Source: Pseudotabrizicola formosa (GTDB taxonomy: Bacteria > Pseudomonadota > Alphaproteobacteria > Rhodobacterales > Rhodobacteraceae). From it: a stretch of DNA of 64,000 nt. The notes beneath the pieces were generated by a model. That model ran no database searches, had not been told where the DNA came from, and was given only the letters and a program-made list of their open reading frames with translations. Positions 1-64,000 of the stretch are shown piece after piece (positions within the stretch are counted from its first letter, which is position 1; the number at the start of each line of letters is the position of its first letter). Location of the stretch: contig NZ_PJOM01000002.1 in NCBI RefSeq assembly GCF_002900965.1, positions 744,001 through 808,000 on the forward strand. The letters run 5' to 3'. The position numbers were made by a program, and so were the translations under genes.

Positions 1-321
1 ACGGTGACCACGGTGGCGGCCAGCTATCTTGGCCTGCGCCGCTATGACCGGACCAAGGTGGATGGGTTGCAGATGACCAGTGACCAGATCGATTTCGTGA
101 TCCGCGATTACCTGGCCCTGGGCCCGGAAGGGCGCCGCACCGATCCGCGCATCGGGCGCGACCGGCATGCGCTGATCATGTCCGGCGCGGCTATCCTTCA
201 GGCCCTGATGCGGATATGGCCAACCGACCGCCTTTCCGTGGCCGACCGTGGCCTGCGCGAGGGGCTTTTATATGCCCAGATGACCGCTGATGGCGTGCTG
301 ACTGAAGGACCATTCACATGA
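1..321 (+). CDS. Ppx/GppA phosphatase family protein, C-terminal end (partial)
   Basis: The reading frame is open from the first base, so the 5' part lies outside the window. About 106 C-terminal residues remain, ending in a helical stretch with a [13 protein letters not shown] motif. That motif is typical of the end of the actin-fold Ppx/GppA (exopolyphosphatase/guanosine pentaphosphate phosphatase) domain. The stop overlaps the start of rlmE by four bases (ATGA), so the two genes are probably translationally coupled; this pairing is common in alphaproteobacteria. Whether the enzyme prefers polyphosphate or pppGpp cannot be judged from this fragment. Confidence 0.75.
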
Positions 322-1064
322 GTGAAAAAACCACCTCTGGCCGTGGCCAGCGCGAGCTTCGGGTGCGGGTGAAAACCGCCAAGGGGCGCAAACTGTCGTC
401 CACGCTGTGGCTGGAGCGGCAGTTGAACGATCCTTACGTGATCCGGGCGCGCAAAGAGGGCTATCGCGGCCGCGCGGCCTACAAGATTTCCGAACTGGAT
501 GACCGGTACGGGTTCCTCAAGCCCGGCGCGCGGGTGGTGGACCTTGGCTGTGCGCCCGGCGGCTGGTGTCAGGTGGCGGTGGTGCGGGTGAATGCGCTGT
601 CGCAAAACCCGAAAAAGCCGGCGGGCACGGTGCTGGGCGTCGATTTGCAAGAGGTGGAGCCGATCCCGGGGGCAGAGCTGCATCAGCTTGATTTCCTGTC
701 GGATGGGGCGGATGATCTGGTCAAGGGCTGGCTGGGCGGGCGCGCCGATGTGGTGATGTCGGACATGGCGGCCGCCGCCTCGGGGCACAAGGCGACGGAC
801 CATTTGCGCATCGTGGCACTGATCGAAGCCGCCCTGGATTTTGCCTTTGACGTGCTGGAGGACGGCGGCACCTTTGTCGCCAAGGTTCTGGCGGGCGGGG
901 CGGAAAACACCATGCAGGCGATGCTGAAAAAGAACTTCACCAAGGTTGCGAATGTGAAGCCCGCGGCCAGCCGGTCGGACAGTTCGGAGAAATTCGTGGT
1001 GGCCATGGGCTATCGCGGACGCGCGCTGGCGGCGGCAAAAGCCGCTGAAGAGGATGAGGATTGA
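318..1064 (+). CDS. rlmE: 23S rRNA (uridine(2552)-2'-O)-methyltransferase RlmE
   Basis: This 248-residue FtsJ/RrmJ family enzyme methylates the 2'-O of U2552 in the A loop of 23S rRNA, a late step in 50S assembly. The SAM-binding motif [11 protein letters not shown] lies at residues 73-83. The K-D-K-E catalytic tetrad of the family is visible as K56, D149 (VMSDMA), K189 (FVAKV) and E224 (SSEKF). An N-terminal basic extension of about 35 residues precedes the domain, and the tail is acidic (EEDED). The ATG overlaps the stop of the upstream Ppx/GppA gene. A strong hairpin terminator follows 30 bases after the stop. Confidence 0.95.
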
Positions 1065-1094
1065 TCGCGTTCTGACAACAATCCGCCCCATGCG

Positions 1095-1120
1095 AAAGGC
1101 ACCCCGCAGGGTGCCTTTTT
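1095..1120 (+). terminator. Rho-independent terminator of rlmE
   Basis: A perfect 10-bp stem (1095-1104 with 1109-1118) closes a 4-base loop and runs into a five-base T stretch. It sits 30 bases after the rlmE stop and separates it from the convergent DUF882 gene. Confidence 0.85.
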
Positions 1121-1153
1121 CACGAGAAACCGGAAAGTTCTGACCGAATCGCC

Positions 1154-1723
1154 TCAGCCGCCCCAGCTGCGGACCGGGCCGCAATCCATGTGGACAAAAT
1201 CGGAGCGCGAGTATTTTCCAACGCCACCAGATGCGCAGGCGGCCGCTGCTTTGGCCATCTGGCCCACCGACCGCGACTTGAGCCGCAGATCGGCGGCCTG
1301 CCCCTTGAGGTGCAGCGAATTCCGGGCAACGCCCCCCGACTGCGACCGAAGCATCGCGTTGGTGCGCGGGCTGCGATAGCCCGACAGCATCATATAGGGC
1401 TCGCTCACATCCATCAGGCGATGGGCCGCCGCCATGATATCCACCGTGCGCGCGTCAATGCTGATCACGTCGTTGGATCGCCAGTCCCGCATGAAGTGAT
1501 TGATTTCCTTCATGACTTCGGGAATGTACTTGCCTTCGATCCAGTAGATCGTGTCGATGCTTTCCCCTGTCCGCCCCGAATACATGCGGATGCGGCGGAT
1601 ATCGCCCGCACCGCGCAGCAGGCCGAAAGCGTTGGAATAGGTCGGAGCCGCAACCACAAGCGACGCGGCGAACGCGCCCAGCAAACCACGCCGCGAAAAC
1701 CCCAGCTTTGATGTCTCTGTCAT
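1154..1723 (-). CDS. Tat-exported DUF882/YcbK-type M15-like peptidoglycan protein
   Basis: The 189-residue protein starts at the ATG giving MTETSKLGFSRRGLLGAFAA, a twin-arginine signal (SRRGLL) followed by a hydrophobic core. A longer in-frame start 18 codons upstream would bury this signal, so I reject it. The mature part belongs to the DUF882/YcbK family, related to the zinc D-Ala-D-Ala carboxypeptidases (M15). The expected metal ligands are visible as H and D in SLHLKGQAADLR and the later H in FVHMDCG. The family acts in the periplasm on peptidoglycan, but activity has not been shown for most members. It is divergent from the L,D-transpeptidase gene at 2045, another cell-wall enzyme, which suggests a shared regulatory region. 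Confidence 0.85.
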   Translation of the reverse strand: MTETSKLGFSRRGLLGAFAASLVVAAPTYSNAFGLLRGAGDIRRIRMYSGRTGESIDTIYWIEGKYIPEVMKEINHFMRDWRSNDVISIDARTVDIMAAAHRLMDVSEPYMMLSGYRSPRTNAMLRSQSGGVARNSLHLKGQAADLRLKSRSVGQMAKAAAACASGGVGKYSRSDFVHMDCGPVRSWGG

Positions 1724-2044
1724 TCTTACGCCTGTCCCGTCGCATTGTTGACCACCTAGACGGCGGTTCGTCTGCACTTATCCCCAAGTGTGCAGATCTT
1801 ATGCCACAGCATATTATGCAACCCAAGGACAGATTCTCCGCCGGTTCCCGTATGAGCGCCCATCGGCAAAGAATTGCTGAAAGTTGCCGTGTGACTGTGC
1901 GGGATTTTTCTTAAAGAACTGTTGCCTGAAAGTAACGAAATCCGGCGCTCGCGTGATCTTCTGGCCGGAACGTGAATGGACAGTGCCGTCATCTTCGCGG
2001 AAGGTCGGGAAAATACGGGAAAATTTCGCAGAGGTGATTTCACG
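1724..2044. promoter_or_regulatory. Divergent intergenic region between DUF882 and L,D-transpeptidase genes
   Basis: About 320 bases separate two divergently read cell-wall genes and must hold both promoters. The centre is AT-richer than its surroundings (around 1795-1830 and 1905-1925). I could not assign convincing -35/-10 pairs. A possible SD (AGAGGTG) lies about 10 bases before the transpeptidase ATG at 2045. No small ORF with a credible ribosome-binding site was seen. Confidence 0.5.
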
Positions 2045-3661
2045 ATGACTGGATTGACAGGGGTGGCTGTGCTGCGTGGGCTTGCATTGTCGGCGTCTTT
2101 GCTTGGGTTTGCCGCGCAGGCGCCGCTGCTGGCACAAAGCCTGCCCAGCCCCTTTGTTCAGACCCTGGCCCTTGAGGCCAGCCAGGAGGAGGCTGTGGCG
2201 GCCTTCTATCGGGACAATGCCTATCACACCCTGTGGACCGGCGCGGCAGAGCGCGATGTAGAACGTCGGACAGCCCTGTTTGCCGCCCTGTCTCGCGCCG
2301 CAGATCACGGCTTGCCAGTGGGGCGCTATGACGCGACCCGGCTTGCGGCGATGCTCGCGGCCGCGCAGACCGAAGGAGACCGCGCCCGGGCCGAGGTGGC
2401 GCTGACCCGCGCCTATCTGGCCTATGCGCGTGACCTGTCTTCGGGGGCGACAGACCCCAAGGCGGTGGATTCCGGGATCGTGCGCGAAATCACGCGGCCC
2501 GATGCGGCACGGCTGCTGGCGCAGATGCAGACCCGCGACCCGGCAGAGGTTCTGCAGGCTCTGGTGCCGGCCTCGCCGGACTATACCCGGCTCATGCGCA
2601 GCAAGCTGGCGCTGGAGGCCAGCCTGGCTCAGGGCGGCTGGGGACAGGTGGTGCGCGCGGAGTCCCTGGCCCCCGGTGAAGCGGGAGACAATGTTGTGGT
2701 CCTGCGCGACCGGCTGATTGCCATGGGCTATCTGAGCCGATCGGCCAGCCGCAGCTATGACCCGGCGATTCAGGCCGCCGTGCAGCGGTTTCAGCTCGAT
2801 CACGGGCTGACCGCCGATGGCAAGGCCGGTGCCGCCACGCTCGCCGCGCTGAACGTCGCCCCGCAAGAGCGGTTGAAATCGGTGATCGTGGCGATGGAGC
2901 GGCTGCGCTGGATGCATGATACCCCGTTGGGCGACCGGCATATCTGGGTCAACATCCCGGATTTCACCTCGAAAATCATAGATCAGGGCCGCGTCACCTT
3001 TGAAACCCGCGCCGTGGTGGGCAAGAATGTGCCCGCACAGCGCACGCCCGAGTTTTCCGACATGATGGCGCATATGGTGATCAACCCAAGCTGGGGGGTG
3101 CCACGGTCGATCATCGTGTCGGAATACCTGCCGCTGTTGCAGCGCAACCCCAATGCGGTGAGCCATCTGCAGGTGATCGACAACCGGGGCCGTGTGGTGC
3201 CGCGCGGGGCGGTGAATTTTGCCGGCTATTCGGCGCGCAGCTTTCCCTTCGGCCTGCGCCAGCCGCCGTCTGACAGCAATGCGCTTGGGCTGGTGAAGTT
3301 CATGTTCCCCAACAAGCACAACATCTATCTGCATGATACGCCTGCGAAAAACCTGTTCAGCCATGAGGTTCGCGCCTATAGCCACGGCTGCATCCGTCTG
3401 GCCGATCCGTTCGATTTTGCCTATGCGCTGCTGGCACTGCAATCGGAGGATCCGCAGGGAGATTTTGAGCGTCACCTGAAGACCGGCAAGGAGACCACGG
3501 TAAAGCTGGAGCAAAAGGTGCCGGTGCATCTGGTCTATTTCACCGCCTGGCCGGGGGCAAAAGGACAGATGACCTATCGCGATGATATCTATGACCGCGA
3601 TGCCAAACTGTTTCAGGCGCTTGAGGCGGCCGGGGTGGTCTTGCCTGTCGTTCAGGGCTAA
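2045..3661 (+). CDS. L,D-transpeptidase (YkuD family) with peptidoglycan-binding domain
   Basis: The 538-residue exported protein starts at the ATG preceded by AGAGGTG; an in-frame ATG 69 bases upstream lacks a signal-peptide context. It has an N-terminal signal sequence ending near AQAPLLAQS, a helical scaffold region (about 30-220), a PG_binding_1 domain (about 230-285, with VQRFQLDHGLTADGKAG) and a C-terminal YkuD catalytic domain. The catalytic motif SHGCIRL is complete, with nucleophile C449. The large scaffold-plus-PG-binding layout matches E. coli YcbB/LdtD, which makes 3-3 peptidoglycan cross-links, although similar proteins can attach lipoproteins. It is followed after 42 bases by lpxD. 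Confidence 0.9.
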   Translation: MTGLTGVAVLRGLALSASLLGFAAQAPLLAQSLPSPFVQTLALEASQEEAVAAFYRDNAYHTLWTGAAERDVERRTALFAALSRAADHGLPVGRYDATRLAAMLAAAQTEGDRARAEVALTRAYLAYARDLSSGATDPKAVDSGIVREITRPDAARLLAQMQTRDPAEVLQALVPASPDYTRLMRSKLALEASLAQGGWGQVVRAESLAPGEAGDNVVVLRDRLIAMGYLSRSASRSYDPAIQAAVQRFQLDHGLTADGKAGAATLAALNVAPQERLKSVIVAMERLRWMHDTPLGDRHIWVNIPDFTSKIIDQGRVTFETRAVVGKNVPAQRTPEFSDMMAHMVINPSWGVPRSIIVSEYLPLLQRNPNAVSHLQVIDNRGRVVPRGAVNFAGYSARSFPFGLRQPPSDSNALGLVKFMFPNKHNIYLHDTPAKNLFSHEVRAYSHGCIRLADPFDFAYALLALQSEDPQGDFERHLKTGKETTVKLEQKVPVHLVYFTAWPGAKGQMTYRDDIYDRDAKLFQALEAAGVVLPVVQG

Positions 3662-3703
3662 AACCCGCCTCATCCACACAGCTGTGGTGACAGGAGCATC
3701 GCC

Positions 3704-4783
3704 ATGACCCATCGCATCGCCGATCTTGCTGCCGCCCTTGGGGCAGAGTTTGCCGGGGATGGCGATGTCATGGTGAAGGGCGCGGCAGAGCCGCAGCAGG
3801 CAGGGTTGCAGGATCTGGCCCTGGCGGTGAACCCGAAATACGCCGATGGTCTGGCGCAGGGCAAGGCGCAGGCCGCCATGCTCTGGCCTGGTGCCGACTG
3901 GCAGGCGCTCGGATTGAAGGCCGCGATCTTTGCGCCGCGCGGGCGGCTGGCGATGGCGGGGCTGACCCGCATGCTCGACCCCGGCCCCGATCTTGCGCCG
4001 GGTGTGCACCCGATGAGCGTGATTGATCCCACGGCCCAGATCGGCGCGGGTGCTGCGATTGGCCCCTTTGTCACCATCGGCGCGGGGGTGAGCATCGGCC
4101 CCAAGGCCCGCATTGCCAGCCATGTCAGCATTGCGACCGGGGCCACGATCGGCCCCGATGCCCTGATCCTGCAGGGCGCGCGGATCGGCGCGCGGGTGAC
4201 CATCGGGGCCCGGCTGATCTGCCAGCCCGGGGCGGTGATCGGGGCGGATGGGTTTTCCTTTGTCACACCGGAAAAGTCCGGGGTGGAGGAGATCCGCGAG
4301 ACCTTGGGCCAACGCGCCGAAATCAGCGCCCAAAGCTGGACGCGGATACATTCACTAGGGTCCGTAACCATCGGGGATGATGTGGAAATCGGCGCGAATG
4401 CCTGTATTGACCGGGGCACGATCCGCGACACCACCATCGGCAATGGCACCAAGCTGGATAACCTTGTTCATATTGGCCACAACGTGCAGGTGGGCGACGA
4501 TTGTCTGCTTTGCGGGCAGGTCGGCATTGCCGGATCGGCGCGGATCGGCAACCGGGTCGTGCTGGCGGGGCAATGTGGGGTAAATGACAATATCTTTGTC
4601 GGAGATGATGTGATCTGCGGCGGCGGCACCAAGGTGTTCACCAATGCGCCCGCGGGTCGGGTGCTGCTGGGCTATCCGGCGGTGAAGCTGGAAACCCATG
4701 TCGAGATGCAAAAGGCGCTGCGGCGCCTGCCGCGTCTGGCAGCGAAGGTTGCCGAAATCGAGAAAGTCATTCAAAAGTCATGA
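3704..4783 (+). CDS. lpxD: UDP-3-O-acylglucosamine N-acyltransferase LpxD
   Basis: LpxD transfers a 3-hydroxyacyl chain from ACP to the 2-amino group of UDP-3-O-acyl-glucosamine in lipid A synthesis. The 359-residue protein has the N-terminal uridine-binding LpxD domain (about 1-95) and a left-handed beta helix made of many hexapeptide repeats (IGAGAAIGPFVTIG and similar, about 105-310). The catalytic histidine motif HIGHN is at 256-260, with H259 matching the general base of the family. Its usual neighbours fabZ, lpxA and bamA are absent here. Instead it is followed directly by an acyl carrier protein and a ketoacyl synthase. Confidence 0.95.
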   Translation: MTHRIADLAAALGAEFAGDGDVMVKGAAEPQQAGLQDLALAVNPKYADGLAQGKAQAAMLWPGADWQALGLKAAIFAPRGRLAMAGLTRMLDPGPDLAPGVHPMSVIDPTAQIGAGAAIGPFVTIGAGVSIGPKARIASHVSIATGATIGPDALILQGARIGARVTIGARLICQPGAVIGADGFSFVTPEKSGVEEIRETLGQRAEISAQSWTRIHSLGSVTIGDDVEIGANACIDRGTIRDTTIGNGTKLDNLVHIGHNVQVGDDCLLCGQVGIAGSARIGNRVVLAGQCGVNDNIFVGDDVICGGGTKVFTNAPAGRVLLGYPAVKLETHVEMQKALRRLPRLAAKVAEIEKVIQKS

Positions 4784-4823
4784 ACGCTTCCTATATGTTG
4801 CGCGAACAGGAAGGAATGATCGC

Positions 4824-5087
4824 ATGACCCAGACCGCACAGACCATCATCGGGATCATTGCCGAACAGGCGCTGCTCGACCCCGCCGATCTGACCCTTGA
4901 CACAAGGCTGGATCAGCTTGCGCTGGACAGTCTGGCCATGGTCGAGCTGATCTTTGCGCTGGAAGAGACGTTTGATATCTCTGTCCCGTTCAATGCCAAC
5001 GACCCTGGCAAGCAGGATTTCGACCTGTCTTCGGTGGGCGCGATTGTGCGGGCAGTCGAAGGCCTTGTGTCGCAAAAGGCTGCCTGA
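4824..5087 (+). CDS. Specialised acyl carrier protein
   Basis: This 87-residue ACP carries the phosphopantetheine attachment motif LALDSLAM with Ser36. A longer frame upstream overlaps lpxD and lacks an SD; the chosen ATG is preceded by AGGAAGGAA. The helix II sequence VELIFALEETFDISVP is a normal ACP recognition helix. The N terminus and the loop after helix II (NANDPGKQDF) differ from housekeeping AcpP, so a dedicated ACP is likely. It lies 40 bases after lpxD and 6 bases before a ketoacyl synthase. The pair resembles the NodF/NodE and AcpXL/FabF layouts, in which an ACP and its condensing enzyme make a special acyl chain. Confidence 0.85.
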   Translation: MTQTAQTIIGIIAEQALLDPADLTLDTRLDQLALDSLAMVELIFALEETFDISVPFNANDPGKQDFDLSSVGAIVRAVEGLVSQKAA

Positions 5088-5093
5088 GCGCTG

Positions 5094-6296
5094 ATGCACA
5101 GGGTTGTCATTACCGGCGCGGGCACGATCAACGCCCTGGGCCATGATGTGCCAGCGACCTTTGCCGGCTTTGCTACCGGAACGGGGGGCATCGGTGCCTT
5201 GGACATCCCCGATGTGGACCGTCTGTCGATCCGCGTGGCGGGGCAGGTCCGGGGCTGGACGGCATCGGACCATTTCGATCTGCGCAGCCTGAGCCTTTAT
5301 GACCGCATGACCCAGTTCGCGCTGTGGTCGGCGCAGCAGGCGGTGGCGCAATCGGGCTTGCAGTTTGACGGCGCGCTTGGCCTTCGGTCCGGGGTGGTGC
5401 TGGGCACGGCGGGCGGCGGGCTTGGCACCATCGACGACAGCTACCGCGCGGTCTATGCCGAGGGCAAGAACCGGGTGCACCCGCTGACCGTGCCGCGGCT
5501 GATGGCCTCTGCCGGAGTCAGCCATATCAGCATGACCTATGGGCTGCAGGGGCCGGCCTTTACCGTCTCGACCGCCTGCGCCAGTTCCAACCATGCCATG
5601 GGGCTGGCGTTTCAGATGGTGCGTTCCGGTGCCGCCCCGGTGATGCTGACCGGCGGGGCCGAGGCGATGCTGACCTTTGGCGGGTTGAAGGCCTGGGAGG
5701 GCCTGCGCGTGATGGCAACCGATGCCTGCCGCCCGTTTTCGGCAGACCGCAGCGGCATGGTGCAGGGCGAAGGTGCGGCAGTCTTCGTGTTTGAATCCTA
5801 TGATCACGCCCGGGCGCGCGGGGCCGAGATTCTGGCCGAGGTCGCGGGTTTTGCCATGTGCTCTGACGCGCATGACATCGTGATGCCCTCTGCCGAAGGG
5901 GCGGTACGTGCCATGCGCGCCGCGCTGGATGACGCCGGGCTGGCGGCGGGGCAGGTGGGCTATATCAACGCCCATGGCACCGGCACCAAGGCCAATGACG
6001 CGAATGAGGCGATGGCGATCCGCACGGTGTTTGGGCAAAGCCCGCCGCCGGTGTCCTCGACCAAGGGCGCGCACGGCCATATCATCGGGGGCACCGGGGC
6101 AGTGGAGCTGCTGGCCTGCCTGATGGCGCTGCGCGAGGGCGTTCTTGCGCCGACACTGGGGTTTCGTGCGGCGGACCCGGATTGTGCGCTGGACGTGGTG
6201 CCGAACACCGCACGCGACGCGCCTGTGGATGTGGCGATCAGCAATGCCTTTGCCTTTGGCGGGCTGAACGCGGTCCTGGTGCTGCGCCGGATCTGA
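5094..6296 (+). CDS. Beta-ketoacyl-ACP synthase (FabF/NodE-like)
   Basis: The 400-residue condensing enzyme of the KAS I/II fold has the complete Cys-His-His triad: C162 in VSTACASS, H294 in INAHGTGT and H329 in GHIIGGTG. It should therefore be an active decarboxylating condensing enzyme, not a chain-length factor. The NAHGTGTKANDANE segment is closer to secondary-metabolism and NodE-type enzymes than to housekeeping FabF (NAHGTST). It lies 6 bases after the dedicated ACP. Placement directly after lpxD suggests supply of an unusual acyl chain for lipid A or another envelope lipid, but this is inference from context. Confidence 0.88.
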   Translation: MHRVVITGAGTINALGHDVPATFAGFATGTGGIGALDIPDVDRLSIRVAGQVRGWTASDHFDLRSLSLYDRMTQFALWSAQQAVAQSGLQFDGALGLRSGVVLGTAGGGLGTIDDSYRAVYAEGKNRVHPLTVPRLMASAGVSHISMTYGLQGPAFTVSTACASSNHAMGLAFQMVRSGAAPVMLTGGAEAMLTFGGLKAWEGLRVMATDACRPFSADRSGMVQGEGAAVFVFESYDHARARGAEILAEVAGFAMCSDAHDIVMPSAEGAVRAMRAALDDAGLAAGQVGYINAHGTGTKANDANEAMAIRTVFGQSPPPVSSTKGAHGHIIGGTGAVELLACLMALREGVLAPTLGFRAADPDCALDVVPNTARDAPVDVAISNAFAFGGLNAVLVLRRI

Positions 6297-6300
6297 GCGT

Positions 6301-6330
6301 AAAAAAAAGCCGCACCCAAGGGGCGCGGCC
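6301..6330 (-). terminator. Terminator between ketoacyl synthase and IalB-like gene
   Basis: A 9-bp stem with one mismatch (GCCGCACCC with GGGCGCGGC, 6309-6330) is followed on the minus strand by eight T residues. It fits best as the terminator of the minus-strand IalB-like gene, with some activity possible for the plus-strand synthase (weak CTTTGCTT tail). Confidence 0.75.
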
Positions 6331-6354
6331 TTTGCTTACCTTGACCGAACGGCC

Positions 6355-7017
6355 TTAGGGGTTGGTTGCGGAAACCGCCGTATAGGCTGCGGTGAAACCG
6401 GCAAGCGACAGGTCAACCGTCACCTTCTGCTCGGGTGCCACAACCGGCACGATGGTCAGCACCGCCTTTGCGCCCTTCTTGAACTGTTCAACCTCGGCCG
6501 CGGTGAACCCGATGCGCGAGATACAGCCAATCGTGGAGCAGAAGGTGAAAGGATAGACCTTGGGCGTGCCGCCATCGATGGCCAGCACAAGGTTCTCGGT
6601 CAGCAGGGTTTCCAGTGGCACGATCACCGTGGCACCGGCCGCTGCCTGATTGCCCGCAGGCAGGTTGAACATGCTGAACTCTGCCACGGCATTGCCGTCG
6701 GTATCGCGCAGCAGTTGATACAGCTGGCAGGGATCGGCACCGTCTGCGGTCCGGATGCAGCGCTGTTCCCAGGCGTCAAAGCTGGCCTCGACGTAAGAGC
6801 TTCCCGGTCCGTCATTGGTGACTTCGGTGCCCATCGACAGCCCGCTGTCGGCAGGGGCATCGGTGGCGGGGGCAGGGGCCGCCTCTTCGGAGGCGGGTTT
6901 TTCTGTGGCTGGCGGGGTGGCCGCGTCTTGCGCCCAGGTGCCCGTTGCCACGGAAGAGGCCAGCAAGAGTGCCAGGGCCAGGGATTTGGAAAGGGGAGAG
7001 ATCGCTGAAAGAGTCAT
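6355..7017 (-). CDS. Invasion-associated locus B (IalB) family periplasmic protein
   Basis: The 220-residue protein begins MTLSAISPLSKSLALALLLA, a Sec signal peptide ending at ATGTWAQ. An in-frame start 18 codons upstream would add a charged tail and is less likely. An Ala/Pro/Glu-rich low-complexity linker (about 30-62) separates the signal from the IalB domain (about 70-215). That domain contains WEQRC, the paired cysteines of FCSTIGCISRIGF and an IVPVVAPEQK stretch. IalB proteins are common in non-pathogenic alphaproteobacteria, where the name is historical and the function is unknown. The gene is monocistronic, with a terminator just downstream. Confidence 0.85.
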   Translation of the reverse strand: MTLSAISPLSKSLALALLLASSVATGTWAQDAATPPATEKPASEEAAPAPATDAPADSGLSMGTEVTNDGPGSSYVEASFDAWEQRCIRTADGADPCQLYQLLRDTDGNAVAEFSMFNLPAGNQAAAGATVIVPLETLLTENLVLAIDGGTPKVYPFTFCSTIGCISRIGFTAAEVEQFKKGAKAVLTIVPVVAPEQKVTVDLSLAGFTAAYTAVSATNP

Positions 7018-7478
7018 GTCACGTCCATCTGTCACTGCTTTGGTTTTCACCGCTCGGCGCCGCTGTAGCATGTTGCGCCAGACCTGTCAGGTGGCAAAAG
7101 CGTGACCTGGCGCTGCCGGGGCCCGGGGCAAAGCGGCTCTCAGCAGGCAGGGGCCGCGCGGTGCGCCAATAAAAAAGGGCCAGCAATCCGGCCCTTTTTC
7201 AACATTGTTTTTTTGCTCCCTGTCGGACTGGCCGACTTCATGGCGCTGACGCTACGGTGGAAATTCTCAGGCGTCAACCCGTCAAATGATCACAAAATCG
7301 CCTGTAAAACATGGCAAAGTGCCGCATGATTTGGGACGGAGCTGCCGGATATGCCGCCGGTCACACCAGCCCCGGCGGTGCCCAGATGCGGGCTGGCATC
7401 GACGCGCCAAGCGGATATGGTTGGGGTGCGCGCAGGCACAGCCCGCGTGGGTCCGCGTCTGGAACAGGGAGACAGCTG
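7018..7478. other. 461-base divergent intergenic region containing an internal terminator
   Basis: This gap lies between the IalB-like gene (minus) and the HerA-like gene (plus). It contains a strong bidirectional hairpin terminator at 7171-7199, which neither flanking gene needs. No tRNA, SRP-RNA or coding signal was recognised. ORFs through 7311-7478 in frame with the HerA-like gene have no SD and look like upstream read-through of the frame. Confidence 0.5.
7171..7199. terminator. Bidirectional terminator without an annotated upstream gene
   Basis: A perfect 10-bp stem (7172-7181 with 7190-7199) consists of AAAAAGGGCC and its complement around an 8-base loop. It gives a T run on either strand (TTTTT on plus, TTTTTT on minus). 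Both flanking genes read away from it, so it probably ends an unannotated short transcript or insulates the two promoters. Confidence 0.7.
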
Positions 7479-9020
7479 GTGTCGGAAAAGCCTTCAATTT
7501 TCGTCGGCGGCGGCGGGGCCGCGCATGGCCAGCCGCAGGTTCTGCTTTTGGAATATGGCAATCGTCACGGGTTGATCGCCGGGGCCACCGGCACGGGCAA
7601 GACGGTGACGCTGCAGATCCTGGCCGAAGGCTTTTCCGCCGCCGGGGTGCCGGTTTTCATGTCCGATGTGAAGGGCGATCTTTCGGGGCTGGCACTGGCC
7701 GGTGATCCGGCGGGCAAGCTGCATGCGCCCTTCATGGCGCGGGCGTCCACCATCGGGCTGGATCTGCAGTACCGCGCCTTTCCGGTGACCTTCTGGGACA
7801 TGTTCGGCGCGCAGGGTCATCCGGTGCGCGCCACCGTGGCCGAGATGGGACCATTGTTGCTGTCACGCCTGCTGGACCTGACCGAGGCGCAGGAGGGCGT
7901 GCTTAATGTTGCCTTCCGGTTGGCGGATGAGGAAGAGCTGCCGCTGCTGGACCTCAAGGATCTGCAGGCCCTCTTGCTGTTCATCGGCGAAAATGCGGGC
8001 GATATTTCCGCGCGGTACGGGTTGGTGGCCCCTGCCTCGATCGGTGCGATTCAACGCCGTTTGCTGGTGCTGGAGAATGAGGGCGGCACCGGGTTTTTCG
8101 GCGAACCCGCCCTTGATCTGGCCGATCTGATGCAGACCGACGCACAGGGCTTTGGCCGGATCAACATTCTGGCCGCGGATCGGCTGATGCACAGCCCGCG
8201 GCTCTACGCGACCTTCCTGTTGTGGCTGCTGTCCGAACTGTTCGAAACCCTGCCCGAGGTGGGCAACCCCGACAAACCCAAACTGGTGTTCTTTTTCGAC
8301 GAGGCGCATCTTTTGTTCACCGACGCGCCCAAGGCCCTGGTGCAAAAGGTGGAACAGGTGGCGCGGCTGATCCGGTCCAAGGGGGTGGGGGTGTATTTCG
8401 TCACGCAAAACCCCGCCGATGTGCCCGACACCATTCTGGGCCAGCTGGGCAACCGGGTGCAGCATGCGTTGCGCGCCTTTACCGCCAAGGACCAGAAGGA
8501 TCTGCGCATGGCCGCGCAGACCTATCGGGACAACCCGGAGTTCAGCACCGAAGACGCGATCCGCGACGTGGGCACCGGCGAAGCGGTGACCTCGTTTCTG
8601 GAGCACAAGGGCAGCCCGGGTGTGGTGCAGCGCACGCTGATCCGGCCACCGTCCAGCCAGCTTGGACCGATTGACCCGGCGGCACGGGCGCAGGTGATGG
8701 CGATGTCACCGCTGCGGGGGAAATACGATACGGCCATCGACCGCGACAGTGCCTATGAGCGGTTGCGGGTGCGGGCGCACAAGGCCGCCGAGGAGGCGGC
8801 AGGGCAAGAGCCGCCGGACAATGCCGACACGCCGGGCTCATTCAACCGCGGCCGCCGCTATGACGGGGGCAGCGGCCGGGCACCGGCCCCAAAGACCACC
8901 CGCCGCAGCAGCGACTCGGTGGGCGAGGCTTTTGCCAAAAGCTTCGCCCGCCAGCTTGGCACCCGATCAGGGCAGGCGCTGGTGCGCGGGGTTCTGGGCA
9001 CCCTGTTTGGCAAACGCTGA
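7479..9020 (+). CDS. HerA-like ATPase of the DUF853/YjgR family
   Basis: I place the start at GTG 7479 (VSEKPSIFVGGG), 11 bases after GGGAGA. The longer frame to 7311 has no SD and no family similarity. The 513-residue length matches E. coli YjgR (about 500). Walker A is GATGTGKT (residues 35-42), and Walker B is the hydrophobic run KLVFFFDEAHLLF. Conserved downstream segments include SKGVGVYFVTQNPADVP and GQLGNRVQHALRAFTAKDQ. The C-terminal 80 residues are basic and low complexity before a helical end (LARQLGTRSGQALVRGVLG). The family is a FtsK/HerA-type P-loop ATPase with a proposed DNA-translocating role that is not established. Confidence 0.88.
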   Translation: MSEKPSIFVGGGGAAHGQPQVLLLEYGNRHGLIAGATGTGKTVTLQILAEGFSAAGVPVFMSDVKGDLSGLALAGDPAGKLHAPFMARASTIGLDLQYRAFPVTFWDMFGAQGHPVRATVAEMGPLLLSRLLDLTEAQEGVLNVAFRLADEEELPLLDLKDLQALLLFIGENAGDISARYGLVAPASIGAIQRRLLVLENEGGTGFFGEPALDLADLMQTDAQGFGRINILAADRLMHSPRLYATFLLWLLSELFETLPEVGNPDKPKLVFFFDEAHLLFTDAPKALVQKVEQVARLIRSKGVGVYFVTQNPADVPDTILGQLGNRVQHALRAFTAKDQKDLRMAAQTYRDNPEFSTEDAIRDVGTGEAVTSFLEHKGSPGVVQRTLIRPPSSQLGPIDPAARAQVMAMSPLRGKYDTAIDRDSAYERLRVRAHKAAEEAAGQEPPDNADTPGSFNRGRRYDGGSGRAPAPKTTRRSSDSVGEAFAKSFARQLGTRSGQALVRGVLGTLFGKR

Positions 9021-9027
9021 GCCACGG

Positions 9028-9046
9028 GCCGGGCGACCTGCCCGGC
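9028..9046. terminator. Possible terminator between convergent genes
   Basis: A 7-bp GC-rich stem (GCCGGGC with GCCCGGC, 5-base loop) sits in the 33-base gap between the convergent HerA-like and CorC-like genes. It lacks a T run, so efficiency is uncertain. Confidence 0.35.
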
Positions 9047-9053
9047 TTGCCCC

Positions 9054-10358
9054 TTACAGCGCCCGCAGTTTCAGCTTCACGATCCGGTTTTCGCGCTTTT
9101 GCAACACTTCGAACCGGAAACCGTGGAAGCTGAAGGCCTGACCCTCATTCGGGATCATCTGCGCCTCATGGATCACCAGCCCGGCGATGGTATTGGCTTC
9201 GTCATCGGGCAGGTTCCAGTCCAGCGCGCGGTTCAGATCCCGGATGGTCATCTGACCCTCGATCAGATAATCGCCGTTTTCGGCCCGTTTCAGCGCGCTT
9301 TCCTTCTGAACCACGTCGAATTCGTCGGTGATCTCGCCCACAATCTCTTCGAGAATGTCTTCCAGCGTGATCAGCCCCTGCAAGCCACCGTATTCATCGA
9401 CCACCAGCGCAAAATGGGTGCGGCGCTTGAGGAATTCGCGCATCTGCTCATCCAGTGCCGTGGTGTCGGGGATGAAATAGGGCTTCATCGCCACCTTGAC
9501 GATGTCCAGATCCTTGACCGACCCAAGGGTGCCATCGGTGGTGCGCAGCAACCGGTCCACTTCGCGCAGCAGATCCTTGGCATGGACAACGCCCAGAATA
9601 TTCTCTTCATCGCCGCGAAACAGCGGCAGGCGGGTGTGGGGTGAGGCCAGAACCTTGGTGAGGATCTCATCGGGGGACAGGTCGGCATCAAGCATTTCGA
9701 TATGGCGGCGGTGGCGCATGATTTCATCCACCGTGCGGCTGCCCAGATCGAGCGCGCCCAGCAAGCGGTCGCGATCTTCCTTTTCCACCGCGCCTTCGGA
9801 ATGGCCAAGCGCAATCGCGCCCATGATTTCATCGCGCAGGGCCAGGATCTTGCCTTCGGGGTCGGCTTTCACGCCAAACAGGCCAAGAATGCCACGCACC
9901 AGGGCGCGCACCACGCTGACAATGGGCGAGAAAACCACGATCAGCACCCGGATCACCGGGGCCACTTTGCTGGCAAGGCTTTCGGGCGCGATGATGGCCA
10001 GCGTCTTGGGCAGCACTTCGCCGAAGATCAGCACAAGGATCGTCATGGCCATGGTGGCAAAGGCCACGCCGGAATCGCCGAAGACGCGGGTCAGAAGCGC
10101 CGTGGCCAGCGAAGCTGCCAGAATGTTGACCACATTGTTGCCCAGAAGGATGGCGCCGATCATGCGCTCGTTATCCTCGGTAACCTTCATGGCGGATGCT
10201 GCGCCCAGAGAGCCCTTGTCAGCGAGCGTTTTCAGCTTGGCGCGGGAGGAGGCTGTGAGCGCCGTTTCAGAGCCCGAGAAAAAGGCAGACATGCCGATCA
10301 GGCACAGGATCGCAGCGGCGGTCAGCCAGAACGCGGCATCAATCGAATTGGGGTCCAT
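9054..10358 (-). CDS. CNNM/CorC (HlyC/CorC) family transporter protein
   Basis: The 434-residue membrane protein has an N-terminal CNNM (DUF21) domain of four hydrophobic segments (about 1-190, starting DAAFWLTAAAILCLIGMSAFFSGSE). Two CBS domains follow (about 210-340), then a C-terminal CorC/HlyC transporter-associated domain (about 355-434). The EEIVGEITDEFD segment after the second CBS domain is typical. Family members are implicated in magnesium/cobalt homeostasis; the haemolysin name is historical. It lies 53 bases downstream of xerD on the same strand, so co-transcription is possible. Confidence 0.9.
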   Translation of the reverse strand: MDPNSIDAAFWLTAAAILCLIGMSAFFSGSETALTASSRAKLKTLADKGSLGAASAMKVTEDNERMIGAILLGNNVVNILAASLATALLTRVFGDSGVAFATMAMTILVLIFGEVLPKTLAIIAPESLASKVAPVIRVLIVVFSPIVSVVRALVRGILGLFGVKADPEGKILALRDEIMGAIALGHSEGAVEKEDRDRLLGALDLGSRTVDEIMRHRRHIEMLDADLSPDEILTKVLASPHTRLPLFRGDEENILGVVHAKDLLREVDRLLRTTDGTLGSVKDLDIVKVAMKPYFIPDTTALDEQMREFLKRRTHFALVVDEYGGLQGLITLEDILEEIVGEITDEFDVVQKESALKRAENGDYLIEGQMTIRDLNRALDWNLPDDEANTIAGLVIHEAQMIPNEGQAFSFHGFRFEVLQKRENRIVKLKLRAL

Positions 10359-10411
10359 CGGTCTTCCGTTTCATGGGGTTTGGGCTGTTATGACCGCAGC
10401 AGCCCCTTGGT

Positions 10412-11377
10412 TCAAGAACCCTTGCTTGCTTTTGCCAAAGGGTGATGGTCCAGCACCAAGGCTTTCAGGTGGTCCTCCAGCACATGGGTATAGATTTCGG
10501 TCGTGGACAAATCCGCGTGGCCCAGCAAGGTCTGGATCACCCGCAGATCGGCACCGCCCGCCAGCAGATGGGTGGCAAAGGCGTGGCGCAGGGCATGCGG
10601 GGTGACCCGGGCCGGAGAGACGCCGGCGGCGATGGCGATCTCTTTCAGCATCAGGTGGAAATGCTGGCGTGTCAGGTGGCCATCTGCCCCGGGGCCGGGA
10701 AACAGCTGGCGCGAGGTCGGTCTGCCGGCCATGCGGGCGCGCTCTTCGGCCTCATCGCGGTGGCGCAGCCAATCGGCAAGCGCTGTGCGGGCCGGGCCGG
10801 ACAGGGGCACCATCCGTTCCTTGCCGCCCTTGCCGCGCACCAGCACCATGCGCGGATCACCGCGCGCGGCGGCGACCGGCAGGCCCACCAGTTCCGTCAC
10901 CCGCATGCCTGTGGCATAGACCAGTTCCAGCAGCGCGGTCGCCCGTGACCGGTCGGCATCGGTGCGGCCATGGTTGCGCGCCGCCTCCATCAGGCGGGTC
11001 ACATCCTGCTGCGACAAGGCATCGGGCAAGCGCTGCACCGCGCCGGGGCCCTTGATGCGAATGGCCGGATTGTCGCCGCGCCAGCCTTCGTCATGCGCAA
11101 AACGGTACATCTGCCGGATCGACGACAGACGGCGCGCGCGGGTGGCCTTGGACAAGCCATTGGCATCGCAGGACACCAGATAGGCCTCGACATCCGCACG
11201 CGTGACGCTGGCAAAGCTGAGGCGGCGCTGCGCGGCCCAGGTGGCAAAATCCTTCAGGTCGCGGCCATAGGCCAGCTGGGTGTTGCGCGAGGCGTCCAGC
11301 TCGGCGGCATGCGCCTGCAGAAAGCTGGAAATCCATCCCTCAGCGGTGTCGGGCGCACGCGCCGCACCAGGGGTCAT
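10412..11377 (-). CDS. xerD: Site-specific tyrosine recombinase XerD
   Basis: The 321-residue recombinase has an N-terminal SAM-like core-binding domain (about 13-105) and a C-terminal catalytic domain. All catalytic residues are visible: R159 (TGMRVTEL), K183 (GKGGKER), H261 and R264 (HALRH), H287 (LLGHADL) and nucleophile Y296 (TTEIYTH). With XerC it resolves chromosome dimers at dif. The HALRHAFATHLLAGGADLR block favours XerD over phage integrases, and no att site or phage gene is nearby. It overlaps the upstream 525-residue gene by four bases. Confidence 0.9.
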   Translation of the reverse strand: MTPGAARAPDTAEGWISSFLQAHAAELDASRNTQLAYGRDLKDFATWAAQRRLSFASVTRADVEAYLVSCDANGLSKATRARRLSSIRQMYRFAHDEGWRGDNPAIRIKGPGAVQRLPDALSQQDVTRLMEAARNHGRTDADRSRATALLELVYATGMRVTELVGLPVAAARGDPRMVLVRGKGGKERMVPLSGPARTALADWLRHRDEAEERARMAGRPTSRQLFPGPGADGHLTRQHFHLMLKEIAIAAGVSPARVTPHALRHAFATHLLAGGADLRVIQTLLGHADLSTTEIYTHVLEDHLKALVLDHHPLAKASKGS

Positions 11378-12951
11378 CCGCGCCGCTCCAGCAGCATCAG
11401 TTCCAGCGCGGTGCGCCGGGCAATGTCTTCCAGCCCGACATGGCGCAGAAAGGCCAGCCCATCTGTCACGCCCGTCAGGTTGCCCTGCACACCCCGGCCT
11501 ATTTTTTCCACCGCCAGCAGGATCGCCTCGCCCATCCGGCGCTGCTCCAGTAGGGCGGCAAATTCAGGGGCCACCCCGGCGCGCAGAAAGGCCGGCGCAA
11601 TGGCCCGGCCAAGCGAGTCTGGCGGCAGCGCGCCCGCCAGCGACCCGGTTGCCAGACCGATCAGAAACGCCTCGCGCGGGGACTCCGCTGTGCGGGCCGC
11701 TGCGATGGCCTCGTAAGACGGTGACAGCAAGCCCAGTTCAAACGCGATGCGCCCGGCAGGGCCGGTCAGCGGCAGGCGCGACAGATCCTGGGCAAACAGG
11801 ATGGCAAAGGGTACCTCCAGCTCGGCCTCGGTCATCCGCGCCCAGGCGGCGGGCAGGCTTTGCGCCACCGCCCCCGGATCGCCTGCCCGCAGCGCGGTTT
11901 CAAACCGCTGAAACGCCTCGACCCGGTCCCACACCCCGCCCGAGGCGGCGGGCAGGCGTTCGGTATAGAGCCCCAACAGCACATTGGGCGCGATCACCCC
12001 GGCGCGGGCCAGACGTTCGGCTGATTCGATCTGTGCCTTCCAGCCGGCAGTGTCGCGCAGCTCGGCATGGGCAAAGGCCAGCGGCAGGCTGGCGGTTGGC
12101 TGCGGCTCGCCGATGGCCTCGAACATGCGCCAGGACAGCGGTGTCATCCGGGCGGGAATCGGCGGCAGAGCATCGCCTTCATAAAGATCTGGGTCCAGGA
12201 ACCGCGACAGCAGCGAATCCTCTTCTTCGGTGACATAGCCAAGCGCCTGGGCGGTGCGCAACGTCAGCGCCGCCGCGTTCCAGTCGCCCGAGCGCGCCAC
12301 GCAAAAGATCCGGGCCGGAAAGGTCGGGGCCAGGTTGGGGGTCGCCTGCATCATCTGGCAGCCCCGGTCTTCGTTGCCGGTCAGCAGGGCCACGTCAAAG
12401 GCGCGGCGGAAGAGTTCCGCGTCCCCGGTCGGTGCGGCGCGCAGCAGCGCTGCCGCCTGATCCAGCGCCCCCAGCGCCAGCAGCCGGTCGATCCGCGCCA
12501 GCAGCAGCGTGCCCTTGCCGGTGCTGTCGGGGGGCGGCACCGCTTCGGCAAGCATCAGTGTCACGGTCAGCGCCTGCAGCGCGGGCAGCTGATCGCCACG
12601 CTCGCGCAGGATGGCAGTGCGCACCTCTTCTTCCAGCCCCATGCCCCAAAGATCGCGGGGCAGGCCGGTGGTGGCAGGCGAAAGCAGACCGATCGCATCG
12701 GGCGACGGCGCGTCCAGAACGCTGACCGCCACATCCTGTGGCAAGGCACCGCCGCTGGTGACCGGTGCCTCGTCGCGCTTGACGGTTTCAGCGGGTGATC
12801 CGATGGCCGAACCGGCGGGCGAGGCCACGGAACTGGACAACCAATCAATGGCCGACAACGGGGTCTGGGCCCCGACCGGCACGGCCATCAGGGTCAGCGC
12901 GCAGCACAACGCGGGAAAGCGTGCCACAAGACCTCTGGTCTCAGTCGGCAT
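11374..12951 (-). CDS. Exported protein of unknown function, TPR-like helical, in xerD operon
   Basis: The 525-residue protein has a Sec signal peptide (cleavage near VPVGAQ, about residue 29), a polar linker of about 70 residues, and then a long alpha-helical region. Alanine- and leucine-rich helix pairs such as ALDQAAALLRAAPTGDAELF and NAAALTLRTAQALGY resemble degenerate tetratricopeptide (Sel1/TPR-like) repeats. I recognise no catalytic motif. It probably acts as a periplasmic scaffold. It overlaps xerD by four bases (ATGA) downstream and a 47-codon membrane-protein gene by 11 bases upstream, so the three form one operon. Confidence 0.75.
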   Translation of the reverse strand: MPTETRGLVARFPALCCALTLMAVPVGAQTPLSAIDWLSSSVASPAGSAIGSPAETVKRDEAPVTSGGALPQDVAVSVLDAPSPDAIGLLSPATTGLPRDLWGMGLEEEVRTAILRERGDQLPALQALTVTLMLAEAVPPPDSTGKGTLLLARIDRLLALGALDQAAALLRAAPTGDAELFRRAFDVALLTGNEDRGCQMMQATPNLAPTFPARIFCVARSGDWNAAALTLRTAQALGYVTEEEDSLLSRFLDPDLYEGDALPPIPARMTPLSWRMFEAIGEPQPTASLPLAFAHAELRDTAGWKAQIESAERLARAGVIAPNVLLGLYTERLPAASGGVWDRVEAFQRFETALRAGDPGAVAQSLPAAWARMTEAELEVPFAILFAQDLSRLPLTGPAGRIAFELGLLSPSYEAIAAARTAESPREAFLIGLATGSLAGALPPDSLGRAIAPAFLRAGVAPEFAALLEQRRMGEAILLAVEKIGRGVQGNLTGVTDGLAFLRHVGLEDIARRTALELMLLERRG

Positions 12952-13084
12952 TCAGCGTCACCGGAACCGTGACCTGGCTCTGGTCAGGCGACAGATCGGC
13001 CAGATAGGCATAGCCGGTCAGGGCCGCAAACCCCAACAGTCCCAAGATCACCACCGCTTTGAGGATACGCCCCACCATTGTCAT
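12941..13084 (-). CDS. Small single-pass membrane protein (47 residues)
   Basis: This short frame begins MTMVGRILKAVVILGLLGFA and has one hydrophobic segment (about residues 7-28) with a basic N terminus. A short polar periplasmic tail ends VTVPVTLNAD. The stop overlaps the start of the 525-residue exported protein by 11 bases, and codon use matches its neighbours, which supports translation and operon membership. Either ATG (13084 or 13078) could be the start. Function is unknown; the layout suggests a small membrane partner for the next gene product. Confidence 0.65.
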   Translation of the reverse strand: MTMVGRILKAVVILGLLGFAALTGYAYLADLSPDQSQVTVPVTLNAD

Positions 13085-13391
13085 TCTGCCCTTTCAGCCC
13101 GATGTCCTGCGCGCCACGGGTTCATCCCGTCGTCTTGCCACAGAGGCTCTGTCTGTCTTACGTCTTTTGCCACACGCAAAGCAGCGCAATCTTCGCCGCC
13201 TCCGGATGATTTCTTTGCGATTGTATATGGCATTCGCGCCGAGTTCACGCCATGAACAAAAAAATGCGCGTGATGCGGGCGAAACGCCGCTCTTGCAGCC
13301 GGGCCGAGGATGGACAGGGCAAGACGGGTCCGCCCGGGGACTGAAAATCGACGGAAACGGAAGCGCCGGAGACGGAACCGAAGGAGGCAGC
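13085..13391. promoter_or_regulatory. 307-base divergent intergenic region before aroK
   Basis: This gap lies between the small membrane gene (minus) and aroK (plus) and must carry promoters for both. The middle is AT-rich (about 13205-13225 and 13255-13265). A 30-codon frame (13251-13343) has no SD and is not called. The aroK SD (AAGGAGG, 13381-13387) lies at its end. Confidence 0.45.
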
Positions 13392-13940
13392 GTGGCACGC
13401 CTGAAAAAGACGGTCGCCATGGTCGGGATGATGGGGGCGGGCAAGACCGCCGTGGGGACCGCCCTGGCGCGAGCGCTTGGCGTGCCCTTTCTTGATTCGG
13501 ATGATGAAATCGTCCGCGCGGCCAACCGGTCGATCACCGAAATCTTTGAGCGTGATGGCGAGCCGTTCTTTCGGGCGCGCGAATCCGAAGTGCTGGCCCG
13601 GCTGTTGCGCGGTCCGCCTTGCGTGCTGTCGACGGGGGGCGGTGCCTATCTTGCCGACAGCAACCGCCGTCTCATTTCCGATGTGGGAATTGCCGTCTGG
13701 CTGCGCGCCGATCTGGATCTGTTGTGGAACCGGGTGCGGCACAAGGCAACACGCCCCTTGCTGCGCACTGCGAACCCGCGTGAAACCCTGCGCGCCTTAT
13801 ATGATGCGCGGGTGCCCTATTACAGTCAGGCCGATATCACGGTGGATGCCAGTGCCGACCTGTCGGTGGAAGGCATGGCAGAGCGGGTGATCACAGCGCT
13901 TGGTTCCCGCCCCGACGTTCTGGAGAAAGACAAGACATGA
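13392..13940 (+). CDS. aroK: Shikimate kinase AroK
   Basis: AroK phosphorylates shikimate at O3 in the aromatic amino acid pathway. I take GTG 13392 as the start because a perfect SD (AAGGAGG) lies four bases before it; this gives 182 residues, normal for the family. Upstream frame to 13059 is not protein-like. Walker A is GMMGAGKT (12-19), the substrate-binding acidic motif is DSDDEI, and the STGGGAY glycine motif and RPLL lid arginine are present. The stop overlaps the aroB start by four bases, giving the common aroK-aroB pair. Confidence 0.93.
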   Translation: MARLKKTVAMVGMMGAGKTAVGTALARALGVPFLDSDDEIVRAANRSITEIFERDGEPFFRARESEVLARLLRGPPCVLSTGGGAYLADSNRRLISDVGIAVWLRADLDLLWNRVRHKATRPLLRTANPRETLRALYDARVPYYSQADITVDASADLSVEGMAERVITALGSRPDVLEKDKT

Positions 13941-15052
13941 CGATGGATGTGGTTCCGGTCGATCTGGGCGCCCGCAGCTATGAGGTGCGGATCGGGCCCG
14001 GCCTGATTGACGCGGCCGGGGCGCAGCTTTTGCCCTTCCTGCGGCGGCGCAAGGTGGCGATTGTCACCGATGAAACCGTGGCGGCGCTGCATCTGGACAG
14101 GCTGCTCGCGTCTTTCGCCGCCTCTGGCATCGAGGCGACGGCGCTCGCCTTGCCAGCGGGCGAGGGCACCAAGGGCTGGCCGGACTTTGCCCGCGCCACC
14201 GAATGGTTGCTGGAGCAAAAGATCGAGCGGCGCGATCTGGTCGTGGCCTTCGGCGGCGGCGTGATCGGCGATCTGGCAGGATTTGCGGCGGCCGTGCTGC
14301 GGCGCGGCGTCCGCTTTGCGCAGATCCCCACCACCTTGCTGTCACAGGTTGACAGCTCGGTTGGCGGCAAGACCGGGATCAACACCGCGCAGGGCAAGAA
14401 CCTTGTCGGCGCCTTCCACCAGCCCAGCGTGGTGCTGGCCGATATCGATGTGCTTGGCTCGCTCGCCCCGCGTGATTTTCTCGCGGGCTATGGCGAAGTG
14501 GTGAAATACGGGCTGCTGGGCGATGCGGCCTTCTTTGACTGGCTGGAGGTAAACGCCCCCGGCATGGCCGGGGACCGTGGCTTGTGCCAATATGCCGTGC
14601 GCCGTTCGGTCGAGATGAAGGCCGGCATCGTCAGCCGGGATGAGACCGAGGAAGGCGAACGCGCGCTTCTCAACCTCGGCCATACCTTCTGTCACGCGCT
14701 GGAAAAGGCCACCGGCTATTCCGACCGGCTGCTGCATGGCGAAGGCGTGGCCATCGGCTGCGCGCTGGCCTTCGAGCTGTCGCAGCGGCTGGGCCTGTGT
14801 GCGCAGGAAGCCCCCAGCCGGGTGCGCGCCCATCTGCGCGCCATGGGCACCAAGGTGGACCTGAGCGACATCCCCGGCGATCTGCCGGACGCGGGCGCGC
14901 TGCTGGCGCTGATGGGTCAGGATAAAAAGGTGGTGGACGGCCAGTTGCGCTTCATCCTCGCCCGCGGCATCGGCGAAGCTTTCGTGGCGTCAGATGTCCC
15001 GGCGGAAACGGTGAAAACCCTTCTGGCAGAGGCGCTTGCAGCGCGAGGCTAA
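13937..15052 (+). CDS. aroB: 3-dehydroquinate synthase AroB
   Basis: AroB converts DAHP to 3-dehydroquinate, the second shikimate step, using NAD+ and a divalent metal. The 371-residue length is typical. NAD-binding and active-site stretches are FGGGVIGDLAGFAAA, TTLLSQVDSSVGGKTG, GEVVKYGLLGD, and the metal-ligand motifs NLGHTFCHALE and LLHGEGVAIG. It is translationally coupled to aroK through an ATGA overlap. The first of the three pathway-specific metal ligands is the E of GYGEVVKYG. Confidence 0.95.
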   Translation: MTMDVVPVDLGARSYEVRIGPGLIDAAGAQLLPFLRRRKVAIVTDETVAALHLDRLLASFAASGIEATALALPAGEGTKGWPDFARATEWLLEQKIERRDLVVAFGGGVIGDLAGFAAAVLRRGVRFAQIPTTLLSQVDSSVGGKTGINTAQGKNLVGAFHQPSVVLADIDVLGSLAPRDFLAGYGEVVKYGLLGDAAFFDWLEVNAPGMAGDRGLCQYAVRRSVEMKAGIVSRDETEEGERALLNLGHTFCHALEKATGYSDRLLHGEGVAIGCALAFELSQRLGLCAQEAPSRVRAHLRAMGTKVDLSDIPGDLPDAGALLALMGQDKKVVDGQLRFILARGIGEAFVASDVPAETVKTLLAEALAARG

Positions 15053-15229
15053 TGTAATTCCCGACGGTGACGTGCAGGTCCCCGGTGCCAATTCCCTGAC
15101 GGCCACTTGCCAGAGTTGCGCGCGCCCGTCATTCCATTGGCCGTGCTCTGCAGTCTTGCCCTGTGCGGGAGTCGCAAATGATGCGGCGCAGACGCTGACC
15201 CGAGGCTCGCGCCCGGCGGCGTCCTGGCC

Positions 15230-15373
15230 CTATCGCCCCCAGTAAACCACATCGGGCTGACCGGCATGAACGGGGCTACCATCGCCACTCGCTTCAAATC
15301 GGTAGGTCTGAATGGTCATCGCCAACATGATGAGCGTGATCACGACATAGCCGCCGGCAGAGATAGCTTGCAT
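15230..15373 (-). CDS. Small membrane protein (47 residues)
   Basis: The frame begins MQAISAGGYVVITLIMLAMT and has one hydrophobic segment (about residues 6-22). A polar tail (YRFEASGDGSPVHAGQPDVV) ends YWGR. A good SD (GGGAGG) lies 7 bases before the ATG, and a sigma-70-like promoter is visible upstream (15405-15433). The longer frame upstream crosses the tRNA and is not coding. It resembles the many short one-helix proteins of alphaproteobacteria with no assigned role. The 177 bases between it and aroB hold no other gene that I can see. Confidence 0.6.
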   Translation of the reverse strand: MQAISAGGYVVITLIMLAMTIQTYRFEASGDGSPVHAGQPDVVYWGR

Positions 15374-15404
15374 AACGGCCTCCCCTCGTTGCGCTTGAGG
15401 AAAC

Positions 15405-15433
15405 ACTATAGACCGGAAATTGAAACAAATAAA
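15405..15433 (-). promoter_or_regulatory. Putative sigma-70 promoter of the 47-residue membrane protein gene
   Basis: On the minus strand a TATAGT -10 (15405-15410) lies 17 bases from a weak TTTATT -35 (15428-15433). This would start transcription about 25 bases before the start codon at 15373. Confidence 0.4.
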
Positions 15434-15641
15434 TGTCATCCTTCCCGCGCGGCATGAAACTGCCAATCGAACCAGATGGTGCGACCCGGACGACGCCGCA
15501 GCCCAGATATGGCCCTTTGTCAGGACAAACCAGAGCGGACAGGCTGCGAAACCTGCCCACCACACAACACCACCTGCACAGGATGATTCCCTTTGGAGGG
15601 CGCCGTCAACGGCAAGATGTGTCTGTTTCTTGAAAAGCGGT

Positions 15642-15716
15642 TGGCTGGGGCGCCAGGATTCGAACCTGGGTATGTCGGTACCAAAAACCGATGCCTTACC
15701 GCTTGGCGACGCCCCA
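15642..15716 (-). tRNA. tRNA-Gln (anticodon UUG)
   Basis: The minus-strand cloverleaf has acceptor stem TGGGGCG/CGCCCCA, D arm GCCAAGCGGTAAGGC, and anticodon stem TCGGT/ACCGA around loop TTTTGGT with anticodon TTG at positions 34-36. The T arm is CCAGG-TTCGAAT-CCTGG. The discriminator base is G (15645), and the CCA end is encoded in the DNA (15642-15644). It is a single-gene unit with its own promoter. Confidence 0.95.
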
Positions 15717-15728
15717 ACCGTGCGGCGG

Positions 15729-15757
15729 TGTTTAGCCAAGGGTGTTGGCGGGTGCAA
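15729..15757 (-). promoter_or_regulatory. Putative promoter of tRNA-Gln
   Basis: On the minus strand TTGCAC (15752-15757) and TAAACA (15729-15734) are separated by exactly 17 bases. The -10 ends 13 bases before the tRNA 5' end, as expected for a stable-RNA promoter. Confidence 0.55.
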
Positions 15758-15909
15758 GGGGGGTTCATCACAAAAATGCAAAGAGGCCCGCAGCTTCTGA
15801 GGGCGGCAGGGCGCGGATGGCTGTGGCACAGGTGCCGGACCTGCGGCTGACGCGGCCGTGCCGCAGGGCAAGGATGGACGAAGCGCCGGGGCCGCGCTAT
15901 TGCGCAGGC

Positions 15910-17091
15910 ATGGAAAAGCTGGATGTCATTGTGCTGGGGGCCGGGGCTGCGGGTCTGTTCTGCGGGATCGAGGCCGCGCGTCGCGGGCGGCGGGTGCGGG
16001 TGATCGATCACGCCAGGGCAGCCGGCGAGAAGATCCGCATCTCGGGCGGCGGGCGGTGCAATTTCACCAATCTCGAGATTGCGCCGGAGCGGTTCTTGTC
16101 ACGCAATCCGCGCTTTGCGCTGTCGGCGCTCAAGCGCTTTACCCAATGGGATTTCATCGCGCGGATGGATGGCTGGGGCATCTCCTGGCATGAAAAGGCG
16201 TTGGGGCAGCTGTTTTGCGATGGGCCTGCCACGCAGGTGGTCGAGGCCTTGACCCGCGATCTGGCACGGGCGGGCGCAGAGCTGTGGCTGGGTTGCGAGG
16301 TGGGGGCGGTGGCGGCGTTGCCGGGCGGCGGCTTCCGGTTAGAAACTGCGCGCGGGGTGCTACACTGCGCCGCGCTGGTGGTGGCGACCGGCGGCAAGTC
16401 GATTCCCAAGATGGGGGCCAGCGGCTTTGGCTACCGCGTGGCGGAGCAGTTCGGCCTGCCGCTGGTGGAAACCCGGCCCGGTCTGGTGCCGCTGACCTTT
16501 GCCGAGCAAGAATTGGTCTGGATGAAGCCGCTCTCGGGCCTGTCGGTCGAAGGCCGCGTCCGGCATGGACGCACCGAATTTGCCGAAGGGCTGTTGTTCA
16601 CCCATCGCGGCCTGTCTGGCCCGGCGATTCTGCAGATCTCCAGCTACTGGCGCGAGGGCGAGGCGATTGCGGTCGATCTCGGCATGGGACGCGATCTGGC
16701 GGCGCTGTTGCGAGAGGCCCGCGCGCAAGGGCCGAAACTGGCGCTGCGCACGGCCCTGGCGGGGCTGGTGCCCGAACGGCTGGCAAGGCATCTGGAGACG
16801 GTGGTGGCCCCTGCCGGGCCGCTTGGCACGCTGTCCAACGCGGCGCTGGAGCAGGTGGCAGAGGTCTTGCGCAACTGGCGGCTGATGCCGGTGGGGTCCG
16901 AAGGCTATCGCACCGCCGAGGTCACGTTGGGCGGGGTTGATACCGATGCGCTGGATGCCCGCACGATGCAGGCCAAGGCTGTGCCGGGGATGTATTTCGT
17001 GGGCGAGGTGGTGGATGTGACCGGCTGGCTGGGCGGCTACAATTTCCAATGGGCCTGGTCATCGGGCTGGGCTGCAGGCCAGGCTGTGTGA
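15910..17091 (+). CDS. HI0933/YhiN family flavoprotein (NAD(P)/FAD-dependent oxidoreductase)
   Basis: I place the start at ATG 15910 (MEKLDVIVLGAGAAG), giving 393 residues. An in-frame ATG 36 bases earlier is possible. The N-terminal dinucleotide-binding GAGAAGLFCGIEAARRG motif is followed by the family signature ISGGGRCNFTN, an FCDGPATQVVEAL segment and a C-terminal FAD-contact stretch GLSGPAILQISSYW. The end, GEVVDVTGWLGGYNFQWA, is diagnostic of the HI0933 (BaiN/YhiN) family. Those proteins are flavoproteins of unknown physiological substrate; one gut homologue has been linked to bile-acid reduction. Confidence 0.9.
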   Translation: MEKLDVIVLGAGAAGLFCGIEAARRGRRVRVIDHARAAGEKIRISGGGRCNFTNLEIAPERFLSRNPRFALSALKRFTQWDFIARMDGWGISWHEKALGQLFCDGPATQVVEALTRDLARAGAELWLGCEVGAVAALPGGGFRLETARGVLHCAALVVATGGKSIPKMGASGFGYRVAEQFGLPLVETRPGLVPLTFAEQELVWMKPLSGLSVEGRVRHGRTEFAEGLLFTHRGLSGPAILQISSYWREGEAIAVDLGMGRDLAALLREARAQGPKLALRTALAGLVPERLARHLETVVAPAGPLGTLSNAALEQVAEVLRNWRLMPVGSEGYRTAEVTLGGVDTDALDARTMQAKAVPGMYFVGEVVDVTGWLGGYNFQWAWSSGWAAGQAV

Positions 17092-17095
17092 AATC

Positions 17096-17129
17096 AAGGG
17101 TTTGCGCGACACAATTCGCGCAAACCCTT
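17096..17129. terminator. Inverted repeat between convergent genes
   Basis: A perfect 13-bp stem (17096-17108 with 17117-17129) closes an 8-base loop. It lies between the convergent flavoprotein and aminomutase-like genes. The last bases of the minus-strand gene (stop TAA at 17128-17130) fall inside the right arm. The T runs are short (GATTTC on minus), so it is a terminator-like element of uncertain strength. Confidence 0.55.
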
Positions 17130-18171
17130 AGCGTTCAGGGTCGCTGTAGTGATGCTGATGGCCGTTCGGATCGGTCACGCTCCAGCCCCGCGCCTGTGCC
17201 GTCACATAGCCCGGCCCGATGGGCACCTTGCCAAATCCACCCGGAATATCAAGCACATAGCTGGGCAAAGCCGTGCCGGACAACCGCCCGCGCAAGGCGG
17301 ACATGATCGCTTGCCCCTCGGCAATCGTGGTGCGGAAATGGCCGGCCCCGCGCGCAAGGTCGCAATGATGCAGGTAATAGGGTTTGACCCGCAACCGGAT
17401 CAGCGCGCGGAACAGGTCTTCCAGCGCATCGGCACTGTCATTTACCCCGCGCAGCAGCACCGATTGCGACAGCAGCGGAATGCCGGCATCGGCCAGCCGG
17501 GTCAGGGCGGCGCGGGCCTCTGCCGTCAATTCGTCGGCGTGGTTGGTGTGCACCACGATCCAGACCGACGGGTGCTGGCGCAGCGCATCAATCAGCGCCG
17601 GCGTGATCCGGTCGGGGGCCACCACCGGCACCCGCGTGTGCAGGCGCAGCACGCCGACATGCGGGATCGCCGCCAGACGGGCCACCAGATCGCCGATCCG
17701 CCGCGCCGACAGAACCAGCGGATCGCCCCCGGTCAGGATCACCTCATGAATAGCGGGCGTGCGGGCGATATAGTCCAGCGCGGCCTGGAGCTGATCTGGA
17801 GGCAGATGCCCGGTGTCGCCCACGGTTTCGCGGCGAAAGCAGAAGCGGCAATAGACTTCGCAGGTTTTGGTGACATGCAAGATCACCCGGTCCGGGTAGC
17901 GGTGCGTCAGCCCCGGCACCGGGGCATGCGCATCATCGCCGATCGGATCAGGCAGGTCTTCGGGGCGCTGGATCAGCTCGGCGGCGGAAGGCACGAACTG
18001 GCGCGCCACACCGTCAGACCGGGCAGAGGCCGCGCGCATCTGCGGGGTCAGGCGCAGGCGGAAATCCTGCGCGACGCGTTCCAGCACCGGGGCCTCATCG
18101 GCCCGCACAAGGCCATCGGCGACCAGATCGGAAATGCTCTGCGCCGGGCGCAAGGGGAAGGTGCCATCCAT
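17128..18171 (-). CDS. Lysine 2,3-aminomutase-like radical SAM protein (KamA/EpmB family)
   Basis: The 347-residue protein starts at MDGTFPLRPAQ; a longer frame upstream overlaps the lytic transglycosylase gene. The radical SAM cluster motif is C104-x3-C108-x2-C111 (CEVYCRFC), and the PLP-binding lysine lies in the C-terminal DIPGGFGKVP motif. It is shorter than clostridial KamA (about 415) and near the length of EpmB (about 340), the enzyme that makes beta-lysine for elongation factor P. No epmA or efp is nearby, so EF-P modification is likely but unproven. It is 10 bases downstream of the transglycosylase gene and probably co-transcribed. Confidence 0.88.
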   Translation of the reverse strand: MDGTFPLRPAQSISDLVADGLVRADEAPVLERVAQDFRLRLTPQMRAASARSDGVARQFVPSAAELIQRPEDLPDPIGDDAHAPVPGLTHRYPDRVILHVTKTCEVYCRFCFRRETVGDTGHLPPDQLQAALDYIARTPAIHEVILTGGDPLVLSARRIGDLVARLAAIPHVGVLRLHTRVPVVAPDRITPALIDALRQHPSVWIVVHTNHADELTAEARAALTRLADAGIPLLSQSVLLRGVNDSADALEDLFRALIRLRVKPYYLHHCDLARGAGHFRTTIAEGQAIMSALRGRLSGTALPSYVLDIPGGFGKVPIGPGYVTAQARGWSVTDPNGHQHHYSDPER

Positions 18172-18181
18172 GCTCACAGGG

Positions 18182-18658
18182 TCAGCCGCGCAGGCCGGCG
18201 GCATCCAGCAGTCCCCGGCGTTTGGCCTCGTAATAATAGCCGCGGGCATACCACATCACGGCCCGCTCTTCGGACCCGTTGGCCACCAGCCATGCCCCGC
18301 GCAGGTATTTGACCGCGTAGCGCAGGTTCGTCTCGGGGTCGAGCAGATCGGCGGGCGCGCCGCGAAAGCCCATGGTTCGCGCGGTTTGCGGGTGAATCTG
18401 CATCAACCCCAGATAGGGGCCGTTGCGTGCCGCCGGATTGTAGCGCGATTCCCGCTGCACCACCCGGTGCACCAGACTGACCGGCACGTCATATTCTGCC
18501 GCGTAGCGCTGGATCAGCGCCCGCAGTTCCGGTGTCTCACCCGGGTTGAGCGGGCCGCCGCCGGCCATCAGGGCCCGGCTGCCATCGCGCCCGCCACAGG
18601 CCGAGACGACGAGCGCAAGGCCAAGAAACAGGGCCGCGCGGCGTGAGAACGGGGGCAT
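18182..18658 (-). CDS. Lytic transglycosylase, lipoprotein (SLT domain)
   Basis: The 158-residue protein has a lipoprotein signal peptide with lipobox VVSAC (Cys21). The SLT domain covers about 45-150, and the catalytic glutamate is E70 in QRESRYNPAA. Conserved GLMQIHPQTAR and the tyrosine motif NLRYAVKYL follow. It cleaves glycan strands to 1,6-anhydromuropeptides at the outer-membrane periplasmic face. The small size marks a minimal MltE/Slt-like enzyme. It is the first gene of a pair with the aminomutase-like gene and divergent from the LuxR-type regulator. Confidence 0.88.
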   Translation of the reverse strand: MPPFSRRAALFLGLALVVSACGGRDGSRALMAGGGPLNPGETPELRALIQRYAAEYDVPVSLVHRVVQRESRYNPAARNGPYLGLMQIHPQTARTMGFRGAPADLLDPETNLRYAVKYLRGAWLVANGSEERAVMWYARGYYYEAKRRGLLDAAGLRG

Positions 18659-18741
18659 GGGCAGGATCCTTCTCCCTTGGGGTTGGCGCAGGGTTTACTG
18701 CATCTGCGCCCCACGCTCCAGCCCCCGGCAATGACATTGGC

Positions 18742-18771
18742 GGGAGGGGCGGGAGGCGGGAGGGGCGGGGG
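18742..18771 (+). repeat. G-tract repeat, potential G-quadruplex
   Basis: Six G-tracts of 3-5 bases are separated by 1-4 base spacers within 30 bases (GGG-A-GGGG-C-GGG-AGGC-GGG-A-GGGG-C-GGGGG). This meets the usual four-tract quadruplex rule. It lies in the 185-base divergent region between the transglycosylase and the LuxR regulator, 72 bases before the regulator start. Confidence 0.6.
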
Positions 18772-18843
18772 ATACGACGTAAGGCGGGCTATGCTGGGGT
18801 GGTGCGGCCTGTTAACCTGCGTCATCGCAGCCTGAGGTGAGCC

Positions 18844-19563
18844 ATGACCGTGCATATCCTGCCCCGATCCGACACCCTAGGGTCCGAGCCGACGCGCAGC
18901 CTGCACTCTGCTTTGGTGGTGGATGACCATCCGCTGTTCTGCGATGCCCTGTCGATGACCTTGAAGGCGGTGGCGGGAATCGGGCGGATCGAGACCGCTG
19001 ACCGGTTGGACAGTGCGATTGCCCGGCTGGAGCAAGGCCCGATGCCGGATGTGGTGGTGCTGGACCTGAACCTGCCGGATGTCGATGGCTTGGACGGGTT
19101 GATCCGGTTGAAATCGGTGGTGGGGCTGGTGCCGGTGGTGGTGGTGTCGTCGCTGGCTGACAACCGGGTGATCAGCGCGGCGCTGCGGGCGGGGGCCTCG
19201 GGGTTTGTGCCCAAACACAGCCACCGCGACGTGTTCCGCGCCGCGTTTGACGCGATCCGGCGGGGCCATGCCTATCATCCCGACGGCTATGTTCCGCAAC
19301 ATGATCCGAAAGCCCCGGCCAGCCAGCGCGAAGATGCCGTGGCCCGGCTGGCGCTGCTGACCCGGCAGCAGGCGCGCATCCTGCAGCTGATCTGCGAGGG
19401 CAAGCTGAACAAGCAGATCGCCTTTGACCTGACGATAGCCGAAACCACGGTCAAGGCGCATGTGACCGCGATCATGCGCAAGCTGGGGGTGCAAAGCCGG
19501 ACGCAGGCGGTGCTGATCGCGCGCGGCGCAAGCTTTGACAGCCTGATGCCGGAAGGCGATTGA
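18844..19563 (+). CDS. LuxR/NarL family response regulator
   Basis: The 239-residue protein has a receiver domain (about 22-140) with the acidic pair D27-D28, phosphoacceptor D74 (VVLDLNLPD) and the conserved lysine in FVPKHS. The C-terminal LuxR-type HTH (about 172-232) includes LTRQQARILQLICEGKLNKQIAFDL and IAETTVKAHVTAIMRKLGV. It lies 72 bases before a FIST sensor and its coupled hybrid kinase, both on the same strand. That makes it the likely DNA-binding output of the module; this rests on position. The gene is preceded by a G-rich tract. Confidence 0.9.
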   Translation: MTVHILPRSDTLGSEPTRSLHSALVVDDHPLFCDALSMTLKAVAGIGRIETADRLDSAIARLEQGPMPDVVVLDLNLPDVDGLDGLIRLKSVVGLVPVVVVSSLADNRVISAALRAGASGFVPKHSHRDVFRAAFDAIRRGHAYHPDGYVPQHDPKAPASQREDAVARLALLTRQQARILQLICEGKLNKQIAFDLTIAETTVKAHVTAIMRKLGVQSRTQAVLIARGASFDSLMPEGD

Positions 19564-19635
19564 TCGGGCCGGGCGGATCGAACCGCTTGCCGAAGCCGGA
19601 GGCACGCCCTAGCCTTTGGGCAGGGGGGATTGGCG

Positions 19636-20799
19636 ATGCAGGAAATGCGTGGCTTGACAGCAGGCGGTGCGGCAGACGTCCTGATCAGCGCTTGTGTGCC
19701 CGCCACTGCCCCTGATGCGGCAGGGCAGTTGGCGCAGGCGCTTGGCGCGGGGCCGTTTTCGCGCATCGTGGTGTTCGTGTCGCCCGAGGCTGATCTGGCG
19801 CGGTTCTGTGCCGATCTGGACCTGCACTTTCCGCCCGGTCTGGTGATCGGCTGCACCACTGCCGGAGAGATTTCGCATCTGGGCTATACCGAGGGCGATA
19901 TTGTCGCAGTGGGCTTTCCGGCCGCCTATTTCTGCACCGACTGCCTGTTGGTGCCGGATCTTGCGCGGATCAGCCCGCAAGAGCTGATCGGGCAGCTGAT
20001 CCGCGCCCGCACCGGGTTGCAGCAGGACCGGCCCGGGTGGGATCATGAATTCGCGTTCATGATGGTGGACGGATTGTCGACGGCCGAGGATGATCTGGCC
20101 GCCGCTGTCGCCTCGGGTCTTGGCCCGGTGCCGCTGTTTGGCGGGTCAGCCGCCGATGGCTTGCGCTTCGGGCGGACCCATGTGATCTGGCAGGGGCAGG
20201 CCATCAGCGCTGCGGCGATTGTCATGCTGGTGCGCAGCAGGTGCCGCGCGCGGGTGTTCAACCTTGACCATCTGGTGCCGACCGACCGGCGTATGGTGGT
20301 CACGCAGGCCGATCCGGCGCGGCGCATCGTGCATCAGATCAACGCCGAACCGGCGGCGCAGGAATATGCGCGCCTGCTGGGCAAAGATCCTGCGCAGCTG
20401 ACGACCTTTACCTTTGCCGCCCACCCGGTGGTGGTGCGGGTGGGCGGGCGCCACCATGTGCGGGCAATCCAGAAAATGGAAGAGAATGGCGATCTGGTGT
20501 TCTTTTCCGCCATTGACGAGGGGCTGGTCCTGACCCTCGCCGAGCCGCAGGATATGGTGGCGCATCTGGACCGTGAACTTGGCCGCCTGTCCGATCATGG
20601 TGCCCCTGCCGCCATTCTGGCCTGCGACTGCATTCTGCGTCGGATGGAGGCGCTGGAAAAGCAGCATGCGGGCGCGATTTCGAAGGTGTTGCGTGACCGG
20701 AACGTGCTGGGCTTTTCCACCTATGGCGAGCAGTGGAACTCCATGCATGTGAACCACACGATGACCGGGGTGGCGCTCTATCCGCCGGATCCCGCATGA
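19636..20799 (+). CDS. FIST domain sensor protein, NosP-like
   Basis: The 387-residue protein starts at ATG 19636, eight bases after AGGGGG; a TTG six bases upstream is too close to the SD. It has FIST_N (about 30-215, with FPPGLVIGCTTAGEISHLGYTE and FGGSAADGLRFG) and FIST_C (about 225-365, ending NVLGFSTYGEQWNSMHVNHTM). Bacterial FIST proteins adjacent to NahK-type kinases include NosP, a haem protein that senses nitric oxide and controls the kinase. The stop overlaps the kinase start by four bases, the same arrangement as nosP-nahK. Haem binding cannot be shown here, and other FIST proteins may bind other small ligands. Confidence 0.85.
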   Translation: MQEMRGLTAGGAADVLISACVPATAPDAAGQLAQALGAGPFSRIVVFVSPEADLARFCADLDLHFPPGLVIGCTTAGEISHLGYTEGDIVAVGFPAAYFCTDCLLVPDLARISPQELIGQLIRARTGLQQDRPGWDHEFAFMMVDGLSTAEDDLAAAVASGLGPVPLFGGSAADGLRFGRTHVIWQGQAISAAAIVMLVRSRCRARVFNLDHLVPTDRRMVVTQADPARRIVHQINAEPAAQEYARLLGKDPAQLTTFTFAAHPVVVRVGGRHHVRAIQKMEENGDLVFFSAIDEGLVLTLAEPQDMVAHLDRELGRLSDHGAPAAILACDCILRRMEALEKQHAGAISKVLRDRNVLGFSTYGEQWNSMHVNHTMTGVALYPPDPA

Positions 20800-22994
20800 T
20801 TGACACGCTGATCAACCCCGCCGACCCGCCCGAGCGGCAGATGGAAAAGCTGATGACCATCGCGCAGGTGCTGATGCGGCGGGTGGAATCCGATACCGAT
20901 GACAATGGCGCGGCCTATGCCCAGTTTCAGCGCGCCGCGATGCTGGAAGATCAGGTGCGCGACCGCACCCGTGATCTGGAGCGCGCGCTGGACCTGCTCA
21001 ACGAGTCGAATGCCCGTCTGGGAGAGGCCAACCGCCGCGCCGAGGCCGCGCGACAGAACCTCGCCAATGCGATCGAGACGGTGCAAGAGGGATTTGCGCT
21101 GTTTGATGCGGGCGATGTGCTGGTGCTGTGTAATTCACGCTTTGGCATGCATATGGAAGATATCCGCGATGCCCTGCGTCCTGGCCTGACCTTCGAGGCC
21201 TATGTTGACCGGGTCAGCCGGTCGCGCTTTCTGGAACTGCCGGACTTTGAGACCCCGCAGGACTGGGCGATCCGGCGCAAGCGGCGCCATCAAGATAGGC
21301 ATGTGATCTTTAACGTGCGGATGATCCGGGACCGCTGGGTGCAGGTGTCCGAACACCGCACGGCGGATGGCGGCACGGTGATCTTGCAGACCGATGTGAC
21401 CGATATCATCCGGTCCGAACGGCAGGAGCGGGGCAAGCTGCTGGACGATCAGGCCCGGATGATCCGCGCCACGCTGGACCATATCAATCAGGGCGTGTCG
21501 ATCTTTGATGCTCAGGCGCGGCTGGTGGGGTGGAATGCGCGGCTGGGGCAGCTTCTGGCGATTCCGGTGGCGCGGTTCCGGGTGGGGGCCTCCTTTGACT
21601 ATCTGCTGCAGCGGTTTCGGGAAGAGATCACCCTGTCGGACGGGATGACCGATGCCGCTCTGGCGGCTTGGGTCAAGGGGGCCACGGGTCGCCCCCCGCT
21701 GACCTTCGAGGTGCGGCGCGGCGATGATCTGATTCTGGCGGTGTTCGCGCAGGAAATGCCCGACGGCGGTTTTGTGATGAGCTTTACCGATGTCACCACC
21801 GAACGGGCCGCGATCCACGCGCTGAGCCGGGCCAATGAAACGCTTGAGGCGCGCGTGATGGAGCGCACGCTGGAGCTGGAAGATGCGCTGGCCCATGCCG
21901 AGCGCGCCAATGCCAGCCGGTCGCGCTTTGTGGCCGCCGCCAGCCATGATCTGCTGCAACCGCTGTCTGCTGCCAAGCTGTTCATCGCCAGCATCGGCGG
22001 CGAAGGGGTGCCACCCGAAGCGGTAGAGGCGTTGGAAAAGGCGCAGAATGCGCTGGTCTCGGTCGAGGGGATATTGGACGCGCTTCTGGATATCTCCAAG
22101 CTGGAATCGGGGCGCGCGGCGGTATCGGTGGGGCAGGTGGCGCTGCGCCCGATTCTGGCGCAGCTGGCGGCGGAATTTACCGCCATTGCGGCGGCCAAGG
22201 GCTTGCTGCTGACGGTGCGGCTGTCGGACGCGGTGGTGATGACGGACCCGGCCTATCTGCGCCGCATCCTGCAAAACCTGATCGGCAACGCCATCCGCTA
22301 TACCACGAAGGGCCGGGTGGTGGTGGCCGCCCGCCGGCGTGGGGGGATGACAAGGCTGGAGGTCTGGGACACTGGCCTCGGCATTCCGGAGGAGGAACAG
22401 GACAATATTTTCAAAGAGTTCCACCGGCTGAACGCCCGCGCCTCGGCCAGCGAAGGCATGGGTCTGGGGCTGGCGATCGTGGAGCGGGCCTGTGCCCTGC
22501 TGGGGCATCCCCTGGGGCTGTCCTCCCGGCTGGGACGGGGCACCTGTTTCATGCTGCAGCTGCCGTCGGTTACGTCCGCCGAAACCCTGGCGGTGGCGCC
22601 GCCAGCGGTCACCCGTCCCCGGATGCGCCTGCAGGGCAAAATCGGGTTTCTGGTGGAAAACGACCCCGACCTGTGCCGCGCCATGGCGCTTTTGCTGGAA
22701 AAATGGGGGCTGTCGGTGCTGGATGCTGACAGCGGCGAAGCGGCCCTGGCGCTGATTGATGAGCTGGGAATCCTGCCCGATTTCTTTCTGGTCGACCATC
22801 AGCTGGGCGATGGCATGACCGGGGTGGAATTCATCCGCCTCCTGCGTGCGCGGCATGGCGATGTGCCCACCCGTCTGGTTACCGCCAATCGCAGCCTGCA
22901 GGTGCAGGCACTGGCGCAGCGCGACGGGATAGAGGTGCTGATGAAGCCGCTGGATGCCCGCGCGCTGGAGGCGTTTCTGCGCGACCTGCCATAG
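20796..22994 (+). CDS. Hybrid sensor histidine kinase/response regulator, NahK-like
   Basis: The 732-residue soluble hybrid kinase has an N-terminal coiled coil (about 50-90, ERALDLLNESNARLGEANRR) and two PAS-like segments (about 90-205 and 220-345). A second coiled coil leads to HisKA with H384 in the box AAASHDLLQPLSAAKLF, then HATPase_c with DTGLGIPEEEQ and GMGLGLAIV. The C-terminal receiver (about 620-732) has phosphoacceptor D667 (FLVDHQLGDG). No transmembrane segment is present, so signal input probably comes from the FIST partner. The HDLLQP box and layout match NahK/ErcS-type kinases. Start 20796 overlaps the FIST stop. Confidence 0.9.
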   Translation: MIDTLINPADPPERQMEKLMTIAQVLMRRVESDTDDNGAAYAQFQRAAMLEDQVRDRTRDLERALDLLNESNARLGEANRRAEAARQNLANAIETVQEGFALFDAGDVLVLCNSRFGMHMEDIRDALRPGLTFEAYVDRVSRSRFLELPDFETPQDWAIRRKRRHQDRHVIFNVRMIRDRWVQVSEHRTADGGTVILQTDVTDIIRSERQERGKLLDDQARMIRATLDHINQGVSIFDAQARLVGWNARLGQLLAIPVARFRVGASFDYLLQRFREEITLSDGMTDAALAAWVKGATGRPPLTFEVRRGDDLILAVFAQEMPDGGFVMSFTDVTTERAAIHALSRANETLEARVMERTLELEDALAHAERANASRSRFVAAASHDLLQPLSAAKLFIASIGGEGVPPEAVEALEKAQNALVSVEGILDALLDISKLESGRAAVSVGQVALRPILAQLAAEFTAIAAAKGLLLTVRLSDAVVMTDPAYLRRILQNLIGNAIRYTTKGRVVVAARRRGGMTRLEVWDTGLGIPEEEQDNIFKEFHRLNARASASEGMGLGLAIVERACALLGHPLGLSSRLGRGTCFMLQLPSVTSAETLAVAPPAVTRPRMRLQGKIGFLVENDPDLCRAMALLLEKWGLSVLDADSGEAALALIDELGILPDFFLVDHQLGDGMTGVEFIRLLRARHGDVPTRLVTANRSLQVQALAQRDGIEVLMKPLDARALEAFLRDLP

Positions 22995-23075
22995 CGCGCC
23001 GGATATCCTACGACTTATGTTCCATAGCGCCCCGCCCCGTCGCCGCCTAATCTGCCGCCACAGGGAGACTGACCG

Positions 23076-23600
23076 ATGCACATGAGTGATACCCGCGATA
23101 TCCAAGCCCCGCCCTCCGAGGTCTGGGCCGCCATTCTGAACCCCGAGGTGCTCAAGGCCTGTATTCCGGGCTGCACCGAGGTGACCGGCAACCGCGATGA
23201 GGGGTTCGAGGCGGTGGTGACGCAAAAGGTTGGCCCGGTGAAGGCGACCTTCAAGGGCGCGGTCACCCTCTCCGACATCACCGAGGGCGAGGCGGTGACC
23301 ATCTCGGGTGAGGGCAAGGGGGGACCGGCGGGCTTTGCCAAGGGCGGCGCCGTGGTGCGGCTAGAACCGATCCCGGAAGGCACGCGGCTGTCTTATGATG
23401 TCGAGGCCAATGTGGGTGGCAAGCTTGCGCAACTGGGCAGCCGGATCATCGACGGCTTTGCCAAGAAGATGGCGGATGAGTTTTTCAGCCGCTTCCAGAC
23501 CGCCGTGGAAGGCCCTGCCGAACCGGAAACGGCGGAACCCGCCCCCGAAGGCGACGACGAGACACCGAAAAAAGGCTGGTTCAAGCGGCTGATCACCTGA
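23076..23600 (+). CDS. coxG: CoxG-type SRPBCC protein
   Basis: The 174-residue protein has a CoxG/DUF1008 SRPBCC fold (about 5-145), beginning [26 protein letters not shown] and ending in an acidic linker with a short basic-aromatic tail (KKGWFKRL). In carboxydotrophs CoxG helps anchor CO dehydrogenase to the membrane; the tail here is too short for a transmembrane helix. It precedes coxS by 49 bases, so the four genes coxG-S-L-M probably form one operon. GGAGAC precedes the start by 8 bases. Confidence 0.85.
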
Positions 23601-23649
23601 GCGATTGAGCCGCAAAACCGTACCCAGGACAGATCCAAGGGAGGAACAC

Positions 23650-24135
23650 ATGACGAATGTCACGATGACCGTGAACGGAAAATCCGTCTCGGCACCGGCA
23701 GAGGGGCGCACCTTGCTGGTGGAGTATCTGCGCACGGGGCTGGGGCTGACCGGCACCCATGTCGGCTGCGATACCAGCCAATGCGGGGCCTGTGTGGTGC
23801 ATGTCGATGGCCGCGCCGTCAAATCCTGCACCGTCTTTGCGATGGATGTCGAAGGGTCGGATGTGCGCACGATCGAGGGCATGGCCAATGCCGATGGCAG
23901 CCTTGGCGTGGTGCAACAGGCGTTTCAGGACCATCACGGGCTGCAATGCGGCTTCTGCACGCCCGGCATGGTGATGACCACCGCAGCCCTGCTGGCGGAA
24001 AATCCGCGCCCCTCAGAGGCCGAGGTACGCCACGGGCTGGAGGGCAATATCTGCCGCTGCACCGGTTACCACAACATCGTCAAAGCCGTGCTGGCCGCGT
24101 CCGGTCAGGACGCAGACGCCATTGCTGCGCAGTAG
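23650..24135 (+). CDS. coxS: Molybdenum hydroxylase small [2Fe-2S] subunit, CoxS-like
   Basis: The 161-residue protein has an N-terminal plant-type [2Fe-2S] domain with [15 protein letters not shown] and a C-terminal helical [2Fe-2S]_2 domain with QCGFCTPGM and GNICRCTGY, so all eight cluster cysteines are present. The start has GGGAGGAAC upstream; a longer frame lacks support. It passes electrons from the molybdenum site of CoxL to the FAD of CoxM. The gene order S-L-M is that of form II (putative) CO dehydrogenases; form I uses M-S-L. Confidence 0.9.
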
Positions 24136-24144
24136 GGGGATCAG

Positions 24145-26523
24145 ATGCCAAAAGATACCGGAATAGGCGCATCCACCAAGCGCCGCGAAGATGTGCGGTT
24201 CCTGACGGGCCGCGGGGTCTATACCGATGACCTGACGATGTTTGGCCAGGCCCATGCCGTGATGGTGCGCTCCACCGTGGCGCATGGCCGGATCGTGTCG
24301 ATTGACACGGCAGCGGTCGAGGCGATGCCCGGCGTGCTGGCGGTGTTTACCGGCGAGGATTTCAAGGATGTCGGCGGCAACCCGGCGGGTTGGCTGATCA
24401 ACAGCCGCGACGGGACACCCATGCGCGAACCCAAGCGCCCGGTGCTGGCGCATGGCAAGGTGCGCCATGTCGGTGACGCCTATGCCGCCGTGATTGCCGA
24501 GTCCTATGCGCAGGCCAAGGATGCGGCACAGGTGCTGTCGGATGCGACGGTGATCGAGGAACTGCCCGCCATCATCGACATGAAGGCGGCGGCGGCCGAT
24601 GCCAGCAACCGCGTGCATGACGAAATCCCCGACAACATCTGCTTTGACTGGGGCTGGATCGAAGACAACCGCGCCGCCGTGGATGAGGCAATGAAATCCG
24701 CGCCCCATGTGGTGACGCTGGAGCTGACCAACAACCGGCTTGTCCCCAATGCGATGGAACCACGCGCCAGCATCGGCGAGTATTTCCCCGGCACGGGTGA
24801 CTATAAGCTCACCACCACCAGCCAGAACCCGCATCTGACCCGGCTGCTGGTCTGCGCCTTTGTGATGGGCATTCCGGAAAACAAGCTTCAGGTCGTGGCC
24901 CCCGATGTGGGCGGCGGGTTTGGCTCCAAGATCTATCACTACGGTGAGGAGGCGCTGGTTCTGGCCGCCGCCAAACGCCTTGGCCGCCCGGTGCGCTGGA
25001 CAGCAGAGCGGACGGAAAGTTTTCTGTCCGACGCGCATGGCCGCGACCATGTGACCAAGATCGAATTGGGCTGCACCAAGCAAGGCGATATTCTTGCGAT
25101 CCGCACGGAAACCTACGCAAATGTAGGTGCCTATCTGTCGAACTTCTCAACCGCCACGCCGACCTTCCTGCATGGCACACTGATGGCGGGGCCTTACAAG
25201 GTGCCGCATGTCTATGTGAACGTGAAGACGGTTTTCACCAACACCGCCCCGGTAGATGCCTATCGCGGGGCCGGGCGGCCTGAGGCGACCTATAGCATCG
25301 AGCGTGTGGTGGATAAAATGTGCCGCGAGTTGAATCTCGACCCGTTCGAGGTGCGTCGTCGCAATCTGCTGACGCCCGATCAGTTCCCCTATACCACGCC
25401 GGTCGGGCTGGTCTATGACACCGGCAATTATCAGGCCACGCTGGACAAGGCGGTTGAACTTGCCGATGTCGCCGGGTTTGAGGCACGCCGGGCTGAGAGC
25501 GCCAGGCGCGGCAAGCTGCGCGGCATGGGGCTGTCGACCTGGATCGAGGCTTGCGGTATTGCGCCCTCGCATCTGGTGGGGGTGCTGGGCGCGCGGGTGG
25601 GGCTTTATGACGCTGCCACCGTGCGGGTGAATGCCACCGGCACCATTTCGGTGATGACCGGGGCGCACAGCCACGGGCAGGGGCATGAAACCGTCTTCCC
25701 GCAGATCGTGGCGGAAAAGCTGGGGATTGATGCCTCGTCAGTCGAAATTGTGCATGGCGACACCGCCAAGATCCCGTTCGGGATGGGGTCTTATGGCTCG
25801 CGCTCTCTGGCGGTTGCGGGGTCGGCCATGGACCGCGCCATCGACAAGATCATCGCCAAGGGCAAGAAGATCGCAGCCCATATGCTGGAGGCGGCCGAAG
25901 GCGACATCACCTTTGCGGATGGCAAGTTTTCGGTGGCGGGCACCGACAAGGCCAAGACCTTCGGCGAGATCGCCTTTTCGGCTTACGTCCCGCACAATTA
26001 CCCGCTGGAAACGCTGGAACCGGGTCTGGAGGAAACCGCCTTCTATGACCCTGCCAACTTCACCTATCCCGCAGGCGCCTATATCTGCGAGGTCGAGGTG
26101 GATGAGGGCACCGGCAAGGTTGATGTGGTCTCCTTCACCTGCGCCGATGATTTCGGCAATGTGATGAACCCGATGATCGTGGAGGGCCAGGTGCATGGCG
26201 GCGTGGGGCAGGGGATTGGTCAGGCGGTGCTGGAAAGCACGTCCTATGACGAAAACGGCCAGCTGCTGACCGGATCTTACATGGATTACGCGATGCCGCG
26301 TGCCGATGATGTGCCGTTTTACACGGTGGATCATTCTTGTGCCACGCCCTGCACCCATAATCCGTTGGGGGTGAAGGGTTGCGGCGAGGCCGGGGCCATC
26401 GGCTCGCCTCCGGCGGTGGTGAATGCGGTGATCGATGCTTTGCACCGGGGTGGCCATACCCATGTGTCACATATTGATATGCCCGTCTCACCCAACCGGG
26501 TGTGGCAGGCGATGAACGCGTAA
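24145..26523 (+). CDS. coxL: Molybdenum hydroxylase large subunit, form II CoxL-like
   Basis: The 792-residue molybdopterin cytosine dinucleotide enzyme belongs to the xanthine oxidase family. It has the Mo-cofactor motif GGGFGSK and the active-site loop AYRGAGR at 372-378. That loop is the form II signature; true high-affinity form I enzymes carry AYxCSFR with the cysteine for the Cu-Mo centre. The catalytic glutamate is E748 in GCGEAGAIG. Hence the Cu-binding cysteine is absent and CO oxidation is doubtful. Form II enzymes have been linked to CO use in some bacteria but may act on aldehydes or N-heterocycles. It lies 9 bases after coxS. Confidence 0.92.
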   Translation: MPKDTGIGASTKRREDVRFLTGRGVYTDDLTMFGQAHAVMVRSTVAHGRIVSIDTAAVEAMPGVLAVFTGEDFKDVGGNPAGWLINSRDGTPMREPKRPVLAHGKVRHVGDAYAAVIAESYAQAKDAAQVLSDATVIEELPAIIDMKAAAADASNRVHDEIPDNICFDWGWIEDNRAAVDEAMKSAPHVVTLELTNNRLVPNAMEPRASIGEYFPGTGDYKLTTTSQNPHLTRLLVCAFVMGIPENKLQVVAPDVGGGFGSKIYHYGEEALVLAAAKRLGRPVRWTAERTESFLSDAHGRDHVTKIELGCTKQGDILAIRTETYANVGAYLSNFSTATPTFLHGTLMAGPYKVPHVYVNVKTVFTNTAPVDAYRGAGRPEATYSIERVVDKMCRELNLDPFEVRRRNLLTPDQFPYTTPVGLVYDTGNYQATLDKAVELADVAGFEARRAESARRGKLRGMGLSTWIEACGIAPSHLVGVLGARVGLYDAATVRVNATGTISVMTGAHSHGQGHETVFPQIVAEKLGIDASSVEIVHGDTAKIPFGMGSYGSRSLAVAGSAMDRAIDKIIAKGKKIAAHMLEAAEGDITFADGKFSVAGTDKAKTFGEIAFSAYVPHNYPLETLEPGLEETAFYDPANFTYPAGAYICEVEVDEGTGKVDVVSFTCADDFGNVMNPMIVEGQVHGGVGQGIGQAVLESTSYDENGQLLTGSYMDYAMPRADDVPFYTVDHSCATPCTHNPLGVKGCGEAGAIGSPPAVVNAVIDALHRGGHTHVSHIDMPVSPNRVWQAMNA

Positions 26524-26535
26524 GGAGGGGTCACC

Positions 26536-27324
26536 ATGCATAACTTTGAATTCGTCAAACCCTCGTCCATCGCCGATGCTGTCGCGGCCATGTCGACCGA
26601 GGGCGCACAGCCGCTGTCAGGCGGGCAGACCCTGCTGCCGACGATGAAACAGCGGCTGGCCGCCCCCGAGGTGCTGGTCAGCCTGACCGGCATTGCCGAG
26701 TTGCAGGGCGTCTGCATGGGCGAGGGCGGCCTGCACATCGGTGCCGCCACGCCGCATGCGGTGGTGGCGCGCGAGGCGCTCGCGCACTACCCCGCGCTCG
26801 CCAGCCTGGCGGGCGGCATCGGCGATCCGGCGGTGCGCAACCGGGGGACCATCGGCGGGTCGGTCGCCAACAATGACCCGGCGGCCTGCTATCCGGCGGC
26901 GGTGCTGGCCTCGGGGGCGACGGTGGTGACAGACCGCCGCCGGATCGCGGCGGAGGATTACTTTCAGGGCATGTTCACCACGGCGCTCGAAGAAGGGGAG
27001 TTCATCACGCAGGTGATCTTCCCGATCCCGCAAGCGGCGGCCTATGTGAAGTTCAACCAGCCCGCCAGCCGCTTTGCCTTGACGGCAGTGTTCGTCGCAA
27101 AGTTTGCCGATGGCGTGCGGGTGGCGGTGACCGGGGCATCTAACAACGGCGTCTTCCGCTGGGAAGAGGCCGAGGCGGCACTGTCGGCGGATTTCGCGGC
27201 GGGGGCGATTGCCGGGCTGACAGTGCCCTCTGATGACATGATCAGCGATCTGCACGGGTCGGCGGCTTACCGCGCCAATCTGGTCAAGGTGCTGACCGGG
27301 CGCGCGGTGACAGCGGCACGCTGA
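26536..27324 (+). CDS. coxM: Molybdenum hydroxylase FAD-binding medium subunit, CoxM-like
   Basis: The 262-residue subunit binds FAD through SGGQTLLP (near residue 32) and TIGGSVANNDPAA (near 108), the two flavin motifs of the CoxM/XdhB family. It ends with a CO_deh_flav_C domain (about 165-262). It starts 12 bases after coxL with AAGGAGGGG as SD. It takes electrons from CoxS and hands them to an acceptor that is not encoded here. The accessory genes coxD, coxE and coxF are not in the window. Confidence 0.9.
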   Translation: MHNFEFVKPSSIADAVAAMSTEGAQPLSGGQTLLPTMKQRLAAPEVLVSLTGIAELQGVCMGEGGLHIGAATPHAVVAREALAHYPALASLAGGIGDPAVRNRGTIGGSVANNDPAACYPAAVLASGATVVTDRRRIAAEDYFQGMFTTALEEGEFITQVIFPIPQAAAYVKFNQPASRFALTAVFVAKFADGVRVAVTGASNNGVFRWEEAEAALSADFAAGAIAGLTVPSDDMISDLHGSAAYRANLVKVLTGRAVTAAR

Positions 27325-27341
27325 TCTGTTGCGGCAGATTA

Positions 27342-27373
27342 AAAAGCCCCCGGTCGCAGGACCGGGGGCTTTT
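27342..27373. terminator. Bidirectional terminator between coxM and kpsE-like gene
   Basis: A perfect stem (AGCCCCCGGTC, GCAG loop, GACCGGGGGCT) is flanked by A and T runs. It works for both the plus-strand cox operon and the minus-strand capsule-export pair. Confidence 0.9.
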
Positions 27374-27393
27374 GCTTTGACCCGTTGTGACCG

Positions 27394-29154
27394 TCAGGCC
27401 GAAACCTGTTCGCGCAGGATTGCAGCGGTCATCGAGATCATCAGATAGATCCCGGCAAAGATCAGCAGGGCAACCATCGTGTTTTCAAACGCCCGCGGAT
27501 AGGTCGCCTCATCGGGCGGGACCGGGCTGACCGAGACCGACAGATAGCGGACCTGGCGGTTGGCATCGGTGCGCGCGGTTTCCATTGATTGCAGCGATTG
27601 CGACAGCAGCAGTTGCCGGGTCTGCACATCGGCCTGCGCCACCAGCAGTTCCGACTGCACCTGTGCCAGTGACTTGCCGCCAGCCACCCCTTGCGTCAGG
27701 CGCGACCGCAGGGTGGCAATCTCGGCGTCCAGCGTGCTGATCCGGCGCAGCAAAGGCTCCATCCGGGCGGCGTTCGGGGTGGCGTTGGATTGCATCTGCG
27801 CCAGGCTCAGCCGGTCCTGGCTGAGCTGGGTTTCCAACTGGCCGATCTGGGTGGTGATCAGCGACACCTCCACCTCGGACGACAGCACCTGAAACTGTTC
27901 CTGCAGATCCACAACCTTGCGCTGCGCGGTCAGCATGGCCTCTTCGGCCAGTTCATAAGCCTCGAACGCGCCCTGCATTTGATCGGCGCGCAGGCGTTGG
28001 GTCAGATGATCAACCTGCTCTTCGGCATAGCCGATCAGGGCCTGCGAGAAATCGGCCGACACCTGTGGATCTGCGGCGATCACCTCCATCTTGATGATGC
28101 CCTCGGTCGGATCATAGGCGATTTTCACATTGCGCTGATAGACCTTGTAGGCCGCCTCGCGGGTGGCATCGGGGGCCAGCCTTTGGATCGGATCAATCTG
28201 GTCCTGCGCGAAATGGGCGATAAAGCTGTGATCGGCGTCCAGACGCATCATCGCGTCGCGGGATTGCAGATAGCCCTGCACTGCGATGGAATCCTGCGAT
28301 GTGGCGAATTGCGTGCCCGAAAGCAGCCCGCCCATGCCCTGCGCCCCCGCCGGATCGGCCTGCTGAATCACGAATTCGGCTTTGGTGGCAAACAGCGGCG
28401 TTGCGACAACATAGTAATACCAGCCTGCCAACAGCGTGGGCAGTCCGACGAAAAAGAACAACCGCGCCATGAGCAGGGCAGACTTGCGGCGGCGGCGCCT
28501 GGCCAGATCCTGCTGGATGCGCTGGATTTCCGACAGATGCGATTCCTCGGCGCGCACTTCGGTCGACGGCACCTTGATCGGCTTGATGGTCTGCGGCAGT
28601 TGCACGCCATCCCCCCGGGGCCCGACCGTCAGCGCGCGCGACCCAGGCTCACCTTGGCCAGCCAAGGGCAGGTCGGCCCCTTCGGCGCTGATCATTTGCA
28701 TGAAGGTTGATTTCTGGAACGGATCAACACCGGCGGCGCGCAACAGGCGCACGGCGTCAAAATCCGAGGTGGCGGGCAGCCCGTATTTTTGTGCCATGCG
28801 CCGCGCCATGCGCAGCTGGCGCCCCGTCAGCCCCTCTTTGCGGATCTGGTCAATATCGTTCGGGTTCGGCTGTTCGGCACCTGCCTGGGCCGGCGCAGGG
28901 TGGCGCGGGGCAGGGGACTCCCCCCCCGCATCCATCATGGCATCGACCTGGTTCCCTGCGGTGGGAAACGGGTCTGCGCCAAAGCCGTCTTCAGGTGCCG
29001 GTGCCGACACCGGGCGTGGCGGCACGCTACCAGCAGGCACCGCGCGCGGCCGGGGCGGCACAGACACTGGGCCTGACACTGGGCCAGACACTGAAGCAGA
29101 CACCGGATCCGGGCGGCGCAGGTTGTAGCGTTTAACCTTGAGCTTGATAGTCAT
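27394..29154 (-). CDS. Capsule export inner-membrane protein, KpsE/CtrB-like, with long cytoplasmic N-terminal extension
   Basis: The 586-residue polysaccharide copolymerase-type protein is about 200 residues longer than KpsE (about 380). The extension (about 1-220) is Pro/Ser/Val-rich with short repeats (SGPVSGPVSVPPRPR) and a helical stretch (KEGLTGRQLRMARRMAQKYG). A first transmembrane helix (about 230-250, FFFVGLPTLLAGWYYYVV) follows, then a periplasmic coiled coil (about 390-520), and a C-terminal helix (NTMVALLIFAGIYLMISMTA). It would couple the ABC transporter to the periplasmic export path. The start overlaps the ATPase stop by 23 bases. Confidence 0.85.
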   Translation of the reverse strand: MTIKLKVKRYNLRRPDPVSASVSGPVSGPVSVPPRPRAVPAGSVPPRPVSAPAPEDGFGADPFPTAGNQVDAMMDAGGESPAPRHPAPAQAGAEQPNPNDIDQIRKEGLTGRQLRMARRMAQKYGLPATSDFDAVRLLRAAGVDPFQKSTFMQMISAEGADLPLAGQGEPGSRALTVGPRGDGVQLPQTIKPIKVPSTEVRAEESHLSEIQRIQQDLARRRRRKSALLMARLFFFVGLPTLLAGWYYYVVATPLFATKAEFVIQQADPAGAQGMGGLLSGTQFATSQDSIAVQGYLQSRDAMMRLDADHSFIAHFAQDQIDPIQRLAPDATREAAYKVYQRNVKIAYDPTEGIIKMEVIAADPQVSADFSQALIGYAEEQVDHLTQRLRADQMQGAFEAYELAEEAMLTAQRKVVDLQEQFQVLSSEVEVSLITTQIGQLETQLSQDRLSLAQMQSNATPNAARMEPLLRRISTLDAEIATLRSRLTQGVAGGKSLAQVQSELLVAQADVQTRQLLLSQSLQSMETARTDANRQVRYLSVSVSPVPPDEATYPRAFENTMVALLIFAGIYLMISMTAAILREQVSA

Positions 29155-29791
29155 AAAGCTGCTTCGCCTCTTCCAGAGTGTCGAATGTATAAAGCTGGCC
29201 GTTGCGCAGCACAGCCGCCTGTTTGCAGAATTTTTCCAGCGTCTGCGCCTGATGGCTGACGATCACCACGGTGGCCTGTTGCAGCCGCTCACGCAGGATA
29301 CGCCCGGCCTTGCGGTTGAAATCCACATCGGTGGTGGCAGGCATGCCTTCGTCGATCAGGTAGATGTCGAATTCCAGCGCCAGCATCAGCGAAAACGAGA
29401 ACCGCGCCCGCATGCCCTGGCTATAGGTGCCGACCGGCATGTCGAAATATTCGGCAATGCCGCAGAGCCAGCGGCAGAAGCTTTCGACATAATCCGGATC
29501 AAGCCCGTAAAGCCGGGCCACATAGCGGCTGTTTTCGGTGGCCGTGTGCTTGTTGACCACACCCCCCATGAACCCCAGCGGAAAGGAAATGCGGCTGGTG
29601 CGGGTGACCCGGCCCTCATCAGGTTTTTCCAGCCCGGCCATCATGTTGATGATGGTGGTCTTTCCCGCGCCATTGGGGGCAAGAATGCCCAGCGACTGGC
29701 CAAGATCAATGCGGAAGGACGCCTGATCCAGAATGATCTTGCGCTGCTTCCCGGTCCAGAATGACTTTGACACGCCCTCGAACTCGATCAC
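29132..29791 (-). CDS. Capsular polysaccharide ABC transporter ATP-binding protein, KpsT-like
   Basis: The 219-residue ATPase has Walker A GPNGAGKTT-like APNGAGKTT, signature SQGMRARFSFSLM, Walker B FDIYLIDE and switch histidine VSHQAQTL. Its short length and SRISFPLGFMGGV segment match the KpsT/BexA group that exports group 2 capsule. The matching permease (KpsM) is not next to it: 170 bases of apparently non-coding DNA follow upstream. The permease and other export parts must be elsewhere, or the pair serves another polysaccharide. Confidence 0.88.
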   Translation of the reverse strand: MIEFEGVSKSFWTGKQRKIILDQASFRIDLGQSLGILAPNGAGKTTIINMMAGLEKPDEGRVTRTSRISFPLGFMGGVVNKHTATENSRYVARLYGLDPDYVESFCRWLCGIAEYFDMPVGTYSQGMRARFSFSLMLALEFDIYLIDEGMPATTDVDFNRKAGRILRERLQQATVVIVSHQAQTLEKFCKQAAVLRNGQLYTFDTLEEAKQLYDYQAQG

Positions 29792-29960
29792 TGCCGCCCC
29801 TTATCACGTCATGCGCTGTGTCAAGGCCGGTGCCTTGGTCCATTGCGCCGCGCGTCCTGCCTCATTGCGTGGAACCTTGACTCTGATCCGTTTTTTTAAG
29901 GTTTATGCCATGGGTTTCGGGCAGCATTATGTTCGACAGCAGGCCGCCATGGCAAGCCGC

Positions 29961-30593
29961 TCAGGACAGACGCGTGCCATCAGGTGGCAACAGCCCCAAC
30001 CCGCGAAGATAGATGCCGATCCCGGCTTCCAGCAGGTCTTCGGGCGGAAACGGGCTGCGCGCCCCGCCATTGGCATTGCCGCGCATGTAAAGCTCGACCA
30101 CCCCATGGCTCATGGCCCAGATATGGGCTGAAAACATCGTGGCCGGGGGGCGCATGTCGGGCGGCAGGTGCTGCGACAGGCTTTCGGCCGCGCGTTCCAG
30201 CACCGCGCGCGCCTTGCCAGCCACCAGCGCGAGGTCAGGATGGTCGTTCAGCCTTAGCCCCGCCTCGAACATCGCCACGTAATGGCCGGGGTATTTCCGG
30301 GCGAAGGCCAGATAGGCCCGGCCGGTGGATTCGAAGGCCGCCAAGGCAGTGGGGCGGCCATTGTCGAAGGCAAATTCCATCAGCGCTGCAAAAATCTCAT
30401 AGCCTTGCCGGGCGACTTCCGCCAGCAGGTCTTCGCGTCCGGCGAAATGCCGATAGACGGCGGCCGGTGTCACATCGGCGGCTTTTGCCGCCTCGGACAG
30501 GGTAAACCCGGTCGGCCCCTGATCGGCGATCAGACCGAGCGCCGCCTCAACCAGCGCCTGTCGCAGATTGCCGTGATGATAGCCGCGTTTCAC
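29961..30593 (-). CDS. TetR family transcriptional regulator
   Basis: The 210-residue regulator has an N-terminal HTH (about 8-55) with [22 protein letters not shown]. The C-terminal ligand domain contains a [14 protein letters not shown] stretch of the TetR_C_13/WHG type. Its start overlaps the stop of ppk2 by four bases, so it is the second gene of a ppk2-tetR pair and may repress its own operon. No clear palindromic operator was found. Confidence 0.88.
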
Positions 30594-31465
30594 CCTCGGC
30601 CCTTGCGCAGATCCGGGCCACCGCAGATGGCTGGGTCGGGCGTGCCGATCACCGCCAGATCACGGCCCTTGTAGTCGACCGAGGCCAGAATGGTCTGCAC
30701 CGCCGCGATGCGGGCGCGTTTCTTGTCATCCGACAGGATCACCGTCCAAGGCGCAAAGCCGAAACTGCTGCGCTCCATCGTCTCATCGATCGCGGTGCAG
30801 TAGCTGTCCCATTTCTTCAGCCCGTCGATATCGATAAGCGACAGTTTCCATTGTTTCAGCGGGTCTTGTTCGCGCGCCAGAAACCGCTTGAGTTGTTCGG
30901 CCTGCCCCACCTCCAGCCAGATCTTGCGGAAGATGATGCCCTCTTCCACCAGCATCCGCTCAAAATCCGGCAGTTGGGCAAAGAAATGCTCGCGCTGCGC
31001 CGGGGTGCAAAAGCCAAAGACATGCTCGATCACGGCGCGGTTGTACCAGCTGCGGTCAAACAGGGTGATTTCGCCACTGGCCGGCAGCCAGTCGACATAG
31101 CGCTGGAAATACCATTGCGCCGCCTCGCGGTCCGACGGTTTGGCAAGCGCCACCACCGAACAGACCCGCGGGTTCAGGTTTTCGCGCGTGGCCCCGATGG
31201 TGCCGCCCTTGCCCGCCGCGTCGCGGCCTTCAAAGATCACCACCAGGCGCTTGCCGGTGGCCTTGATGTCTGACTGCATCTTGACCAGCTCGATCTGCAG
31301 CCGGTCCATCTGCGCGTCGTAATCCTTGCCCTTCATCTCTTGGCGGTAGGGGTAGGACGGGTCCAGAATATCGTCCTTGCTTGCGGACTCTATGGCCTTG
31401 CGCACCGATTTTGGCGCGTCAGAGGCGAAGAACGTGCTGATGGCACCGTCAAAAGGCAGTTTCAT
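30590..31465 (-). CDS. ppk2: Polyphosphate kinase 2 (PPK2 family)
   Basis: PPK2 moves phosphate between polyphosphate and nucleotides, usually to make GTP or ATP from NDPs. I use ATG 31465 ([10 protein letters not shown]), with GGGAGA upstream, giving 291 residues; an in-frame ATG nine codons upstream has no SD. Walker A is [11 protein letters not shown], the lid module is [17 protein letters not shown], and Walker B-type DRSW is present. It is a single-domain enzyme of class I. A linked regulator gene (tetR) follows with a 4-base overlap. Confidence 0.92.
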
Positions 31466-31511
31466 GGCCTGGGTCTCCCGTGTCTGCCCCACCCTATGGC
31501 GAATGCCCGGT

Positions 31512-32462
31512 TCAGCGCAATCCGGCGCGCTGTGCCGCCCGGTCGATTGCCGCGATCACCGTCTCCGGGTGGGTGTGATGCGGCATGTGGCCCGCGCCCG
31601 GCAGCACGGTCAACGCGGCATTGGGCAGGATCTGTGCCAGAGGGGCGGAATGGATGTGCAGCGGTACGATGGTATCGGCGTCGCCATGCACCAGTTCGAC
31701 CGGCAGGGTCAGGGTCGGGTAGTCCTGTTGCATCGCTTCAACCTGTGGCCGCAGCTGGTTGATCTGCATCACATTTATCGCCAGCGAGTCACGTCGCAGC
31801 GTCAAGCCGATGCCCAGATGGTCGGCATAGCCTTCCGGTGCGGCTTGCGGCGCAAACACTGCGTCAATGGTCGTGCGGACGAAGCCTTCGGTCACCAGGG
31901 CCGAGGCCAGCGGCACCAGCGTGTGCCGGCCAAGTGCCGTGGCCGTGATGCGATACCACGGGTCGAGCGCCCCGGGCCAGGGCAGGGAAGGCGATGACAC
32001 CAGCACAAGAGCCGCAGGCGGGCTTTGCAGCGCCCAGGCAAGTGCGACGCTGCCGCCATAGCTTTGCCCCAGCACGATGGGGGCGCTTGCGCCAAGCTGT
32101 TCCACCGCAGCGCGCAGAAGGCGCGCTTGCGCGGCCACACTGGCCTGATCACCCGGCACCGGATCGGAATAGCCCAGACCCGGCCTGTCCACCGCAATGA
32201 CACGGTAGCGGCGCGACAGCTGCTCCATCAGCGCAAAGGTGAATTCGCGCAGATTGCCATTGGCCCCGTGGATCATCACCAGATCGGGCCCGGAGCCTGC
32301 GACCTGCAGATGCACCCGCACCCCCTCGACCGTGACAAACTGCCCGGTCGGCGGATGCGACGCCCGCGCCGCCGCCTCTCGGGTCGTGAGCCGCCATTGG
32401 GTGGCAGCGATCAGGCCAAGCCCGATGAGCGCCGCACTAGCGGCCAATGTCTTGAGGGTCAT
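31512..32462 (-). CDS. Alpha/beta hydrolase with N-terminal membrane anchor
   Basis: The protein (316 residues from ATG 32462; 329 from 32501) starts with a hydrophobic anchor ([20 protein letters not shown]). The hydrolase fold then shows an oxyanion HGANG motif, nucleophile elbow GQSYGG (Ser), an acid in [10 protein letters not shown] and the histidine in GAGHMPHH. The triad is complete, but the substrate is not predictable; the fold covers esterases, lipases and epoxide hydrolases. The gene overlaps the end of metA by 26 to 65 bases depending on the start. Neither start has a good SD, so translational coupling to metA is likely. Confidence 0.82.
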
Positions 32463-33354
32463 AGGGCGTGGACTGATAAATCTCGTTGATCCAGTTGCCA
32501 TATAGAAGATGCGCGTGACTTCTCCAGCGGTTCAGCGGCGGCTTCAACGGATTGTCATCGGTGTAATAATTCAGCGGCACATTGATCGCGGTGCCATTGG
32601 CGATGTCGCGGTCATATTCCTGCTTGAGCGTGTCACTGTCATATTCAAAATGGTTGAAGATATACAGGGCGCGGTGGTCCGGGTCTTCGACCAGACAGGG
32701 GCCAACCTCATCACTGCCCAGCAGGGTGCGCAGGCCGGGTTTGTCGTCGATCTCGGCTTGGCGCATTTCTGTCCAGCGGCTGACGGGAATCACGAAATCA
32801 TCGGAAAACCCGCGCAGATAGGGCGAGGTCGGCGCAAGGTTGCGGTGGCGAAAGCAGCCAAAGGCCTTGTGGTCCAGCATGTGTTTCTGCACGCCGTGGA
32901 AATGGTTGATCATCGCCATTCCGCCCCAGCACACACCGAAGGTGGATTGCACATTGGTCTGGGTCCAGTCAAAGACCTCTGCCAACTCGTCCCAATAGGT
33001 GACCTCCTTGAACGGCAGGTGTTCGATGGGCGCGCCGGTGATGATCAGCCCGTCGAATTTTTCATCCTTCACCTCCTGAAACGGGCGATAGAAGGCTTCC
33101 ATATGTTCGGCGGCGGTGTTCTTGGTCTGGTGTTCCGACATGCGGATCAGCTCGAAACTGATCTGCAGCGGCGTGGCCCCGATCAGGCGCGCGAACTGGT
33201 TTTCCGTCTGGATCTTCTTCGGCATCAGGTTCAGCAACCCGATTTTCAATGGCCGGATATCCTGCCGCGCCGCGCGTTCGGGCGACATGACCATGACGCC
33301 TTCGTTCCGCAGAACGTCAAAGGCGGGCAGGGTCTCTGGCAGGGTGATGGGCAT
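32437..33354 (-). CDS. metA: Homoserine O-acetyltransferase MetA
   Basis: MetA activates homoserine for methionine synthesis. The 305-residue protein has nucleophile C142 (GVCWGGMA), an HFHGV histidine segment and the C-terminal FEYDSDTL block. Residue 111 is Glu ([10 protein letters not shown]), which by published work on this family selects acetyl-CoA; succinyl-type enzymes carry Gly there. The gene is named for homology, and the acetyl specificity is inferred from that residue. It overlaps the downstream hydrolase gene and starts 38 bases after the unknown ATPase gene, too short for the SAM-II riboswitch often found before alphaproteobacterial metA. Confidence 0.93.
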
Positions 33355-33392
33355 GGGATGCTTCCTTTGGAGCGGTGGATGTATGGGACGGA

Positions 33393-34262
33393 TCAGCGCC
33401 GATCAATGGCGCGACTGATCAGACTGTTGAAATCATCGGGCGTGGCGACGGTGGCAACCTCTTCGGCGGTGACCGTGACCCCCCAGGTCGCCATGGCGGC
33501 ATAGCGCGGCTGACGATGGGCCAAGGCGCGGGCATAGGTCCAGCGCACAAAGTGATCGGGATCACAGGTTTCATCGGTTTTATCGTGGGTTGTGCGGTAT
33601 TCTTCCCAAGCCGCATGAAGAAAATCCGGCTGATAATACATCGGCTTTGGCGCACGGTCAAAGCGGCGCACCAATTCGGCCGTATGGTCGTCAGACCCTT
33701 TGATCCAGACCAGCAATAAAGTTTCCGACAATTGTCGCAACACCGGATCATCGGCATCCGCGGGGTCCACCACCTCGCAGATCGAGCCCGAGGTGTCGCA
33801 GACGAAATTCGGATAGCCATAGATGTCATCGGCGCGGGCGATGAAATGCGCCGTGTCCAGCATGGCCGCCACCTCGGCTTTGCGGTGCTGGTCCTGACGG
33901 AGCATGTATTGCGCAAAGGGCAGGCCGCCGCGGGCCGGATCACCGGGCTTGCCCAAATAGGTCGACAGCGGGGCCAGATTGTCAAAGGTGATGTTCGACG
34001 CGATATAGACGGAATCGGTCATCAGAAGTTCGCGCAGCAGCGGCACTTTCATCGCCTCGCGCTTGAAGTTGTCGGCGATGAATTCGTTCATGTAGCGGGT
34101 GCCGATGCGGTAATCGACCGAATAGTGAAACCAGCCGCCGGCGGTGGGGCGGGTGTCGCGCAGCATGTTGGACAGATGGGTCTTGCCCAGACCCGACATG
34201 CCAAACAACAGCACCCGCTTGCGCGGGCTGCTCAGATACTCCGCCCCGGTTTCGTAGATCAT
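33393..34262 (-). CDS. P-loop ATPase of unknown function
   Basis: The 289-residue protein starts at [21 protein letters not shown]; an in-frame ATG 18 codons upstream gives no better context. It has a Walker A motif GMSGLGKTH near residue 20 and an acidic hydrophobic strand [11 protein letters not shown] further on. A conserved [15 protein letters not shown] segment stands out. I do not recognise the family; the Walker motif and length suggest a small nucleotide-binding kinase or ATPase. It lies 38 bases upstream of metA on the same strand and is likely co-transcribed. Confidence 0.75.
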
Positions 34263-34321
34263 CACCGCCCCCAAAGATGCCGCCCGACAGTTACCGCCCA
34301 TGGGCCCCGCCTTCAATGCAA

Positions 34322-34347
34322 AACCCGCCCCGGTTGGGGGGCGGGTT
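34322..34347 (-). terminator. Terminator downstream of FadL-like gene
   Basis: A 10-bp GC-rich stem (34322-34331 with 34338-34347) is followed on the minus strand by TTTTG. It ends the FadL-like gene before the ATPase-metA unit. Confidence 0.7.
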
Positions 34348-34371
34348 CTTTGTGCAGCGTCTGCGGGCGGA

Positions 34372-35460
34372 TCAGAAAGTGAAACCGACCTTCATCCCGA
34401 CGCCGAGCGCCGTGTTCCCGGCAAAGCTGCCATTGCCGGACAGGGCGGTTGCATCGCCCACATCGATATAGCGCACACCGGCACTGATCTTCATGTTGCG
34501 GTGGGTATAGGTGCCGCCGATCTGAATGCTTTTCTGGCCATCCGTCGGCCCCAGATTACCGACGTTTCCACCGTGGTGCTTTTCATAGCCGATGGAAATC
34601 GCGCCAGAAAACGCCTCGCTGAACTTGCGACCCACACCGATATTATAGGTGATCGTGTCATTGTCATAGCTGACCAGCGGGTTCGCGCTGCCGGCGTCGG
34701 GCGCTTGCAGGCGCGTCTCGCTCCAGTCCATCCAGCGGATCGAGCCGAACACAAGCGTGTCGGCCGCGACACCGGATTGAAAATCGAGCGTCAGCGATTG
34801 CGGCAGCTTCACGATGGTCGAACCGGAAATCACGCCACCCGCGGCAAAGGCAGAAAAGCCGCTCGCTTCCAGATCATGTTCGGTTTCCGACGCATAGGTC
34901 AGTGCCACCCGCAGCGCGATCTCGGGCATTTCATAGGCGCCGCCGATCAGATAACCGATGTCCCGGTCATTCGCAAAAGAGGCGTTGTAGAAATTCGCGC
35001 CGCCGTTGAACAGGCTGACCGTGCCACCGATCCCGACCGAGCGCAGGCCGGCATGGACCGACATGCTGTCATTGAACTTGTAGCGTCCGACAATGGCAAG
35101 CGTGTCGCCGCGCAGCTTTGCGTTCGATCCGGCAATCGGGTAGCCGGTGCCGGTCGGATAGGCCACATCGGCACCGAAGGTCGGGTCGATGATCACGCCC
35201 ATTGAAAGCTTCGGCGACAGGTCGGCTTTGAACGCCAATCCGACGGTGGTGTAATTTTCGGTCACATTGCCCGTCGTCACCGAAGGGGCCACAATCAACC
35301 CGCCCGATACCTTTGGCCGGACTGCGCCAAAGCTCAGCTCGGCATAGTTGCCTTGTTCGAACATGAAGCCCAGCGGCGTGGTCGACCGTTCGAATCCGCC
35401 GGCATGGCCAGATGTTGCAGTGGCCGCGACAGCGGCGACTGCGATCAGTGAATGTTTCAT
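34372..35460 (-). CDS. FadL/OmpP1-type outer membrane transport protein
   Basis: The 362-residue protein has a signal peptide (MKHSLIAVAAVAATATSGHA) followed by beta-rich sequence with alternating hydrophobic residues. The C terminus is aromatic (ALGVGMKVGFTF), as expected for an outer membrane barrel. An N-terminal GFERSTTPLGFMFEQGN segment corresponds to the NPA-type hatch region of FadL-like channels. It is shorter than FadL (about 420), common in alphaproteobacteria. It probably moves hydrophobic compounds across the outer membrane. A good promoter lies upstream and a terminator downstream. Confidence 0.82.
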   Translation of the reverse strand: MKHSLIAVAAVAATATSGHAGGFERSTTPLGFMFEQGNYAELSFGAVRPKVSGGLIVAPSVTTGNVTENYTTVGLAFKADLSPKLSMGVIIDPTFGADVAYPTGTGYPIAGSNAKLRGDTLAIVGRYKFNDSMSVHAGLRSVGIGGTVSLFNGGANFYNASFANDRDIGYLIGGAYEMPEIALRVALTYASETEHDLEASGFSAFAAGGVISGSTIVKLPQSLTLDFQSGVAADTLVFGSIRWMDWSETRLQAPDAGSANPLVSYDNDTITYNIGVGRKFSEAFSGAISIGYEKHHGGNVGNLGPTDGQKSIQIGGTYTHRNMKISAGVRYIDVGDATALSGNGSFAGNTALGVGMKVGFTF

Positions 35461-35497
35461 TTGTCCTCATCCCACATGAAGGATTTCCCCTGTCCTG

Positions 35498-35527
35498 ATG
35501 CTATTTGACGCAGGCGAATGTGGTCAA
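35498..35527 (-). promoter_or_regulatory. Putative promoter of the FadL-like gene
   Basis: On the minus strand TTGACC (35522-35527) is followed after 17-18 bases by ATAGCA/TAGCAT (35498-35504), about 40 bases before the start codon. Confidence 0.5.
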
Positions 35528-35541
35528 TCAATGACGCCGCG

Positions 35542-36468
35542 TCACCGAACTGTCATTGATGGCCTGTGTGTCTTTCGCGTCTCGGACCGGATGTTGACCC
35601 AGTTGGCGAACAGAATCAGGCCTGCACCAAGAAACAGCACCGCCTCGATCTGTTCATTGTACAAAAGGGCTCCGGCGACGGCCATGAGCGGCAGGCGGGT
35701 GAAGTCGATCGGCATCACAAAGGTGGCCGGGGCAAGGCGCAGGGCCGAGGTCAGGCACAGATGTGCCAGCACGCCGGTAACTCCGATCAGCGCCAGCCAG
35801 GGGGCGGTCGCGGCGGTGGGCCAGGCGATCTGGCCATCCCAGGCGGCCAGCACCGCGCCAAAGATAAATTGCATCACCGTCAGCCAGAACAGGATCGACA
35901 GGATGGTGACATCGCGTGCCAGCCGTTTGGTGGCGATATTGGTGGCGGCAAAGCAGACCGCGGCCCCGGCGGCGGCCAGAACGCCGATGTTGAGCGCGTT
36001 GAAATCGGGGCGTACCACGATCAGGATTCCGGCAAATCCCAGGGCTGCGGCCAGGGCCCGCGGTGCCGTGATCCGCTCGCCCAGAAGCAGAGGCGACAGC
36101 AGGATGACCCAAAGCGGCGAGGTGAACTCGATCGCAATCAACTGTGCCAGCGGGATCATCGTCAGCGCCCAGAACCACAGGTTCTGCCCGGTGAAATGGA
36201 CCACGTTGCGGATACCATGCCCGCCCAGGCGGTCTGCGCTGATGTCGCGCAGCCGGCCCATGGCTGCGGCTGCCCCCAGCACGAGGAAAAAGCTGACAAA
36301 GGACCGCGCCGCCATGATCTCGAATGTGTCATGTGCGCCTTGCAGCTGGCGGCCGGCAATCGCCATGCCGCTGAACGACACGACAGAGCCAAGCATCCAC
36401 AGCGCCGCCACCACCGGGCGATAGGGTGTGGTCTGCGGCGGGGCGGGGGGGGCGTCGGGGGCGGTCAT
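35542..36468 (-). CDS. EamA/DMT family transporter
   Basis: The 308-residue membrane protein has ten hydrophobic segments in two EamA repeats (about 25-155 and 165-295). The SPLWVILLSPLLLGERI segment at the end of the first repeat is typical of the drug/metabolite transporter superfamily. Substrates cannot be told from sequence; related proteins export amino acids, S-adenosylmethionine or other metabolites. It is separated from the ABM gene by 41 bases and may be co-transcribed with the two genes upstream on the same strand. Confidence 0.87.
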   Translation of the reverse strand: MTAPDAPPAPPQTTPYRPVVAALWMLGSVVSFSGMAIAGRQLQGAHDTFEIMAARSFVSFFLVLGAAAAMGRLRDISADRLGGHGIRNVVHFTGQNLWFWALTMIPLAQLIAIEFTSPLWVILLSPLLLGERITAPRALAAALGFAGILIVVRPDFNALNIGVLAAAGAAVCFAATNIATKRLARDVTILSILFWLTVMQFIFGAVLAAWDGQIAWPTAATAPWLALIGVTGVLAHLCLTSALRLAPATFVMPIDFTRLPLMAVAGALLYNEQIEAVLFLGAGLILFANWVNIRSETRKTHRPSMTVR

Positions 36469-36509
36469 CGGGCTGTTCTGACGGGCAAATCCCGCGCTGT
36501 CCAGAGCGT

Positions 36510-36788
36510 TCAGTCAGGCAGCTCTTCCACCCGGAAATCGCGCAGGATGTGCCGGGTGGCCTCAAACCAGCGGCTGGACCGGGTGCGTGCCTGATGCGCG
36601 TCAAAATCCTCACGGGTGCGGAAGGTTTCCTGCACGTCCCAGACCATCGGATCATCGGTTTCGCTGACATCAAAGGCAAGGCACCCCGGTTCCGCGCGCG
36701 ACAGCAGGATGTGGTCGGGCAGATGCTGGCGCACGGCCTGGGCCTCGTCCGGGGTCATGCAGATCAGATGGCCCTTCAGGCGGATCAC
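36510..36788 (-). CDS. Antibiotic biosynthesis monooxygenase (ABM) domain protein
   Basis: The 92-residue single-domain protein of the dimeric ABM ferredoxin-like fold has the motif EPGCLAFDVSETDDPMVWDVQETF followed by a helix with ARTRSSRWFEATRHIL. Members include quinol monooxygenases and many proteins of unknown role. The start overlaps the stop of the alcohol dehydrogenase gene by four bases, so they are translationally coupled and may act on the same small molecule. Confidence 0.85.
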   Translation of the reverse strand: MIRLKGHLICMTPDEAQAVRQHLPDHILLSRAEPGCLAFDVSETDDPMVWDVQETFRTREDFDAHQARTRSSRWFEATRHILRDFRVEELPD

Positions 36789-37777
36789 TGCGGCACCACG
36801 ATGGCGCGCACTTCGCCCGCCGGAGCGGGGGTGCTGATGGCAGCACGCGCCTCGGCCAGGGTCAGCAGGCGGGTGATCAGCGGCGCGACGGTCACCACAC
36901 CAGAGGCGATCATCCGGGCGGCCCGATCATGGGTGAACGGATTAAGAAAGCTGTGCAACATCTGGATTTCCCGGAACAACAGGTCAAAGGGTTCTATCCT
37001 GACCCGGGTGCCTTTGGCCAGAACCCCCAGAATGACAATCCGCCCGCCATTGGCGGTAAGCTGTGGGGCTGTCTCTATCGTGTCCACCACACCGGCGCAT
37101 TCGATGACGGCATCGGCCGCCTGGGGCCAGATCTGCCGCGCCTGCTCGGGCGTGGCCGCCACATGATCTGCCCCCAGTGACAGGGCCAGATCCTGCTTGG
37201 CGCGGCTGCGGGTCAGCATCATCACCTCGGCTCCGGCGAGACGCGCCAGTTGCAGCGCCAGCAGGCCGATGACACCACCGCCCAGGATCAGACAGCGCTC
37301 TCCCGGGCGCAGGGCGGCGCGGTCAAGGCCGTGCAGGGTGCAGGCCAACGGTTCACAAAAGGCACCGTGATGCGGATGCAGGTCAGCGGGCAGGGGAATT
37401 GCATTGCGTGCAGGGATCTTGGCAAAGCGCGCAAAGCCGCCATCCCGCCCCACGCCGGTGGGGCGATTGTTGGGGCACAGGTTGACGCGCCCGCGCAGGC
37501 ACTGCGCGCAGGTCAGGCAAGGGATGTTCGGATCGCAGGTGACCCGGGTACCGGGGGGCAGCGTCACGCCTTCGCCGACGGCGGTGACGATGCCGCTGAA
37601 CTCATGGCCCAGGGTGACGGGGGGTGTGCTGGGAAATTCGCCCAGAAAAAGGTGCCGGTCGGTGCCGCAGATGCCGGCGGCCTCGATGTCTACAATCACC
37701 TCGCCCGGGCCGGGAACTGGGTCTGCCACCCTGTCCAGCCGAAGATCACGGATAGCGTGAAGCCTGAGTGCCTGCAT
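36785..37777 (-). CDS. Zinc-dependent alcohol dehydrogenase family protein
   Basis: The 330-residue MDR-superfamily enzyme has catalytic zinc ligands in AAGICGTDRH and LGHEFSG. The structural zinc lobe NIPCLTCAQCLRGRVNLC has four cysteines, and the NAD-binding fold carries GGGVIGLLALQLARLAG. It resembles threonine/sorbitol dehydrogenase-like enzymes, but the substrate is not assigned. It is the first gene of a minus-strand run with the ABM gene and perhaps the EamA transporter. Confidence 0.88.
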   Translation of the reverse strand: MQALRLHAIRDLRLDRVADPVPGPGEVIVDIEAAGICGTDRHLFLGEFPSTPPVTLGHEFSGIVTAVGEGVTLPPGTRVTCDPNIPCLTCAQCLRGRVNLCPNNRPTGVGRDGGFARFAKIPARNAIPLPADLHPHHGAFCEPLACTLHGLDRAALRPGERCLILGGGVIGLLALQLARLAGAEVMMLTRSRAKQDLALSLGADHVAATPEQARQIWPQAADAVIECAGVVDTIETAPQLTANGGRIVILGVLAKGTRVRIEPFDLLFREIQMLHSFLNPFTHDRAARMIASGVVTVAPLITRLLTLAEARAAISTPAPAGEVRAIVVPQ

Positions 37778-37852
37778 GGCCTGTCCCCCTCGGGCGAGAG
37801 GGTGGCGCGGAAGGGCCAGCCGGGCAAGGTGATTTTGCGGCGGCTGCCCGGC

Positions 37853-39421
37853 CTATTCCAGCTCGATGGTGCCGGGCGGTTTGCTGGTGCAATCGTAGAA
37901 CACCCGGTTGATCCCCGGCACTTCGTTGATGATCCGGGTCGAGGTCTCGCCCAGGAAATCATGCGTGAAAGGGTAGTAATCGGCGGTCATGCCATCAACG
38001 CTGGTCACCGCGCGCAGGGCGAGGGCGAAATCATAGGTGCGCCCGTCGCCCATCACGCCCACCGTTTTCATCGGCAGGATGGCGGCGAAGGCCTGCCAGA
38101 TTTCGTCATAGAGGCCATGCTTGCGGATCTGATCGATATAGACCGCATCGGCCTTGCGCAGGATATCCAGCTTTTCGGTGGTGATCTCGCCGGGGCAGCG
38201 GATGGCCAGACCGGGGCCGGGGAAGGGATGGCGGCCGATGAAGCTGGCGGGCAGCCCGAGTTCACGGCCCAAGGCGCGGACCTCATCCTTGAACAGCTCG
38301 CGCAGCGGTTCGACCAGTTTGAGCCCCATCTTTTCCGGCAAGCCGCCGACATTGTGATGCGATTTGATGGTGACGGATGGCCCGCCCGAAAAGCTGACCG
38401 ATTCGATGACGTCGGGGTAGAGCGTGCCCTGAGCCAGAAACTTTGCGCCGCCGACTTCGGTGGCATGTTTCTGGAACACGTCGATGAACAGCCGGCCGAT
38501 GGTCTTGCGCTTGATCTCGGGGTCGGAGACGCCTTCGAGCGCGCCGAGGAACAGCTCGGATTCGTCAGCATGGATCAGCGGCATGTTGTAATGATCGCGG
38601 AACATGGCGACGACCTGCTCCGCCTCTCCCAGCCGCAAGAGGCCATGATCGACGAAAACGCAAGTGAGCTGGTCGCCGATGGCTTCATGGATCAGCACGG
38701 CCGCAACCGAGGAATCAACCCCGCCGGACAAACCGCAGATCACTTTGGCATCGCCCACCGTTTCGCGGATCTTGCGGATCGCCTCCTCGCGGTAGGCCCC
38801 CATGGTCCAGTCGCCCTTGAAGCCCGCCAGCCTCACGAAATTCTCATACAGCTTGGCGCCCTTGGGGGTGTGGTGCACCTCGGGGTGGAACTGTACGGCA
38901 TAGAAATGCCGCGATGGATCGGCAGTGATGGCAAAGGGCGCGTTGGGTGAGGTGCCGAACACCTCGAACCCCGGCGCGATTTTCGACACATGGTCGCCAT
39001 GGCTCATCCAGACCTGTTCGCGCCCGCCGGTGGTGTTGGGATCAAACCAGCCCTCAAGCAGCGCCAGCCCCGTTCCGCTTGGCGTCACGTAAGCCCGGCC
39101 AAATTCGGCGGTGCCATGGCCGCGTTCGACCAGACCGCCGAGGCAATGCATCATCACCTGCTGGCCATAGCAGATGCCCAGCACCGGCACGCCGGCGGTG
39201 AAGACCGACGCGGGCGGCATCGGCGCGCCCGGTGCAAACACCGAAGACGGCCCGCCCGACAGGATCACCGCCTTTGGCGCGAAGGCGGCCAGAAAGGCAT
39301 CGTCAACCTTGTTGAACGGATGAATTTCGCAATAGACATTCAGCTCACGCAGGCGGCGCGCGATCAGCTGCGTTACCTGAGAGCCGAAGTCGATGATCAA
39401 GAGGCGGTCATGATGGGTCAT
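37853..39421 (-). CDS. guaA: GMP synthase (glutamine-hydrolysing) GuaA
   Basis: GuaA aminates XMP to GMP using glutamine and ATP. I use ATG 39421 ([13 protein letters not shown]), giving 522 residues, normal for the family; the longer frame runs into the divergent mttB promoter. The class I amidotransferase has Cys in GICYGQQVM and His/Glu in FHPEVHH. The ATP pyrophosphatase P-loop is SGGVDSSV, and the GMP synthase C-terminal dimerisation domain ends KPPGTIE. guaB, the preceding pathway enzyme, is at 60793. Confidence 0.95.
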
Positions 39422-39632
39422 GCGCCCGCATACGACGACGACGGGCTGACAGGCAAGAGGCTGGGATGCAGGAAGATGCTTATTTGGGCCAGCATCAGGG
39501 CAGGGGGCCGCGAGGCGGGGCCGGGGGCATGTCGTTTTTAGGCGGCAAGTGACGGAAACGGGGATCGGTGCGACAGGCTTTGGCGGCATAAGGGCGGCAG
39601 AATGGCGGCGGGCAGGCTTTGGAGGGTCGGAT

Positions 39633-41180
39633 ATGAGCGATGGTGCGGTTGAAGGACGCCGGACGCGTGGCGGCGGCGGATCGGCCCGGCGGGCAGAGCG
39701 CACGGCGGTCTCATTGGAAAGCGCAAAATTCATCCAGCGCAACATTCCGAATTTCGAGATCCTGAACGCCGAGGCGCTGGAGATCATCGAATGGAACGCC
39801 GATACGGTTCTGGAAGAGATCGGCGTCAATTTCGTGGAAAATCCGGCTGCGCTGGCGCTTTGGAAGGCGGCCGGGGCCGATGTGCAGGGCGAACGCGTGC
39901 GTATTCCGCGCGGTCTGGCGCGCAAGCTCTGTGCCACCGCCCCCTCCAGTTTCACCCAGCACGCCCGCAATCCGGCGCGCAACGTCGATATCGGCGGGCG
40001 CAATCTGGTGCTGGCCCCGGTGTACGGCCCGCCCTTCGTGCGCGACATGGAAGGCGGGCGGCGCTATGCCACGATTGCCGATTTCCAGAATTTCGTGAAA
40101 CTGGGATACATGTCGAAATGGCTGCACCATTCGGGCGGCACGGTGTGCGAGCCGACGGATGTGCCGGTGAACAAGCGCCATCTGGATATGTTGCACGCGC
40201 ATATGGTGCTGTCGGACAAGCCCTATATGGGCTCGGTCACGGAACCCAGCCGGGCCGTTGATTCCGTTGAGATGTCGAAAATCCTGTTCGGCTCGGATTT
40301 CGTCGATCAGAACACGGTGATGACCTCACTCATCAACATCAACAGCCCGCTGACCTTTGACGGCATCATGATGGGCGCGCTCGAGGTGTTTGCGCGGGCA
40401 AATCAGGCCTCGATCATCAGCCCCTTCATCGTGGGGGGCGCGATGGCCCCGGTCACGGTGGCGGGCACGCTGACGCAGGTGCTGGCAGAGGTTCTGGCCG
40501 GCGTGGCCTACAGCCAGCTGGTGCGGCCCGGTGCGCCGGTGATCTTTGGCGCTTTCGTGACCTCGATCGACATGAATTCGGGTGCGCCGACCTTTGGCAC
40601 GCCGGAAGCGGCCCACATCACCTATGGCGCGGGGCAGCTCGCGCGCAGGCTCAATCTGCCCTACCGGTCGGGGGGCAGCTTCTGCGGCTCGAAACTGCCC
40701 GATGCGCAGGCGGCTTATGAAACCGCAAACAGTCTGAACATGGCGCTGCTGGCGGGGGTGAATTTCATGCTGCACGCCTGTGGCTGGCTGGAGGGCGGGC
40801 TGGTCAGTTCCTACGAGAAATTCGTGATGGATGCCGACCAGTTGGGCACGCTGCATCATCTGGCGCAAGGCGTGATGATGGATGCCAACGGACAGGCGAT
40901 GGACGCTTTGCGCGAAGTGGGGCCGGGCGGCCATTTCCTGGGTTGTGAACACACGCAGGCCAATTTCAAATCGGCCTTCTGGCGGTCGGATCTGCTGGAT
41001 TACAAACCCTTTGAGACCTGGGCCGAAGAGGGCGCGCGCGACACGCAAGCGCTTGCCGCCGAACGGGTGAAAAAGCAGCTGGGCGATTATCAGCAGCCCG
41101 CCTTGGACCCTGGCATCCGCGAGGCGCTCGATGCCTATGTGGCGCAGAAAAAGGCGTCAATGCCGGACGCCTTCATCTGA
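39633..41180 (+). CDS. MttB-family (COG5598) methyltransferase, non-pyrrolysine
   Basis: The 515-residue protein starts at ATG 39633, 6 bases after GGAGGG; an upstream in-frame start adds a poorly conserved tail. It belongs to the trimethylamine methyltransferase MttB superfamily, whose non-pyrrolysine members such as MtgB demethylate glycine betaine and related quaternary amines with a corrinoid protein. The frame has no internal TAG, consistent with a non-pyrrolysine member. No corrinoid protein or reactivase gene is nearby. Its substrate is unknown. It is divergent from guaA and ended by a strong terminator. Confidence 0.85.
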
Positions 41181-41213
41181 GCCGACACGCGGTTGACGGT
41201 GCCTCTGGCTCTC

Positions 41214-41239
41214 GGCCCGCCCCTTTGGGCGGGCCTTTT
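41214..41239 (+). terminator. Rho-independent terminator of mttB-family gene
   Basis: A perfect 9-bp stem (GGCCCGCCC with GGGCGGGCC) closes a CTTT loop and is followed by TTTT, 33 bases after the stop. Confidence 0.9.
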
Positions 41240-41248
41240 GCGCTGTGG

Positions 41249-41527
41249 TCAGCTGCGGCGCATCACCAGCCGGGATTCCGCGAGCAGGGCGACCAGCACC
41301 TCGATATGCCGCGCAATCGAATAGCCCGCATCGCCGCGCTGCCTTGTTTCTTCCAGCTTGTCTTCTTGCGACAGCAGTTGACAGACCGTCGCCTCGGGCG
41401 AGGCTGGCAGATTGACCAGGCGTTTCAGATCGCGGTCGCGGCGGTATTCGGCCAGGCCAAACCGTGCGGCCCGCATCAACAGACGCGGGCGGCGCAGCTC
41501 GGCGAGGCGGGTGCGAAAATCGGACAT
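41249..41527 (-). CDS. DUF6477-type small protein
   Basis: The 92-residue, Arg-rich protein is mostly helical. It begins MSDFRTRLAELRRPRLLMRA and carries a QLLSQEDKLEETRQRGDAGYS segment. It resembles the DUF6477 family seen in Rhodobacteraceae; no biochemical role is known. GGAGCC precedes the start. It is divergent from the DUF6456 gene, a recurrent neighbour, so both may share regulation. Confidence 0.75.
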   Translation of the reverse strand: MSDFRTRLAELRRPRLLMRAARFGLAEYRRDRDLKRLVNLPASPEATVCQLLSQEDKLEETRQRGDAGYSIARHIEVLVALLAESRLVMRRS

Positions 41528-41670
41528 TGGCAGGCTCCTTCTTGCTTCTGGACCAGCCTAAATCCCTCTGTGTTCTGTTGCATTTTATGTGGATAACCGC
41601 GCGGTCGGTTTGAAATCGTTTCACTTTATTCATGAAATATCCACAGGTCCGCCGAAAACGAGCCCTTCCA

Positions 41671-41685
41671 TTAACCAATGCGTAA
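41671..41685 (+). promoter_or_regulatory. Near-consensus CtrA box before the DUF6456 gene
   Basis: TTAA-N7-GTAA differs at one base from the CtrA consensus TTAA-N7-TTAA. It lies 27 bases before the DUF6456 start, in the 184-base divergent region. A further TTAACC half-site is next to the start codon. Confidence 0.4.
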
Positions 41686-41711
41686 CCGACTCCCCTCAGG
41701 TTGTATTAACC

Positions 41712-42872
41712 ATGAAGTGGTCAGGAAACCGCACGGCGGCATCGGAACTGAAGATGACATCGAACCTGTCCGCCGATTTCTGTCTGCCCGCATGGTTGCC
41801 CAATGACGTCAGGCTGTACCTCGATCATACCGAGGACGGCATGACATTCCGGGAGCTTGCGCGGCGGCAGGGCGCGCATGCCTCTACCGTGATGCGCCAG
41901 GTCCGTCGCTGCGAAGCCCGCCGCGAGGACCCGCTGGTGGATGAAGCGCTGGCCCTTCTGGGCGACAGGTCGATGGCCCCAGAAAAGGAGGAATATCCTG
42001 CCATGACCCTGACTGTCTCACCCAAGTCCCTGCATCTGGACGAAGCCACCCTGACCCGCGAGGGCCGCCGTATCCTGCGGCGGATGGCAGAGCCGGGGGC
42101 GGTTCTGGCCATCGCCCCCGATCTGGAAAAAGCGGTCGTGTTGCGCGAATTTCCCGATGGCCAGCAGACCCGGACCGGAGTGGTGGACCGGGCCATCGCG
42201 CAGGCCTTTGCGCTCAAGGATTGGATCGCTTGCCGCAAGAAAGGCCGGGTCACGACCTATGAAATCACCACTGCTGGCCGCGCCGCGCTCAAGCGGATGA
42301 TCGACGACTCCGATCTGGCGCGCCACGCACAGCACAGCGGAATGGCCGAGGCGGCCATGCCCTTTGCCGCCCAGCACCGGATCTGGGATGAGCGCCAGAT
42401 CGAAGAGGGCGGGGCGTCGCGCAAGATCCGCTACAATCTGGCGGAAAGCCCGCTGGCCGCCATGGGCCGGCGCCGCGACAAGGATGGCCGGCCATTTCTG
42501 GAAAATGATCTGATCCGTGCAGCCGAACGTCTGCGCGAGGATTTCGAACTGGCGCAGATGGGCCCGCGGGTGGCGCAGAACTGGGAACGGTTTCTGACCT
42601 CTGGCGACCGCGGCAGTTTTCGTCCCGATGCGGGCCATGGCGAGGGGCCGGCGCGGGCGCGTGACCGGGTGGCGGCGGCCCTGCGCGACCTTGGCCCCGG
42701 TCTGGGGGATGTCGCGCTGCGGGTGTGCTGCTTTCTGGAGGGCATCGAGACGGCCGAGCGGCGGATGGGCTGGGCCGCGCGGTCGGGCAAGATCGTTCTG
42801 CGCATCGCGCTGCAACGCCTGCGGCGGCACTATGAGGAAAACGCCGGCGCGCAAAGCTGCTACATCGGCTGA
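41712..42872 (+). CDS. DUF6456 domain protein with helix-turn-helix segments
   Basis: The 386-residue protein has an N-terminal HTH-like stretch (MTFRELARRQGAHASTVMRQV, about 45-75). A winged-helix-like middle (about 110-190, ending VTTYEITTAGRAALKRMI) resembles MarR-type wings. The C-terminal DUF6456 domain (about 230-375) contains LENDLIRAAERLREDFELAQMGPRV. The architecture suggests a DNA-binding regulator typical of Rhodobacterales, targets unknown. ATG 41754 is an alternative start. A near-consensus CtrA box lies upstream. Confidence 0.78.
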   Translation: MKWSGNRTAASELKMTSNLSADFCLPAWLPNDVRLYLDHTEDGMTFRELARRQGAHASTVMRQVRRCEARREDPLVDEALALLGDRSMAPEKEEYPAMTLTVSPKSLHLDEATLTREGRRILRRMAEPGAVLAIAPDLEKAVVLREFPDGQQTRTGVVDRAIAQAFALKDWIACRKKGRVTTYEITTAGRAALKRMIDDSDLARHAQHSGMAEAAMPFAAQHRIWDERQIEEGGASRKIRYNLAESPLAAMGRRRDKDGRPFLENDLIRAAERLREDFELAQMGPRVAQNWERFLTSGDRGSFRPDAGHGEGPARARDRVAAALRDLGPGLGDVALRVCCFLEGIETAERRMGWAARSGKIVLRIALQRLRRHYEENAGAQSCYIG

Positions 42873-43015
42873 CGGCAGAGGGGGCCAGGGCAGGGCGAAG
42901 GTCTTCGCCTCGAACAGCCATGTGCAGCGCGCAACCCCCTGCGTCCGCAGGGCCGGTTGTGCGCGGGGCCGGATCGGGCTAGATATGTCAGGTGGCATGC
43001 ACTGTGGAGGCCCCC

Positions 43016-43966
43016 TTGCGCGATCTGACCATTCCCGACCAGCGGCACCCGGAAAAAGCGCATCGTCCCGACAATGCCCAGCCCAAGAAACCTGACTGGA
43101 TCCGGGTGCGCGCCCCGACCTCCGAAGGCTACAAGCGCACCCGCGACATCCTGAAGGAAAAGAAGCTGGTCACCGTCTGCGAAGAGGCGGGCTGCCCCAA
43201 TGTGGGGGAATGCTGGAGCCAGGGCCACGCCACCATGATGATCATGGGCGAGATCTGCACCCGGGGCTGTACCTTCTGCAACGTGGCCACCGGCAAGCCG
43301 CAGGTTCTCGACGCGTTCGAGCCGGGCCGGGTCGCGCATGCGGTGGCCGAACTGGGGCTGAACCATGTGGTGATCACCAGCGTGGACCGCGATGATCTGG
43401 ATGATGGCGGGGCCGAACATTTCGCCCAGACCATCCGCGCCGTGCGCCATCGCTCCCCCGGCACCACGATCGAGATTCTGACGCCGGATTTCCTGAAATG
43501 CCCGCCTTCCGCCCTGGAAAAGGTGGTCGAGGCGCGGCCCGATGTGTTCAACCACAATCTGGAAACCGTGCCGGGCCTTTACCTCGAAGTCCGCCCCGGC
43601 GCGCGCTATTTCCACTCGCTTCGTCTGTTGCAGCGGGTCAAGGAACTGGACCCGACGCTGTTCACCAAATCGGGCATCATGGTCGGCCTTGGCGAAGACC
43701 GGGCCGGCATTTTGCAGGTGATGGATGACATGCGCAGCGCCGATATCGACTTTCTGACCATCGGCCAGTATCTGCAGCCCACGCCGAAACATCACCGGGT
43801 CAACCGCTTTGTCACCCCCGAAGAGTTCAAGGGTTATGAGACGGCGGCCTATGGCAAGGGGTTCCTGATGGTGTCTGCCACCCCGCTCACCCGGTCGTCC
43901 TATCACGCGGGGGACGATTTTGCGCGGTTGCGCGCGGCGCGTCTGGAAAAACTGGGCCGGGCCTGA
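43016..43966 (+). CDS. lipA: Lipoyl synthase LipA
   Basis: LipA inserts two sulphurs into octanoyl groups of lipoyl domains. I choose the TTG at 43016 because TGGAGG lies 5 bases upstream and it yields [20 protein letters not shown], the start typical of the family. This gives 316 residues. The auxiliary cluster motif [12 protein letters not shown], the radical SAM motif CTRGCTFC and the C-terminal serine ligand in RSSYHAGD are complete. The gene converges on a COQ10-like gene. Confidence 0.94.
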
Positions 43967-44040
43967 CGCCCTTGGCCTGATGCGCCTGGCGGTGCGCTGC
44001 AAGGCACCGGCTTTGTTGTTTCCCGAACGCTCCCGCCAAG

Positions 44041-44105
44041 GGCGCTTGCGCCGAGGAGACACGCCTTTGGCGTGCGACGAGACAAGAACAGCGCGCCGCA
44101 GGCGC
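44041..44105. repeat. Three short hairpins in a 65-base stretch
   Basis: Between convergent lipA and the COQ10-like gene there are three small perfect inverted repeats: GGCGC-TT-GCGCC (44041-44052), CACGCC-TTT-GGCGTG (44060-44074) and GCGCC-GCA-GGCGC (44093-44105). They are separated by short purine-rich spacers with GAGGAGAC and CGACGAGAC. No T run follows. Role unknown; possibly a processed or transcription-attenuating intergenic element. Confidence 0.45.
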
Positions 44106-44128
44106 ACTGTCAGATCACCACGCGTCGG

Positions 44129-44581
44129 TCACCGCCGTCCGTACAATTCGGCCGCCCGGCGCTCAAAGGCCCGCACCACCCGCAGCATCGCCTCGTTGAA
44201 GACCACGCCGATGATGCCCTGCAAGATCGCATTGCGGAATTCGAAATCGACAAAGAAATCGACCTCGCAGCCGCCCTCCGCCTCGCGGAATTTCCAGGTC
44301 GAGCGCATGTGGCGGAACGGACCGTCCAGATATTCGGTCTCGATGCGCTGCTCCTCTGGCCACAGCACCACGCGGCTGCCAAAGCGTTCGCGGAACACCT
44401 TGAAGCTGATCACCAGATCGGCCTCCATCACCTCGGACCCGTCGGGCTGCTGTGTGCGCGACCTGATGCGCGCGGCGGAATTCCACGGCAGAAATTTGGG
44501 ATAAGACCCGACATCGGCCACCAGATCATACATCTGTTGCGCGCTATAGGGCAGAAAGCGGATTTCGGAATGGGTTGGCAT
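44129..44581 (-). CDS. COQ10/RatA-like SRPBCC protein, ubiquinone-binding
   Basis: The 150-residue protein starts at MPTHSEIRFLPYSAQQMYDL; a frame extending to 44737 overlaps hpt in the other direction. It has an SRPBCC fold of the COQ10/START type with YPKFLPWNSAARI and a C-terminal amphipathic helix NAILQGIIGVVFNEAMLRVV. It probably binds ubiquinone or helps deliver it to the respiratory chain. Pipelines call it RatA toxin, but nothing suggests a toxin-antitoxin role here. It lies convergent to lipA and divergent from hpt. Confidence 0.85.
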   Translation of the reverse strand: MPTHSEIRFLPYSAQQMYDLVADVGSYPKFLPWNSAARIRSRTQQPDGSEVMEADLVISFKVFRERFGSRVVLWPEEQRIETEYLDGPFRHMRSTWKFREAEGGCEVDFFVDFEFRNAILQGIIGVVFNEAMLRVVRAFERRAAELYGRR

Positions 44582-44644
44582 CGCTCGTCCCGTGACTTGG
44601 TCCGTGCTTTTCGTTAGAAAGCGCACAGAAATCAAGGGGACGCC

Positions 44645-45193
44645 ATGACGCAACGACCTTATGTGATCGACCAGATGATCAGTGCCAAATCCATCGCCGC
44701 CCGGGTCGAAGCCTTGGCGCGTGAGATCACCACGCATTTTTCGGGCACTGACAAGCTGGTGGTGGTGGGGCTGTTGCGCGGCTCTTTCGTCTTCATCGCC
44801 GATCTGGTGCGCGAGCTTGACCTGCCGGTCGAGGTCGATTTTCTGGAGGCGTCAAGCTATGGCAACGCCATGCATTCCTCACGCGAAGTCCGCATTCTCA
44901 AGGACTTGCGCGGCGAAATTGCCGGGCGCGATGTGCTTTTGGTGGAAGATATCGTCGACACCGGCTTTACGCTCAGCCATGTGATCCACCTCTTGAAGGC
45001 GCGCGAACCGGCGCGGTTGAAGGTCTGTGCTTTGCTCGACAAACCCTCACGGCGCGAGGTGGCGGTCAAGGCGGACTGGACCGGGTTCGAGATCCCCGAT
45101 GAATTTGTCGTGGGCTATGGCATCGATTTTGCCCAACGCAACCGCAACCTGCCCTTCATCGGCAAGGTGCGCTTTACCGATGATGCGCCGTGA
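44645..45193 (+). CDS. hpt: Hypoxanthine phosphoribosyltransferase
   Basis: Hpt makes IMP (and GMP) from hypoxanthine (and guanine) plus PRPP. The 182-residue protein has the PRPP-binding motif [14 protein letters not shown], the flexible loop [10 protein letters not shown], the LLRGSFVF segment and [12 protein letters not shown]. The stop overlaps a 55-codon membrane protein gene by four bases. With guaA and guaB elsewhere in the window it contributes to purine supply. Confidence 0.92.
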
Positions 45194-45357
45194 CGCCGGT
45201 CTGGCTGATGCGGATGGCACGCTGGGTGCGCCATCCGCCGTCGCCTGCGCGGGTCAAACTGGTGGTGGGCGTGGTGCTGGCCTGTTTCGTGATCTTCGGG
45301 ATCGAATATGTCTGGGGCTGGCCCGAGGCTTTGACGGTGCAGAAGATCAAACCCTGA
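45190..45357 (+). CDS. Small membrane protein (55 residues) coupled to hpt
   Basis: This frame begins with GTG 45190 ([19 protein letters not shown]) and ends VQKIKP. It has one hydrophobic segment (about 22-42, [20 protein letters not shown]) after a basic N terminus. GTGA overlap with the hpt stop indicates translational coupling, and codon use matches its neighbours. Function is unknown. Confidence 0.7.
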
Positions 45358-45440
45358 CCGCTGCTGGCAAAAAGGTGATCCCTCCTATCAAGGGAATGGG
45401 TTAGCCTGCACCTGATCTGCCGCGACCCGAAGGAGTGTCC

Positions 45441-46331
45441 ATGCGTCGTCTGTTCCTGTCTGTCTGTGTTCTGGCGGTCATCGGGGCCGGGGCGTTCTGG
45501 GCCGTGACCCGACCAGACCCGCTGCCCGAAGACCATTTTGCCGGCGTGACCGGCGAATCCGCCCGGGGCGAGGCGGTGTTTCACGCCACCGGCTGCGCGT
45601 CATGTCACGCGGCACCGGGGGCCAGCGGCGCGGCAAAGCTGGTGCTGGCGGGGGGCCAAGCCTTCCCGTCCGATTTCGGCACCTTCCTTGCCCCCAACAT
45701 CAGCCCCGATCCGCAGCATGGCATCGGCGGCTGGTCGCTGCCCGATCTGGCCAATGCCATCCAGCGCGGCATTTCCCCCGGTGGCGCCCATTACTATCCG
45801 GCCTTGCCCTATTGGTCCTATGCAAAGATGCAGCCGCAGGATGTGGCTGATCTTTACGCCTTTCTGCAAACCCTGCCAGCGGATGCAACACCGAACCAGC
45901 CGCATCAGATTGGCTTTCCGTTCAGCCTGCGGCCTCTGGTCGGCGGCTGGAAAGTCCTGAACAATGACCGCGATTTCGTGCTGCAAGACGATCTGACGGC
46001 AGCCGAAGAGCGCGGCAGGTATATTGTCGAAGCCATGGCCCATTGCGCCGAATGCCATACCCCGCGCGATGCGCTAGGTGGGCTGGACACCGGCCGCTGG
46101 ATGGCCGGCGCGCCCAATCCGTCGGGGCAGGGGACGATCCCCAACATCACCCCGGCAGACCTGGACTGGAGCGAAGGGGAGATCGTCGCGTATCTGACCA
46201 GCGGCTTTACCCCCGATTACGATTCGGTGGGCGGCCATATGGTGGCTGTGGTGGAAAACATGGCGCAACTGCCGGAAAGTGACCGGGCGGCGGTGGCGGC
46301 CTACCTCAAGAAACTGCCTGCCATCGAGTAG
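45441..46331 (+). CDS. Membrane-anchored diheme cytochrome c
   Basis: The 296-residue protein starts at ATG 45441 with AAGGAG 5 bases upstream; a GTG six bases earlier sits in the SD. It has an uncleaved N-terminal anchor (LFLSVCVLAVIGAGAFWAV) and two cytochrome c domains with haem motifs CASCH (about residue 53) and CAECH (about 200). Axial methionines may be found in YAKMQPQDV and GHMVAV-type segments. It resembles cytochrome subunits of membrane dehydrogenases (alcohol, gluconate type), but no dehydrogenase subunit is adjacent. It probably carries electrons to a terminal oxidase. Confidence 0.85.
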   Translation: MRRLFLSVCVLAVIGAGAFWAVTRPDPLPEDHFAGVTGESARGEAVFHATGCASCHAAPGASGAAKLVLAGGQAFPSDFGTFLAPNISPDPQHGIGGWSLPDLANAIQRGISPGGAHYYPALPYWSYAKMQPQDVADLYAFLQTLPADATPNQPHQIGFPFSLRPLVGGWKVLNNDRDFVLQDDLTAAEERGRYIVEAMAHCAECHTPRDALGGLDTGRWMAGAPNPSGQGTIPNITPADLDWSEGEIVAYLTSGFTPDYDSVGGHMVAVVENMAQLPESDRAAVAAYLKKLPAIE

Positions 46332-46340
46332 CTCGGTCGT

Positions 46341-46817
46341 TCAGTCCTGCCGCAAGGCCCGGTCCAGCAGCACCAGCGCGTGCGCAACCGTGGCCTGCCG
46401 CACCTGCGCCCGGCCAATGGCCCCAAACTCCACCGTTTCGGTGATCACCTCTTGCCCGGTGTGCGCCAGACCAAAGCACACCCGCCCTTCGGGCTTGACC
46501 TCTGACCCGCCCGGCCCGGCAATGCCGGTGACCGAAACCGCCAGCCCGACCCTTGCGCGCAGCAGCGCGCCTTGCGCCATTTCGCGCGCCACCTCTTCGC
46601 TGACCGCGCCGAAATCGGTCAGCGTCTGTGACTGGACACCCAGCATCTCGGTCTTGGCGGCATTGGAATAGGTGACAAAGCCACGGTCGAACACATCCGA
46701 AGACCCCGCCACTTCGGTCAGCGCGCCGGCGATCAGCCCTCCGGTGCAGCTTTCCGCCGTGGCAATACGGATGCCGCGGGCACGGGCGAGGGCCAGAATT
46801 TGCGCAGCACCGCTCAC
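46341..46817 (-). CDS. CinA family protein (nicotinamide-nucleotide amidohydrolase domain)
   Basis: The 158-residue protein is the stand-alone C-terminal CinA domain (PncC), which deamidates NMN. The start is GTG 46817, sharing bases with the stop of pgpA (GTGA); ATG in the longer frame upstream lies inside pgpA. Motifs TAESCTGGLIAGALT, GVAREMAQGALLRA-type and VTGIAGPGGSEVKPEG are typical. It is the last gene of the ispDF-pgpA-cinA unit. Confidence 0.9.
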   Translation of the reverse strand: MSGAAQILALARARGIRIATAESCTGGLIAGALTEVAGSSDVFDRGFVTYSNAAKTEMLGVQSQTLTDFGAVSEEVAREMAQGALLRARVGLAVSVTGIAGPGGSEVKPEGRVCFGLAHTGQEVITETVEFGAIGRAQVRQATVAHALVLLDRALRQD

Positions 46818-47308
46818 ATCAGCACCCCATGCGCGATGCCTGCCGCGACCATCACGGCAACCCCGGCAAACACCCCGGCCCAAAGGTCATCCAGCATCAC
46901 CCCCGCCGGATCGCCCCGCCGGTCGGCGCGACCGATGATCCAGGGTTTCCAGATGTCGAACAGACGAAAGAACAGGAAGGCCGCCACCCAGCCCGGATAA
47001 GCCACCACCGCCCAATCCTCGACGCCGCGCCACCAGAAGGCGGCGGCGGGGAACAGCAGGGCAATCCACTGGCCCGCCACTTCATCGATCACGATCTCGG
47101 ACGGGTCATCGCCAGGCCGGTCGCGCAGCGCCTGTTCGCAGGCCCAGAAGCCCAGCAGCGTCACCGCGACAGTCGCCGCGACCAGCACCGGAAACCCCAG
47201 ATAGCGGTCAATCGCCAGCCCCAAAACCACTGCGACAGCCGACCCCCAGGTGCCTGGCGCCGGCCGCAGCAGGCCGACAGAGCCAAAGGTGGTGATGGCG
47301 CGGATCAT
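46814..47308 (-). CDS. pgpA: Phosphatidylglycerophosphatase A
   Basis: PgpA dephosphorylates phosphatidylglycerol phosphate in the inner membrane. The 164-residue protein has [14 protein letters not shown] near the N terminus and the catalytic [13 protein letters not shown] motif. Several hydrophobic segments and the [11 protein letters not shown] block follow. It overlaps ispDF and cinA by four bases each. Confidence 0.92.
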
Positions 47309-48429
47309 GCCCGCACCAGCGCGCAGGTGGCCAGTGCCGCAATGCCCTCTTCCCGCCCGGTGAAGCCCAGCCGCTCCGACGTTGTCGCCTTGACGCTGAT
47401 CCTGTCCACATCGACCCCCATGATTTCAGCCAAAGCTGCCCGCATTGCCGCCTGATGCGGTCCGATCTTGGGGCGTTCGCAGACCAATGTCACATCGCAA
47501 TTGGCGAGTGTATAGCCGCGCGCCGCGACCCGGCCCATGGCATGGCGCAAAAAGATATGGCTCGCCGCCCCTTTCCATTGCGGGTCACTGGGCGGGAAAT
47601 GCACGCCGATATCGCCCTCGGCCAGCGCGCCATAGATCGCATCGGTCAGCGCATGCATGCCGACATCGGCATCGGAATGGCCGAGCAGCGCCTTGTCATG
47701 TGGCAGGCTGACCCCGCACAGCCAGACCTGATCGCCTGCCGTGAAGGCATGAACGTCATAGCCATTGCCCAGTCTGATATCCATGTCTCGCCCCCCGAGG
47801 ATGTTTTGCGCGCGGATAAAATCCTGCGGATAGGTCAGTTTCATATTGTCTTCATCGCCGGGCACGATTGTCACGGCATGACCCGCCCAGCGCGCCACCT
47901 CGACATCATCTGCCGCTCCGCCCGGATGGGCGCGATGTGCGGCAAGAATGGCATCGAAGCGAAAGCCCTGTGGTGTCTGGGCGCGCCAAAGCCCGTCACG
48001 CGGCGCGGTGCCGGATACGGTGCCGCCGGTGCCGCGCCACAGCGCATCGGTCACCGGCAGGGCAGGGGCCGCACCCGGGGTATCGTCCAGCGCGCCCAGC
48101 ACGGCCGCAATCACCGCGCCCGAAACCAGGGGGCGCGCCCCATCATGGATCAGCACCTTGGTGACACCTTGCCCCGCCAGCCACTCCAGCGCATTGCGCA
48201 CCGATGCCGCCCGCGTGGCCCCGCCCTCTACCATCTCCAGCCCGAACGCTGCCGCACGGTCGCGGTCATCGGGGTGGATCACCAGGATCATCCGGTCCAC
48301 GCGTCCGGCAAAGGCGGCGATGGTATGGGCCAGCACCGGCCTGCCTGCCAGATCCTGCCATTGTTTCGGCAGGTCGCCTCCGGCACGGGTTCCCCGGCCT
48401 GCGGCGACGATGATGGCGGCTGTGGTCAT
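47305..48429 (-). CDS. ispDF: Bifunctional IspD/IspF (isoprenoid MEP pathway)
   Basis: The fusion catalyses CDP-ME formation and 2C-methyl-D-erythritol 2,4-cyclodiphosphate formation. IspD (about 1-207) has [16 protein letters not shown] and the VLIHDGARP motif. IspF begins at Met216 ([12 protein letters not shown]), with metal ligands D225 and H227 and [11 protein letters not shown]; it is 159 residues, the stand-alone IspF length. The short linker (QNILGGRD) contains, on the opposite strand, the sequence CCCCCCGAGGAT also found before guaB. It starts a unit with pgpA and cinA. Confidence 0.94.
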
Positions 48430-48510
48430 ATCTACCTCTTTGCCCTTTGTGCTTAAATGAGGGGAAGACCTTGCGCAATGTGCCTAGATTTGACCCGGAT
48501 TTGCCTAAAG

Positions 48511-48527
48511 AACATGCAATGCATGTT
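48511..48527. promoter_or_regulatory. Palindromic operator candidate between ispDF and dusB
   Basis: Two perfect 8-bp arms (AACATGCA and TGCATGTT) flank a single A in the 182-base divergent region. A few T residues follow. It may be a repressor/activator site for ispDF or the dusB-ntr operon. It does not match the NtrC consensus. Confidence 0.45.
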
Positions 48528-48611
48528 TTTCAACCGTTTCTTTGACCATCTGCCTTTGTTATCCCCCCGGAACAGGATTACCTCCACCCTAGGCGCATAA
48601 GGATTGTGCAC

Positions 48612-49604
48612 GTGGCATTGTTGCTCGACAGGTTTGTCATCGACCCTCCGGTGCTGCTGGCCCCCTTGGCCGGAATCACCGATCTGCCGTTCCGCCGGGT
48701 GGTCGCCCGGTTCGGGGCCGGTCTGGTGGTGTCCGAGATGATTGCAAGCGAAGATGTGATGCGGGCCCAACCACTGGCCCGGGCCAAGGCCGAACTTGGC
48801 TTTGGCGAAGCGGCAACCTCGGTGCAGATTGCGGGCCGTGATCCGTACTGGATGGCCGAAGCCGCCCGCTATGCCGAAGGGCAGGGCGCACGGGTGATTG
48901 ACATCAACATGGGGTGCCCGGCCAAACGGGTCACGGCGGCGGGCGGCAACGGGGCCTGCGGGTCGGCCCTGATGCGCGACCCCGATCTGGCCGTGGCGCT
49001 GATCGAGGCTGTGGTGGGGGCGGTCAGCTTGCCGGTCACGCTGAAAACCCGGCTGGGTTGGGATCATGACAACCTGAACGCGCCTGAAATCGCGGCAAGT
49101 GCCGAGGCGGCGGGCATCCGGATGATCACCATCCATGGCCGCACCCGGAACCAGTTCTACAAGGGCAGTGCCGATTGGGCGGCGATCCGGGCGGTGAAAC
49201 AGGCGGTCAGCATTCCGGTGATTGCCAATGGTGACATCACCGATGCAGGCAGCGCTGCCCGCGCCTTGCAGCAATCGGGGGCCGATGGCGTGATGGTCGG
49301 GCGTGGCGCACAGGGGGCGCCCTGGCGTCTGGCCCAAATCGCCCATGCGCTTTATGGCACGCCCGCGCCGGTGGTGCCGCAAGGGGCCGCGCTGGCCGAT
49401 CTGATCATCGGGCATTATGAGGCGCAATTGTCGTTCTACGGCCGTGCCCTTGGCCTCAAGACCGCGCGCAAACACCTGTCCTGGTATCTGGAAGAGGCGG
49501 GGGCCCTGGCCCAACGCGCCGCGATCCTGACCAGCGAAGACCCGGCGCAGGTGATCCGACTGATCCGCGCAAGTTTCGCCGACAGCGGAAAGGCGGCGGC
49601 ATGA
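48612..49604 (+). CDS. dusB: tRNA-dihydrouridine synthase DusB (NifR3)
   Basis: DusB reduces uridine in the D-loop of tRNA. The GTG at 48612 lies 8 bases after AAGGA; a GTG six bases earlier is too close. The 330-residue protein has [14 protein letters not shown], the catalytic cysteine motif NMGCPAKRV and [14 protein letters not shown], with FMN-binding [13 protein letters not shown]. It is the first gene of the nifR3-ntrBC layout known in Rhodobacter and overlaps ntrB by four bases. Confidence 0.93.
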
Positions 49605-50695
49605 CGCCCTACCGCACCCCCTATCCGGTGCCCGGGGTGATCTGGGCCAGCCTGCCGGTGCCCGCGCTGCTGCTGGGGCTTGACGGGCGCATCACCGAGG
49701 TGAACCCTGCGGCAGAAACCTTTCTGAACGTCTCGTCCCGCGCGCTGATCGGCCAGCCGGTGCTGGACCGCCTGTCGATTGACGCCCCGATGGAAGAGGC
49801 GTTTCTGCGCGCCCGCGCCAACCAGTCAACCATTTTCATCAATGATATCGACGTGACCACCGGCGAACGCGCGCCGGTACAGTGCAATGTGCAAGTCGCC
49901 CCGATGCACGACAATTCGGACTATCTGATGCTGCTGATCAGCCCGCGCGACATTGCCGACCGGCTGGGGCGGTCGATGAGCGTGAAATCGGCGGCCAAAT
50001 CCGCCATCGGCATGGCAGAAATGCTGGCGCATGAAATCAAGAACCCGCTGGCCGGCATCTCTGGCGCGGCCCAACTGATCAGCATGAACGCCAATGCCGA
50101 AGACCGCGAGCTGACCGATCTGATCGTCGAGGAAACCCGCCGCATCGTCAAACTGCTGGAACAGGTGGAACAATTCGGCAATCTGCGCCCGCCCGAGCGC
50201 CGCGCGGTGAACCTTCACGATGCGCTGGACCGGGCCCGCAAATCGGCCTTGGTGGGCTTTGCCGCCCATATGCAGATCGTCGAAGATTACGATCCGTCCT
50301 TGCCCGCCACGCTGGCCGACCCGGATCAGCTGATGCAGGTCTTCCTGAACCTGATCAAGAACGCCGCCGAGGCCAGCAAAGGCCGGTCCGGCACCATCCG
50401 CCTGCGCACGTTCTACGACCTGTCCTTGCGCCTGCGCCGCAAGACCGGATCCCCCTCCGTCTTGCCGCTGACGGTTGAAATCATCGACGACGGCCCCGGC
50501 ATCCCGCCGGAAATCGCTGCTGATATCTTTGAACCCTTTGTGTCCGGGCGTGAAAACGGCACGGGCCTCGGCCTTGCGCTGGTGTCAAAGATCATTTCCG
50601 ACCACGAAGGTTGGGTTCAGGTCGACTCGGTGCCAGGCCGCACCGCGTTCCGCGTATCCCTTCCCGTGGCCCCCAAGAAGATGGAGAGCTTTTGA
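49601..50695 (+). CDS. ntrB: Nitrogen regulation sensor kinase NtrB
   Basis: NtrB phosphorylates NtrC under nitrogen limitation and is controlled by PII. The 364-residue soluble kinase has a PAS domain (about 10-125) and HisKA with H144 ([13 protein letters not shown]). HATPase_c follows with [16 protein letters not shown] and GTGLGLALV. The ATG overlaps the dusB stop; the last base of the stop is the first of ntrC. Confidence 0.94.
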
Positions 50696-52062
50696 TGGAC
50701 GGCACTGTTCTGGTGGCAGATGACGACCGCACGATCCGCACCGTGCTGACACAGGCGCTGACGCGGGCAGGCTGCAAGGTGCATGCCACCTCCAGCCTGA
50801 TGACGCTGATGCGCTGGGTCGAAGAGGGCAAGGGCGATCTGGTGATCTCGGATGTGATCATGCCCGATGGCAACGGGCTGGATGCGCTGCCGCGCATCGG
50901 CAAGATGCGCCCCGGCCTGCCGGTGATCGTGATTTCCGCACAGAACACCATCATGACCGCGATTCAGGCGGCCGAGGCCGAGGCCTATGACTACCTGCCC
51001 AAACCCTTCGATCTGCCCGACCTGATGAAACGCTCCGCCCGCGCGCTGGAACAAAAGCGCCGCGCGCCAAAACTCCCGGTGCAGCCGCTGCGCGAAGCAG
51101 GCGATGATCTGCCGCTGGTGGGGCGCACACCGGCGATGCAGGCGCTGTACCGTCTGGTGGCGCGGGTGATGAACACCGATCTGGCCGTGCTGGTCACCGG
51201 CGAATCCGGCACCGGCAAAAGCCTGATCGCCCGCGCGATCCATGATTTTTCCGACCGCCGCAGCCAGCCTTTCGTGGTGGCGCAGGCGGGCGACCTGCAG
51301 GGCATGGATGGCCCTTCCACCTTGGTGGCGCGCGCCAAGGGTGGCAGTCTGGTGTTTGACGAAGTGGCCGATTACGACGACGACACCCAGGCCCGCATCG
51401 TGCGGATGCTCGATCTGATGGGCGAGGGCGCGCCGCGCATCATGGCGACCAGCCAGGTCGATCTGTCGGCGCGGATGGAGGCGGGGGCGTTCCGGCAGGA
51501 TCTGTATTACCGCCTGTCCGGCGTGACCCTGCATGTGCCTTCCTTGCGCGAACGGGTGGATGACATTCCGCTTCTGGCCGACCATTTCCTGACCCGTGGC
51601 GAACGCGACGCGGGCACCATCCGGCGCCTGTCGAATGACGCGCGCGATCTGGTGCGCGGCTATTCCTGGCCCGGCAATGTGCGTCAGCTGGAAAATACCC
51701 TGCGCCGCTTGATGGTCACCTCCTCCGAGGCGGAAATCTCGCGCGTGGAAGTCGAATCGGTTCTGGGCAACCAGCCGGTGATGGAGCCGCTGAAGGGCGG
51801 GGGCGAGAATGAAAAACTCTCGGCCAGCGTGGCACGTCATCTGAAGCGCTATTTCGATCTGCACGGCGGCCATCTGCCCCCTGCGGGCGTTTATCAGCGG
51901 ATTTTGCGCGAGGTAGAGATGCCGCTGATTGAAATCGCGCTGGATGCAACAGCCGGCAATCAGGCCAAATGTGCCGATCTGCTGGGGATCAACCGCAATA
52001 CCTTGCGCAAGAAGATCACCGACCTCGATATCCGCGTGACACGGAGGCGCAAGCTGATGTAA
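50695..52062 (+). CDS. ntrC: Nitrogen regulation response regulator NtrC, GAFTGA-less
   Basis: The 455-residue regulator has a receiver domain with D53 ([10 protein letters not shown]), a central AAA+ domain with Walker A GESGTGKS and Walker [11 protein letters not shown], and a Fis-type HTH (about 405-455, [18 protein letters not shown]). The GAFTGA loop that contacts sigma-54 is missing: the region between VAQAGDL and GGSLVFDE is about 18 residues shorter. This matches Rhodobacter capsulatus NtrC, which activates sigma-70 RNA polymerase. It is preceded by NtrB with a one-base overlap. Confidence 0.95.
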
Positions 52063-52101
52063 AACCGCCACATCAGGCGTGTCCTTGCCGCCGATGGCGG
52101 A

Positions 52102-54426
52102 ATGGGCGGCAGAGGTGGCGGAACAGGCACGCAAACCGTGCTTGCATCGGGGGGCGTCGGCAGAGTGCAGCATGCGTTGAGATCAGCAGCCTGGGAACGG
52201 CTGTCGCGCTTGCGCAGGCAACGGCGGGTCCAGACGGCCACCACCTTCGGGCTGGTGTTTCTGGGTCCGGTGCTGGCGGTCTTCACCTTTCTGACGCTGG
52301 GTCCGTTCAGCCAGGGATCGAACAGCCCGACCCTGCGGCTGGTTCTGCTGGCGGACCTTGTTTATATCCTTGTGGTCGCCGCGCTGGTTCTGGCGCGGGT
52401 CGCGAAACTGGTGGCCGACCGGCGCAGCCAATCTGCCGGATCTCGCCTGCACCTGCGCCTGTCGGGCGTGTTCGCGCTGGTGGCGCTGGTGCCAACGGTG
52501 CTGGTCGCGGTCTTCGCGGTGCTGACGGTGAACATCGGGCTTGAGGGTTGGTTTTCCGAGCGGGTGCGCTCGGTGGTGGGCACATCCTTGTCGGCCGCGC
52601 AGGCCTATGACCGGCAAAGCCGCGATGACCTGATCGAAGACGCCACCAGTCTGGCGGCCTATCTGAATGTGGCCAAGCAATCGACCTTCTTTCTGCCGGA
52701 TGACGGCTTGCGCCCCTTGTTGTCACAGGGGCAGGCTGCGGTGCAGCGCGGGCTGAAAGAGGCCTTCCTGATCGACGGCACCGGCACCCTGCTGACCCGG
52801 GGCCAGCGGTCCTATCTGTTCGACTTTGAAACACCCCCCGCCGAAGCCCTGACCCGCGCCCGCACCGAAGGGCCGCAACTGATTGAAGACTGGGACAATG
52901 ACGAGTTCCGCGCGGTCGTGGCGCTGGAAGCCTATGTCGACCGCTATCTTTATGTCAGCCGCACGGTGGATGGCCAATTGCTGTCGCTGCTCGATTCAAC
53001 CCGCGAAACCGTGCGGCTGTACAATCAGCTGGAGGCCGACAGGGGCCGGGTGCTGTTCAACTTCGGTCTGATCTATCTTGGCTTTGCCATCATCCTGATC
53101 CTTGCCGCCACCTGGATGGGCTTGTGGTTTGCCGAACGCCTGTCCAAACCCGTGGGACGTCTGGCGGGTGCGGCCCAACGGGTGGGCGGCGGAGATCTGG
53201 ATGTGCAGGTGCTGGAAGAGAAGGGCGATGACGAAATCGCCATGCTGGGCCGCATCTTCAACCAGATGACCCGGCAGCTGAAAGGCCAGCGTGAGGCCTT
53301 GGTGGAAAACAACCGCCAGACCGAACGCCGCCGCCGCTTGTTCGATTCCGTGCTGTCCAATGTGACCGCCGGGGTGATCGGTCTGGATTCCGATGGTCAG
53401 ATCGACTTTGTGAACCGCGCAAGTGAACGGTTGCTCGATATGCCAAAGGCCGGTCATGATCTGGCCCTTGCCGATGCCGTGCCGGAATTTGCGCCGCTGT
53501 TCGACCGCCTGCGGGAAAGCAACACGGCCGCGGTGCAGGAAGAGGTCCGCCTGACCCGCAAGGGCAAGCTGGAAAGCCTGCTGGTGCGGATGAGCGTGCG
53601 CAGAAGCGACACCGGGCGGCTGGAAGGCTATGTGGTGGCCTTTGACGATGTGACCGACCTTGTCAGCGCGCAGCGCATGGCGGCCTGGGGCGATGTCGCG
53701 CGGCGCATCGCGCATGAGATCAAGAACCCGCTGACCCCGATTGCGCTCTCTGCCGAACGCATCAAGCGCAAATTCCGCGATCAGGTCAGGGAGCCGGCAG
53801 ATCTGGAGCAGTATACAGACGTTATTGTACGCCAGACCAATGACTTGCGGCGCATTGTTGATGAGTTTTCCAAATTCGCCCGCATGCCCGAACCTGACCG
53901 GCGCGACACTGACTTGACCCGGCTGCTCCGCGACGCCCTGACGCTGCAGGAAAGCGGTCAGCCGACAGTGCGCTTTGTCTCCGACATTCCGGACACGCCG
54001 CAGATCCTGGAACTTGACGCGACCATGATCACGCAAGCCTTGACCAACCTGATCAAGAACGCCGGTGAGGCCATTGAAACTTTGCATGAAAAGGGCGCTC
54101 CCGAGGGTCACGTTCCCGAAATCCGGGTGCAGATGGGCATGGATGACGATGGCGTCACCATCCGCATCATGGACAACGGCATCGGTCTGCCACCGGACCG
54201 GGCGCGGCTGTTTGAACCTTATGTGACCACCCGGGAAAAGGGCACCGGCCTTGGCCTGCCCATCGTGAAGAAGATTATCGAGGAACATGGGGGCACGCTG
54301 GCTTTGCTGGACGCCCCGGTTTTTGACGGAAATACCCAAGCGGGGGCCATGGCGGAAATCCGTCTGCCACGACTGACCCGCAAACGCGGGCGCAACAACA
54401 TGGTCGCACAGGGCCAGGGAGGCTGA
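52102..54426 (+). CDS. ntrY: Membrane sensor kinase NtrY
   Basis: The 774-residue kinase has four N-terminal hydrophobic segments (about 40-160 and 310-335) with a periplasmic region between. HAMP (about 340-390), PAS (about 405-515), HisKA with H538 ([16 protein letters not shown]) and HATPase_c with DNGIGLPPDR and GTGLGLPIV follow. Start ATG 52102 is in a weak SD context; a later GTG (52164) is possible. NtrY/NtrX respond to nitrogen and redox signals. The gene lies 40 bases after ntrC and 1 base before ntrX. Confidence 0.92.
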   Translation: MGGRGGGTGTQTVLASGGVGRVQHALRSAAWERLSRLRRQRRVQTATTFGLVFLGPVLAVFTFLTLGPFSQGSNSPTLRLVLLADLVYILVVAALVLARVAKLVADRRSQSAGSRLHLRLSGVFALVALVPTVLVAVFAVLTVNIGLEGWFSERVRSVVGTSLSAAQAYDRQSRDDLIEDATSLAAYLNVAKQSTFFLPDDGLRPLLSQGQAAVQRGLKEAFLIDGTGTLLTRGQRSYLFDFETPPAEALTRARTEGPQLIEDWDNDEFRAVVALEAYVDRYLYVSRTVDGQLLSLLDSTRETVRLYNQLEADRGRVLFNFGLIYLGFAIILILAATWMGLWFAERLSKPVGRLAGAAQRVGGGDLDVQVLEEKGDDEIAMLGRIFNQMTRQLKGQREALVENNRQTERRRRLFDSVLSNVTAGVIGLDSDGQIDFVNRASERLLDMPKAGHDLALADAVPEFAPLFDRLRESNTAAVQEEVRLTRKGKLESLLVRMSVRRSDTGRLEGYVVAFDDVTDLVSAQRMAAWGDVARRIAHEIKNPLTPIALSAERIKRKFRDQVREPADLEQYTDVIVRQTNDLRRIVDEFSKFARMPEPDRRDTDLTRLLRDALTLQESGQPTVRFVSDIPDTPQILELDATMITQALTNLIKNAGEAIETLHEKGAPEGHVPEIRVQMGMDDDGVTIRIMDNGIGLPPDRARLFEPYVTTREKGTGLGLPIVKKIIEEHGGTLALLDAPVFDGNTQAGAMAEIRLPRLTRKRGRNNMVAQGQGG

Positions 54427-54427
54427 G

Positions 54428-55840
54428 ATGAGCATTCTGATCGTAGATGACGAGAAAGACATTCGCGAGTTGATCGGTGATATTCTGAAGGACGAAGGCT
54501 ATACCATTCGTCTGGCAGGAAATTCCGACGATGCGATGGCCGAGATCAACGCCGATCCGCCCAGCCTGATGATTCTGGATATCTGGCTGAAGGACAGCCG
54601 GATGGACGGGATCGATATTCTGAAAACCGTGAAACGCGACAACCCCGATGTGCCGGTGGTGATCATCTCGGGGCATGGCAACATTGAAATTGCGGTCGCG
54701 GCGATCAAGCAGGGGGCCTATGACTTCATCGAAAAGCCGTTCAACATTGATCAGCTGATGGTGGTGGTGTCGCGCGCGATGGAAACCAGCCGGCTGCGCC
54801 GCGAAAACGCCGATCTGCGCCGGCGCGAGGTGACAAGTTCGGAAATGCTCGGCTCCAGCCCCGCTTTCCGCGCACTGAAGGCACAGCTGGAAAAGGTGAC
54901 CAAGTCGAATGGGCGGGTCATGCTGACCGGGCCATCGGGCAGCGGCAAGGAAATGGCGGCGCGGTTCATTCACAGCAATTCCAACCGGGCCACGGCGCCT
55001 TTTGTCTCGGTGTCTTCGGCCACGGTGGAGCCGGACCGGATGGAAGAGGTTCTGTTCGGCCGCGAAACCGCAGAGCGCGGGATTGAAAAGGGCCTCCTGG
55101 AACAGGCGCATGGCGGTGTGGTCTATTTCGATGAAGTGGCCGACATGCCGCTTGGCACCCAGTCGAAAATCCTGCGGGTTCTGACCGAACAACAGTTCAC
55201 CCGGGCGGGCGGCACCGACAAGGTGCGGGTTGACCTGCGCGTGGTGTCATCGACCACCCGGGATCTGCGCGCCGAAATCGCGGCGGGGCGGTTCCGGCAG
55301 GAACTTTATGACCGGCTGAACGTGGTGCCGATCCCGGTGCCCAGCCTTGAGGAACGGCGCGAGGATATTCCGGAACTGACCCGCCATTTCATCGACCTGT
55401 TCCACCGCACCCAAGGCCTGCCCGCGCGCCAGCTGACGCAAGAGGCCGAGGCCATGCTGCAGACCACCGCCTGGCCCGGCAATGTGCGCCAGCTGCGCAA
55501 TGTGATCGAGAGGGTGCTGATCCTGGGCGAAGCCTCTGGCCCGATCGAGGCGTCGGAACTGCCGGGGCAGGAGGCGGCGGTCGAGGGCAATGGCCGGCTG
55601 GTGCTGGGCGGGGCCATGGCCACCCTGCCGCTGCGCGAGGCGCGTGAGGTGTTTGAACGCGAATACCTGCTGACCCAGATCAACCGCTTTGGCGGCAACA
55701 TCAGCCGCACCGCGAATTTCGTCGGCATGGAACGGTCGGCCCTGCACCGCAAGCTGAAATCGCTTGGTGTGGTGACCACCTCGAAATCCGGCGGGCGGTC
55801 GGCGCATTTTGACGAGCTGGAAGACGAGGATGAAAGCTGA
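54428..55840 (+). CDS. ntrX: Response regulator NtrX, GAFTGA-less
   Basis: The 470-residue regulator has a receiver with D51 (LMILDIWLKDS), an AAA+ domain with GPSGSGKE Walker A and GGVVYFDEVAD Walker B, and a C-terminal Fis-like HTH (about 420-460, NISRTANFVGMERSALHRKL). The loop that should carry GAFTGA reads VLFGRETAERGIEKG, so this NtrX probably does not activate sigma-54. It is separated from ntrY by one base. trkA follows after 117 bases with its own possible promoter. Confidence 0.93.
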   Translation: MSILIVDDEKDIRELIGDILKDEGYTIRLAGNSDDAMAEINADPPSLMILDIWLKDSRMDGIDILKTVKRDNPDVPVVIISGHGNIEIAVAAIKQGAYDFIEKPFNIDQLMVVVSRAMETSRLRRENADLRRREVTSSEMLGSSPAFRALKAQLEKVTKSNGRVMLTGPSGSGKEMAARFIHSNSNRATAPFVSVSSATVEPDRMEEVLFGRETAERGIEKGLLEQAHGGVVYFDEVADMPLGTQSKILRVLTEQQFTRAGGTDKVRVDLRVVSSTTRDLRAEIAAGRFRQELYDRLNVVPIPVPSLEERREDIPELTRHFIDLFHRTQGLPARQLTQEAEAMLQTTAWPGNVRQLRNVIERVLILGEASGPIEASELPGQEAAVEGNGRLVLGGAMATLPLREAREVFEREYLLTQINRFGGNISRTANFVGMERSALHRKLKSLGVVTTSKSGGRSAHFDELEDEDES

Positions 55841-55957
55841 CACCCCCGGCGCCCGGCAGTCACCTTGTGCCCGACATTGACCCTGCGCCCGCCTTCTGCG
55901 ATGCAAGGGGCCTGTGGTGGGGCCAAGGCGGGCCATGCCATCCTATAAGGGGCTGAC

Positions 55958-57334
55958 ATGAAGGTCATCATCTGTGGCGCGGGTCAGGTGGGCTGGCAGA
56001 TTGCGCGCCAGTTGTCGGGTGAACGCAATGACGTGACGGTGGTCGATGTGAACCCCGATCTGGTGCGCCGCGCGACAGATACGCTGGATGTTCAGGGCAT
56101 TGTGGGCTTTGCCAGCTACCCTGACGTGCTGGAACGGGCAGGGGCGCGCGACGCCGATCTGATCATCGCCGCCACCCATTCCGACGAGGTGAACATGGTC
56201 ACCTGTCAGGTCGCGCATTCGGTGTTTTCCGTGCCGCGCAAGATTGCCCGGCTGCGGGCGCAAAGCTATCTGGATGCCATCTATTCCGACCTGTACCGCC
56301 GCGAGCATCTGCCGATCGATGTGGTGATTTCCCCTGAACGCGAGGTGGCCGAGGCCGCCTTGCAACGACTGGCGGCGCCATCGACCTTCGACACCGAAAG
56401 TTTCATGCTGGGCCGGGCGCAGCTTCTGGGCATCGCATTGGATGAGGATTGCCCGGTGCTGAACACGCCGCTGCGGCAGTTGAATGACCTGTTCTCAACG
56501 CTGCGCGCCATTGTGGTGGGCGTGCGCCGCGACGGGCGGCTGTTCGCGCCCGACCCGGATGATCAACTGTTTGCGGGCGACCAGATCTATGTCTTCACCC
56601 ATTCCGAAGATGTGAACCGCGCGCTGGAAATCTTTGGCAAGAAAGCCAAAAAACAGGAGCGCATTGTCATCATCGGCGGTGGCAACGTGGGTCTGGGTGT
56701 GGCCCGCGCGCTGGAGGCCCGCAGTGACCGGGTCCGCGCCAAGATCATCGAAAAATCCCGTCCCACCGCCGAACGCGCGGCCGACAGTCTGGAGCGCACC
56801 ATCGTGCTGCATGGCGACGGGATGGACATGGATATCCTGATGGAAGCCGCCATCGACCGCGCCGATGCGGTGCTGGCGGTGACCGATGACGACAAGACCA
56901 ACCTGCTGGTGGCGGTGCGGGCCAAACAGGCCGGCTGTCAGATGGCGATTGCGCTGGTCAACGATCCGACGCTTGCGCCGATGATGGGGCCGCTGGACAT
57001 TGACGCCTATATCAACCCGCGCGCCACCACCGTCAGCTCGATCCTGCGCCACATTCGCCATGGGCGGGTGCGCGCGGTCTATTCGATCGGCGATGCCGAG
57101 GCCGAGATGATCGAGGCGCAGATCCTGTCGACCAGTTCGCTGGCGGGCAAGATGATCCGCGAGATCGACTTTCCCGAAGGCGTGCTGGTGGGCGGCGTGA
57201 TGAAGGGCGACAAGGTGGTGAAGCCGGGGGCAGAGCTGCGGCTGGAATCGGGTGATATCATCGCGCTGTTTTCCATGACCTCTGACGTCCGGGAGGTGGA
57301 GCGGCTGCTGCAGGTCTCCATCGACTTTTTCTGA
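55958..57334 (+). CDS. trkA: Trk system potassium uptake regulatory subunit TrkA
   Basis: The 458-residue cytoplasmic protein has two RCK (TrkA_N/TrkA_C) units. The nucleotide-binding motifs are CGAGQVGWQIARQLSG (about residue 5) and IGGGNVGLGVARALE (about 240). It gates TrkH in response to NAD(H)/ATP. The last base of its stop is the first of the trkH ATG. AGGGG precedes the start. Confidence 0.93.
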   Translation: MKVIICGAGQVGWQIARQLSGERNDVTVVDVNPDLVRRATDTLDVQGIVGFASYPDVLERAGARDADLIIAATHSDEVNMVTCQVAHSVFSVPRKIARLRAQSYLDAIYSDLYRREHLPIDVVISPEREVAEAALQRLAAPSTFDTESFMLGRAQLLGIALDEDCPVLNTPLRQLNDLFSTLRAIVVGVRRDGRLFAPDPDDQLFAGDQIYVFTHSEDVNRALEIFGKKAKKQERIVIIGGGNVGLGVARALEARSDRVRAKIIEKSRPTAERAADSLERTIVLHGDGMDMDILMEAAIDRADAVLAVTDDDKTNLLVAVRAKQAGCQMAIALVNDPTLAPMMGPLDIDAYINPRATTVSSILRHIRHGRVRAVYSIGDAEAEMIEAQILSTSSLAGKMIREIDFPEGVLVGGVMKGDKVVKPGAELRLESGDIIALFSMTSDVREVERLLQVSIDFF

Positions 57335-58860
57335 TGGTCTGGCGTGAACGGCTGCTGGCCGCACCGCTCTTGGTGACGCTGTCGGCCCTGTCGGGACTGT
57401 CCATGTTCCTGCCCGCCGCCCATGCCACCCTGACCAATATGGATCAGGTGGCGCAGGGCTTTTTCTATTCCGGGCTGATGGTGCTGATTGTCACGGCAAT
57501 GGTCTGGCTTGCCACGTCAAGCTGGAAGCCGCGCAATCTGGCGCGCAGCCAGCTGGCCTCCCTCGCCGGGGCCTATGCGCTGATGCCGGTGATCTTTGCG
57601 GTTCCGGTCACACAGGCGCTGCCTGACACCAGCTTTCTGAACGCCTGGTTTGAAATGGTGTCCTGTTTCACCACCACGGGGGCCTCGCTCTATGACACGC
57701 CGGGCCGGTTGGCGCCGTCGCTGCATCTGTGGCGGGCCACGGTGGGATGGCTGGGGGGGCTGTTCATTCTGGTCACGGCCACCGCGATCCTTGCGCCGAT
57801 GAATCTGGGCGGGGTCGAGGTGATGTCGGGTCGCGCGCCGGGACGCGGCGCGGCGGGGCTGAGCCAGATCACCCGGGTGGCCGATCCGTCGCAGCGCTTC
57901 TTGCGCTATACGATGCTGTTGTTCCCGATCTATTCCGGGCTGACCCTGCTGTTGTGGCTGCTCTTGATGATTGCGGGCGAGGTCAATCTGGTGGCGCTGA
58001 TCCATGCCATGGGCACGCTGTCCACCTCTGGCATCGGGCCGGACGGCGATCTGAGCATGCTGCGCACCGGTCTGCTGGGCGAGATGCTGATCGTGCTGTT
58101 TCTGATGCTGGCGATCTCGCGGCGGTTTTTGCCCGGTGCGCAATCGGTGCTGATGCAGGGGCCCTTGCATCGTGACCCGGAGGTGCGGCTGGCGACCATC
58201 GTGGTTGCGACCACCACGGGGGTGCTGTTCTTTCGTCATTTCATCGGTGCCATCGAGGTGGAAGCAACCGATGATGCCGCCTCTGCGCTGCGCGCGCTGT
58301 GGGGCACATTCTTCATGGCGGTGAGCTTTCTGACCACCACGGGCTACGAATCGGGCGAATGGGCGGCGGCGCGCAGCTGGTCGGGCCTGCCCAGCCCCGG
58401 CCTTGTGCTGCTGGGTCTGGCCATCATCGGCGGCGGGGTGGCGACGACGGCGGGCGGGGTGAAGCTGCTGCGGGTCTATGCCCTGTTCCGCCATGGCGAG
58501 CGTGAATTGGAAAAGCTGATCCACCCGTCATCGATCGGCGGGCAGGGGTCACAGGCGCGGCGTCTGCGGCGCGAAGGGGCCTATTTCGCCTGGCTGTTCT
58601 TCATGCTCTTTGCCCTGTCGATTGCGGTGAGCACGGCGGCGCTGTCATTGATGAACCTGCCGTTCGAGGATGCGCTGGTGCTGACGCTTGCCGCCCTGTC
58701 CACCACGGGCCAGCTGGCCGATCTGGCTGGCACCGTACCGATCCGCTATGCCGACCTGGATACGGCGGCCAAGGTATTTCTGGCCGTGGTGATGGTGGTC
58801 GGACGGCTGGAGACATTGGCGCTTCTGGCGCTCTTTGCCCCCTCCAGCTGGCAACGCTGA
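57334..58860 (+). CDS. trkH: Trk potassium uptake channel subunit TrkH
   Basis: The 508-residue integral membrane protein has four M1-P-M2 units with selectivity-filter-like motifs [24 protein letters not shown] and STTGQLAD. These contain the glycines typical of the TrkH/KtrB channels. It imports potassium with TrkA. It is coupled to trkA and follows ntrYX, a conserved alphaproteobacterial arrangement. Confidence 0.93.
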
Positions 58861-58996
58861 CCGATGCTTGGGCAAGGGGCTGCTTTTTGGGCTGGAATCT
58901 CTGCGAATCCCGTCCCATAGTATGCGGCAATGCGCCAGCGGCAGGCTGATAAGCCGAGGGACGGATAAAACGCGCAACATTAAGGGCACGAAGAGA

Positions 58997-59230
58997 ATGG
59001 CCGGTGATAAACAGAACTTGCAGGACGCTTTCCTGAACCATGTCCGCAAGGCAAAAGTTCCAGTGACGATCTTCCTGATCAACGGGGTGAAGCTGCAAGG
59101 CGTGATCACCTGGTTTGACAATTTCTGCGTGCTTTTGCGCCGGGATGGTCAATCGCAACTTGTCTACAAACACGCGATTTCCACCATCATGCCGGGCGCG
59201 CCGATCAACCTTTATGAAGGTGAAGACTGA
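58997..59230 (+). CDS. hfq: RNA chaperone Hfq
   Basis: The 77-residue protein has Sm1 (about 15-55, with [21 protein letters not shown]) and Sm2 ([11 protein letters not shown], about 55-67). It begins [18 protein letters not shown], including the proximal-face Gln and the RNA-binding QNLQDAFLN helix. Hfq binds small RNAs and mRNAs. The start has AAGAGA upstream; a longer frame adds no homologous residues. hflX follows directly, as in E. coli. Confidence 0.97.
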
Positions 59231-59238
59231 TTTCCGAT

Positions 59239-60597
59239 TTGCCGGACGATGACGAGGACGAAGAGATCTGGCCCGATACGGGCACAGGTCTTGACGCCTA
59301 TGAAAGCGAAAGCCCCGCGACGCGGGCCTTTGTGCTGCACCCCGACATAAAGTCGAAACCCGCGCGCCGCCTGCCCGAACATGGGCTGGCCGAAGCGGTG
59401 AGCCTGGCCGCCGCCCTGCCGCGGATCGAGGTGGTGGGGGCCGAGGTTGTGCGCCTGCCGCGGCTTCACCCGGGCATGCTGTTCGGGTCAGGCAAGGTCG
59501 AGGAGCTGGCCGCGCGTTTCAAGGCCGAGGATGTCGGGTTGGTGCTGGTGGATGGGCCGGTCTCGCCGGTGCAGCAGCGCAATCTGGAAAAGGAATGGGG
59601 CGTCAAGCTGCTGGACCGGACCGGGCTGATCCTGGAAATTTTCGCCGACCGCGCCCGCACCCGCGAAGGCGTGTTGCAGGTGGAACTGGCGGCTCTGTCG
59701 TTCCAGCGCACCCGTCTGGTGCGGGCCTGGACGCACCTTGAGCGGCAGCGCGGCGGCTTTGGCTTTGTCGGCGGGCCGGGGGAAACCCAGATCGAGGCCG
59801 ACCGCCGCGCCATCGACGATCAGGTGATCCGGCTCAAGCGCCAGCTGGCCAAGGTGGTCAAGACGCGAGAGTTGCACCGGGCCGCGCGCAAGAAGGTGCC
59901 GTTCCCGATTGTGGCCTTGGTGGGGTATACCAACGCGGGGAAATCCACGCTGTTCAACCGCATCACCGGGGCCGAGGTGCTGGCCAAGGACATGCTGTTT
60001 GCCACGCTGGACCCGACGATGCGCGCCATGGTGCTGCCGGTGCCGCAAGGTGGCGCAGGGTCTGGCACGGGCCGCAAGATCATCCTCTCCGACACCGTGG
60101 GCTTCATCAGTGAGCTGCCCACCACGCTGGTCGCCGCCTTTCGCGCCACGCTGGAAGAGGTGCTGTCGGCCGATCTGATCTTGCATGTGCGCGACATTTC
60201 CCACCCGGAATCGGCCGAGCAAGCCGCAGATGTGATGGATATCCTGACCTCACTGGGGGTGAACAAGGCCACACCGATGCTGGAGATCTGGAACAAGCTG
60301 GATCTGGTCGACGGTTCGGCACGCGACGCTCTGGCCGCGCAAGCGGCACAGCGCAACGATGTGCTGGCGGTTTCGGCGCTGACCGGGGAGGGGGTGGAAG
60401 CGCTGCTCTACCGGGTGTCGCAGGTGTTTGACGAGGCAACATCCGAACGCAGGCTCACCTTGCCCTTCACCGAGGGCCGGCGCCACGCCTGGCTGCACGC
60501 GCAAGGCGTGGTAGAGGCAGAGTCGCAAGGCGATGACGGCTGGGACCTGTCCCTGCGCTGGACCGCGCGGCAGGAAAAGCAGTACCGCGACCTCTAG
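59239..60597 (+). CDS. hflX: GTPase HflX
   Basis: HflX is a GTPase that binds the 50S subunit and rescues stalled ribosomes. The 452-residue frame from TTG 59239 has the N-terminal HflX domain with LHPGMLFGSGKVEEL and a GGPGETQIEADRR helix. The G domain has GYTNAGKST (G1), DTVGFI (G3) and NKLD (G4). TTG 59239 lies 18 bases from the nearest SD (GAAGG at 59216-59220). An ATT at 59230 is in frame, shares a base with the hfq stop and has normal spacing, so the real start may be ATT. Confidence 0.9.
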   Translation: MPDDDEDEEIWPDTGTGLDAYESESPATRAFVLHPDIKSKPARRLPEHGLAEAVSLAAALPRIEVVGAEVVRLPRLHPGMLFGSGKVEELAARFKAEDVGLVLVDGPVSPVQQRNLEKEWGVKLLDRTGLILEIFADRARTREGVLQVELAALSFQRTRLVRAWTHLERQRGGFGFVGGPGETQIEADRRAIDDQVIRLKRQLAKVVKTRELHRAARKKVPFPIVALVGYTNAGKSTLFNRITGAEVLAKDMLFATLDPTMRAMVLPVPQGGAGSGTGRKIILSDTVGFISELPTTLVAAFRATLEEVLSADLILHVRDISHPESAEQAADVMDILTSLGVNKATPMLEIWNKLDLVDGSARDALAAQAAQRNDVLAVSALTGEGVEALLYRVSQVFDEATSERRLTLPFTEGRRHAWLHAQGVVEAESQGDDGWDLSLRWTARQEKQYRDL

Positions 60598-60623
60598 ACG
60601 GTGGTGCCCTGCACAACCGTCGC

Positions 60624-60664
60624 CGGGGGGCTGTCTGCCCCCCGACCCCCCCGAGGATATTTTT
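60624..60664 (+). promoter_or_regulatory. Hairpin and CCCCCCGAGGAT motif in hflX-guaB intergenic region
   Basis: A perfect 8-bp stem (CGGGGGGC with GCCCCCCG, 60624-60644) is followed by A, a seven-C run and GAGGATATTTTT. The G run can pair with either C run, giving two alternative structures. It could be an hflX terminator or a regulatory leader of guaB. The same 12-base motif occurs in ispDF. Confidence 0.5.
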
Positions 60665-60666
60665 GA

Positions 60667-62241
<1,575 letters not shown>

Positions 62242-62265
62242 GCCTGTGCGGCAAGGACCTCGACC

Positions 62266-63423
62266 ATGACGCCCGCCGCCCGGGTTTCCGCGGCGATTGC
62301 CGTGCTGGACCGCGTTCTGAGCGGCAGCCCTGCCGAACAGGCGCTGACCAACTGGGGCCGGGCCAGCCGCTTTGCCGGCTCGGGCGACCGCAATGCGGTG
62401 CGCGATCTGGTCTATGATGCGCTGCGCTGCCGCCGGTCCTATGCCGCTCTGGGCGGGGCGCAAAGCGGGCGCGGCCTGATGCTGGGGGCCTTGCGCGCGG
62501 CCGGCACGGATCCTGCGACGCTGTTCACTGGGATCGGCCATGCGCCGGTGCCGCTGTCGGCCGGCGAAGAGGGACGCCCGCCCGAGGGTGCAGAGGCGCT
62601 GGACCTGCCGGACTGGCTGCTGCCACAGCTGACACAGTCGCTGGGCGCGGATCTTGCCGCCACGGCGCAGGCGTTGCGCCAGCGTGCGCCGGTGTTCTTG
62701 CGCGTGAACCTGCGGCGGGGATCGCTGGCGCAAGGGATCGCCGCGCTGCAGGCCGAGAGCATTGTGGCAGAGCCACATGCGCTTGCCGACACGGCGCTGA
62801 TGGTGACGCAGGGCGCGCGCAAGATTCAGACCAGTCAGGCCTATCTGTCGGGTCTGGTCGAACTGCAGGATGCCGCGTCGCAGGCTGTGGTCAGCGCCTT
62901 GCCCCTGCGCGACGGAATGCGCGTTCTCGACCATTGCGCGGGCGGGGGTGGCAAGGCCCTTGCCATGGCGGCACGGGCGCAGCTGTCGCTCTTTGCCCAT
63001 GATGCAGATCCGGGGCGGATGCGCGATCTGCCCGTCCGCGCGGCGCGGGCCGGTGTCAGGCTGACACGGACCGACGATCCGGAAAGCTTGGCGCCGTTCG
63101 ATCTGATCCTCGCCGATGCGCCCTGTTCCGGCTCGGGCAGCTGGCGCCGAGATCCGCAGGGCAAATGGGCCCTGACCGCAGAGCGTCTGGCCCAGATCGG
63201 CGCCGTTCAGGACAGCATTCTGGACCGGTTGGCGCCTTTGGTCGCCCCCGCGGGGGTCTTGGCCTATGCCACCTGCTCGCTGCTGAGGGTTGAAAATGAA
63301 GACCGGGTCAACGCCTTTTTGTCGCGCCATCCGGGATGGCAGATCGCAGGTCTGCAGCGTTTCACGCCATTGAGCGGCGGGGATGGCTTTTTTCTGGCCC
63401 AGCTGAGGCAAGCGCCTGCTTGA
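62266..63423 (+). CDS. RsmB/NOP family RNA (cytosine-5)-methyltransferase
   Basis: The 385-residue protein has an N-terminal RNA-binding region (about 1-150) and a Rossmann methyltransferase domain. Motif I is VLDHCAGGGGKALAMA, motif IV ADAPCSGSGSWRRDP with one catalytic cysteine, and motif VI YATCSLL with the second. It probably methylates 16S rRNA C967 like RsmB, but the N terminus lacks a clear NusB-like domain, so the exact target is uncertain. It lies 24 bases after guaB. Confidence 0.87.
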   Translation: MTPAARVSAAIAVLDRVLSGSPAEQALTNWGRASRFAGSGDRNAVRDLVYDALRCRRSYAALGGAQSGRGLMLGALRAAGTDPATLFTGIGHAPVPLSAGEEGRPPEGAEALDLPDWLLPQLTQSLGADLAATAQALRQRAPVFLRVNLRRGSLAQGIAALQAESIVAEPHALADTALMVTQGARKIQTSQAYLSGLVELQDAASQAVVSALPLRDGMRVLDHCAGGGGKALAMAARAQLSLFAHDADPGRMRDLPVRAARAGVRLTRTDDPESLAPFDLILADAPCSGSGSWRRDPQGKWALTAERLAQIGAVQDSILDRLAPLVAPAGVLAYATCSLLRVENEDRVNAFLSRHPGWQIAGLQRFTPLSGGDGFFLAQLRQAPA

Positions 63424-63467
63424 TTTGCCCGGGGGCCTTGCGTCATGCTCGCGCAGGCAAGGCACCG

Positions 63468-63482
63468 TTAAGAGCGTGTTAA
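63468..63482 (+). promoter_or_regulatory. Perfect CtrA binding box before the terminal sensor gene
   Basis: TTAA-GAGCGTG-TTAA matches the full CtrA consensus (TTAA-N7-TTAA) exactly. It lies 58 bases before the start at 63540, in a 116-base gap otherwise free of features. Confidence 0.65.
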
Positions 63483-63539
63483 CCGTTTATATGATGTTCT
63501 GCCCCTTGAAACGGGTGAAGATCAACTTGGGGAAGTGGC

Positions 63540-64000
63540 GTGCTGGCGGGCATTCAGGGAGCCACCGAAATCGTTGCGCTGTCGCGCGCCATGGCCATGC
63601 GGTCCCGTCTGCTTTTGGGCGGGGGTCTGGTGGCGCTGATTGCGGCGGGATTTGCGACAGACCCTGCGGTCAGGGTTGCCGCTGCCGTGGTGGGGCTGAC
63701 GCTCGCCGCTCTGGTCGGCCTGTTCTGGTTGGTGGTCGGGCTGGCTGACCGCAAGGACCGCCGGGCAGAAGGCGCGGTGGCCATGCTGTTCGACCAAGAC
63801 GCCACGCCCTGTTTCACCACCGATACCCAAGGCCATATCCTCTATCGCAACGCGGCGGCCCAAGGGCGCTTCGGTCTGGCGGCGGCCTCGCTGACGGCCG
63901 CCCTGCATGATCATTTCACCAGCCCGGCCTCGGTTCTTTACCGCCTGCAGGCGCGCGCGCTGAAGGCCGGTGCGGCGCGGGAAGATGTGATCACGCGGCG
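63540..64000 (+). CDS. Membrane PAS sensor kinase N terminus, probable CckA (partial)
   Basis: A frame opens at GTG 63540, with GGGGAAG 4 bases upstream, and stays open to the window end (about 153 residues). Two hydrophobic segments (about 23-42, RLLLGGGLVALIAAGF, and 47-72, AAAVVGLTLAALVGLFWLVV) are followed by a PAS-like domain from about 83 (AVAMLFDQDATPCFTTDTQG, then HILYRNAAAQGRFG). This layout fits CckA, the hybrid kinase feeding ChpT and CtrA. The perfect CtrA box upstream supports this. No kinase domain is visible in the window, so the name is an inference. Confidence 0.6.
   Translation, partial: MLAGIQGATEIVALSRAMAMRSRLLLGGGLVALIAAGFATDPAVRVAAAVVGLTLAALVGLFWLVVGLADRKDRRAEGAVAMLFDQDATPCFTTDTQGHILYRNAAAQGRFGLAAASLTAALHDHFTSPASVLYRLQARALKAGAAREDVITR

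Follow-up and report, generated by a model that had tools for sequence, protein, structure and literature searches.

Three sets of regulatory genes associated with formaldehyde, afdR-afdT-afdS and rfdR-rfdT-rfdS of Rhodobacter sphaeroides and flhR-orf2-flhS of Paracoccus denitrificans, are described with one and the same gene order, a response regulator (R), a middle open reading frame (T) and a kinase (S) (PMC4776306). Formaldehyde reportedly activates FlhRS (PMC8879981). For AfdRS and RfdRS, the account that describes the gene order notes seemingly no conserved cysteines and calls the mode of formaldehyde sensing unknown; it also reports that induction of adhI is unaffected in an rfdT mutant, and the portion of the text that gives this result does not mention an afdT mutant (PMC4776306). 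In Pseudomonas, nosP-nahK is described as sitting with agmR/erbR in the cluster for PQQ-linked alcohol oxidation (ped) (PMC12997753), and NosP proteins, from P. aeruginosa among other species, are described as haem/NO proteins.

Here we analyse a locus of this general kind in a 64 kb stretch of DNA, referred to below as the window (Table 1). The three open reading frames that an earlier note on this DNA had claimed are present, ends included, with the LuxR-type regulator gene upstream of the FIST gene. The FIST stop codon and the kinase start codon overlap as ATGA (20796-20799), the kinase has no likely membrane segment (the highest 19-residue hydropathy mean is 1.45), and the kinase contains the HDLLQP box that had been pointed out, the His of which is residue 384. 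The phrase "translationally fused in layout" is apt for the overlapping genes but not for the proteins, as no protein fusion exists; likewise, the three-gene block is real but was drawn one gene too short, and it missed the coxG-S-L-M genes that start 81 bp past the kinase. Among the 133 related loci grouped in two FIST clusters (from 141 related FIST loci), 125 retain the order regulator, FIST, kinase, and the layout of the triad is therefore more than chance. The junction of FIST and kinase genes across these 133 loci is ATGA in 47, TGATG in 10 and of another form in 76.

Table 1. Relay genes, predicted operator and adjoining cox genes in the window
Feature	Position	Strand	Remarks
NarL/LuxR-type response regulator (R)	18844..19563	+	Pfam Response_reg, GerE; receiver Asp74; helix-turn-helix intact
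FIST protein (T), divergent NosP relative	19636..20799	+	Pfam FIST, FIST_C; Cys73, Cys332, Glu365, His371
Soluble hybrid histidine kinase (S)	20796..22994	+	two PAS_7 stretches, HisKA (His384), HATPase_c, Response_reg (Asp667)
Predicted operator TACGACTTATGTTCCATA	23009..23026	+	49 bp before coxG start; XoxF-promoter matrix score 20.2
coxG, SRPBCC-type protein	23076..23600	+	Pfam COXG
coxS, [2Fe-2S] subunit	23650..24135	+	Pfam Fer2_2, Fer2
coxL, molybdopterin subunit, form II type	24145..26523	+	AYRGAGR; order S-L-M
coxM, FAD subunit	26536..27324	+	Pfam FAD_binding_5

Judged by sequence comparison, the triad is an R-T-S relay of the AfdRTS/RfdRTS/FlhR-orf2-FlhS kind and a divergent relative of NosP-NahK. 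The likeness to the former, which we draw from the published description, lies in the order of regulator, middle open reading frame and kinase and in a C1 context, the latter seen in relatives of the window triad. Unlike those relatives, the genome of the window has no XoxF and no PQQ-ADH over the cut-off, and a form II cox operon adjoins its relay. With NosP-NahK (AgmR/ErbR) of Pseudomonas, as described, the locus shares a FIST gene co-cistronic with that of a soluble hybrid kinase and a LuxR regulator nearby (PMC12997753), but in the window the LuxR gene comes first and directly upstream, cox genes are adjacent, and the scores fall under the cut-offs. The FIST protein fits NosP by its FIST and FIST_C domains and by its pairing with a soluble histidine kinase gene, and it reaches 377 bits against the NosP model NF041558, where the curated cut-off is 450. 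Against the NCBIfam models NF041831 (NahK) and NF041832 (near_NosP_CTERM), the kinase scores 408 of 1500 and 347 of 400 bits, respectively, both below cut-off, as is the regulator with 159 of 390 bits against the ErdR model. The proposed kinship to NosP and NahK is thus sound as to descent, with both proteins divergent enough to stay under the curated cut-offs, and it was reasonable to suggest that phosphate is relayed to the LuxR regulator. NosP-like FIST matches occur in 132 of the 296 genomes of the window's family, none of which passes the NosP cut-off; in a sample of the phylum, 54 of 219 genomes match NosP at E values up to 1e-60 and 15 pass. On pPAN1 of P. pantotrophus, a relative of the triad has a PQQ methanol/ethanol dehydrogenase gene upstream of it, and the record CP049031 labels its homologue "GfdT protein".

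The census of these 296 genomes comprises 141 FIST loci, with 123 genomes that have a kept FIST place and 173 that do not. Left out before the counts were nine of the 132 FIST genomes, with weak matches only, and one of 62 PQQ-ADH genomes (G104, 420 bits, no FIST). All 61 kept XoxF genomes carry FIST, and the 173 genomes that lack a kept FIST place have no XoxF (Fisher 5e-29, kinship ignored). Clustering of the neighbouring genes places XoxF (TIGR03075, representative 768 bits) in 45 of the 141 FIST loci. Parts of a PQQ-linked ABC transporter, each with a single representative (TIGR03861, 03863, 03864 and 03866), accompany 26 to 40 of the loci, and cox genes 27 to 31; XoxF is within 8 kb of FIST in 42. 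The larger of the two FIST clusters holds 100 loci, the window among them, with 42 XoxF loci and 30 coxL loci. The smaller cluster of 33 loci, which we take to be the mxa type, has no cox genes and contains GSH-formaldehyde dehydrogenase in 19 loci, a SoxYZ-like protein in 26 and a metallohydrolase in 24. GSH-formaldehyde dehydrogenase is also present in the window's own genome.

These counts bear on the ligand, for which a nitric-oxide or other small-ligand phosphorelay had been predicted. A FIST protein that binds NO through haem and shifts kinase activity, in a nitrosative-stress or lifestyle response like that of NosP-NahK, would suit its kinship with the NosP family and the haem/NO proteins described there; His212 and His371 are kept in the window FIST, and NirS taken alone is mildly enriched in FIST genomes (27/123 vs 20/173, p 0.02). 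Against this, NirK and NirS together are not associated with FIST (40/123 genomes with it vs 42/173 without, p 0.15), and the window's own genome has no match to either; the FIST protein is partnered with a DNA-binding regulator next to cox rather than with a c-di-GMP enzyme; and 15 of 171 relatives have Asn in place of His212, the candidate ligand. Because FIST is in every kept XoxF genome and the nitrite reductases do not follow FIST, and with a gene order that is the same as that described for the formaldehyde regulators (PMC4776306), NO is not favoured as the likeliest ligand and we regard an NO sensor as unlikely. The other small-ligand clause of the prediction stands.

The position of the cox genes relative to the triad varies among relatives, and the counts that follow for coxL are lower bounds, taken from 150 coxL places listed. 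coxL lies within 8 kb of FIST in at least 26 of the 141 loci, co-directional and downstream at about +5.1 kb in 12 (the window type) and divergent and upstream in 14, at about -3.8 kb save for one at -6.1. At least 18 more loci have XoxF between, at about -2.4 kb (one at -4.2), with coxL at -10 to -18 kb, within 20 kb. Neither XoxF nor coxL, among the coxL matches listed, is within 8 kb in 73 of the 141 loci, seven of which hold coxG. The loci are related, all 12 window-type loci lying in one clade of 22 together with four divergent loci, so that the counts are not independent; the remaining 10 divergent loci are dispersed over other parts of the tree, among XoxF loci. A quick tree, with weak support at 60 of its 144 inner branches, requires at least 14 changes of cox adjacency. 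Intermediate arrangements are also found. A plasmid of Ruegeria sp. AD91A carries coxL-S-G, a cytochrome, PQQ genes, XoxF, regulator, FIST and kinase in one row, and in Tabrizicola thermarum (L013) and two metagenome genomes (L007 and L016) XoxF stands before the triad and coxG about 6 kb after it. Were XoxF deleted together with the intervening genes, the window arrangement would result. The window lineage appears to have lost XoxF from an ancestral cluster of XoxF, triad and cox, a direction of change that we infer.

The stretch before coxG contains a match to a matrix that was trained on 42 XoxF promoters of relatives alone, with the 95th percentile of 141 coding stretches as threshold. The window site is the sole match above 11 in the 64 kb. 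A derived pattern, written after the window site was seen, unlike the matrix, was used in scans of the window and the genome; it matches once in the window, where 0.02 matches are expected, and has no second match genome-wide at up to one mismatch, but a backward control pattern matches once too, so that uniqueness in the genome by itself says little. Word counting in 250-bp upstream stretches finds TACGACC before xoxF in 36 of 42 loci; ahead of coxG it occurs in 9 of the 12 loci of the window type and in 4 of the 14 divergent ones, with 4/141 in coding controls. By the matrix, cox promoters pass in 12/12 loci of the window type, 12/14 of the divergent type and 13/18 with XoxF between, and 7/141 coding controls exceed the threshold. 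We note that 18 of the 42 promoters used for training share their clusters with these 18 "XoxF between" cox promoters, which score lower (median 9.25) and show the strict hexamer TACGAC in two cases. Six of seven "other" coxG loci pass; the single coxG held in an XoxF locus does not, nor do any of three cox promoters that have XoxF nearby and the triad at another place. Where the triad is elsewhere in the genome, 9 of 19 cox promoters pass (7/13 for a large-clade triad, 2/6 for the second type only).

Triad-linked cox promoters pass in 37 of 44 cases and those from triad-free genomes in 0 of 20 (Fisher 5e-11, related loci), a comparison that is confounded because 18 of the 20 triad-free operons show no coxG in the 2.6 kb taken upstream of coxL. 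The two with an upstream coxG, whose CoxL proteins share 87% and 83% identity with that of the window, score -3.1 and -0.1. Among loci from named records, of which at least L005 and L018 apparently overlap census loci, all 14 with coxG directly after the kinase exceed the threshold (L017 barely, 7.7). As for the intermediates, T. thermarum has sites before both xoxF (25.1) and coxG (13.8), L016 passes before coxG with 17.5, Ruegeria barely passes with 8.2, and L007 fails with 5.1. Across 11 window-type loci, agreement within the motif is 0.89 over 20 columns and 0.84 over the 14 non-anchor columns, compared with 0.50 in the flanks. The motif precedes the regulator gene itself in only 2 of 12 window-type loci (the window's own regulator promoter scores 4.9), and in the divergent type the coxG promoter stretch doubles as regulator promoter; none of 32 regulator promoters in the second FIST group has the motif. 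The regulator helix segment AETTVKAHVTAIMRKL is the consensus of XoxF- and cox-linked loci, the window regulator included, and is different in that second group. The best sites resemble a 7-2-7 inverted repeat (TACGACC-AA-GGTC...), a spacing known for NarL-type regulators, and the window site fits the full repeat at 9 of 14 positions. We predict that this site is the operator for the triad regulator before coxG.

Taken with the cluster history, the reading that we consider probable is that the R-T-S relay has been rewired after loss of xoxF, such that an aldehyde-type signal acts through kinase and regulator on form II coxGSLM. The FIST protein would sense formaldehyde or a closely related compound as a signal that alcohols or aldehydes are being oxidised, and would set the activity of the soluble kinase accordingly. 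Phosphate would then pass to the LuxR regulator, either directly or via a separate Hpt protein (the genome has seven Hpt-like places, three within short open reading frames), and the regulator would bind the predicted operator and switch on coxGSLM. In relatives, xoxF would be served by the same relay, and after its loss in the window lineage cox would have been left as target. The family, the gene order, the linkage to XoxF/PQQ and form II cox genes, the absence of XoxF and the XoxF-type motif before coxG all come from comparison, which lends the rewiring to cox good comparative support; the ligand, phosphotransfer and DNA binding of the relay we infer.

Alternatively, cox may have been passively stranded beside the triad by the deletion of XoxF, with the relay controlling some other target, for example GSH-formaldehyde dehydrogenase elsewhere in the genome, or none. 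The history of the cluster does suggest a deletion, and since CoxL relatives (E values up to 1e-200) occur in 120 of the 173 triad-free genomes, the relay is not needed for cox everywhere; in the whole family they occur in 226 of 296 genomes, the form II motif being checked in the window only. However, sequences at the motif before coxG agree better than those flanking it in the 11 loci compared, all 12 loci of the window type have the motif, and we consider such a relic improbable.

The cox operon itself bears the marks described for form II, the AYRGAGR motif and the order S-L-M (PMC13203968), and shares both with the coxSLM enzymes of that form (PMC13203968, PMC6794299); unlike form II cox as published there, it is led by coxG with an XoxF-type motif in front. 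Assignment to form I CO dehydrogenase was rejected, as the motif is AYRGAGR and not AYXCSFR and CoxL reaches 629 bits against the CO dehydrogenase model TIGR02416, with a cut-off of 991; against glyceraldehyde dehydrogenase alpha it scores 634 of 790 bits. The same two sources call the role of form II Cox unclear and state that form II isolates often show no CO consumption (PMC13203968, PMC6794299). A CO or redox/haem sensor, in which haem-bound FIST would bind CO and the relay would induce a true CO dehydrogenase, could draw on the CO-dehydrogenase-like operon next door and on haem-binding FIST proteins as described, but is very unlikely given a CoxL of form II, isolates of which often consume no CO, and relatives of the relay that go with XoxF, a methanol-type enzyme. 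With the relay rewired as proposed, form II Cox would be part of C1 or aldehyde oxidation and not of CO respiration.

A candidate means of aldehyde perception comes from the fold of the FIST protein. Sequence searches of solved structures, whether started from the FIST protein or from profiles A1 and A2, gave no FIST structure, so that Cys332 cannot be matched to human FBXO22 by sequence; pseudoazurin chains (E 1 and above), the sole profile matches, were taken as chance. The best fold match of the predicted model (pLDDT 78.5) is the FIST domain of FBXO22 (Z 18.4, 246 residues, rmsd 3.2), the next cited being a chorismatase at 11.6. In FBXO22, Cys326 is described to form a hemithioacetal with aldehydes, aided by Glu362 (PMC13316043, PMC11208438). 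Cys332 and Glu365 are invariant in all 171 aligned relatives, with Cys73 conserved in 169 and His371 in 170. When cut at residue 335, the model has a low-confidence end and ends at FBXO22 residues 327-328 (three entries), which would put Cys332 at about 324-325, one to two residues from 326; as the last strand of the cut model did not form, this register is good to about two residues. The two proteins are thus alike in fold and in the spacing of a Cys/Glu pair (33 residues in the window, 36 in FBXO22), but they differ in that identity is 11%, FBXO22 acts in a ubiquitin-ligase context, and the residue register is uncertain. By analogy, we tentatively suggest as a possibility that Cys332, activated by Glu365, traps formaldehyde or some other aldehyde as a reversible hemithioacetal, much as Cys326/Glu362 of FBXO22 traps drug aldehydes, and that Cox here is aldehyde-oxidising. 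The equivalent Cys is also found in 15 of 15 proteins above the NosP cut-off, a family described as haem/NO sensors, and Cys332 may for this reason serve haem. The unaffected adhI induction in the rfdT mutant likewise counts against a sensing role of the FIST protein.

In the literature searched for a link between FIST, XoxF and cox, as far as the sources retrieved extend, we found no report connecting such a relay with form II cox. The window presents a known kind of relay in an unusual setting, in which the methanol enzyme is absent and form II cox adjoins. Together, the regulator, the predicted operator and the metabolic context offer a testable inducer and substrate class for form II Cox. 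The FIST gene, T, is a concrete candidate for formaldehyde perception in AfdRS/RfdRS, and if the aldehyde trap in FIST is true, this overlooked middle gene would explain how systems of the AfdRS/RfdRS type sense their signal without conserved cysteines.

In the Rubellimicrobium (L020) and Roseovarius (L021-L025) triads of LuxR-type regulator, FIST protein and hybrid kinase, coxG was not found within the fetched stretches. XoxF lies immediately upstream of the triad in L020, and the triad of L021 adjoins an ORF that reads like GroEL. A search of the plasmid collection returned 219 records with FIST relatives, 76 of them from Sinorhizobium and 53 from Pantoea.

The 586-residue ORF that lies with an ABC ATPase ORF beyond cox gave no Pfam match; the pair is kept 3' of cox in the relatives' loci L001-L006.

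Position of the ORF pair in the window
Feature	Coordinates	Location
586-residue ORF and adjoining ABC ATPase ORF	27394-29791	3' of cox

The cox operons of triad-free genomes (L269-L288) are mostly without coxG in the upstream stretch, and several of them have in common a different upstream pattern, GTTCTCA ... CGTGCTTAACT, which perhaps reflects a different regulator.
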